DNA of 38,153 bases. Source: an uncultured Flavobacteriales bacterium. GTDB taxonomy: Bacteria > Bacteroidota > Bacteroidia > Flavobacteriales_D > Crocinitomicaceae. The stretch is taken from positions 696,182-734,334 of the forward strand of contig CALSTG010000001.1 of assembly GCA_943789205.1 (NCBI GenBank), written 5' to 3'. A model generated the notes under the pieces. The model was not told where the DNA came from. It made no database searches and was given only the letters and a program-made list of their open reading frames with translations. The position numbers and the translations under genes are program-made. Each line of letters opens with the position of its first letter. The stretch's first letter is position 1. This document shows, one piece after another, positions 1 to 38,153 of the stretch.

Positions 1-585
1 ATTTACATCGAGCATTAAAGCCTCATCTGCTCCAGCCTCAATAGCTTGTATCAGGGCTTGAACCTCATGAAGCTTACTATGACAATTCAATTTAGGATCT
101 AAATAGTCCGGCCGTCCTCTTCGAAAAGAACTTGTAAAAAGTGTAATCCCCTTTCGTTTGGTTTCACTTGATGCTTTTTTATATTCGGCAATGATAACGA
201 CATTTGGCCCCGAAATAGTTAATCTAGGGTCTTGAGAGGGTGTCTTTTTTATACCTCTTGTTACCATTACACGCACATGCACACCATCGTGCATTTCATT
301 TTTCTTCAAAGTATCATGAATAGATTTAATCAAGTTATCCTTTGAAAAGGGAAGCTCTATTCCTGTTGCCTTGGCGGCTGTCCAAAGTCGTCTCAAATGA
401 TCATCAACGAAGACTAAAACACCGTGATGTAATCTTATCCCTTCCCAAACACCATCACCCACAAGATAACCGCTATCAAAAACAGAAATCTTTGCTTCAT
501 CCCTGCGAAAAAAGTCGCCATTAATGGATATCCATATATTTTCATTGCGTTGGTCTACTTCAGCATTATGTGTTCCGTGAATCAT
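1..585 (-). CDS. Aminotransferase class IV (partial, C-terminus beyond window edge)
   Basis: The visible 195 codons start at ATG 585 and run off the left edge with no stop. Fold-type IV PLP enzymes (branched-chain amino acid or D-alanine transaminases, aminodeoxychorismate lyase) share the motif seen at residues 35-51, VFDSGYLVGDGVWEGIR, and the stretch GADEALMLDVN at 185-195, which in relatives leads into the glycine-rich cofactor-phosphate region. The PLP lysine should lie in KLNCHSK (165-171); K165 or K171 is the candidate, and I cannot decide which without an alignment. The protein begins with a short hydrophilic extension and has no signal peptide, so it is cytoplasmic. It is divergent from yifB across a 166-base AT-rich gap. 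The family is clear; the substrate (branched-chain or D-amino acid) is not. Confidence 0.88.
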   Translation of the reverse strand, partial: MIHGTHNAEVDQRNENIWISINGDFFRRDEAKISVFDSGYLVGDGVWEGIRLHHGVLVFVDDHLRRLWTAAKATGIELPFSKDNLIKSIHDTLKKNEMHDGVHVRVMVTRGIKKTPSQDPRLTISGPNVVIIAEYKKASSETKRKGITLFTSSFRRGRPDYLDPKLNCHSKLHEVQALIQAIEAGADEALMLDVN

Positions 586-751
586 AGTAATTATTTGAAA
601 AAATAAATATACAACAGATATTTTAAGACTTACTATTCAGGAATTAGATGAAACAAACAGAATATGAATTACTATAGAAAATACCTAAATAAGTTAGAAA
701 AGTCAAGTTTTATTATTGAGCCGGTATAGATATCTTAAATAGAAAAAACCT

Positions 752-2272
752 ATGCTCGTAAAAACCGCATCAAGTACATTATATGGATTAAGTGCAATTA
801 CCATTGTAATTGAAGTCTTCCTTGGAAAAGGAATTAACTTTTTTTTAGTAGGCCTTCCTGACAACGCTGTAAAAGAGAGTCATCAACGCATCAAAGCGGC
901 ATTTAAGAATAACAATTTGAATTTTCCAAGAAGAGAAATAACGATCAATATGGCGCCAGCAGATCTTAAAAAAGAAGGTTCGGTATTTGATCTTTCAATA
1001 GCTATTGGGATTCTAGGGGTGAGTAATCAAATCCCAACAGAGCATTTATCAAGTCACGTAATGGTTGGTGAACTATCATTGGACGGTTCCATTCAGCCTT
1101 GCAGAGGAATCCTTTCTCGAGTCATACAAGCTAAAGCTGAAGGCTTTAAAGGGATTGTAATTCCAATTCAGAATTATAATCAAGTAGCTATGATAAAGGG
1201 TATCACAATCATTCCAGTAAAACATCTTAATGAAGTAGTAGCATATTTTCAAAAAAATTGTCTACCTGTAATTGCCGCAATAACCGAACTAACAAATAAA
1301 AAAACTCCTTTAATCGATTTTAGTGAGGTTCAGGGGCAAGAACATGTCAAACGCGCAATGGAGATTGCAGCGGCAGGTGGGCACAACCTTCTCTTAATTG
1401 GTCCTCCTGGCGCAGGTAAATCGATGCTTGCAGAAAGAATGCCTTCAATACTTCCCGACTTAAAAATTGAGGAAGCTATCGCCTCAACAAGTATTCACAG
1501 CTTGGTATCTAAGTATGGAACCATGGATGGATTGATGAAAAATCGCCCATATAGAGCGCCGCATCATACCATTTCTGACGTTGCCTTAGTAGGTGGGGGT
1601 ACAAATCCTAAACCCGGGGAAATCTCCATGGCACATAATGGTATTTTGTTCTTAGATGAGCTTCCTGAATTTAAACGAAGCACGCTTGAGGTATTGAGAC
1701 AACCTCTTGAAAATAACATGGTACAAATAAGTCGCTCAAATTTATCCATAGAATTCCCAGCTTCCTTCACCTTAATAGCTGCAATGAACCCATGTCCATG
1801 TGGGTATTTAAGTCATCCTACTAAATCTTGTAAGTGCACAAAAAAAGGGATAGAAAAATATAAATCAAAAATTTCTGGACCGCTCCTTGACCGCATCGAT
1901 TTACATATTCAAGTTGCACCAATCACATTTCATGAAATTCAATCTAAAAAGCTACAAGAACAGAGTCGAGTGATTAAGAAAAGAGTTCTTCATGCAAGAA
2001 ATATTCAAGAACAAAGAACAAAAAATGAAAAGTTAGAATCATTGAATGCAAAACTGTCTATATCACAAATTAAAGCACATTGTTCGCTTAATGCAGAAGG
2101 GAATGAATTACTTAAGAATGCGATGCAGCAGCTCAATTTATCTGCTAGGGCCTATCATAAAATCTTAAAAATATCTCGGACAATCGCTGACCTTGTTGGT
2201 TCACAAGATATTCAAACACAACATGTCGCGGAAGCCATACAATATAGATGTCTAGATCGTGAATTATTATAA
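752..2272 (+). CDS. YifB family Mg-chelatase-like AAA+ ATPase (ComM-like)
   Basis: A complete 506-residue protein, the normal family length. Residues 1-170 form the ChlI-like N-terminal (Lon-S5-fold) domain. The AAA+ core follows, with Walker A GPPGAGKS at 217-224, Walker B ILFLDEL at 298-304 and a sensor/arginine region SGPLLDRID at 375-383. A cysteine cluster (CPCG at 348-351, C360, C362) is typical of the family and may bind metal. The C-terminal Mg-chelatase helical domain ends with the AEAIQYR motif. The relative ComM is a hexameric helicase that promotes branch migration during natural transformation; in Bacteroidota its role is inferred only from homology. The last 6 bases overlap the convergent DUF2490-like gene. 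Confidence 0.95.
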   Translation: MLVKTASSTLYGLSAITIVIEVFLGKGINFFLVGLPDNAVKESHQRIKAAFKNNNLNFPRREITINMAPADLKKEGSVFDLSIAIGILGVSNQIPTEHLSSHVMVGELSLDGSIQPCRGILSRVIQAKAEGFKGIVIPIQNYNQVAMIKGITIIPVKHLNEVVAYFQKNCLPVIAAITELTNKKTPLIDFSEVQGQEHVKRAMEIAAAGGHNLLLIGPPGAGKSMLAERMPSILPDLKIEEAIASTSIHSLVSKYGTMDGLMKNRPYRAPHHTISDVALVGGGTNPKPGEISMAHNGILFLDELPEFKRSTLEVLRQPLENNMVQISRSNLSIEFPASFTLIAAMNPCPCGYLSHPTKSCKCTKKGIEKYKSKISGPLLDRIDLHIQVAPITFHEIQSKKLQEQSRVIKKRVLHARNIQEQRTKNEKLESLNAKLSISQIKAHCSLNAEGNELLKNAMQQLNLSARAYHKILKISRTIADLVGSQDIQTQHVAEAIQYRCLDRELL

Positions 2273-2967
2273 TCCTTTTTTAGTCGAGCCTTTTATTAGC
2301 TTCTTGAGATTGGCCGTGTATGACAATGCAAAGATTAATTTATTTCCATTGTTATTTGAGTTAAACCGATGATCTAATTTAATTGCTGCATCTAGCTCGT
2401 GGGCATCGCCAAGCTCAATTGATGTTCCAATTGAATAACGAACTTTGTCAAATCGATTTCCATAAACGCCATTTGTTGGGTTATAGAAAAAATCTAAACT
2501 AAAAGAGGGCTCGAAAATACTTTTCCGAATATTGTAGGCAAGCACAGGTTTAAAACGAAACGCCTCATCAAAATCTGACTCGTAAAATTGATTACTTCCA
2601 CCTCGAGAGCTCATTTGGTAACGCAATCGACAGCTGTACTTGATTCTTTTAAATGAATTCCTAAGCTTGAGATTAAAATTACACCTATTTGCGCCAAGGT
2701 AATTTCCGTTAATAGCTCTTTTCGATACCAATCGATAATCAACCGAGACACCCAGCCAATCAAATACTTTGTACCGAGCAGATACTTCAGGAAAAAAACT
2801 ACTCACTGACACCATTTCCGATTCGATTCGTAAAATTGGCACTGATTGACAACTGCTTATTGACTTTATATTTTGCACCGTATGCATTCCAAAATTCGAA
2901 AGACTGACCATGAACCTAGAAAAGAAAGGTTAATCAATAAAACTAAAAGAAATACGCTTTTCAACAT
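2267..2967 (-). pseudogene. DUF2490-like outer-membrane protein gene, apparently broken by two frameshifts
   Basis: Three reading frames join into one plausible protein. From ATG 2967, which overlaps the upstream stop as TAATG, comes a signal peptide (MLKSVFLLVLLINLSFLG). One base further along in phase, about 2914, the reading continues as HGQSFEFWNAYGAKYKV and beyond until TAG at about 2796. A second +1 shift is then needed to continue as FFPEVSARYKVFDWLGVSVD and on to the stop at 2267. The joined product, about 230 residues with alternating polar and hydrophobic beta strands, resembles the DUF2490 family of outer-membrane proteins. The last frame alone is open from an ATG at 2911 (214 codons) but would lack a signal peptide. 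A sequencing error or a decayed gene are both possible. Function is unknown. Confidence 0.6.
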
Positions 2968-3380
2968 TAATACTTATCTATGTAGATCGTACCCAAATCA
3001 ACAACCTCATCCTTATCTGAAATTGTTACTGAGAATAATTTAGCTTCAGTAGAGCTCGGGTCATCAGGAGTTTGGTCTGCAGGATTCACATCACTATAAA
3101 CAAACACCTGATATGAGCCTTTTTGGAGATATCTAAACTCAAAGCTACCGTCATAGCTTGTTTTGACATCATCATCGAAAAATGAATTTTCATTTCCGTA
3201 AATTATATAAAGGTCTTGATCAGCCGCCGGATATTCAAATACATTCACACCAACATGATCCCTTTCAATAACAACTCCCCTAATTGTTGCACCTCCTCCA
3301 GGTCCTTCCACCTTAGTACAAAAAGAAAATGAGAATATCACTAGAGAAACAAACAGAAATAGCTTAATTTTATGAATCAT
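2967..3380 (-). CDS. Hypothetical lipoprotein with a carboxypeptidase-regulatory-like fold
   Basis: 137 residues from ATG 3380. The N-terminus is a lipoprotein signal peptide: basic MIHKIK, a hydrophobic stretch, then lipobox FSFC with the acylated cysteine at residue 21. The mature part starts with a glycine-rich linker and looks like a single beta-sandwich of the carboxypeptidase-regulatory/CNA-B type (TIRGVVIERD near the start, DGSFEFRYLQKGSYQVFVYS in the middle, VDLGTIYID at the end). Such domains occur in many surface proteins of Bacteroidota; I cannot assign a function. Its stop codon overlaps the start of the DUF2490-like gene by one base, so the two formed a translationally coupled operon. 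It is divergent from the CotH-like gene. Confidence 0.75.
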   Translation of the reverse strand: MIHKIKLFLFVSLVIFSFSFCTKVEGPGGGATIRGVVIERDHVGVNVFEYPAADQDLYIIYGNENSFFDDDVKTSYDGSFEFRYLQKGSYQVFVYSDVNPADQTPDDPSSTEAKLFSVTISDKDEVVDLGTIYIDKY

Positions 3381-3413
3381 CGAAAAATAATTTTAGACAA
3401 TAATACAACTCAA

Positions 3414-3428
3414 ACGACAATTTGTCGT
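3414..3428. promoter_or_regulatory. Palindrome between divergent genes, possible operator
   Basis: ACGACAA-T-TTGTCGT is a perfect inverted repeat with 7-base arms and one central base. It lies 33 bases before the lipoprotein start (3380) and 40 bases before the CotH-like start (3469), a suitable place for a regulator controlling both directions. No regulator gene is adjacent, so the role is only inferred. Confidence 0.3.
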
Positions 3429-3468
3429 CATAATTGTGTGGAATAAATTTAACTAAACTAACATTAAC

Positions 3469-6400
3469 ATGAAATTCGCCCTATTTCTGATAGCTACATG
3501 CATCTATTCTCTGTCATTCAGCCAAATATTGATCAACGAATATTCCGCTTCAAATATTGACGGCATCAACGATGCATTTGGAGATAAAGAAGATTGGGTT
3601 GAACTTTATAATACGACTGGAGCTTCAGTTGACTTGACAGGATGGTATCTTTCTGACCGTTCTGGAAACCCATTAAAATGGACTTTTCCCGCCGCTAATA
3701 TTAACGCAAATGACCACAAACTTATATTTTGTACTGGTCGAGATATTGACCAAGGAGGAGAATTACATACTAACTTTAAACTTTCTCAAACTGAGGGAGA
3801 TTGGGTGATTCTTTCCAATCCTTTCGGAAATGTAGTAGATTCTTTTAAAATTGTGCATCCAACACAAGCAAACCATTCTGTAGGTAGAGAAACAGATGGA
3901 GGGCCTGACTTTAAACTTTTTACAAGTCCAACACCAAACGGTCAAAATACTGGAGCCCAAAACTTTTACACACCAAGGCCAAGTTTTGATATTCAAGCAG
4001 GTTTTTATCCAGGTGCCATCAATGTTACAATTACATGTCCTGATGCCTCCGCACAGATTAGATATACCACAGACGGTTCTGACCCTGCAGTGGGGTCAAC
4101 ATTGTACACAGGACCTGTAACCATTAATTCAACATCTGTATTACGTGCAGCGGCATTTAGTGCGGAATTGCCCTCATTCAACGAAAGCAACACCTACTTT
4201 ATCAACGAATCTCACAACTTACCCATAGTTTCAATTGCTAGTGAAGGTGTCTATGAGCTATTAGATGGTACTCAATTTGAGCCTGTTGGTTCGTTAGAAC
4301 TTTTTGAAGAAGATGGTACATTTATTGACGAAGGTGAGGGAGATTTCAATGAGCATGGTAATGACTCATGGGCTTACCCTCAAAGAGGTTTTGACTTTAT
4401 TATGAGGGATCAATATGGATATAATGGAGATCTCGACCATCAAATTTTTCCAGAAAAGAATAGAAATGACTTTCAGCGCTTGATACTAAAACCTGCAGCC
4501 AGCGACAATTATCCCTTTGAAAATGGTGGCGCGCATATTAGAGACGCTTTTATACATACTTTATCCATTTGGGCAGGTATGCGATTGGACGAGCGGACCT
4601 CAAGATCTTGTTTACTATATGTCAATGGCGAATATTGGGGGGTCTATGAAATCCGTGAAAAAGCAGACGATAGCGACTATACAGATCACTATTATGACCA
4701 AGATAAATACAACATAGAATATTTAAAAACTTGGGGAGGAACTTGGCAGGATTATGGTGCGCCGAATGCCCAACCAAACTGGGATAATTTGAGGAATTTT
4801 ATTCAAAACAACAATATGTCAGCCGGCGCAGACTTTGACTATGTGGACAGCAAGTTAAATTGGAAATCCTTGTGTGATTACTTCATGTTTAACTCATATG
4901 TTGTAAACATGGACTGGTTGAATTGGAATACTGCATGGTGGCATGGACTAGATCCTGAGGGTGACAAAAAGAAATGGCGCTATGTACTTTGGGATATGGA
5001 TGCTACCTTTGGACATTATGTCAATTATACTGGAATACCAGATGTTTCAGCAAATGCGGATCCATGTAATGCAGAAAACTTGCCAAATCCAGGAGGACAG
5101 GGTCATACTGATATTTTAGAGAAATTAATCGCTGAAAATCCAATCGTAGAGCAATACTATGTCACGAGATATATTGATCTTGTAAACACCTATTTTTCAT
5201 GTGACTCCATGCTCTATCTTTTAGACAGTATGATTCTAAAAATAACACCTGAAATGACAGGTCAAATTGCCAAATGGGGAGGTACAATGGGTGAATGGCA
5301 AAGTAATGTTGAAGATCTTCGAGATTTTATCACCCAAAGATGTGAAGCGCTTGAATCTGGACTTATCGATTGCTATGACTTAAATGGTCCTCATGAAACA
5401 ACATTTGATGTTTCACCTGTTGAAAGCGGAGAAATTAAAGTCAATTCAGTTTGGGCACCCTCCTACCCCTGGATGACAGAATATTTCGGTGGTATAGAAA
5501 CCTATTTAAAAGCGAAGGCTGCTCCAGGTTATATATTTGACCACTGGGAATTCACAAATGGCCCTTTAAGCTCGGCTATAACTGAAGATACCAATAGTAT
5601 TGTAATCAACGCACCTGAAAACATCACTGCATTCTTCATTTTAGATGATCCAAATTTAGATACAGACGGTGATGGAATCACAGATCAAATCGAAGGAACG
5701 GTTGGTACAGATCCTAACAACCCTGACACGGATGGTGATGGTGAAAATGATTCCATTGAGGTTGGAGACCCAACTAATCCAACTGACACGGATGGTGACG
5801 GATTAATAGATGCTTTAGAGTCTAGTAATAGTGATCAGGATGGAGATGGTGTGAATGACGAGGAAGATCCTGCAAACACAGACCCTTGTGTGCCCAATCT
5901 AGATGCTGGAAACTGTGATCAGGATAATGATGGACTTACCAATGATGAAGAAATTGTTCTCGGTACTGATACCACAAACCCGGATACAGACGATGATGGT
6001 TTCAATGATGGAGACGAGGTTAATTCGGGGTCTGACCCACTCGACCCTTGCGACCCTGATGATTCTCTTCCTCTCTGTAATATAGATACGGATGGTGATG
6101 GACTTACAGATGCTCAAGAGGAAGTCATTGGTACAGATGTAAACAATATCGATACAGATGGTGATGGTTTATCGGATGGTGCTGAATTCAATAATGGGAC
6201 AGATCCATTAGACCCATGTGATCCAACCAATAACAATCCTGATTGCGCGGAGGGCGTTCATATACCTAGCGGTTTTTCACCAAATGGTATTGGCCCTGAA
6301 GACAACAATACCTTCAAGATAATTACAGGACAAGATGTGGATTCATTCCAATTCCAAATCTTTAATAGATGGGGTCAAATCATGTTTGAATCGTCAACTA

Positions 6401-6531
6401 AAGGATTTCAATGGGATGGGAAGTATAAAGGAGCAGATTGCAATACCGGCGTTTACCCATATATTATGAAAGTGGAATACACTGACGGTTCGGGTGAAAC
6501 TATTTCTGGAAATGTAACGTTAATTCGATAG
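3469..6531 (+). CDS. CotH kinase-like protein with lamin-tail domain, calcium-binding repeats and T9SS type B sorting domain
   Basis: 1020 residues, secreted. In order: signal peptide 1-19; lamin-tail domain about 20-140; chitobiase/hexosaminidase C-terminal-like domain about 170-245 ([10 protein letters not shown] at 197-206); CotH domain about 250-600, with [10 protein letters not shown] at 391-400 and the DxD motif WDMDATFG at 508-515; a bacterial-repeat domain about 645-725; thrombospondin type 3-like Asp-rich repeats 729-925; and a type B C-terminal sorting domain about 930-1020, including NRWGQ and ending in LIR. CotH of Bacillus is an atypical protein kinase of spore-coat proteins. Here the product is predicted to cross the outer membrane by T9SS and to bind calcium. 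The PorP/SprF gene follows after one base, a common pairing for type B cargo. Kinase activity is inferred only from the motif. Confidence 0.9.
5653..6243 (+). repeat. Thrombospondin type 3-like Asp-rich repeats inside the CotH-like gene
   Basis: Imperfect repeats of the form DTDGDGxxD, separated by segments such as GTDPNNP, give residues 729-925. Each carries the DxDxDG-type calcium ligands seen in thrombospondin type 3 and OmpA-associated repeats. The GATGGTGATGG-like DNA repeats also create long but spurious antisense frames here. Confidence 0.85.
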
Positions 6532-6532
6532 T

Positions 6533-7555
6533 ATGAGATTATTATTTTTGATTTTACTATTCTGCCCTGGTCTAATCTTTGCCCAAGACTTCCATTACTC
6601 TCAAATTGATCAGTCTATGTCGATGATTAACCCTGCAACTACATCTACATTTTCTGGTTACGAGCGCATCTCACTGCAACATAGAAACCAATGGCTTGGA
6701 GCAGGTACTCAATTCATGACGAGTATGGGTATGATGGAGTTTTCTATTGGCAAGCAAGCAAGAAGAACAAGTGCTTACACAGGCGTAGGCGTTTATTTTT
6801 TAAACGATGTTGGAGGAGATTCAAATTTCAGCATAAAAACAGGAGGAATTACGGCTAGTGGTGTCTTGCCGCTTTCAAAAGCACATGCTATTTCCGCAGG
6901 TATCCAAGTTGGCTACTCAAATAGGTCCGCAGACTTTTCAAGATTAACCTTTTATAATCAGTGGGACGGCACTCAATTTGATCCAAACATCGATCCAAAT
7001 GAAGTCAACGGTATTAATTCCTTTTCGCATTTGGATGCAGGCTTAGGATTGGCATATAGCTACAATAAAGACAACGAAAATACGCTATCAGCAAGTGACC
7101 TTAGCTTTCAAGGAGGTTTTTCATTACAACATTTAAATAGACCTACCCTGAGATACAACTCTCTTGTAGACGATAAACTAGCCGTTAAACTTTGCATACA
7201 CGCTAATCTAAGATATGGATTGTCACCAGAATCAAACCTTGAGTTTAGTGCCGCCCAGTTTATCCAGAACAAATATTTTGAAACAATTGGCGGTGCTTTT
7301 TATAGACTGAAAATGAAATCAGCATCAAGGGTAACCTCATTTGTGAGTGATCAATACTTTGTTATTGGAACTTATTTTAGAAGTACTGGAGCAATTATAC
7401 CATCATTTTACGTAGACCTTGGAGGTTTTACCATAGGGGTTTCGTACGATTACGAGCTTGGGAAAATCGCATCAATGTATCGACAATCGGTCGAAGTCAG
7501 TCTCAAATTCAATTTTGGTAAAAAGTCGATATTTGAGAGCTCTAAAATGCGTTAA
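6533..7555 (+). CDS. PorP/SprF family type IX secretion system membrane protein
   Basis: 340 residues. A signal peptide (MRLLFLILLFCPGLIFAQ) is followed by the family's hallmark start: DFHYSQIDQSMSMINPATTS, then RISLQHRNQW. The rest is an outer-membrane beta barrel ending in a strand close to the C-terminus (SVEVSLKFNFG). PorP is needed for T9SS secretion in Porphyromonas, and SprF is needed for export of the adhesin SprB in Flavobacterium. Many paralogues sit next to a type B cargo gene and are thought to serve that cargo. This one begins one base after the CotH-like stop, so it is probably the dedicated outer-membrane partner or anchor of that protein. Its 3' end overlaps the convergent GH3 gene by 14 bases. 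Confidence 0.93.
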   Translation: MRLLFLILLFCPGLIFAQDFHYSQIDQSMSMINPATTSTFSGYERISLQHRNQWLGAGTQFMTSMGMMEFSIGKQARRTSAYTGVGVYFLNDVGGDSNFSIKTGGITASGVLPLSKAHAISAGIQVGYSNRSADFSRLTFYNQWDGTQFDPNIDPNEVNGINSFSHLDAGLGLAYSYNKDNENTLSASDLSFQGGFSLQHLNRPTLRYNSLVDDKLAVKLCIHANLRYGLSPESNLEFSAAQFIQNKYFETIGGAFYRLKMKSASRVTSFVSDQYFVIGTYFRSTGAIIPSFYVDLGGFTIGVSYDYELGKIASMYRQSVEVSLKFNFGKKSIFESSKMR

Positions 7556-9059
7556 TAAAGGAAAGCCAAGTTTCGGATTGTTTCTTATTCAAGACTCTTG
7601 GCATCTTATTTTGAGAACCTAACTTTTTTTGTTTTGCCATGAAATCATAAAAAACTTGTGGTGAAACAATTTTAATTTCGGGCGCTTTCAAGCTATATTT
7701 TCGGGCGGAATTGTAGTCATCATTTGTATGGCTAAGAACCTTGTCTAAATAGCTCAGCAGTAAATTTGGATCGTCAACTAATTGGGTGGTGCCCAAATAC
7801 CAACAATGGCACTGCTTTATTTCATCCGCATAAATGGTGAATTCTGAAAATTCTACCCCAAACTTCTCGCTAGTTTGAAGCAATCCTTCATTTATGTTAC
7901 CTAAAGACAAATGCTCACCGCACAAACTTAAAAACTGTCTTATACGTCCTGATATTACAAGCTCATGCTCCTCGCGATTTGTGAAACGAACCAAATCACC
8001 AATTAAATATCGCCATAACCCAGCGTTGGTAGAAATGACTAGCGCATAATCAACACCTTCCTGGACTTGTTCTATCGTGTATGCTGATGCATTCTTCTTA
8101 ACAACGCCACTCTCATCAAAATTATCTGTATTAAAGGGTATGAATTCGAAAAAAATACCATTGTTTAGCAAGAGCCTCATTCCCTTTTGCTCAGTTTTTT
8201 CTTGATAACCGAAATAACCTTCACTTGCTAAATATGTATCAAGAAGGCCAATAGGTCTTCCTAAAACTGCATTCAACCTTTGTATGTATGGATCCATGAA
8301 AACACCACCATGAACATAAACATGCAGGTTTGGCCATATTTCATGAATAGAATCTAAATTATAATGAGCTACAATTCTTTCCATGAGCATAATACACCAA
8401 CTCGGAATCCCTGCAATTATACCAACATCCCATTTAGGTGCCTTTTCAACAATAAGATCGAGCTTTTTCGACCAATCCTTAACACCACTAATTCGAGCGC
8501 CAGGGCGGGTAAAAGGAGTCGCAATAAATGACGTATGCTTTTTAAGAATTCCACTAAGATCTCCTTCGACATGTGTTTCCTTATAGTTTAGCTTAGTTGA
8601 ACCTCCTACTGTTAAAATACTTGTGCTATAAAAGGATTGAGGAAGGTCAAGATTATGTAAAATACTAAGCTGTTTAAGACTTGATTTTTGAAAGGACCGT
8701 ATCATCTCAGAAGTTACAGGAATTCTTTTACTAGGAGACCCTGTCGTCCCTGAAGATAGCGCATAATACTTGATGCGTCCTCTCCATGTATTGTCCTTTT
8801 CGCCCAAAATAGAATACTTCAACCACTTTTCATAAAAGGCATCGTAGTCCATAACAGGAACTGAACGTTGGTAGTTCATTAACATGTCATCTTGTAGAAT
8901 ATCACTAAACTCATGCGCGAGTCCAAACTTGGTAGTTTTTGATTTTGATAGTAAATATTTAAGGACATTCTCTTGATCTTTATAACCTTGCGTTTTCTTC
9001 GCATTCTTGCGATAACTTATGGCTGTAGTCTGCTTTAAAAACCTACCAATCAAAGGCAT
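7542..9059 (-). CDS. GH3 auxin-responsive promoter family protein (acyl-acid amido synthetase-like)
   Basis: 505 residues, complete, with no signal peptide. GH3 enzymes belong to the ANL adenylating superfamily. The ATP-binding motif LSSGTTGSPSKRIP is at 101-114, and the family motifs LASEGYFGYQ and LWRYLIGDLVRFT follow in the expected order. Plant GH3 enzymes adenylate jasmonate, indole-acetate or benzoates and join them to amino acids. Bacteroidota carry a related single-copy form of unknown substrate, and there is no neighbour here that suggests one. It stands alone between two plus-strand units, overlapping PorP/SprF by 14 bases at its 3' end. A TTAATTTG box at 9076-9083 (minus sense) is one base from the -7 consensus. 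Confidence 0.92.
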   Translation of the reverse strand: MPLIGRFLKQTTAISYRKNAKKTQGYKDQENVLKYLLSKSKTTKFGLAHEFSDILQDDMLMNYQRSVPVMDYDAFYEKWLKYSILGEKDNTWRGRIKYYALSSGTTGSPSKRIPVTSEMIRSFQKSSLKQLSILHNLDLPQSFYSTSILTVGGSTKLNYKETHVEGDLSGILKKHTSFIATPFTRPGARISGVKDWSKKLDLIVEKAPKWDVGIIAGIPSWCIMLMERIVAHYNLDSIHEIWPNLHVYVHGGVFMDPYIQRLNAVLGRPIGLLDTYLASEGYFGYQEKTEQKGMRLLLNNGIFFEFIPFNTDNFDESGVVKKNASAYTIEQVQEGVDYALVISTNAGLWRYLIGDLVRFTNREEHELVISGRIRQFLSLCGEHLSLGNINEGLLQTSEKFGVEFSEFTIYADEIKQCHCWYLGTTQLVDDPNLLLSYLDKVLSHTNDDYNSARKYSLKAPEIKIVSPQVFYDFMAKQKKLGSQNKMPRVLNKKQSETWLSFINAF

Positions 9060-9132
9060 ATGTTGAAAATTTTTACAAATTAATTAACGAAAATAAAGAT
9101 ACGAAAACCATATATTTTTCGTTACTTTATCT

Positions 9133-9140
9133 TAACTTTG
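9133..9140 (+). promoter_or_regulatory. Bacteroidota -7 promoter element for the universal stress gene
   Basis: TAACTTTG matches the -7 consensus TAnnTTTG exactly. It ends 15 bases before ATG 9156, so the leader should be only about ten bases. It also covers an in-frame upstream TTG (9138), which argues that the TTG is not the translation start. Confidence 0.6.
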
Positions 9141-9155
9141 CAACAAAATCTGTCC

Positions 9156-9980
9156 ATGAGTAAAAAAACATTTATTGTACCCCATGACTTTACAAAAGTA
9201 GCAGATATTGCACTTGAACATGCAATTGCAACTGCGAAACCTTTAGATGCTGAAGTTCAATTACTTCATGTTGTATCGAAACAAAATCAAATTCACGAGG
9301 CCAATATTAAGTTAGAAGAAATCGTAGAGAAATTCAATTCTCATGGTGTTGATTTAATTCCGAATGTTAGAATTGGTAGTATTTTTGAGGATATTGGAGA
9401 CTTTGCAGCCGAGCATGAAGCCAAACTTATCTTTATGGGGACACATGGTGCTCATGGTTGGCAACATGTTACAGGCAGTCATGCGCTCAAAGTGGTGACA
9501 AACTCTTCAGTTCCATTTATCATTGTTCAAGAAAAAGTCGTTAAACCAACAGGTTATGATTCCATAGTAGTACCTATGGATTTGAATAAAGAGACCAAAC
9601 AAAAACTAACAATCGTATCAAGACTTGCAAAATATTTTGACTCTATGGTGCATGTTGTTATACCTGATGAAAGTGATGATTTTCTTAAGCACCAAGTGAA
9701 ATCAAATATCGTGTTCGCCAAGAGATTCTTTAAAGACAGAGGCGTAGATATGAAGCATTCCATTATTTCCAGAAACGGATTTGATAAAGAAGTTGTGAAA
9801 TATGCTGTTTCTGTAGACGCTGATCTTATTGCTATAATGAATCTAAATAAAGGAAATCTTTTTAATGTTATTTCCTCAAACTACGAACAATACATCATTA
9901 CAAATGATGCGTTAATCCCTGCACTAATTGTAAATCCAGTTTACAAAGAAGGATATGGTCAAAGCATTATGTTTAGCTAA
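9156..9980 (+). CDS. Universal stress protein, tandem UspA domains
   Basis: 274 residues counted from ATG 9156; an in-frame TTG at 9138 lies within the promoter and is rejected. Two UspA domains of the Rossmann-like fold are present, about 1-125 and 135-270. The first starts with the classical KTFIVPHDFTKVADIALEHA and has an ATP-loop-like GTHG at 95-98 with GS at 107-108, one residue shorter in spacing than the usual G-x2-G-x9-G(S/T). The second (YDSIVVPMDLNKETKQK) lacks a clear ATP loop and may be structural. Tandem Usp proteins respond to starvation and stress, but the molecular role is undefined. fbp follows 48 bases later, so the three genes Usp-fbp-mfd may be co-transcribed. Confidence 0.9.
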   Translation: MSKKTFIVPHDFTKVADIALEHAIATAKPLDAEVQLLHVVSKQNQIHEANIKLEEIVEKFNSHGVDLIPNVRIGSIFEDIGDFAAEHEAKLIFMGTHGAHGWQHVTGSHALKVVTNSSVPFIIVQEKVVKPTGYDSIVVPMDLNKETKQKLTIVSRLAKYFDSMVHVVIPDESDDFLKHQVKSNIVFAKRFFKDRGVDMKHSIISRNGFDKEVVKYAVSVDADLIAIMNLNKGNLFNVISSNYEQYIITNDALIPALIVNPVYKEGYGQSIMFS

Positions 9981-10028
9981 ACCCATATTCAAAAGCAATA
10001 GATCTAACTTAAAACAAAGTCATTCAGC

Positions 10029-11015
10029 ATGACGATTCATGATTTTTTTGAGGCGGAATATTCCGATTCAGCAAACCAGAGAAATATTTGGTCTGTATTA
10101 AATGCGATTACAAAAGCAGCTGTTTCAGTAAGTGATGATTTAAAAAAAGCAGCATTACTTGAAAACGTTTTGGGTGCTCAAGGTGGTCAGAACATTCAAG
10201 GGGAAGATCAACAAAAACTTGATGTTATCGCAGACCTTGCATTTATTGAAGCGTTTAAAAGTTGTGGTGCTGTTACAGGTATAGGCTCTGAAGAAAATGA
10301 AGCCTTCGTCTCATTTGATACAGAAACCTCTAAAAAAGCTGATTATGTTGTTTTATTCGACCCCTTAGATGGCTCAAGTAATATTGATGTAAATGTTTCT
10401 GTTGGAACTATATTTTCAATATACAGAAGGCTTTCCATGTCCGGAGAGAGCACAAATCTGAGTGACTTTCTGCAACCTGGGTCGGAACAAAGTATCGCAG
10501 GTTATGTTTTATATGGAACATCAACCATGCTTGTTTTATCATGGGGAGAGGGTGTTCATGGATTCACATTGGATCCGGATACTAATTTATTCACACTATC
10601 GCATCGAGACATGAAAATGCCATTATCCAGCAGACTATATTCGATGAATGAAGGCAACATCAAAGAATGTGAGCCTGGTGTAGCTGAATATATAGCATAT
10701 TGTCAGAGTCAAGAAAATGACTTCAATGGACCATACTCAGGTCGTTATATTGGATCATTAGTTGCTGATTTTCATAGGAGTTTAATTAAAGGAGGCATCT
10801 ATATATACCCCAATGTTCCTGCAGCTCCTAAGGGAAGACTCAGACTGTTATACGAATGCAATCCATTAGCATTTATAGCTGAGCAGGCAGGAGGTATGGC
10901 TACAACTGGTAGAAAAAGAATATTAGAAATAGAACCTGAAGCACTGCATGAGCGCGCACCTCTTTTTATAGGATCTAAAAGCATGGTGGAAAAAGCGATG
11001 AGTTTTATAAGCTAA
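10029..11015 (+). CDS. fbp: Class I fructose-1,6-bisphosphatase
   Basis: 328 residues, normal length. The enzyme hydrolyses fructose 1,6-bisphosphate to fructose 6-phosphate, the committed step of gluconeogenesis, in the cytoplasm. Diagnostic motifs are KLDVIAD at 63-69, the metal-binding GSEENE at 86-91, DPLDGSSNID at 111-120 followed by VNVSVGTIFSIYRR, then RYIGSLVADFHRSLIKGG and the substrate-site RLRLLYECNPLAFIAEQAGG. All metal ligands expected for the family appear intact. The stop is separated by one base from the start of mfd, so the two are translated from one message. Confidence 0.96.
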   Translation: MTIHDFFEAEYSDSANQRNIWSVLNAITKAAVSVSDDLKKAALLENVLGAQGGQNIQGEDQQKLDVIADLAFIEAFKSCGAVTGIGSEENEAFVSFDTETSKKADYVVLFDPLDGSSNIDVNVSVGTIFSIYRRLSMSGESTNLSDFLQPGSEQSIAGYVLYGTSTMLVLSWGEGVHGFTLDPDTNLFTLSHRDMKMPLSSRLYSMNEGNIKECEPGVAEYIAYCQSQENDFNGPYSGRYIGSLVADFHRSLIKGGIYIYPNVPAAPKGRLRLLYECNPLAFIAEQAGGMATTGRKRILEIEPEALHERAPLFIGSKSMVEKAMSFIS

Positions 11016-11016
11016 T

Positions 11017-14000
11017 ATGAATCTGAAGAGCTTTAATAACTTTTCTTTAGAACATCCAAAGGTTCTCGAAACCTTAAAAGTCATTGAAAGAGCTCAAGCT
11101 AAAATCAATTGGTCAGGAATTGTCGGTTCCTCTAAATCAATTTATGCAGCGGCATGTGCCAGTCAATGCCCGGGTCACCACGTTTTTATACTCGACAACA
11201 AAGAAGACGCCGCCTATTTTTTAAATGATTTACAAGGCCTCTATCCAAATGATAAACGGTTGGTTTTTTATCCTGCATCACACAAATCACCCTACCAAAT
11301 TGAGGATACCGATAACGCGAGTGTTGTAGCAAGAACAGAAGCACTAAAAAAATTAAGTAGTCAAAAGAATTGCTGGGTCGTCACCTACCCTGAGGCATTA
11401 TTCGAAATGGTACTATCGCATAGAAAACTACTATCGAATACAATGAAAATAGAGGTTGACAAAACCTATTCCATTGACTTTATAAATGAGCTGTTATTGG
11501 AGTACAATTTTGAGCAGGTTAATTACGTATATGAACCTGGGCAATATTCCATTCGAGGCGGTATTGTTGATGTTTTTTCGTTTGCTGCAGACACACCATA
11601 TCGAATTGAATTTTTCGGCAATGAAGTAGAATCGATACGTACTTTCGATGCCTCAACTCAGCTCTCAATCAGCAGTCATTCTTTTTTTAGTATTGTACCA
11701 AACATTCAAGGAGCATTGCTTGTAAAAGGTATGGATTCATTTTTTCAATACCTAAAAGGTGAAAAGGTCTTATGGATAGATTCTGTAGAGCGCACTGCTG
11801 CCAGAATTCAAAAAGAATTTGAAAAAGCACAAGTCATCTTCGAAGAACTTGAGCATAAAGAGCAAGTTAGTATTCCAGATCAAATGTTTCTCAATGCTCA
11901 TGCTTGTCTTACCGTTTTTGAGCAAGCAAAAGTTGTAGAGTTCAATAACCTAAAATACTACAACAATTCACAAATTGTAGAATTTGAGCTTAAACCACAA
12001 CCTAGTTTCAATAAAAACTTCGACCTATTAAAAGAAGACCTATTAAAGCATCAGCAAAAGAAATTTATAAATTTTTTGTTTTCAAATCAGCCAAAACAAA
12101 TTGAGCGGCTCTATCAAATATTTGAGGATATTGATGCCGCCGTTGAATTCACTCCTCTTAACACAGCCCTTCATGAAGGTTTCATTTGTAAGGAATCTAA
12201 GATGGTATGCTACACCGATCATCAAATCTTTGAGCGCTATCATAGATTTAGACTAAAAGAAGGTTTCAGGCAAGCAAAACAAGCCCTTACCCTTAAGGAG
12301 ATTTATAATCTTCAAAAAGGTGACTACGTCACTCACATTGATCATGGTGTGGGTCAATTTTCTGGACTTGAAACCATTGATGTTAATGGCAAACCACAAG
12401 AAACGATTCGCTTAATTTATAAAGAGGGTGATGTATTATATGTTGGTATCCATTCTCTACATAGAATATCAAAATTCACAGGTAAGGATGGTTCCGTTCC
12501 AAAGATGAATAAACTGGGAACTCAGACATGGAATACCCTTAAAAATAAGACAAAGAAAAAAATTAAAGAGCTCGCATTTGACCTCATAAAATTATACGCA
12601 AAAAGAAGAAGCCAACCTGGTTTTTCATTTACTCCAGACACCTACCTTCAAAATGAACTTGAAGCTTCTTTCATGTATGAAGACACACCAGACCAATACA
12701 AGGCAACTCAAGATGTCAAAAAGGACATGGAATCTAAAACACCAATGGATAGACTGATTTGCGGGGATGTTGGCTTTGGTAAAACTGAGGTTGCCATACG
12801 TGCTGCATTTAAGTCGGTAGCTGACAGTAAACAGGTTGCCATATTGGTTCCGACCACTATATTATCGCTCCAGCATTTTAGAAGCTTTAAAGAACGACTG
12901 AAGGAGTTTCCGTGCAATATTGATTACATCAATCGCTTCAAAAGCGCTAAGCAAGTCACCGAGACAATAAATAGACTCAAAAATGGGGAAATCGATATTT
13001 TAATTGGCACCCATGCAATTGTATCAAATAGAATCAAGTTTAAAGATCTCGGCCTAATGATTATTGATGAGGAACAAAAGTTTGGCGTATCTGTGAAAGA
13101 CAAACTCAAAACGCTAAGAACAACTGTAGACACGTTAACACTCACCGCAACACCAATCCCGAGAACACTTCAATTCTCCTTAATGGGTGCAAGAGACCTA
13201 AGTATCATCAATACACCTCCTCCAAATAGACAACCCGTCCTTACGGAAATCATAACCTTTAATGAAGAAATACTTCGTGATACAATTTCCTATGAGGTCT
13301 CGCGTGGAGGACAAGTCTTTTTTGTAAATAATAGAATTTCTAACATTAAGGAGATTGCGGGTATGATTCAAAGATTATGTCCAGGAATTAAGGTAGGGAT
13401 TGGACATGGACAAATGGATGGTAAGGTTCTTGAGCGTAACATGATGGATTTTATTGAAGGCAAGTATGATGTGTTAATTGCAACCACTATCATTGAGTCG
13501 GGCATTGATATTTCAAACGCAAATACGATAATCATTAATGATGCTCAAAATTTTGGCTTAAGTGACCTTCATCAACTTCGAGGACGCGTTGGTAGAAGTA
13601 ATAAAAAAGCATTTTGTTATCTAATCGCACCTAAAACTACAGTGCTCACATCAGAAGCGCGGAAAAGACTTGAAGCTTTAGTTCAGTTTTCAGATCTAGG
13701 TTCAGGATTCAATATCGCTATGAAAGATTTAGACATTCGTGGCGCAGGTAATATGCTAGGTGGTGAACAGAGTGGTTTTATTTCTGAGATTGGATTTGAA
13801 ATGTATCAAAAAATCTTAAATGAAGCCATGAAAGAGCTTCGAGAAAAAGAATTTAAAGAGCTTTTTAATGAACGGACAAGTGACCAGCTCACAACCTATG
13901 CCTCTGAATGTGTATTTGAGACAGACTACGAGGTTCGCATTCCTGACGATTATGTAAATGATGTAGCTGAAAGACTCAGCCTTTATCAAGAACTGGATAA

Positions 14001-14361
14001 CATTGAGAATATTGAGGAATTAAATGCTTTTGGTGTTCGATTAAAAGATCGTTTTGGGCCAATCCCAAAACAAGTAGAAGAGCTCTTTTTTTCTTTTGAA
14101 TTGCGCTGGATGGCAAAAAAGATGGGGCTGGAACGTTTAGTTATTAAGTCTGAAAAGATGGTATGTTCCTTTATCTCTGATACAGATTCTTCATTCTATA
14201 AATCTGAATTGTTTACAGAGATTTTAGAACAAATAACCAACCAAGGTAAAGGCTACAGGTTAATTCAAAAGCAAGAAAAGTTGAGACTGATCATAGAACC
14301 AATTGCAGATATACGTGAAGCATCAGCAAAACTTGAGATCTTGCATAAAAAAAAGAGCTAA
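11017..14361 (+). CDS. mfd: Transcription-repair coupling factor Mfd
   Basis: 1114 residues, close to the family norm. Mfd removes RNA polymerase stalled at DNA lesions and recruits UvrA. Domains in order: a UvrB-like N-terminal module (about 1-350, including YEPGQYSIRGGIVDVFSFAA); the RNA-polymerase-interacting CarD-like domain about 430-490 (LQKGDYVTHIDHGVGQFSG); the RecG-like translocase with Walker A GDVGFGKT at 583-590, DEEQ box at 684-687 and motif VI QLRGRVGRS near 853; DIRGAGNMLGGEQSG near 905; and the C-terminal TRCF regulatory domain to the end. The gene starts one base after fbp. It ends 4 bases before the convergent lipoprotein gene, with no terminator hairpin between them. Confidence 0.97.
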   Translation: MNLKSFNNFSLEHPKVLETLKVIERAQAKINWSGIVGSSKSIYAAACASQCPGHHVFILDNKEDAAYFLNDLQGLYPNDKRLVFYPASHKSPYQIEDTDNASVVARTEALKKLSSQKNCWVVTYPEALFEMVLSHRKLLSNTMKIEVDKTYSIDFINELLLEYNFEQVNYVYEPGQYSIRGGIVDVFSFAADTPYRIEFFGNEVESIRTFDASTQLSISSHSFFSIVPNIQGALLVKGMDSFFQYLKGEKVLWIDSVERTAARIQKEFEKAQVIFEELEHKEQVSIPDQMFLNAHACLTVFEQAKVVEFNNLKYYNNSQIVEFELKPQPSFNKNFDLLKEDLLKHQQKKFINFLFSNQPKQIERLYQIFEDIDAAVEFTPLNTALHEGFICKESKMVCYTDHQIFERYHRFRLKEGFRQAKQALTLKEIYNLQKGDYVTHIDHGVGQFSGLETIDVNGKPQETIRLIYKEGDVLYVGIHSLHRISKFTGKDGSVPKMNKLGTQTWNTLKNKTKKKIKELAFDLIKLYAKRRSQPGFSFTPDTYLQNELEASFMYEDTPDQYKATQDVKKDMESKTPMDRLICGDVGFGKTEVAIRAAFKSVADSKQVAILVPTTILSLQHFRSFKERLKEFPCNIDYINRFKSAKQVTETINRLKNGEIDILIGTHAIVSNRIKFKDLGLMIIDEEQKFGVSVKDKLKTLRTTVDTLTLTATPIPRTLQFSLMGARDLSIINTPPPNRQPVLTEIITFNEEILRDTISYEVSRGGQVFFVNNRISNIKEIAGMIQRLCPGIKVGIGHGQMDGKVLERNMMDFIEGKYDVLIATTIIESGIDISNANTIIINDAQNFGLSDLHQLRGRVGRSNKKAFCYLIAPKTTVLTSEARKRLEALVQFSDLGSGFNIAMKDLDIRGAGNMLGGEQSGFISEIGFEMYQKILNEAMKELREKEFKELFNERTSDQLTTYASECVFETDYEVRIPDDYVNDVAERLSLYQELDNIENIEELNAFGVRLKDRFGPIPKQVEELFFSFELRWMAKKMGLERLVIKSEKMVCSFISDTDSSFYKSELFTEILEQITNQGKGYRLIQKQEKLRLIIEPIADIREASAKLEILHKKKS

Positions 14362-14365
14362 CTCA

Positions 14366-14845
14366 TTAATTGTAATCCGGACCAATATATTCAAGACATG
14401 GATATAGATTTGTGTAACATCTATTCTTGAGTCTGAGCTCAAATTTAACGGAATCATTTTCTACTTCAAATGTCCCATCAGCAATACCTTTCCAATCTTT
14501 AACACATGTATCTCCGATGAATTTATAAAGATTACGATTTAAATTAAGAAGTGTTTTTTTTATAGTCTCTAAATCTTGCGACTTTTCCATTTGATACCAA
14601 TTGTAAGTGCCTTTTGCTAATTTCACAGTTGCTCTTCCGCTTTCATCAAGCGCAACTAAAATAGAATCTCTAGCACCAACAATAATCACCTGGCCATCAA
14701 AAGGAGATAAGTTAACTACCTCAATAGATTGAGGCGGCGCTCCTCCACAGTGAGACGCTTCAACGGAGACAAGAAACTTGATAGGTGACATGCAACCAAC
14801 AAGAGAAACTAAACTCAGCGATAAAAAGCATATTATTTGTTTCAT
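14366..14845 (-). CDS. Hypothetical lipoprotein
   Basis: 159 residues. A lipoprotein signal peptide (MKQIICFLSLSLVSLVGC) has a lipobox LVGC with the acylated cysteine at 18. The mature part has a short beta-rich region resembling a peptidase-regulatory fold (VVNLSPFDGQVIIVGARDSI, ATVKLAKGTYNWYQM), then a charged helical stretch and a Cys-containing end (CVKDW, CYTNLYPCLEYIG). I do not recognise the family. Its ATG overlaps the stop of the DXR-like gene (ATGA), so the two are translationally coupled, but this does not reveal a function. Confidence 0.75.
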   Translation of the reverse strand: MKQIICFLSLSLVSLVGCMSPIKFLVSVEASHCGGAPPQSIEVVNLSPFDGQVIIVGARDSILVALDESGRATVKLAKGTYNWYQMEKSQDLETIKKTLLNLNRNLYKFIGDTCVKDWKGIADGTFEVENDSVKFELRLKNRCYTNLYPCLEYIGPDYN

Positions 14846-15993
14846 TTGATCAATTTTAAAGTTTGTTCACAAGCAGTATGGTAGGTATTCATAAAATCAT
14901 CATAGCTTGGATTTGTTATGGTGTTATGCCCATTAAGCATCGTCTCATTGATTGATGCAATCTCCGTGAATTTTATTTGATCTTCAAGAAAAGCCTCGAC
15001 TGCAATCTTATTTGATGCATTCAAAACAGCAGAAAAAGCCCCTCCTTTTTCCAAAACTGAATATGCATGATTCAAATTTGGAAAATTTGTTTTATCAGGT
15101 TGCTTAAAAGAAAAATTAGGTTCGTCAAATAAATTGATGCGTGGTACGGAAACATCCATCCGATTCGGATAGCTCATAGCAAACTGTATAGAACGCATTA
15201 AATTAGAGGCGTCCATCTGTGCCTTTATACTGCCATCTGCAAATTCCACCAGTCCATTAATAACAAGAGGGTTATGAATTACAAGGTCAATTTGTTCAGG
15301 TTTCAAACCAAACAACCACCTTGCTTCAATCAGCTTAAAGCTATCATGAATCAATGTTGCAGTATTGACAAGATCATAAACATTTGACGTTCCTTTATTT
15401 ATTATTTTTTCTGCTGAAATTTCATTTAACTGCGCAACCGTGAATCCTTCAAATTGACCTCCTGAAGAAGTCAAATACAGCTTCTGTATTTTATTATGAA
15501 ACTCCCCCAACATACTTTGGAAAATTGAAGAATGACTCGGGTCGACAGGATAGATATTAACTCCATTTTGCTCAGCAAGTCCAGTTATAAGACTTCCACA
15601 TATAACAAGTGACTCCTTATTTGCAAGTGCAATTTGCTTGCGCGTATGAATTGCAGCAATTGTTGGTGCTATTCCTGCAATCCCTTTGATTGCATTAAAG
15701 ACCAAATCAATATGTTGTGATTCAAGAACCTGACAAACTGCTGCTGCTCCGGTGTAAACATGAATATCTTCTTTCCAAAGAGCCTCAGAAACCTTTTTAT
15801 ATAGGGCCTTATTTTCAATTACCACGGTGTTAGGGAGTAATCTCAGGGACTGTTCAATTAATAGTTCGGCATTTGATGCTGCCGTCAGTACCTCAACTTC
15901 AAAATCATCCGGTAAGGAGGTCGCGATATTTAAAGCGGCTATTCCAATAGAGCCTGTAGAACCAAGAATAGCAATACCTTTTTTATTTGACAT
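14842..15993 (-). CDS. dxr: 1-deoxy-D-xylulose-5-phosphate reductoisomerase (DXR) homologue with a degenerate active site
   Basis: 383 residues, normal DXR length. DXR makes 2-C-methylerythritol 4-phosphate in the non-mevalonate isoprenoid pathway. The NADPH half is well kept: GSTGSIG at 11-17, NAIKGIAGIAPT at 100-111 and LANKESLV at 123-130. The catalytic half is not. Against E. coli DXR, the metal ligands D150/E152/E231 become D151, S153 (PVDPSHSSIF) and K220. The N227-K228 pair becomes H216-D217, and the HPNW substrate motif is absent. The flanks resume with LIEARWLFGLKPEQID at 221-236 and a normal C-terminal domain. Other frames in this stretch hit stops, so a hidden frameshift does not explain it. 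Probably inactive as a DXR, or with another function. It may be translated with the following lipoprotein. Confidence 0.85.
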   Translation of the reverse strand: MSNKKGIAILGSTGSIGIAALNIATSLPDDFEVEVLTAASNAELLIEQSLRLLPNTVVIENKALYKKVSEALWKEDIHVYTGAAAVCQVLESQHIDLVFNAIKGIAGIAPTIAAIHTRKQIALANKESLVICGSLITGLAEQNGVNIYPVDPSHSSIFQSMLGEFHNKIQKLYLTSSGGQFEGFTVAQLNEISAEKIINKGTSNVYDLVNTATLIHDSFKLIEARWLFGLKPEQIDLVIHNPLVINGLVEFADGSIKAQMDASNLMRSIQFAMSYPNRMDVSVPRINLFDEPNFSFKQPDKTNFPNLNHAYSVLEKGGAFSAVLNASNKIAVEAFLEDQIKFTEIASINETMLNGHNTITNPSYDDFMNTYHTACEQTLKLIK

Positions 15994-16014
15994 AAAACAA
16001 AAATAAGATTATCA

Positions 16015-16683
16015 TCACTTTAATGCGCCTAACGAACTCTTTTTAAAGATCGAAAGCAATCCAGAAACAATTAAATATTGGGCCAATAAATAAGTACACA
16101 TCACCCAAAATTTTGCATATTCAAAATCATCAATAAACAACCTTATAGAAAGTAAAGAATCTGAACAAACAAAACTCAATGCACCAAGAATAATCAAAAT
16201 AGAACCTTTGGACTTATTTACGCGGAGCAATAACATCGAGACCCATAACATTACACATATCGTCGTGGCATAAATCAGCACTGGAACTTTCATCCCCTCA
16301 AGGTTCGGCCATAAATATTTTAACAAAATAACTTCATAAATAAGAAGCCCAAAAAGCAAGTAGGTATATACTCCTTTCACAAAAACAGGTTTAGTCAGCT
16401 CATAAAAAATACTTATAAAAGCGAGATGAGCAATTAGGAATGAAGACAAACCAAGGATGAAGAATAGACTTCCTGCACTCATAAGAAAAACATCTCCCAG
16501 TGTAGAAAAAAACAAGGCTATTAAAAGCTTTTTATTTAAGTATTTAAAATCGGTAACACTAAATAAAAGTAATAACGAAGGCACCAAAAAAGGTTTAAAA
16601 TAAAAAGCAATATCCGTAAATTCTAAAAGAACAAGCAGCAGGTAAAAGATGAAAAACAGCCTAATAAACCAACGACCAATCAT
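16015..16683 (-). CDS. YhhN/TMEM86 family lysoplasmalogenase
   Basis: 222 residues, an integral membrane protein with about eight helices. The family pattern is visible: FKPFLVPSL near residue 30, ALFFSTLGDVFLM near 56-68 with the conserved Asp, and FILGLSSFLIAHLAFI near 75-90 with the conserved His. TMEM86B and its bacterial relatives hydrolyse the vinyl-ether bond of lysoplasmalogens, releasing an aldehyde and a glycerophospholipid. Its start overlaps the stop of the alkylglycerol-monooxygenase-like gene by 4 bases, so the two probably act on related ether lipids. The DXR homologue follows after 21 bases. Confidence 0.85.
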   Translation of the reverse strand: MIGRWFIRLFFIFYLLLVLLEFTDIAFYFKPFLVPSLLLLFSVTDFKYLNKKLLIALFFSTLGDVFLMSAGSLFFILGLSSFLIAHLAFISIFYELTKPVFVKGVYTYLLFGLLIYEVILLKYLWPNLEGMKVPVLIYATTICVMLWVSMLLLRVNKSKGSILIILGALSFVCSDSLLSIRLFIDDFEYAKFWVMCTYLLAQYLIVSGLLSIFKKSSLGALK

Positions 16684-17933
16684 TTAAAGGCGATAACTGC
16701 GTTGTTCTGACCGTCAGACCTATAAACAGAAAATGAAAAAAAGAATGCTATGCAGTGATAGCCTATAATAAAGGGCAAAATATTATGACCGAACCAATCT
16801 CCTGTCCAAACAAATATTAAAGACGTAGCAATCACTCGAAGCATTTCGATAATAAAATTCCACTTATGCTTATCCATTAAGTCAGTTAATGCGTAAATCG
16901 TTAGGAAAACATAAGAACCATAGGCCAAAATCTCATAAAAGCTCAAAGAACCAAGCCTTGCAAAAAGGTCCAATAAAAAAAACATAACAACAAACAAATG
17001 AGCGATACTCCAATACAACTCTGCTCTTGTCAAAACTGGTTTATATTTAGAAAAAGCGTATACATCTTCTATTTTTTTTATCGGATAGCTTTTGTCAAAG
17101 CCCTCTGGTCTCCATCCTGTTGGTCTAAACCAAATGGTCAGCTTATCAATGATTTTATGCGATCGCCAAGCATCCTGGATTAGAATAAATAAATGCTGAA
17201 AATTAATCTTGAATGGATTTCTCGTGTTAGCGGGTCTCGATATTCCATATACTGGAGGAACTTCATCCAACTCTTCTTGAAAGGTTCCAAAAATAAAATC
17301 CCAAAATATAAAAATTTGACTCAGGTTCTTATCTAAATACTCTGGGTTTATAGCATGATGAACGCGATGGTGCGAAGGAGTGACTAATATATATTCTATG
17401 ATTCCTAGCTTTCCAATATGTCTGGTATGGTACCAAAACTGCATAAATAAATGCAAAGGAAGTACAATAGATATTACCTCAGGAGGAACCCCCATGATAG
17501 CAGCAGGTATGAGCAAAAATGTAAAAAACTTAACAATTCCAGAGATTGGCTGTCTTAAAGCACATGCCAAATTAAACTCCTCACTACTATGATGGATCAC
17601 GTGCTGATTCCAAAAGAAATTAAGCTTGTGAGAAAACCTATGAGACCAATAACCATAAAAGTCAATAACAATAAAAGCAACTGCATAAACGATAAAACTA
17701 TTCTCTATCGTAAATAAAGCGAGCTTTCCATAAAACCATTGATAAGAAACTATACCAATTGACAATCCCATAACATCTCTTAAAACGTTTGTCATACCAG
17801 AACTTAAGCTAGATACAGCATCATCAAGAGGTACCGTATCATCATCTTTCCAATAACCATAAAGCTTTTCAAGAACTACAAGTACCAAAAATGCTGGCAT
17901 TGCAATAAGTAGTATTTTCCCGTATTCAACCAT
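16680..17933 (-). CDS. Sterol desaturase/fatty-acid hydroxylase family membrane protein, alkylglycerol monooxygenase-like
   Basis: 417 residues with several transmembrane helices and the eight-histidine di-iron site of the fatty acid hydroxylase superfamily: HRFSH at 98-102, HVIHH at 111-115, and SHHRVHH at 187-193, with further His in WYHTRH (167-172). Features typical of animal alkylglycerol monooxygenase (AGMO/TMEM195) are also present: HHSSEEFNLACALRQ, QFWYHT, and TPSHHRVHH followed by DKN and IFIFWDFIFGTF. AGMO cleaves the ether bond of alkylglycerols using tetrahydrobiopterin. The C-terminal 130 residues add extra membrane helices. The activity is inferred; a generic lipid or carotenoid hydroxylase cannot be excluded. 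The next gene, YhhN, overlaps its stop. Confidence 0.85.
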   Translation of the reverse strand: MVEYGKILLIAMPAFLVLVVLEKLYGYWKDDDTVPLDDAVSSLSSGMTNVLRDVMGLSIGIVSYQWFYGKLALFTIENSFIVYAVAFIVIDFYGYWSHRFSHKLNFFWNQHVIHHSSEEFNLACALRQPISGIVKFFTFLLIPAAIMGVPPEVISIVLPLHLFMQFWYHTRHIGKLGIIEYILVTPSHHRVHHAINPEYLDKNLSQIFIFWDFIFGTFQEELDEVPPVYGISRPANTRNPFKINFQHLFILIQDAWRSHKIIDKLTIWFRPTGWRPEGFDKSYPIKKIEDVYAFSKYKPVLTRAELYWSIAHLFVVMFFLLDLFARLGSLSFYEILAYGSYVFLTIYALTDLMDKHKWNFIIEMLRVIATSLIFVWTGDWFGHNILPFIIGYHCIAFFFSFSVYRSDGQNNAVIAFK

Positions 17934-17964
17934 AATTTAAGCAATGCCCTAAGTTACAAAGAAT

Positions 17965-20900
17965 TTAAAAAAATGCACGCAACTCCATGCCTCCCGAATG
18001 AATCATCCTTGCATTCTCTGACTTGCGACCCAAATATTGAATTGTGAGTTGCAAATTCTTTGACACCGTTTTTTGATAACCAATATTCCAAGTATAGTTC
18101 ATTCCAGGGCGCAAGGCTTCAAGCATTTCAAATCCTACGGCTGAATTTTCAGTACCTACAAAATCAATCTTCAAAAATTTAAAAGAACCCTGTAGACTTC
18201 CTTTATCAGTCTGATTGTACTTAATTGTAGATCCAATGTCTCTGATGTTGCAACTTTCACCGCCGCTAAGAATCGAGTTGTTTTTTGCTGTAATCCTTGA
18301 ATCGACTGTTATTCTGAAATTTGTGCTAGGCTGGAAACCCAAGGAGGTTTTCAACCAATTAAAAGAAATTGCGTAGTCCCTTCCAGAGGTGTAGTCAGCT
18401 AGAGAATTCTTTAAACCATTCTGTGCAGTCACGACGAGTGAATACTTTGGTGTCATATTCCATCTTGCATTGATTTCATGAAACGAAGAACGCCGTGAAT
18501 CAAAACCTGATGCAAGTAACGTTTTCGTTTGGTTATTTTGAAAAACGTAACGCGCACCAAATATAGCTCCCGTACGATTGAAGAATAGAGAATTCCTGAC
18601 AAAAGCAGCCGTAGAAATAAGGTTCGTATCTGCAATCCTATTGGACAACGGGTTAAATACAGAACCATTCAAAAATGCATTCGATTTCTTATTAATTCGA
18701 AATCTAGCCTGATCAGAAAATCGCGATAGAAACTTTAATATTCCTTTTTTGCGAGACCACACCCGCTCAGGTCTTAAATAAATTGTCTGGTTAAATTCAT
18801 TAAAGTATGTAGTCACGTAACTATTACTCGGAACAAATACCCGAATATAATTTGCTTGATCTATAAATTGTGCAACTTCAAATTCATTTAAGTCCTTGAC
18901 CCCATCTCCATTGTAATCAATCCACGTGTATACACCTTGACCATCATTTACCTGAATATACAAGAACTCTCGCTTCTGTTCTAGGCCTGAACCAATTTCA
19001 TAAAATGTAGACCATTGAATCGCATTTTTAAAGGCTTTAAAATTATACTCCAAACGGCCAATCAAGGAGTTTTCTGGTTTTTGATTCATTAAAACGGTAT
19101 CGAGAACGTCTAATGAACGATAACCTGAGAGCAAGGTTAGCTTTTGATTTTTTAAACTATTAATATTCAACTCTGCACCGGTCGTTTTTGCTAAAGCTGT
19201 CCTTCCAAATTGATTGTCAATCAATCGTCTATCATAACGCTCACGATAAAATAGTTTATATTCCATTGTACTCGTATCTGCATTAGAAACATAAAACTGA
19301 TAATCAAAAAACTCGTAGCTAGGAGCGCTTGAAATTGTATCTTGATATTGATTGCGCTCATGATCATCTTTATAACCGATTCGTATAGGACCGATATTTT
19401 TTGAAAGTTCCAAACGATGCCTTAAAAAGCTACTACGCGTTAGACCATTTGCCTGTAAATAGCTCCCATCCCAATTGGCATTCCAGCCTTTCTGTTGCCA
19501 ATTTCCCTTTGTGAATGCCCTTTGACCACTGTAATCTGACCCTATTGAAAAATGCTGGGCATCAACATCTATCGAGCCTCTTTTCTTATGTTTAAGTTTT
19601 GTACCTATTGTACCTAGTATCTGTTGACCCTCGTATCCTTGAAACCGCGTATTCCAATCGCGATCAAATTCTACGGCTCTGTATTGTTGGATGGGAGAAA
19701 AGTTAGTTGATAAATATTCTAACTCCGCTTTTGTCTTTAAAGACCACATTGTTGTTGTATCTGTTTTACCAAAAAAAGAAGTATTCATCCATTTCGTTCG
19801 ATTGGAGAACCCAACATTATCATCAGCAGCTAAACTTGAGTAGGTATTGATATCGAAGTTACTCATAGCCCATTCTGACTCTAAAAAGCTATGCTTTTTG
19901 TATTTCCATTTAAGCCCGCTACTAAACATCTGTTGTTTTTTAGGTGTAATAATACTTCTTGATGCTCGGTAATCTCCTTGGGCAACTCCTGCTTCTGGAG
20001 CAACCCATTTAAAGACCTTTCCTAAAGCATTATAATTTTCAAGTATGTAATCCCCATTTCCATTACCAACATATTCAAAGAAAACGCGATAAAAAGCTGT
20101 ATTTGGATCAACACTGAAAACCAATACAGAATCATATCCGAGGGAATCAATTCGCTTATAAAGATTTTGATTGTCAAAAAAGCCAACAGAATCTATCGAA
20201 CTCACTGATGCCAGGTTTAAAGCGTCACCAATTCCCGCTAAATATGCCCTTTGTTCGTTTGATAATTCTTGTTGTAAGGGTTGATTTTTAGCATCTTGTT
20301 CAGAATAGGAGTTGATCCAAAAATCTATTTTTTTCGAATTATAAGTCAGTGAATGTTGTGCCAGAGAACGCGCGTAATTTTGATCTGAATATTGAAACTC
20401 CGCAACGATTCTAGTATCTTTTGTGATTAGATTTCGAGCCGTAAATATGACCTCTGAGGTATTGTAATCAATAGTATAATCATATTCCTGTCCACGCTGT
20501 AATAAACGCCCATCTATAAAAAGCTTCTCTGTACCAGACAAAACAATTATAAAAGGTTCGTTTTCTGCACCAACCAAACGATAAGGCCCTTGATTTGATT
20601 CTATGCCTGGTATAATTTGTCTATTGAATTTACCCTTGGACAATGCACCACTCAACTGAATTTTCCACGATTTATCTTCTCCTCTATCCCATTTATAATT
20701 CACGCTCAAACCTTGAGCCCTCTTGCGATAATTCATAAAATACCCCTTAGGCTTTGACAGCCAAAAATCACCTGCAATGAGCTTCAAGCGATCATTATAA
20801 ACTTGAATAAATACTTTATCAAACTCTTGAAGTTTATTGGTGTTACCCTCAGGTTGAATTGGGATATTTGCATCAGAAACGGAGGCAAGTATTTTTAAAT

Positions 20901-21399
20901 CAGGTGCAATATTTCCCGAAAGCTCCAGGTTTAGTGAAGAATTTATCCCAAGATCTTGATTGTTACCAAAAGAAACACCTCTGGAAATAGAACCATTTTT
21001 ATTCAAATCATTTCCTCCAAAGACATCATTCACCGAGTAAAAGTTTTCGATTTTAAAAAGTGTGCTTTTATCTGTGTCTTTGTCAAAGACCTGAGCACTA
21101 TCGCGAAGCCTATAGGTCTTTGATAAATCGAAAGGGAAGACTTTATAAGAAAAAAATAACGTATCATTTAAAGGCTTTAATAAGCTAAATAGCGCAGATG
21201 AATAGTCAAGGGAATACGCGGATGGAGAGAGCACGCTATCATTTAAATAAACTTCAAAAGAATTTGGATAAATACTACACGTATCAATACGATTTTCTTT
21301 TTCAATAAAAAGATTTTTCGTTCGAATTCCTCCATCTTGACCTAATGCAGAAAGATGAACGGTTAAATAAAGAAAAAAAAGAAGTCTATATTTTATCAT
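17965..21399 (-). CDS. Large predicted outer-membrane beta-barrel protein of unknown function
   Basis: 1144 residues with signal peptide 1-20 (ending SALGQ). After about 110 residues comes SISRGVSFGNNQDLGINSSL, then SVSDANIPIQPEGNTNKLQ and IAGDFWLSKPKGYFMNYRKR, a stretch resembling part of the T9SS translocon protein SprA and of many uncharacterised Bacteroidota proteins. The remainder is an alternating aromatic/polar pattern of a large barrel, with GNGNGDYILENYNALGKVF and an EF-hand-like DYNGDGVKDLNEFE near residue 825. It ends in GGMELRAFF, a terminal aromatic as in outer-membrane barrels. It lies 67 bases after hemD and 31 before the hydroxylase gene, but that position does not identify the substrate. 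A translocon, adhesin or transport role is possible; none is shown. Confidence 0.8.
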   Translation of the reverse strand: MIKYRLLFFLYLTVHLSALGQDGGIRTKNLFIEKENRIDTCSIYPNSFEVYLNDSVLSPSAYSLDYSSALFSLLKPLNDTLFFSYKVFPFDLSKTYRLRDSAQVFDKDTDKSTLFKIENFYSVNDVFGGNDLNKNGSISRGVSFGNNQDLGINSSLNLELSGNIAPDLKILASVSDANIPIQPEGNTNKLQEFDKVFIQVYNDRLKLIAGDFWLSKPKGYFMNYRKRAQGLSVNYKWDRGEDKSWKIQLSGALSKGKFNRQIIPGIESNQGPYRLVGAENEPFIIVLSGTEKLFIDGRLLQRGQEYDYTIDYNTSEVIFTARNLITKDTRIVAEFQYSDQNYARSLAQHSLTYNSKKIDFWINSYSEQDAKNQPLQQELSNEQRAYLAGIGDALNLASVSSIDSVGFFDNQNLYKRIDSLGYDSVLVFSVDPNTAFYRVFFEYVGNGNGDYILENYNALGKVFKWVAPEAGVAQGDYRASRSIITPKKQQMFSSGLKWKYKKHSFLESEWAMSNFDINTYSSLAADDNVGFSNRTKWMNTSFFGKTDTTTMWSLKTKAELEYLSTNFSPIQQYRAVEFDRDWNTRFQGYEGQQILGTIGTKLKHKKRGSIDVDAQHFSIGSDYSGQRAFTKGNWQQKGWNANWDGSYLQANGLTRSSFLRHRLELSKNIGPIRIGYKDDHERNQYQDTISSAPSYEFFDYQFYVSNADTSTMEYKLFYRERYDRRLIDNQFGRTALAKTTGAELNINSLKNQKLTLLSGYRSLDVLDTVLMNQKPENSLIGRLEYNFKAFKNAIQWSTFYEIGSGLEQKREFLYIQVNDGQGVYTWIDYNGDGVKDLNEFEVAQFIDQANYIRVFVPSNSYVTTYFNEFNQTIYLRPERVWSRKKGILKFLSRFSDQARFRINKKSNAFLNGSVFNPLSNRIADTNLISTAAFVRNSLFFNRTGAIFGARYVFQNNQTKTLLASGFDSRRSSFHEINARWNMTPKYSLVVTAQNGLKNSLADYTSGRDYAISFNWLKTSLGFQPSTNFRITVDSRITAKNNSILSGGESCNIRDIGSTIKYNQTDKGSLQGSFKFLKIDFVGTENSAVGFEMLEALRPGMNYTWNIGYQKTVSKNLQLTIQYLGRKSENARMIHSGGMELRAFF

Positions 21400-21466
21400 G
21401 GATATTCACAACCAATATAAGGTCTTGAACTTTAAAACGCTATTTTCAACAATCCATTGTTTTTTC

Positions 21467-22135
21467 TTACGACTTAATAAGAGAATTTAGAATCAATAAC
21501 AGTTCTTCCAAGGTCCCTTGCTCTAAAACAAAATGAGATTTCCTTGCATATGTTTCTAGAGTTGCTCTGGTTGAGTTGCCCCAAGCTATAACAATAGCTT
21601 CCACAGGCAGCTCATTATGCATATGAAATGCATCAACATTACTAGGACTCGTGAAAACATAAATATCTTTTGGATCAATCTTAATGCCATTCAGTAGGGT
21701 CTTATAAATTGCTACACTTCGAATTTGTTTCTTCGGAATAGCCGTCTCAATAGAACGTAATGAAAGGTTAGAGTGAGGAATAAAAACAGTCCGTGTTCCA
21801 AGCCATGCATAGAATTCTTTAGAAATAGCCTGAGGGTTACCAGCATTACTTCCAATAAAGCTTGTTTTATAACCCATTTTATGAATTCTACTTGATGTTT
21901 GAAGACCTACGCAAGCAATTGTACAAGATGACAAATCAATTTGAGAGGATTCTTCTAAGAATTGTAAAGATCGAATACTTGAAATAAAAACTACCTCAAA
22001 ATCTATTGGTAATTCAAATGTAGTTGGGCTAAATCTAATTAATGACTGGCAATAAAATTGAAACTCAAGCTGAGCAGTGAAATCACCTAGTTCATCAAGG
22101 TCAGAAAGGTTTTTAGAAATGAATATGGTTTTCAA
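21467..22135 (-). CDS. hemD: Uroporphyrinogen-III synthase
   Basis: 222 residues. HemD cyclises hydroxymethylbilane and inverts ring D to give uroporphyrinogen III. The sequence is divergent, as HemD usually is, but the bilobal pattern is clear: FEVVFISSIRSLQFL, CTIACVGLQTSSRI, a linker, then RSVAIYKTLLN, DIYVFTSPSNVDAF near 157-170 and VIAWGNSTRATLE near 182-194. The start is a TTG (22135) that overlaps the hemC stop (TTGA), an uncommon codon chosen because it gives the family N-terminus MKTIFISKNL and couples translation. A catalytic residue cannot be pointed to, since the family has few invariant positions. Confidence 0.88.
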   Translation of the reverse strand: MKTIFISKNLSDLDELGDFTAQLEFQFYCQSLIRFSPTTFELPIDFEVVFISSIRSLQFLEESSQIDLSSCTIACVGLQTSSRIHKMGYKTSFIGSNAGNPQAISKEFYAWLGTRTVFIPHSNLSLRSIETAIPKKQIRSVAIYKTLLNGIKIDPKDIYVFTSPSNVDAFHMHNELPVEAIVIAWGNSTRATLETYARKSHFVLEQGTLEELLLILNSLIKS

Positions 22136-23028
22136 ACCTGCTGATGTTGCAAATGCTCAACAATTTTTTTCGGAAAATCCTGCTCGTCAATGTACGGGAA
22201 ACGGAAATATCTTGATGGATGCATTGCATCATCCGAAAACGAAACATGCACGTACTTATTATCGCAATAGACACCAAGCGGCAATTGACATCCACCGTTC
22301 ATTAAATTTAATACTGACCTTTCAAGGTGAACCACTTTTTGCACTTCGCTATCATTGACAGCGCTTAAAAGTGATTTAAGGAATGTATCATTCGAGCGAA
22401 TCTGCAAAGCTAAAACACCTTGTGCAGGTGCAGGAACGAATTCATCAGGTGTCAAATCGATCCCCACCAAATCATCTAGCTCTAATTTTAGCCTCAGCAC
22501 TCCAGCCTTTGCAAGTAGGATAGCATCGTATTCACCAGATTTAAGCTTATCAACTCGCGTAGGAACATTCCCCCTTAAATCCTTTATCTGAACATCAGGT
22601 CTAAGTGCAAGAAGCTGAGATTTTCTTCGTGCAGAAGAAGTCCCGACTATCGCATCTTTTTTTAAACCCCACAAAGCTTGTTCTTCATGAGCAGGTTTCC
22701 TAATTAATAAAAGCTCACACGGGTTCGCACGTGATGAAACAGCGGCGATTTCAAGACCTTCGGGTTGATTCGTTTCTAAATCTTTATGAGAATGAACAGC
22801 AAGGTCAACATCCTCATTCAACAAAGAAGCCTCAATTTCTTTGGTAAAAAACCCTTTACCTTCCATTTTGTCAAAGCTCAAATGTTGAATTTTATCTCCT
22901 TGGGTTTTAATAATTGTTATTTCAACCTCATGGCCTCTTTTTTCTAGCTCTTCACGAACAAAGTTTGCCTGCCATAAGGCAAGGTCACTCCCTCTGGTTC
23001 CTATTTTAATTGGTTTAGTTAGAGGCAT
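22132..23028 (-). CDS. hemC: Hydroxymethylbilane synthase (porphobilinogen deaminase)
   Basis: 298 residues from ATG 23028. An in-frame TTG at 23052 would add eight residues read inside hemA and is less likely. The enzyme polymerises four porphobilinogens onto a dipyrromethane cofactor. The N-terminus KIGTRGSDLALWQ, the catalytic aspartate D83 in AVHSHKD, the phosphate-loop-like GTSSARRKSQL at 129-139, LRGNVPTRVDKL at 151-162 and the cofactor cysteine C247 in NGGCQLPLG are all intact. The gene overlaps the end of hemA by 14 bases and the start of hemD by 4, giving a tightly coupled hemA-hemC-hemD order. Confidence 0.96.
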   Translation of the reverse strand: MPLTKPIKIGTRGSDLALWQANFVREELEKRGHEVEITIIKTQGDKIQHLSFDKMEGKGFFTKEIEASLLNEDVDLAVHSHKDLETNQPEGLEIAAVSSRANPCELLLIRKPAHEEQALWGLKKDAIVGTSSARRKSQLLALRPDVQIKDLRGNVPTRVDKLKSGEYDAILLAKAGVLRLKLELDDLVGIDLTPDEFVPAPAQGVLALQIRSNDTFLKSLLSAVNDSEVQKVVHLERSVLNLMNGGCQLPLGVYCDNKYVHVSFSDDAMHPSRYFRFPYIDEQDFPKKIVEHLQHQQV

Positions 23029-24250
23029 TTTTAAGAATGATTTCTTTTGCAAGTTTCATTGGACCGCTAATGTACTTTTTTTCAACATAACCCAATACTT
23101 TATCTAAGACTTCTCGAGCCTCTGGATCTAAATCTTCCATATCCCTTTTAAAAACTTCATCAATAGCTGTTTCCTTAATCGCTTTAATTTGTCTTGGGAC
23201 ATCTTGCATTACCAATTCTACATTGCGCTCCTCGACAAGAAGAATAAATTCTTTTAAAGCCTCATTCACTATTGCCTTTACAGAAGCAACCTCTTTACCA
23301 CGAACTTTTAAATTATCATTCGAAATCTTCTGCAGCAAATCAATTGATAAATAATTAACATTATGTTTTGCTATGATTTCAGGAGAAATATCTTGAGGTA
23401 TTGCAATATCTATGAGTGTTTTTAAGCCTTTCTCATTTTGAAGGATTTGCTCATAAAGCTCTAATGAAACTACATTGTGGTCTGCACCTGTACAAGAGAG
23501 CAAGACATCAAAACCTTTTGAGTAGCTTGAAAGCTCAGCCAGAGGGTAATATGGTGCATTTAAAGCTTGTGCTAGACTTGTGGCATTTGAAACCGTTCGA
23601 TTGAATACTACAAAATTACTGAAGCCGTGCTTTTTAAGAAATTTACACATCGTGGCATTCGTTGCTCCTGAACCAATAATTAAAATACGAGAATCTAGAG
23701 GAATATTCAATTCCTTTAACTTATGATAGGCTAAAGAAACTACCGAAACTGGCTTTGTCGCTATACTTGTTTGTGTGTATACTTTTTTGGCAGTCTGTAT
23801 AACCTGACGAATAAGGAGTCTTAAAAAGTCTCCGGTTAATTTATTTTTATTAGAACAATCAAAAGCATTTCTTACTTGTGTAATAATTTCTCTCTCGCCA
23901 ACAATCATTGACTCTATGGAGGAAGCAACAGAAAACGCATGATTCACAGCCTCTTCAGCATTGTACTCTTCAACATTTTTTGCTAAAAAAACTGCCTCAG
24001 AAATGGGTAATTCGGGATATAAGGATTGGATCAACTTTTCAATAGAAACAGGGCCATCACTGACTAGAGTAAATTCAACTCTATTACAGGTAGATAAAAA
24101 CATAAACTCTTCAATGCCAAACACATCTTTTACACGGTTTAACCTGGCACCCTGCTCATTAGGTTCAATATGCAGGAGACCGATCTTTACAACATCTAAT
24201 TTTCGATGTGTAAAAGCAAATATTTTTAAGTGTTTGAGGTTGTTTCTCAT
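23015..24250 (-). CDS. hemA: Glutamyl-tRNA reductase
   Basis: 411 residues. It reduces glutamyl-tRNA(Glu) to glutamate-1-semialdehyde, the first committed step of the C5 pathway to tetrapyrroles. The catalytic cysteine is C55 in LSTCNRVEF. The second catalytic-domain motif SIESMIVGEREIITQVRNAF is near 111-130. The NADPH-binding domain starts with RILIIGSGATNATM near 188-201, and the helical dimerisation domain fills the C-terminus. It heads the minus-strand block that includes hemC and hemD. The 109-base gap upstream carries AATCTTTG (24284-24277, minus sense), one mismatch from the -7 consensus. Confidence 0.95.
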   Translation of the reverse strand: MRNNLKHLKIFAFTHRKLDVVKIGLLHIEPNEQGARLNRVKDVFGIEEFMFLSTCNRVEFTLVSDGPVSIEKLIQSLYPELPISEAVFLAKNVEEYNAEEAVNHAFSVASSIESMIVGEREIITQVRNAFDCSNKNKLTGDFLRLLIRQVIQTAKKVYTQTSIATKPVSVVSLAYHKLKELNIPLDSRILIIGSGATNATMCKFLKKHGFSNFVVFNRTVSNATSLAQALNAPYYPLAELSSYSKGFDVLLSCTGADHNVVSLELYEQILQNEKGLKTLIDIAIPQDISPEIIAKHNVNYLSIDLLQKISNDNLKVRGKEVASVKAIVNEALKEFILLVEERNVELVMQDVPRQIKAIKETAIDEVFKRDMEDLDPEAREVLDKVLGYVEKKYISGPMKLAKEIILKNASN

Positions 24251-24330
24251 TCCTTATTACAAATATCGGTAGTCATCAAAGATTGTTTGTCATAATAGTG
24301 TCATGTAGCCTGAAAATTAGGAAAAGACTT

Positions 24331-24338
24331 TAAATTTG
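24331..24338 (+). promoter_or_regulatory. Bacteroidota -7 promoter element for the HAD hydrolase gene
   Basis: TAAATTTG matches TAnnTTTG exactly and ends 21 bases before ATG 24360. No clear TTTG was seen at the -33 position. Confidence 0.5.
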
Positions 24339-24359
24339 TAATGATTCTAAACTATTTAA

Positions 24360-24983
24360 ATGCAATACAAAAAAGTTAAAGCTCTTTTATTTGATTTAGG
24401 CGGCGTAATCGTAGATTTAGATTATAAAAAAACAGCAAATGCTTTTGAAAATATTGGACTACAAAATGCAGAGAAAGCATATAGTCAATTTAATCAAACT
24501 GATCTGTTCAATCTCTTTGAAACAGGCCATATATCAAGCGAAGAATTCCTAGCAGAGCTGCAAAATGAAATTACAAATCAGGTAAGCTTATCCGAAATAA
24601 CAAAAGCCTGGAACAGCATGATTATAGGGTTTCAGCATTCAAAACTCGAAAAAATAAAAAAACTGAGTGAACAAGTTCCATGTTATTTGCTAAGCAATAC
24701 AAATGAAATACATCTGAGCTATATTGAACAGTTACTTCAAGAAATGGGTTTTAAACACTTTCTAAATATTTTTGAATCTTGTTACTTTTCTCATCAAATT
24801 GGAAAAAGAAAACCGCACAAAGAAACCTTCGAATGGGTTTTAAATCAAATGAATTATGACGCTCAAGATGTTTTATTTATAGAAGATTCCCCTCAGCATA
24901 TTAAGGGCGCAAAAAGTGCCAAACTCAATACTTTTTACTTCAAAAAAGATAGCAGTTTATCAGATATATATCAATGGATTTAA
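24360..24983 (+). CDS. HAD family hydrolase (subfamily IA, YihX-like)
   Basis: 207 residues, cytoplasmic. HAD motif I is LLFDLGGVIVD at 9-19 with nucleophile D12. Motif II is CYLLSNTNEIH near 107-117, motif III includes the lysine of QIGKRKPHKE near 147-156, and motif IV is LFIEDSPQHIKGAKSA near 172-187. Positions of the cap helices fit the IA variant-3 group, which includes YihX (glucose-1-phosphate phosphatase) and many sugar or nucleotide phosphatases. The substrate cannot be told from sequence. The stop codon ends exactly where the stop of the convergent T9SS cargo begins. Confidence 0.92.
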   Translation: MQYKKVKALLFDLGGVIVDLDYKKTANAFENIGLQNAEKAYSQFNQTDLFNLFETGHISSEEFLAELQNEITNQVSLSEITKAWNSMIIGFQHSKLEKIKKLSEQVPCYLLSNTNEIHLSYIEQLLQEMGFKHFLNIFESCYFSHQIGKRKPHKETFEWVLNQMNYDAQDVLFIEDSPQHIKGAKSAKLNTFYFKKDSSLSDIYQWI

Positions 24984-27047
24984 CTATCTAATTAGATGCA
25001 CATATCCTTGCTTCTCTGATTTTTCAAGGACGATTTTATACATATAAATCCCGTCCATTAGCTCTGAACCATCTAAAGATCTTCCTGAAAATGGGGTTTC
25101 ACCCTCAGTGTGTTTGTAAACCACATTGCCCCATCTATCAAAGTACAGAACTTCGTAAGTCTCACAGGTCTTAAAATATGCCTGAAGATCAAAAACTTCA
25201 TTTGATCCATTACCATTTGGTGTAAAAACATTAGGCAAATCGAATTCCTCAAAAGAGTATATATTGATAATATTTAATTCAATAGAAGTCACAGGTGAAA
25301 TACATCCATTAACTGTAACGGATACGTCATAGATTCCCATGTCTTCGGAATCTGCCTCTAAAGTGAAATCAGGCGCATTAGAGACATAATCGTTTGGACC
25401 CTCCCATTGATAAAAACCATCTGAAACTGAGCTTGTTGAAACCTCAAAAATATCACCTGGACAAGACAAAGGACTATTTGACAATACTGATGGTGCATCG
25501 GGAATAGGATAAACTATAAGTTCGAATGTAATAAGGGAATCACATCCTAAAGTGGTAAATAAATTAAATGGGTACGTGCCACTTTCATTCATGGTCAAAC
25601 CTTCAAACGTAATTGACTCTCCTTGACAAAGACTTGTATCAATAATGAAGCTATAAGAAGGATTGACGGTTAGATCTAATTGAACGGTTGAATCACAACC
25701 TGCTACAGATTGTAAATTTTGAATATACGTTCCTGATTCATTTAATGCATTGGGACCAAAAACAAAAGTCTCGTTTGAACATATCGTATCAATTAGAAAG
25801 ATGTCATATGTTTCATTAACAACAATTTCGGCAGTTACAGTATCACTGTAACAGCCATCAACCTCTAGGTATATCGAATAGACACCAGAATCCGTCAATT
25901 CTAAATCAGCAATAGTTGTATCATTAGCAGACGAGGTAAAACCATTAGGGCCTTCCCAAAAATAAGAAGCATTGGTAACAATAGATGTAAATAAAGAAAG
26001 ATTCTCGGAGGTACAAATAGGCGAATTTACAGTAATTTCAGGGGATGGTATTTCATCAGGCTCTGACAATATCACTTCCACTATTTCTTCACAATTCCCA
26101 GAACGCACAAAAACATCGTAAGTTCCTGCTTGTAAATCTATGAAATTAGGATCTGTGGTATATGATGAACCATCAAGTGAATACTCTACATTCGTTCCTG
26201 TGGCAATGACGGAAATCGCTCCATCACCTGAGCCATAACATGTCAAATCTGTCGGCGTCACAGTTACAATATTAAATGGAATAAAAACCGGAGGTGCGAC
26301 ATCAAATGATGGGCTTCCTACATATGAACCATTGAATGCTGAATTCCCTTGTACATTGGTGTAGTTACCATCAAACTTATAATAGCCAACAAGCTGTGCC
26401 TCCAAACCAGGTAAAAGCAGGGTATTCATATTTAATCTAATTTGACTTTCCGTACGCGCTTCATTCCAAATGCGTACTTCATCAATTTTGCCTCTAAAGT
26501 GTTCAGGGCCGTTGGGCCAATTAGAACGATTACCTATAGCGGCATCCCAGTCATTAGTTATCAAATCGCCTGTGTGCGGCTTTTCACTTACTAAGCAACC
26601 ATTTATATAATATTTTATAGAAGAACCATCATAAGTTCCTGCAATATGAAACCAAGTGTTGTTCGGTATGGATATAGGATTTAAAACGAATTCAAAACCA
26701 TCAGTAGTTGAAATCTGAAAACTGTTGGGTCTAAACAAATAATTACAATCATTCGTACCATCATGTTTAGACACAATATTCATGTTACTTCCGTTCTGAC
26801 GACTTATGAAAGCTTCAATTGTAATTTGATTTCCGCTTACGTCAACATCATTTATATTCACCCATTTTTGACCAAAACCTTCCGTACTTACGGAGTTCTG
26901 AGCATAGACAATCGAAAACGGCATGAAAAACAAAAGGGCAAAGTAAGTGGGAAGAGCAAAAAGCCTTTTAAAGGAAAAACTGAATTTCAATTTAATTTCT
27001 TTGGACACCACGTTATTAAGACAAGAACCAAACACTAAAAGTTGCAC
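24984..27047 (-). CDS. LamG-domain surface protein with T9SS type B sorting domain
   Basis: Up to 687 residues. The longest frame starts with GTG 27047. A TTG at 26990 gives a more normal signal peptide beginning MKFSFSFKRLFALPTYF and ending FSIVYAQ, so the start is uncertain. After the signal peptide comes a concanavalin-like LamG domain (about 50-240, with ITIEAFISRQ, WFHIAGTYDGSS and IDEVRIWNEART). A SprB-type repeat follows at about 258-335 (LTCYGSGDGAISV). Then come Ig-like segments (WEGPNGFTSS, WEGPNDYVSN) and two NESGTY-containing, GCDS-ending repeats. The type B sorting domain occupies about 600-687 (FTPNGNGSNEVFDLQ, YFDRWGNVVY, ending HLIR). It should be exported and cell-surface attached; the ligand is unknown. 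The next gene upstream is a relative. Confidence 0.88.
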   Translation of the reverse strand: MQLLVFGSCLNNVVSKEIKLKFSFSFKRLFALPTYFALLFFMPFSIVYAQNSVSTEGFGQKWVNINDVDVSGNQITIEAFISRQNGSNMNIVSKHDGTNDCNYLFRPNSFQISTTDGFEFVLNPISIPNNTWFHIAGTYDGSSIKYYINGCLVSEKPHTGDLITNDWDAAIGNRSNWPNGPEHFRGKIDEVRIWNEARTESQIRLNMNTLLLPGLEAQLVGYYKFDGNYTNVQGNSAFNGSYVGSPSFDVAPPVFIPFNIVTVTPTDLTCYGSGDGAISVIATGTNVEYSLDGSSYTTDPNFIDLQAGTYDVFVRSGNCEEIVEVILSEPDEIPSPEITVNSPICTSENLSLFTSIVTNASYFWEGPNGFTSSANDTTIADLELTDSGVYSIYLEVDGCYSDTVTAEIVVNETYDIFLIDTICSNETFVFGPNALNESGTYIQNLQSVAGCDSTVQLDLTVNPSYSFIIDTSLCQGESITFEGLTMNESGTYPFNLFTTLGCDSLITFELIVYPIPDAPSVLSNSPLSCPGDIFEVSTSSVSDGFYQWEGPNDYVSNAPDFTLEADSEDMGIYDVSVTVNGCISPVTSIELNIINIYSFEEFDLPNVFTPNGNGSNEVFDLQAYFKTCETYEVLYFDRWGNVVYKHTEGETPFSGRSLDGSELMDGIYMYKIVLEKSEKQGYVHLIR

Positions 27048-27236
27048 TAAATTAAGAAAAAAGGAAATACTAAAATTGAAATTAAATTAAAGCGTTTTTA
27101 AAAGACTAAATTATAACCGAGATTATTTAAAATTAAGAGGAACATTCTATTAACCTAATAAATAATTGGATTAACGATTGTCAAGTATATTAAAGGAAAA
27201 TTTTGAAATAAGTTGTGTAGCAATAAGGTAAAGAAA

Positions 27237-28997
27237 TTATCGTACGATGTGCATGAAGCCAGAAACATCTCCTTGCGGGAAAACCAATCTGTAGAAATAA
27301 GTTCCCTCTGGCAGTTCCGCACCATCAACAGATAGGCCACGGAATGACTCCTCTCCTCTTTCCTGTCGGTAAACTTCGCTTCCCCAACGATCCCGTATAG
27401 TAAGTACAAAGTCAGAACATGCACCGATGAAGTCTTCAAGAACAATTTTATCATTAATGCCATCTCCATTTGCAGTAATTACATTTGGAAATTTAAAGGC
27501 CTCATATTCAAACAGGTTCTCGATTTCAAGGTCAATGTAAGAGGTTTCAGATACACAAGAATTCAAGGTGTAACTCACGGCGTATGAACCCATTAGATTC
27601 TCAGTCAGTTCAAATTCGTTGAAGATTGCGTTTGAAAAGAAGCCTTCAGGACCCGACCATTCATAAACCGCATCACTGTTTTCATTAGCTATGGAAAAGC
27701 TTACCAAGTCCTTAGGACAAGAAACGGGACCACTAAAGTCAATAATTGGAGTCTCTAAGAGCTCCAATTCGACATTAATTGTTGCGAGAGAGTCGCAGCC
27801 GTTCTCACTAATCAGTGTTACTGTTTCAGAACCAGCTTCATTTATTGTCGCGCCATTCCATGTAAATGGAAGTTGAGAGCCACAGACAAGAGTATCATTC
27901 ATGCTTGTAGGAATGGCATTGACAAATAAATTTAACGTTACCGTTGAATCACAACCAAAGGTTGACGACAAGGTTACCGATTGAGACCCAGCTTCCGAAA
28001 CTTCAATACCATTCCAAACAAATGGTAACTCACTTGGACATATAGATATAGTTTCAGATCCTTCTAAAACCGGAAGTATCGTAATAGTAAATTCTGATTG
28101 ATCTGAAGTTCCATCGTAACCTGGTGCATTAAAAACAAAATTATATTCACCAGCTAAAAGACCTTCGGCGTTTAATACCCCTGAAACATTATCAAATGCA
28201 CCAGAGCTTGTTGTTTCACTAAACGAACCACCTGTGTTGTTTGCTGATAGCAAACTGTTTAAATCAATTTCAGAACCTACTGAATTACATACCGAGGCAG
28301 TACCATCATCACCAGCATTTGGAATTAACGGCAAAACACATATTGCAACAGAAACAGAATCAATTATCCAATCTTCTTCTAAATCGTCAAAGGGATTCGA
28401 TGGTCCAGCAGTACAACACACGTCCTGTCCGGCGATTAAAGAGCCTGGAGATCCCGTTACAGCGACAGCACCATTATTATTTTCCATGTCCAATTCACAT
28501 GTAAAAATACTACCATCACATTCAATAGTCCCACCGTGGTTACGGACTCTAGTCGCAACATTTATAATACCTGAGTTACACAAATATCCATCATTGTGCA
28601 GATAATCTATAGTAGCTAAACCAGATTGGTAAAAATATCCATTGATTTCTAGCTCGTTATTACAAATAAAATCGCCTTCATTAGTAAAAGTTCCTGTCTC
28701 TTGAATTTCCGAGTAGTTGGATGTGGTTAAAGAACCTGTACTGTTAACAATAAGTACTCCTCTAATGACCATTGATGATGAAGCATCTACAATATGATTA
28801 ATTATCACTGTATCTCCCACGGGAATCGAATTTGCTGGACAACCATTGTCCCAAATAGCGCAATCATTGTAACTCCCATCTGAAATCGTTGTGTAAACTG
28901 TGGCCTTCGAATCAAATACAAAAAACAGCACCAAAACACCAGCTATCACAAAGGATAACGGGCTAAAAATAGAAGATATTGCTTTTGAATTTTTCAC
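27237..28997 (-). CDS. T9SS type B sorting domain-containing surface protein
   Basis: 586 residues from a GTG start at 28997, which gives a good signal peptide (MKNSKAISSIFSPL, hydrophobic core, FDSKA near 32). Residues 35-200 look like the start of a beta-helix (IWDNGCPANSIPVGDTVII, SGTFTN-like turns, CDGSIFTCELDM). The middle has repeats of the form WNGxxxxEAGSxxVTL followed by GCDS near 330-410. An Ig-like segment (YEWSGPEGFFSN) precedes the type B sorting domain at about 500-586 (FPNVITANGDGINDKIVL, RDRWGSEVYRQ, ending HIVR). Its closing Ig-like and sorting domains match those of the neighbouring cargo at 24984-27047, so the pair may be a diverged duplication. Export by T9SS is a strong inference; the surface role is unknown. 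Confidence 0.87.
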   Translation of the reverse strand: MKNSKAISSIFSPLSFVIAGVLVLFFVFDSKATVYTTISDGSYNDCAIWDNGCPANSIPVGDTVIINHIVDASSSMVIRGVLIVNSTGSLTTSNYSEIQETGTFTNEGDFICNNELEINGYFYQSGLATIDYLHNDGYLCNSGIINVATRVRNHGGTIECDGSIFTCELDMENNNGAVAVTGSPGSLIAGQDVCCTAGPSNPFDDLEEDWIIDSVSVAICVLPLIPNAGDDGTASVCNSVGSEIDLNSLLSANNTGGSFSETTSSGAFDNVSGVLNAEGLLAGEYNFVFNAPGYDGTSDQSEFTITILPVLEGSETISICPSELPFVWNGIEVSEAGSQSVTLSSTFGCDSTVTLNLFVNAIPTSMNDTLVCGSQLPFTWNGATINEAGSETVTLISENGCDSLATINVELELLETPIIDFSGPVSCPKDLVSFSIANENSDAVYEWSGPEGFFSNAIFNEFELTENLMGSYAVSYTLNSCVSETSYIDLEIENLFEYEAFKFPNVITANGDGINDKIVLEDFIGACSDFVLTIRDRWGSEVYRQERGEESFRGLSVDGAELPEGTYFYRLVFPQGDVSGFMHIVR

Positions 28998-29175
28998 TTA
29001 AACATTGCTTTTACAATAACACAGACACCCAAAGTCAATAAATAGTTGCATAGGAAAGTAAATTTCTCACTTTTTTTGAAGAAAAAAAAAAGAATTAGAC
29101 AAGATTATTACGTTTTCAAATCCTCACACATCATTTTTAGACTTACATCGCAGGTCTATATTAAAGTTATACTTG

Positions 29176-31041
29176 TTATTGATATTCCGAAAGCTCTAAC
29201 CATCTATTAGTTTTGAGCTCTATAAGCTCGACTACTTCAGCTAACTTTTCACCCAGTTCCAAAACTGCAGCTCCGTTTAGATTTCCTTGCGAAAGTGATG
29301 CCGTCATTTCTCGCTTATCCGATTCTAATTTTTCAATATCCTTTTCAAGTGTTTCATACTCTAATTTCTCTTTAAAAGAGAGCTTGACTTTCTCCTTAGC
29401 TTTTAATTGGACTTCTGGACTTTGATCCTTTTGTGCTACCTGTGCTTTGCTTTTTGTTTTGGTCGTATTTTTTTGATTTTTGCGATAGGTCGTGTAATTA
29501 CCTATGATGTCAACTATAACACCCTCGGACTCAAAAACAAAAAGATGGTCTACCATTTTATCCATAAAATAACGATCATGAGAAACAACAATCAAGCAAC
29601 CCTGAAAACCTCTCAAGTATTCTTCAAGCACAGCCATAGCAAATATATCAAGGTCATTTGTTGGCTCATCCAAGATCAGATAATTCGGATTAGACATTAA
29701 AACCCTTAACAATTTTAATCTCCTTCTTTCTCCTCCACTCAATTTTCTAACAAAATTATAATGCATGCTTCGAGGAAATAAGAAACGTTCAAGCAGCTGG
29801 GCGGCTGACAATTGCTTTCCTTTTTCTAATGGAATAAATTCAGCAACTTCCTTAACAACATCAATGACTTTATAGTCGGGATCAACCTCCTTAAGCTCTT
29901 GACTGAAATGACCAAAAACAACCGTATCCCCAATCACAATCTTTCCTGAATCTATAGGTGTCTCGCCCATCATCATCTTTAAGAATGTCGTCTTGCCTGT
30001 TCCATTCTTCCCTACGATACCCAATCGCTCTTTGCGTTGAACATTATATGAAAAACTCGTCAAGATTTTTTTTGAGTCGAATGCCTTTGATACTTTGTGA
30101 AATTCAACAATCTTAGAACCGAGGCGCTCCATCTTAACGGGCAAATCAAGCTCCGACTCTGATAAATTTGTAGTTGCAACTTTCTTTACTTCATGAAAAG
30201 AGTCAATCCTTGCCTTTTGTTTCGTGCCACGTGCTTTGGGCTGTCTTCGTATCCAATCTAATTCTTTACGAAAGGTGTTTCGCGCTTTTTCGACTGTAGA
30301 TTGCAGTTGTTCCTCCCGCTCTGCTTTCTTCTCCAAATAATAGGAGAAATTACCTTTATACTTATACAAGGTCTCGTTAGCCAATTCTAGAATCGTATCG
30401 CAAACAACTTCAAGAAAGTAACGATCGTGGGTAACCATGAGTAATGTTGATTTGGAATTTGACAAATAAGACTCCAACCACTCAATCATATCCAAATCCA
30501 AATGGTTTGTAGGTTCATCCAATAGCAGAAAATCGGCATCGGAAAGTAAAACCTTTATAAGTGTTATACGTTTTTTCTGTCCTCCAGACAAGGAGGCGAT
30601 CTCTTGCTGAACATCTTCAAGTTTAAAAACTGACAAAAATTGTTTGACTTGACTTTCTAAATCCCACGCATCCAAATCAGTTAGCTCCTGAAATAAATTA
30701 GACAAGGCTTTCTCATCGTTCTTTTCTAAGGCATCGTTGTATCTTTTTATTAAACGTAACTTAGGATTTGCATGATCATATATCACCTCGTAGATTGTCT
30801 TATTTAATGGAAGGCTTTCAGCCTGTTCCATAAATGCAACTTGAACATCATTTCTGAAAACAATATTCCCTGAATCCGTTGACTCTTTACCCATTAAACA
30901 ATTCAAAAGAGTGGTTTTACCCGCTCCATTTTTCGCTACAATAGCTACTTTTTGGCCCTGGTCAATACCAAAAGAAACATCTGAAAACAATACTCGGTCT
31001 CCGTACGACTTGGTAACACTTTCAACGGAAAGAAAATTCAT
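29176..31041 (-). CDS. ABC-F family ATP-binding protein, Uup-like
   Basis: 621 residues from ATG 31041; an in-frame GTG at 31059 is less likely. Two ABC domains lack membrane segments. The first has Walker A AKNGAGKT at 36-43 and signature LSGGQKKR near 150; the second has GKNGTGKT near 343 and LSGGERRR near 430. The linker between them is basic (WIRRQPKARGTKQKARIDSF), and the C-terminal 80 residues form a charged coiled coil (KEKLEYETLEKDIEKLESDK), as in Uup. Uup-type ABC-F proteins bind the ribosome or branched DNA and affect transposon excision and translation. They are not transporters. It is divergent from the SulP gene. Confidence 0.92.
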   Translation of the reverse strand: MNFLSVESVTKSYGDRVLFSDVSFGIDQGQKVAIVAKNGAGKTTLLNCLMGKESTDSGNIVFRNDVQVAFMEQAESLPLNKTIYEVIYDHANPKLRLIKRYNDALEKNDEKALSNLFQELTDLDAWDLESQVKQFLSVFKLEDVQQEIASLSGGQKKRITLIKVLLSDADFLLLDEPTNHLDLDMIEWLESYLSNSKSTLLMVTHDRYFLEVVCDTILELANETLYKYKGNFSYYLEKKAEREEQLQSTVEKARNTFRKELDWIRRQPKARGTKQKARIDSFHEVKKVATTNLSESELDLPVKMERLGSKIVEFHKVSKAFDSKKILTSFSYNVQRKERLGIVGKNGTGKTTFLKMMMGETPIDSGKIVIGDTVVFGHFSQELKEVDPDYKVIDVVKEVAEFIPLEKGKQLSAAQLLERFLFPRSMHYNFVRKLSGGERRRLKLLRVLMSNPNYLILDEPTNDLDIFAMAVLEEYLRGFQGCLIVVSHDRYFMDKMVDHLFVFESEGVIVDIIGNYTTYRKNQKNTTKTKSKAQVAQKDQSPEVQLKAKEKVKLSFKEKLEYETLEKDIEKLESDKREMTASLSQGNLNGAAVLELGEKLAEVVELIELKTNRWLELSEYQ

Positions 31042-31109
31042 AGTAATAATATTACACACGAAATTAGAAGAATAGTTCTTGATAATTCTCTATAACGTGG
31101 ATTAAATGG

Positions 31110-31117
31110 TATTTTTG
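31110..31117 (+). promoter_or_regulatory. Bacteroidota -7 promoter element for the SulP gene
   Basis: TATTTTTG matches TAnnTTTG exactly, 38 bases before ATG 31156, which leaves a leader of about 30 bases. I see no good -33 TTTG at the usual spacing. Confidence 0.45.
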
Positions 31118-31155
31118 CCCACTTTTTATTTGAATAGTTACAGAAAATCATCATC

Positions 31156-32733
31156 ATGCATAAATACTTCAACCTTTTTGATCTTAAACAAAAGGTAAAT
31201 TATCGGACAGAAATACTTTCTGGTTTAACGGTGGCAATGGCATTAATACCAGAGGCGGTAGCATTTGCATTGATCGCTGGTCTTTCCCCACTAACCGGTC
31301 TTTATGCGGCTTTTATTATGGGTATCATAACTGCAATATTCGGTGGGCGCCCTGGAATGATTTCAGGAGCAACAGGAGCTATAGCCGTAGTTTTTTTTGG
31401 ACTCGTAACTGCATTAAAAGAAATCAATCCGCTCATTACAGTAGACGAAATCACTCAATATGTATTTGCGACCGTAATTCTGGCAGGTATCATTCAAATA
31501 ATTGCAGGCTTATTAAAGCTCGGTAAATTTATGAGACTTGTGCCGCAACCTGTAATTTTTGGATTTGTAAATGGGTTGGCAATCATTATTTTTCTTTCTC
31601 AGCTTAGTCAGTTTACAGTTGATAGTACAAACCCAAACGCACCATGGATGTCAGGGAAAGAGCTTTATGTTTTTTTGGGGCTCGTTGTCACCGCGATGAT
31701 TATCATTTGGGGTTTACCTAAAATCACCAAGCTTGTTCCCGCAGCTTTAACAGCAATATTGGCAATTTTCGGAATTGTCTACTTTTTTGATATTTCAACA
31801 ACCACTGTTGGTGACATCGCTTCTATCGAAGGTGGTTTCCCTCCTTTCAATTTACCAAGTATACCATTGACCATGGATACGCTAGAGTTGATCTTTCCTT
31901 ATGCTGCAATAGTTGCCGGAGTTGGGCTCATTGAAAGCCTTTTAACACTTAATATCATTGATGAAATCACGCAAACAAGAGGTAGAGGCAACAAAGAGGC
32001 CGTTGCACAGGGTGCGGCAAATATTCTTTCAGGGCTGCTTTCTGGAATGGGCGGTTGTGCTATGATTGGACAGAGTCTAATAAATATATCGTCAGGAGCA
32101 CGGGCGAGGCTTTCGGGAATTGTAGCGGCCATAATGCTGCTTGTATTCATTATGTTTGGCTCGAGTCTTATTGAAAAGCTTCCTATGGCAGCGCTTACTG
32201 GATTGATGATCATGGTATCCATTGGAACCTTCGAGTGGGCAAGCTTCAGAACTTTTAATAGAATGCCCAAATCAGATGTCTTTGTGATGCTAGCTGTTAC
32301 CCTTATTACGGTACTTCTTCATAATTTAGCATTGGCTGTACTATTAGGTGTTGTTATTGCAGCGCTTGTTTTTTCATGGGACAATGCAAAAAGAATTCGT
32401 GCACGCAAGCACATAGATGAGGATGGGATAAAACACTATGAAATTTATGGCCCACTATTTTTTGGGTCTATTAGTGTTTTTAATGAAAAATTCGATGTTC
32501 AAGAAGATCCAACCAAAATAATTATTGACTTTGCTGAAAGTCGTGTTGTTGACATGTCGGCCATTGAAGCACTGAATAAAATCACAGAACGATATCGAGA
32601 AGCAGGGAAAAAAGTGCAATTGAAACATTTAAGCAGAGATTGTTCGAGATTACTAAAAAATGCTGAAAAAATCATCGATGTTGATGTTCTTGAAGATCCG
32701 ACATATAAACTTGTTTCAGACCAACTATCCTAA
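31156..32733 (+). CDS. SulP family inorganic anion transporter
   Basis: 525 residues. The SulP/SLC26 family moves sulfate, bicarbonate or other anions. The N-terminal signature is present: TEILSGLTVAMALIPEAVAF near 19-38, then GLSPLTGLYAAFIMGI and GGRPGMISGATGAIAVV. About twelve to fourteen membrane segments follow, with the family patch GLIESLLTL and the conserved GCAMIGQSLINI. The C-terminal STAS domain occupies about 425-525 (YGPLFFGSISVF, IIIDFAESRVVDMSAIEAL). Sulfate cannot be distinguished from bicarbonate by sequence alone, and no cysteine-synthesis or carbonic-anhydrase gene is adjacent. Confidence 0.94.
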   Translation: MHKYFNLFDLKQKVNYRTEILSGLTVAMALIPEAVAFALIAGLSPLTGLYAAFIMGIITAIFGGRPGMISGATGAIAVVFFGLVTALKEINPLITVDEITQYVFATVILAGIIQIIAGLLKLGKFMRLVPQPVIFGFVNGLAIIIFLSQLSQFTVDSTNPNAPWMSGKELYVFLGLVVTAMIIIWGLPKITKLVPAALTAILAIFGIVYFFDISTTTVGDIASIEGGFPPFNLPSIPLTMDTLELIFPYAAIVAGVGLIESLLTLNIIDEITQTRGRGNKEAVAQGAANILSGLLSGMGGCAMIGQSLINISSGARARLSGIVAAIMLLVFIMFGSSLIEKLPMAALTGLMIMVSIGTFEWASFRTFNRMPKSDVFVMLAVTLITVLLHNLALAVLLGVVIAALVFSWDNAKRIRARKHIDEDGIKHYEIYGPLFFGSISVFNEKFDVQEDPTKIIIDFAESRVVDMSAIEALNKITERYREAGKKVQLKHLSRDCSRLLKNAEKIIDVDVLEDPTYKLVSDQLS

Positions 32734-32857
32734 TAAAAAGCCAAAGACAACAACTTTACATTTTGTAAAATATCCGTACATTTAGTTTATTCAGAGATGC
32801 ATCACGTTGAAATATGTATTATCTCGATTAGATTTAATGCTTTTTAAACTTTACACA

Positions 32858-34849
32858 ATGAAAAACCTCATCACCGTATGCTTTGTTTGTATTCAAGTTC
32901 TATTATTTGCCCAAGCTCCAGAAGGCGTTAATTATCAAGCTGTAATTAGAAATAATTCAGGTGATGTTTTATCAAATAACAATGTAGGTCTTCAAATTTC
33001 ATTATATAAAAACACAGCCGGAGGCACTTTGGTTTACCAAGAATCATTTCAAACCACAACAGATAATTTTGGTCTTGTGAATCTAGTAATCGGCCAAGGT
33101 CTTAACATTAGTGGTTCGTTTGAGAGTGTGGATTGGAGTAATGGCCCTTTTTTCATTGAAATAGCAACTGATGAAAATGGAGGTGCCAATTATGAGGTAA
33201 TCGGCTCACAAGAGCTCATGAGCGTCCCATATGCACTTTATGCAAAGACCGCGGGCAATGGACCTCAAGGAATTCAAGGTGAAACTGGACCTCAAGGAAT
33301 TCAAGGTGAAACTGGAGCTCAAGGAATTCAAGGTGAAACTGGAGCTCAAGGAATTCAAGGCGAATCTGGAGCTCAAGGGATTCAAGGAGATATAGGACCA
33401 CAAGGTGTTCAGGGTGAACAGGGTATTCAAGGAAATACGGGCCCTCAAGGCACACAAGGAGATACAGGGCCACAAGGCACACAAGGAGACACAGGACCAC
33501 AAGGCGAACAAGGAATTCAAGGCGATGTCGGACCGCAAGGAATTCAAGGTGAAACTGGACCTCAAGGAATTCAAGGCGAAACTGGAGTTCAAGGGATTCA
33601 AGGTGAGCAAGGAGTTCAAGGTGATGTCGGACCGCAAGGAATTCAAGGAGTACAGGGTGAGCAAGGAGTTCAAGGTGATGTCGGGCCGCAAGGAATCCAA
33701 GGCAATACTGGGAATGATGGAAACGACGGACTTTTACCGAATGGCACAGCCATTGGAAATACCACTTTTTGGGATGGCACTGAATGGGTCGTTGATGACA
33801 ATAACCTTTTTAATTCAGGAGGTAACGTTGGTCTTGGAACTACTTCACCTGCTGCAAAACTTGAGGTTTCCGGTGGTGACATTGCAATTAGCTCACCGTT
33901 CAAATATAAAGTGAAAGACGCGACCGATGGAGATAATTTTCTGATGTATGAGCCGACAATTGATGGATTACGTCTCAATGGATATGATGCAGTTTTCATT
34001 ACCACAACAGATGGTACTAACGCAACCGCAGGACAAGATTTGGTCGTTAGAAATGGACGTGTAGGTATTAACACAAATACGCCGTCGCAGGGCTTGCTTC
34101 ATGTAAATGGTTACTATTCTGATCCCTTCGGAAACTTTACCTACTATGCTACTGGACCAAACACAGGAACAGCAGCAGGCACAAATTTGAATACGAGCAT
34201 TTTCGCCACCCACAGGGTAGTTGCGGGAGAATTTAATGCAATTTCTGATGCAAGAATTAAAAATATTGAGGGCGTTTCAAATGCTGCTAAAGACCTTGAA
34301 ACCTTAAATAAAATAGAGGTAACAGATTATCACATGATAGATCCTTCACATGGAGAAAAGCCAGTAAAGAAAGCTATTGCACAGCAGCTTGAAGGAATCT
34401 ACCCACAGGCGGTTTCAAAATCAACAAATTGTATTCCTGATATTTATGAATTATCGGAATGTATTTCGGGCTCAATTAAAATCGAAAATGAGCTTATCCC
34501 TGGTGAGCGCATTCGATTAATTTTTGATGATTCAGAGGAAATTGCAACGGTTGTTTCTGCCAACGCTCACAGTATTGAAACAAATCTAAATAAGACGGGT
34601 AAGGTTTTTGTTTATGGACGCGAGGTCGACGACTTTAGAACGGTTGACTATCAGGCCATCTCAATGCTCAATGTTTCTGCCACGCAAGCATTACTCAAAA
34701 GAATAGAAGCTCTAGAAAAAGAGAACGAATCACTCAAAAAAGTAAACGAGGACATGAATACGTTGAAGGCGGAACTCGATGTACTTCAAAAGAATGTTAT
34801 ATTATTAATGAATGAGAAAAACACGGCTTCCTATCCTAAAGAAAAATAG
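32858..34849 (+). CDS. Collagen-like repeat protein with peptidase S74 (tail-fibre chaperone) domain
   Basis: 663 residues from ATG 32858, which gives signal peptide MKNLITVCFVCIQVLLFAQ; an in-frame TTG at 32807 adds a polar extension and is rejected. Residues 20-130 are a conserved head (PEGVNYQAVIRNNSGDVL, SVPYALYAKTA). Residues 135-290 are about 52 Gly-X-Y triplets. After a linker and repeats of the type NVGLGTTSPAAKLEV and RVGINTNTPSQ comes an S74 intramolecular chaperone domain. It starts with ISDARIK, whose S463 and K468 match the self-cleavage dyad of phage tail spikes, and continues to AISMLNVSATQ. A coiled coil (609-655) ends the chain. The protein is probably a trimeric fibre at the cell surface. 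No type A or B sorting domain is obvious, so the export route after the signal peptide is not known. Confidence 0.87.
   Translation: MKNLITVCFVCIQVLLFAQAPEGVNYQAVIRNNSGDVLSNNNVGLQISLYKNTAGGTLVYQESFQTTTDNFGLVNLVIGQGLNISGSFESVDWSNGPFFIEIATDENGGANYEVIGSQELMSVPYALYAKTAGNGPQGIQGETGPQGIQGETGAQGIQGETGAQGIQGESGAQGIQGDIGPQGVQGEQGIQGNTGPQGTQGDTGPQGTQGDTGPQGEQGIQGDVGPQGIQGETGPQGIQGETGVQGIQGEQGVQGDVGPQGIQGVQGEQGVQGDVGPQGIQGNTGNDGNDGLLPNGTAIGNTTFWDGTEWVVDDNNLFNSGGNVGLGTTSPAAKLEVSGGDIAISSPFKYKVKDATDGDNFLMYEPTIDGLRLNGYDAVFITTTDGTNATAGQDLVVRNGRVGINTNTPSQGLLHVNGYYSDPFGNFTYYATGPNTGTAAGTNLNTSIFATHRVVAGEFNAISDARIKNIEGVSNAAKDLETLNKIEVTDYHMIDPSHGEKPVKKAIAQQLEGIYPQAVSKSTNCIPDIYELSECISGSIKIENELIPGERIRLIFDDSEEIATVVSANAHSIETNLNKTGKVFVYGREVDDFRTVDYQAISMLNVSATQALLKRIEALEKENESLKKVNEDMNTLKAELDVLQKNVILLMNEKNTASYPKEK
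33260..33727 (+). repeat. Collagen-like Gly-X-Y repeat, 52 triplets
   Basis: Codons for triplets such as GPQ, GIQ, GET, GVQ, GEQ and GDV repeat in a 27-base (three-triplet) and 18-base (two-triplet) pattern around the core CAAGGAATTCAAGG. Glutamine dominates the Y position, and no prolines occur there. Near-identical DNA copies suggest recent expansion or contraction by slippage or recombination. The repeat also opens long antisense frames. Confidence 0.95.
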
Positions 34850-34856
34850 ATAGGTT

Positions 34857-35330
34857 TTAACGAAGTCGGTTTAAAGAATCCAATAGCTTCTTGTCCTTTT
34901 TAATGCCTAACTGCGCCAAAAAACAAAACGGTAAACCAGCCACTAATAAAGTATAACCTAGTCCTAATTCCGTTGTAAATTCACCTTTAAAAAACACTTT
35001 GCCACCTACATAAAAATAAACCATCGAGGCAACAACAATAATAAAGTAAAGAAAGGTTAAACTTCTGGCCCACTTTAGCTGTCTCTTAATATCTTTATAG
35101 CTCATAAGCGTCATAAACATAAATAAACACATTCCGATTACTGAAAGGTATATCGGAATACTCTTATATATCTCTGTTGTCGAACCATCGATTATCGCCT
35201 CTATACCAAAGACATTAAAAGAGAAAGCATTGCTTGACTGAACAAAACGAAAAAATTCTAACCCTGTGCAAGTCGCACCTAAGCAAAGTATAGCAAGAAA
35301 TAAATATATTGATTGTACTCTTTGAATCAT
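34857..35330 (-). CDS. DUF4293 family membrane protein
   Basis: 157 residues with four predicted transmembrane helices: about 8-24, 50-75, 87-107 and 120-142. The N-terminus MIQRVQSIYLFLAILCLGAT is the hallmark of the Bacteroidota-restricted DUF4293 family, whose function is unknown. The end is basic (KKDKKLLDSLNRLR). It lies 9 bases after aroC on the same strand and ends 7 bases from the convergent collagen-like gene. Confidence 0.87.
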   Translation of the reverse strand: MIQRVQSIYLFLAILCLGATCTGLEFFRFVQSSNAFSFNVFGIEAIIDGSTTEIYKSIPIYLSVIGMCLFMFMTLMSYKDIKRQLKWARSLTFLYFIIVVASMVYFYVGGKVFFKGEFTTELGLGYTLLVAGLPFCFLAQLGIKKDKKLLDSLNRLR

Positions 35331-35339
35331 AACTTTTTA

Positions 35340-36407
35340 TTAAATCTGATTTGATTTTTGTCTTAAAAAATGGTCTAAAATTGTGAGAGCTGCCATTGCC
35401 TCAACAATCGGAACTGCTCTGGGAACAACACATACATCATGTCTTCCCTTTCCTTCAATAGTTACTTTCGCACCTTTTGAGTTAATGGTTTCTTGATCCT
35501 TCATAATAGTGGCTACAGGTTTAAAAGCAACCCTAAAAACAATAGGCATCCCATTTGAAATACCTCCTTGAATCCCACCTGAATGATTTGTTTTCGTCTT
35601 TCCTGAAGCATCGAAAAGATCATTATGTTCGCTTCCGGGCATGGTAACACCCGAAAAACCGGAACCGTATTCGAAACCTTTCACTGCATTAATAGATAGC
35701 ATGGCTTTTCCTAGCTCGGCGTGAAGCTTGTCAAAAACAGGCTCTCCAAGACCAACAGGGACATTATTGATAATACACTGGATAATTCCTCCTAAAGTAT
35801 CCCCCTCAAGCTTACGCGCTGAAATGAGTGTTTCCATGCTTGACGAAATCTCTTTGTCCGGACACCTCAAAAGTGATGCTTCAATTTGCTCCTTTTGGTA
35901 AAAATCAGACGAGTCCAACGAGATAGTTCCGATCTGCATTACATAAGTTGAGAATTCAACACCGATATTTTGGAGGACCTGTTTGGCAACTGCGCCAGCA
36001 ACAACACGACATACAGTTTCTCGCGCACTGGACCTACCTCCCCCTCTGTAATCTCGAATGCCATATTTTTTTTCATAAGTAAAGTCCGCATGCGATGGCC
36101 TGTATTTGTCTTTGATATGTGAATAATCCTTGGAATTTTGATCTTTATTCTGAATCGTGAATCCAATGGGCGTTCCTGTGGTTTTACCTTCAAATATTCC
36201 AGATAATAAAACGACCTCATCGGCTTCTTTTCTTTCGGTCACATATTTATTTTGACCGGGCTTCCGTCTATCCAGCTCGGATTGAATTAAATCAATATCC
36301 AATGCAATACCTGCAGGGCAGCCATCAATAACGCCACCTAAGGCCATACCGTGAGACTCGCCAAATGAGCTTAATTTAAAAATAGTACCAAACGATGAAC
36401 CTGCCAT
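35340..36407 (-). CDS. aroC: Chorismate synthase
   Basis: 355 residues. It removes the 3-phosphate from EPSP to form chorismate, the branch-point of aromatic amino acids, folate and quinones, using reduced FMN. The expected sites are intact: FGESHG with H19, [20 protein letters not shown] with H106, [43 protein letters not shown] and the closing [20 protein letters not shown]. The gene begins 9 bases after DUF2480 and is followed 9 bases later by DUF4293, so the three form a short operon with no functional link beyond co-expression. Confidence 0.97.
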
Positions 36408-36416
36408 ATTTTAAAA

Positions 36417-36923
36417 TTAAGTCTTTTTACGCTTAAAAATAGGAACCGTGGAGCAAGGCTCTCCATACATGATAGATTTGACAACAGGCTGTAACTTTTT
36501 TACCAATTCCGACATTGCAAAAGCAGGATCGGATATATCTGAGCACCCCTTAATGATCACACGTTCATCTTTAAAATCATTTAGTGCTAACTGCGCTATA
36601 TTCTGAGCAATTAAAGCGCGTTCTAAATCTTCCTTAGTGCCTACGATTGACAACTCGCACACCTCACTTAAACTTGAGGTTACAAGCATGAAAGCCCAAG
36701 TTGGAATTATCGCTTCAGTCGAACAATAAATAAACACCCCTTTATCCTCAAACTCGGACCAATGCGATTCTTTTATCCAAGTCCTAAACTCTTTTTCTTT
36801 AAGAACAAGTCCCTTCCATAGTTGTTTCGACAAATCAATAGAAAGCATCTCGCATTTAGGTTTAAAGGATGCAAGATCCATTTGAATCAAACTACTTTCT
36901 TTAACTTTATTCCGGATTTCCAT
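36417..36923 (-). CDS. DUF2480 family protein
   Basis: 168 residues from ATG 36923; a TTG at 36932 lies within the promoter. The protein belongs to DUF2480, a Bacteroidota family of unknown function: EIRNKVKESSLIQMDLASFK at the start, IPTWAFMLVTSSLS in the middle, VIIKGCSDISDPAFAMSELV near 124-143 and the end SIMYGEPCSTVPIFKRKK. The single exposed Cys in EPCSTVP and in KGCS are conserved in relatives as I recall, and may matter for metal binding or fold. It is cytoplasmic and probably heads the DUF2480-aroC-DUF4293 unit. Confidence 0.88.
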   Translation of the reverse strand: MEIRNKVKESSLIQMDLASFKPKCEMLSIDLSKQLWKGLVLKEKEFRTWIKESHWSEFEDKGVFIYCSTEAIIPTWAFMLVTSSLSEVCELSIVGTKEDLERALIAQNIAQLALNDFKDERVIIKGCSDISDPAFAMSELVKKLQPVVKSIMYGEPCSTVPIFKRKKT

Positions 36924-36929
36924 GATGTA

Positions 36930-36937
36930 CAAATTTA
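36930..36937 (-). promoter_or_regulatory. Bacteroidota -7 promoter element for the DUF2480-aroC-DUF4293 unit
   Basis: On the minus strand this reads TAAATTTG, an exact TAnnTTTG match. It ends only 6 bases before ATG 36923, so transcription would start at or within a few bases of the start codon, giving an almost leaderless message. Confidence 0.45.
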
Positions 36938-37019
36938 CAACTTCAAAATCACAATTAATAACAACGTTGACATTCTGTCATGAATTTTATTAAGGCACAT
37001 TATTTGAAGTCTCCAGCAT

Positions 37020-37781
37020 ATGATACAACAAAATCAATTTGATAAAAGTTTTGGAAGGTCACTACTCCCAGCCGTGTTGTTACTCCTATCAATTTGGATT
37101 GTTTTTTGGGCAGATACTTTATTCTTATTCCCATTTTATAAATTAGGCGTAATTCCTGCTGAAGTGGACGGATTGAAAGGTATCTTTCTCATGCCTTTGG
37201 TACATTCAAGTGAAAACTTCAACCATATATTTAACAACTCTATTCCTATTTTTCTACTAACAACCCTACTCTTTTATTTTTACAAGGAAATTGCACTGCG
37301 TGTATTGGTCTTTAGCTGGATATTCACAGGTTTAGGTGTTTGGCTTTTTGCCGCGAATCGAGGTGCCTATCACATCGGAATGAGCGGAGTCATATACAGT
37401 TTAGTCGCTTTTCTTTTTACGTCGGGTACACTTAGAAAATACAGACCCTTGCAGGCCCTATCTCTTTTTATTGTTTTTGTCTATGGAAGTTTGATCTGGG
37501 GGATTCTTCCAATTTCTCCAAGAATATCTTGGGAGGGCCATTTCATGGGATTCATAGTTGGTATCATTTTAGGTTTTATATATAGGAAACAAGGACCTCA
37601 ACGACCAAAATACATCTATGAAATAGAAAAAGAATTGGGTATTGAACCGCCTGACCTTGAAGGAGAATATTGGCAAAAAGTTCGAGAAGAGGAAGAGAAA
37701 AAAGCAGAGCAAGATAGCGCGCTTAAAATTATTTATCACATCAAAGATCAAGATAAAGAAGACAACAATACGGAAAAATAA
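37020..37781 (+). CDS. Rhomboid family intramembrane serine protease
   Basis: 253 residues. Six membrane segments are visible (about 15-38, 75-89, 93-111, 119-137, 145-160, 173-188). The catalytic serine is S122 in GMSG, and the catalytic histidine is H174 in WEGHFMGF, in the last segments as the family requires. The conserved HxxN before them is H68-IF-N72. The C-terminal cytoplasmic tail (about 188-253) is highly charged (EYWQKVREEEEKKAEQD). Rhomboids cleave single-pass membrane proteins within the bilayer; no substrate is evident. It is divergent from DUF2480 across 96 bases. Confidence 0.92.
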   Translation: MIQQNQFDKSFGRSLLPAVLLLLSIWIVFWADTLFLFPFYKLGVIPAEVDGLKGIFLMPLVHSSENFNHIFNNSIPIFLLTTLLFYFYKEIALRVLVFSWIFTGLGVWLFAANRGAYHIGMSGVIYSLVAFLFTSGTLRKYRPLQALSLFIVFVYGSLIWGILPISPRISWEGHFMGFIVGIILGFIYRKQGPQRPKYIYEIEKELGIEPPDLEGEYWQKVREEEEKKAEQDSALKIIYHIKDQDKEDNNTEK

Positions 37782-37880
37782 AGCCGTATCATTAGCCAAA
37801 TTGTGCTACTTGCTCCTATTATATTCATTATTTTGGTAATACTATTTGCGATTTAAAAGCAATTAACCTAATCGTCAGAA

Positions 37881-38153
37881 ATGAAAGATAAAGAGACCAT
37901 TTATATTATTGGTGCTGGGGTGAGCGGTTTGATCGCGGCATATGAGCTTGAACAAGAGGGTTATCATCCGGTAATTATTGAGCAAACAGATGAGGTAGGT
38001 GGAAGGGTTAAGACCATTCATGAAAAGGGATATGCACTGGACCTTGGATTTCAAGTACTGCTGAGTGCTTATCCTTTAGCCAAGAAATATCTTGATTTGG
38101 ACGCACTTGAGTTACATAAACTTGAATCAGGTGCATTGATTTATGTAAATGAT
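37881..38153 (+). CDS. FAD-dependent oxidoreductase, amine-oxidase/protoporphyrinogen-oxidase type (partial, 3' end beyond window)
   Basis: The first 91 codons are visible, from ATG 37881 to the edge. The Rossmann dinucleotide-binding motif IYIIGAGVSGLIAAYEL is at 7-23, followed by the acidic ribose-binding end VIIEQTDEVGG at 31-41 and the RVKTIH segment that binds FAD. The next block, GYALDLGFQVLLSAYP, is characteristic of a group of FAD-dependent amine-oxidase-fold enzymes (protoporphyrinogen oxidase, desaturases). The substrate is not visible in the part present. It follows the rhomboid gene by 99 bases. Confidence 0.87.
   Translation, partial: MKDKETIYIIGAGVSGLIAAYELEQEGYHPVIIEQTDEVGGRVKTIHEKGYALDLGFQVLLSAYPLAKKYLDLDALELHKLESGALIYVND

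Follow-up and report, generated by a model that had tools for sequence, protein, structure and literature searches.

The window, meaning the whole stretch of 38,153 nucleotides analysed here, comes from an uncultured Flavobacteriales bacterium (genome G000; 2.59 Mb, 94.85% complete) and carries a dxr-like gene in a neighbourhood that includes a predicted lipoprotein gene and a convergent gene named mfd from its sequence (Table 1). The open reading frame at 14842-15993 gives the only PF02670 match in G000, and no second, canonical dxr was found in this genome. The encoded protein resembles DXR / IspC (TIGR00243; PF02670, PF08436, PF13288) in its full-length homology, gene position, predicted fold and three Pfam domains, all of which score above their cut-offs (131.2 against 21.7 bits, 51.8 against 26 and 92.8 against 27, respectively). 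It differs from DXR / IspC in scoring below the cut-offs of the NCBIfam equivalog model TIGR00243 (306.6 against 315.7 bits) and of NF009114 (335.9 against 461), in having lost metal, substrate and flap residues, and in residing in a genome in which ispF, ispG and ispH were not found.

Table 1. Features of the dxr locus, with positions in the window.
Feature	Position	Strand	Basis
Degenerate dxr orthologue, 383-aa predicted DXR pseudoenzyme	14842..15993	-	ATG start; open frame; PF02670 and residue comparison
Predicted NADPH-binding domain, codons 1-150; most constrained part in post-inactivation pairs	15544..15993	-	PF02670 match 7-133; dN/dS by region
LGSTGSIG glycine-rich NADPH motif, codons 10-17	15943..15966	-	G8, T10, G11 and G14 kept in 11/11 strongly degenerate representatives
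VDPSH, codons 150-154, replacing the metal-ligand motif VDSEH	15532..15546	-	Alignment with E. coli DXR
Substrate flap and NKG..E motif, codons 198-223; residues replaced, 2-residue gap	15325..15402	-	Alignment
Catalytic region, codons 151-275, relaxed	15169..15543	-	Region-wise selection analysis
C-terminal region, codons 276-383, predicted helical domain	14845..15168	-	AlphaFold model; PF13288 match 266-373
Stretch missing from sister G032, 1071 bp (357 codons)	14860..15930	.	G032 retains a 26-codon in-frame remnant
ATGA, 4-bp overlap of dxr stop with lipoprotein start	14842..14845	-	In 10/10 examined genomes having both genes, and in G032
Predicted lipoprotein, 159 aa	14366..14845	-	No Pfam or NCBIfam match
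YhhN-family membrane protein, neighbour	16015..16683	-	Domain match
Fatty-acid-hydroxylase-family protein, neighbour	16680..17933	-	Domain match
mfd, convergent neighbour, basis of the species tree	11017..14361	+	Name from sequence

Canonical relatives (G068, G073, G090) carry dxr in the same neighbourhood, next to the lipoprotein gene and mfd. Since this matches the surroundings of the canonical dxr of the nearest relatives, the window frame is the dxr orthologue; a paralogous origin was ruled out by the single genome match together with the conserved neighbourhood. The same adjacency holds in seven of the eight genomes with a degenerate dxr, the contig of the eighth (G088) ending after dxr.

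Residues were numbered after E. coli DXR, aligned with the window protein and its relatives, and we scored twelve that we chose as key, some of them drawn from papers (K125, D150, E152, S186, H209, N211, W212, S222, N227, K228, E231 and H257). Nine are changed in the window protein (E152S, H209K, N211T, W212S, S222T, N227H, K228D, E231K and H257N), leaving K125 (K126 in its own numbering), D150 (D151) and S186 unchanged. D150 is thus the only one retained of D150, E152 and E231, which we take to be the DXR metal ligands, and among the substrate residues S186, S222, N227 and K228, the flap residue W212 and H257, only S186 remains. For the Staphylococcus schleiferi enzyme, PMC7297381 names the equivalents of S186, S222, N227, K228, W212 and the catalytic His, and PMC9782300 names S186, S222, N227, K228 and W212 as DXR residues. 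With most of its catalytic residues changed, the window protein is predicted to lack DXR activity. The initial annotation had claimed that most of the active site is lost, citing E152 (S153), N227 (H216), K228 (D217), E231 (K220) and the missing HPNW alongside the retained K125 and D150, and our alignment bears out each of these assignments. Two of its details do not hold: the 24-residue stretch described as wholly replaced still reads NTATLI where E. coli has DSATMM, so that A-T remain, and our alignment, unlike the gapless one described there, has a 2-residue gap, which is shared with G025.

A frameshift origin of the altered stretch was rejected, as the reading frame is in register on both of its flanks and the changes are graded among relatives. 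Shuffling of the metal site was rejected as well, no replacement common to the lineages being seen. Nor is the altered stretch an assembly error of the window contig, an outcome that the initial annotation had named as refuting its reading: the same losses occur in two clusters of 99%-identical proteins (7 and 37 member sequences), and relatives carry different losses at the same sites. All six strongly degenerate genomes (6/6) combine changes at N227 and K228 (the phosphate-binding residues), at the flap Trp and at the catalytic His; in G060, the Trp is deleted. The DXR proteins of G088 and G089 show three and five changes among the twelve residues and, judged from these residues, may not be fully dead.

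A survey of the genus returned a DXR match in 77 of 86 genomes, comprising 67 canonical proteins, eight degenerate ones (G000, G025, G026, G060, G088, G089, G091 and G092) and two C-terminal fragments only, so that the active site was read in 75. A wider set of 220 proteins, excluding the E. coli reference, was assembled from the loci and from two homology searches, taking the best 120 of 8000 scored proteins in each. Among the proteins listed, 182 had no change at the twelve residues, 38 had at least three and none had one or two, a distribution that speaks against chance changes. The 38 proteins fall into 15 clusters at 90% identity, and the frames are open throughout these clusters and the eight degenerate genomes. 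Pocket replacements differ by sublineage, and in one sublineage (G060 [L069] and the 364-aa proteins P0123 and P0124) the flap is deleted outright with the frame kept. In the dxr gene of G025 (L003), a run of 17 A at codons ~134-142 reads RKKKKK, where its 90%-cluster homologue P0003 reads SLAEQ; this stretch is possibly an assembly error. Second DXR matches were seen as short C-terminal pieces in G021, G060 (adjoining a second mfd) and G081, and as a full-length canonical protein in G014, and probably reflect strain mixture in these assemblies.

To place these genomes, we inferred a tree from Mfd (28 genomes, 3 with partial Mfd). The resulting tree sets G000, G032, G025, G060, G026, G018, G092 and G089 apart from the rest with support 100, and groups G091 with canonical relatives, also with support 100. 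G088, which has no full-length Mfd match, joins G089 in the DXR tree (support 96), in which the placement of G091 is weak (support 52). We refer to the eight genomes split off in the Mfd tree plus G088 as the mevalonate clade. The substitutions T99N and L230F are found in the strongly degenerate proteins of this clade and also in G091, whose position in the Mfd tree is outside the clade; no other new pocket motif common to the strongly degenerate proteins was found.

Two of the nine genomes in the mevalonate clade, G032 and G018, have lost dxr. G032, with an Mfd sharing 97% identity with that of the window, is colinear with the window except for a clean, in-frame deletion, and the 26-codon remnant keeps a start and a stop that overlaps the lipoprotein start. 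In G018, ~80 bp separate the hydroxylase gene from the lipoprotein gene that follows it, and dxr is missing. These losses indicate that the role of dxr is dispensable in both genomes.

In an analysis of isoprenoid gene content, IspF and IspG were found in none of the eight degenerate genomes (0/8 each) and in none of the nine genomes of the mevalonate clade (0/9 each), while IspF was found in 12 of 12 canonical-DXR genomes tested. IspH was found in none of the seven mevalonate-clade genomes tested, but the same model (PF02401) likewise gave no match in G012 and G020, in both of which IspF and IspG were found. HMG-CoA reductase (HMGR) was detected in 6/8 degenerate genomes and its short type in 8/9 mevalonate-clade genomes, and the same proportions (6/8 and 8/9) hold for a MvaD-like gene. 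The latter call rests on matches to TIGR01240 that fall under the cut-off in all 10 genomes matched, and on Pfam MVD-like_N and MDD_C matches over the cut-off in G000. The genome of the window thus has mevalonate-type genes, and in G000, G025, G026, G018 and G032 HMGR and the MvaD-like gene are clustered with GHMP kinase and UbiA-like genes. Between G000 and G025, HMGR is 97.6% identical and DXR 60%. The searches for HMGR and MvaD gave no match in G088 (85% complete), and those for IspF, IspG, HMGR and MvaD gave none in G091 (67% complete), whose canonical sister G030 (68% complete) also yielded no IspG. DXS is present in 9/9 mevalonate-clade genomes, a retention that is expected for thiamine and vitamin B6.

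To examine selection on dxr after the loss of its active site, we estimated dN/dS with our own pairwise codon model, leaving pairs with saturated dS out of the omega estimates (e.g. G000-G026, dS 12.6). The genes of G026 and G060 have in common the change K125T and losses at E152, N227, K228, E231 and H257; inactivation should therefore predate most of the divergence between them. For this pair, dN/dS is 0.167 at dS 0.44 (2dlnL against 1 = 80), well below 1, and simulation of neutral evolution over the same distance gave a mean of 10.7 stop codons with none of 500 runs stop-free, compared to zero stops observed. The values for G026-G092 and G060-G092 are 0.137 and 0.113 (dS 1.4-1.6), and omega across pairs within degenerate sublineages spans 0.05-0.17, or 0.11-0.17 at usable dS. 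The corresponding value for mfd in G026-G060 is 0.033 and that for canonical dxr in G073-G090 is 0.045; within the same degenerate pairs, dN/dS of dxr is 3-5 times that of mfd. A pseudogene would be marked by a broken frame or a dN/dS near 1, and the window dxr shows neither.

The constraint is unevenly spread along the gene. A two-omega fit, with dS in common and one omega each for the N-terminal domain (1-150) and the rest, returned 0.070/0.243 (p = 1.1e-4), 0.081/0.181 (p = 2.7e-5) and 0.075/0.145 (p = 0.001) for three degenerate pairs, 0.043/0.087 (p = 2.8e-5) for G000-G025 and 0.038/0.063 (p = 0.018) for G088-G089. The order is reversed in the single canonical control pair, G073-G090 (0.099/0.014). 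Separate fits by region also gave the opposite order for G000-G025 (0.103 for the N-terminal domain, then 0.043 and 0.023), with dS saturated outside the N-terminal domain. Protein identities point in the same direction as the joint fit: over the N-terminal, catalytic and C-terminal regions they are 0.82/0.69/0.70 for 20 degenerate pairs, compared with 0.80/0.89/0.62 for 600 canonical pairs at 70-80% identity. Purifying selection on dxr thus continues after inactivation and is strongest on the N-terminal domain.

Consistent with the initial annotation, which had the NADPH fold as kept, the window protein contains LGSTGSIG and its PF02670 match is over the cut-off. We counted retention at 217 positions nearly invariant in canonical proteins across 11 strongly degenerate representatives, taking 10 positions as presumed NADPH sites. 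Mean retention was 0.85 for these 10 positions, 0.31 for 22 catalytic positions and 0.72 for the 185 others. The catalytic-site deficit lies beyond all 20,000 permutations, and the NADPH-site excess over background is suggestive only (permutation P 0.062), its weakness being due mostly to the replacement of L101 by I. AlphaFold predicts a DXR fold both for the window protein (pLDDT 91.8, pTM 0.91) and for the flap-less 364-aa P0124 (pLDDT 90.3, pTM 0.89). The best fold matches of the window model are DXR proteins (TM 0.94), the solved structures including the NADPH complex 1r0l.

Taken together, these data lead us to consider it, on balance, probable that the window gene, the vertically inherited dxr of its lineage, encodes a pseudoenzyme derived from DXR that was retained when the mevalonate pathway replaced the MEP pathway and that now has a role without catalysis, probably in NADPH binding. 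The lineage would have taken up or kept mevalonate genes and lost the later MEP genes, which would have freed DXR from catalysis; its catalysis would then have been lost, and its fold and N-terminal domain would have stayed under selection. Losing catalysis may itself have been favoured because, as DXS remains, an active DXR would consume NADPH and draw DXP off into an intermediate of no use to the cell. The window protein would still bind NADPH, probably as a dimer, and might act by binding, for instance as an NADPH-responsive partner of another protein. We put forward more tentatively, as a possibility, the fuller scenario in which DXR became a non-catalytic NADPH-binding regulator after the pathway switch, had its flap deleted in one sublineage and followed the same course a second time in G091.

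The main rival, which we regard as unlikely, is a slowly decaying relic that serves no function itself; its frame would be maintained because its translation feeds the overlapping lipoprotein gene and because misfolded protein does harm. The ATGA overlap, present in 10/10 examined genomes with both genes, speaks for it, as do the raised dN/dS and the loss of dxr in G018 and G032, and the in-frame excision in G032, which spared the start, 26 codons and the overlap, is well explained by it. Yet coupling would hold the frame and not the amino acids, and dN/dS is 0.11-0.17 with an N-terminal domain at about canonical constraint; frames are, moreover, open in eight genomes and 15 clusters, and G018 has kept the lipoprotein with dxr gone. 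Coupling as the sole reason for the retention of dxr is ruled out by this G018 arrangement and by the amino-acid constraint. Neither can the coupled lipoprotein be counted in favour of repurposing, as the initial annotation had done, since canonical relatives have the overlap as well and the lipoprotein outlasts dxr. The broader proposal made there, of a repurposed NADPH-binding protein rather than decay, stands in part: the active site is lost, the NADPH motif is kept and selection on the protein continues, but the gene is dispensable in G032 and G018.

A kept NADPH motif, an altered pocket and a constrained sequence would also suit a new NADPH oxidoreductase acting on another substrate in the remodelled pocket. 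The pocket replacements differ by sublineage, however, with P0123, P0124 and G060 lacking the flap and nothing beyond T99N and L230F held in common, which makes this reading distinctly improbable. A still-active DXR with unusual residues, to which K125 and D150 in the window protein and the mere three changes in G088 might point, or a sequence error, is extremely improbable given the joint change of phosphate-binding, flap and catalytic residues, the later pathway genes that were not found and the identical losses in independent clusters.

The pseudoenzyme that we favour has parallels in known systems. Pseudoenzymes in general have lost catalytic residues and kept their fold and sequence constraint; the window protein likewise lacks catalytic residues and is constrained, and its fold is predicted to be kept. 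The nearest parallel, according to PMC11192765, is Listeria innocua, a mevalonate user that retains upstream MEP genes as a truncated pathway up to MEcDP and regains full function once the missing steps are added; in contrast, the DXR active site itself is lost here. DXR-II / DRL, given in PMC3847144 as a family distinct from DXR-I with DXR activity, is similar in being a DXR-related protein of lineages with unusual isoprenoid gene sets. All matches of the window protein, in contrast, are to DXR-I. Our search of the open-access literature turned up neither a degenerate DXR described from mevalonate bacteria nor a pseudoenzyme derived from DXR.

Sister species carry the same gene, at one place, in intact, degenerate, flap-deleted or excised form, which makes the locus a natural test of what purpose an enzyme serves after another pathway has taken over. 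Should the protein indeed bind NADPH and catalyse nothing, a second role of DXR, which is a target of drugs and herbicides, would have been masked by the catalytic one. The locus also carries a warning for annotation, as domain models label the gene DXR and such genomes would be credited with a partial MEP pathway. Within the same genus, G002, G071 and G101 encode an HMGR domain within open frames of ~770-790 aa, alongside IspF and a canonical dxr.
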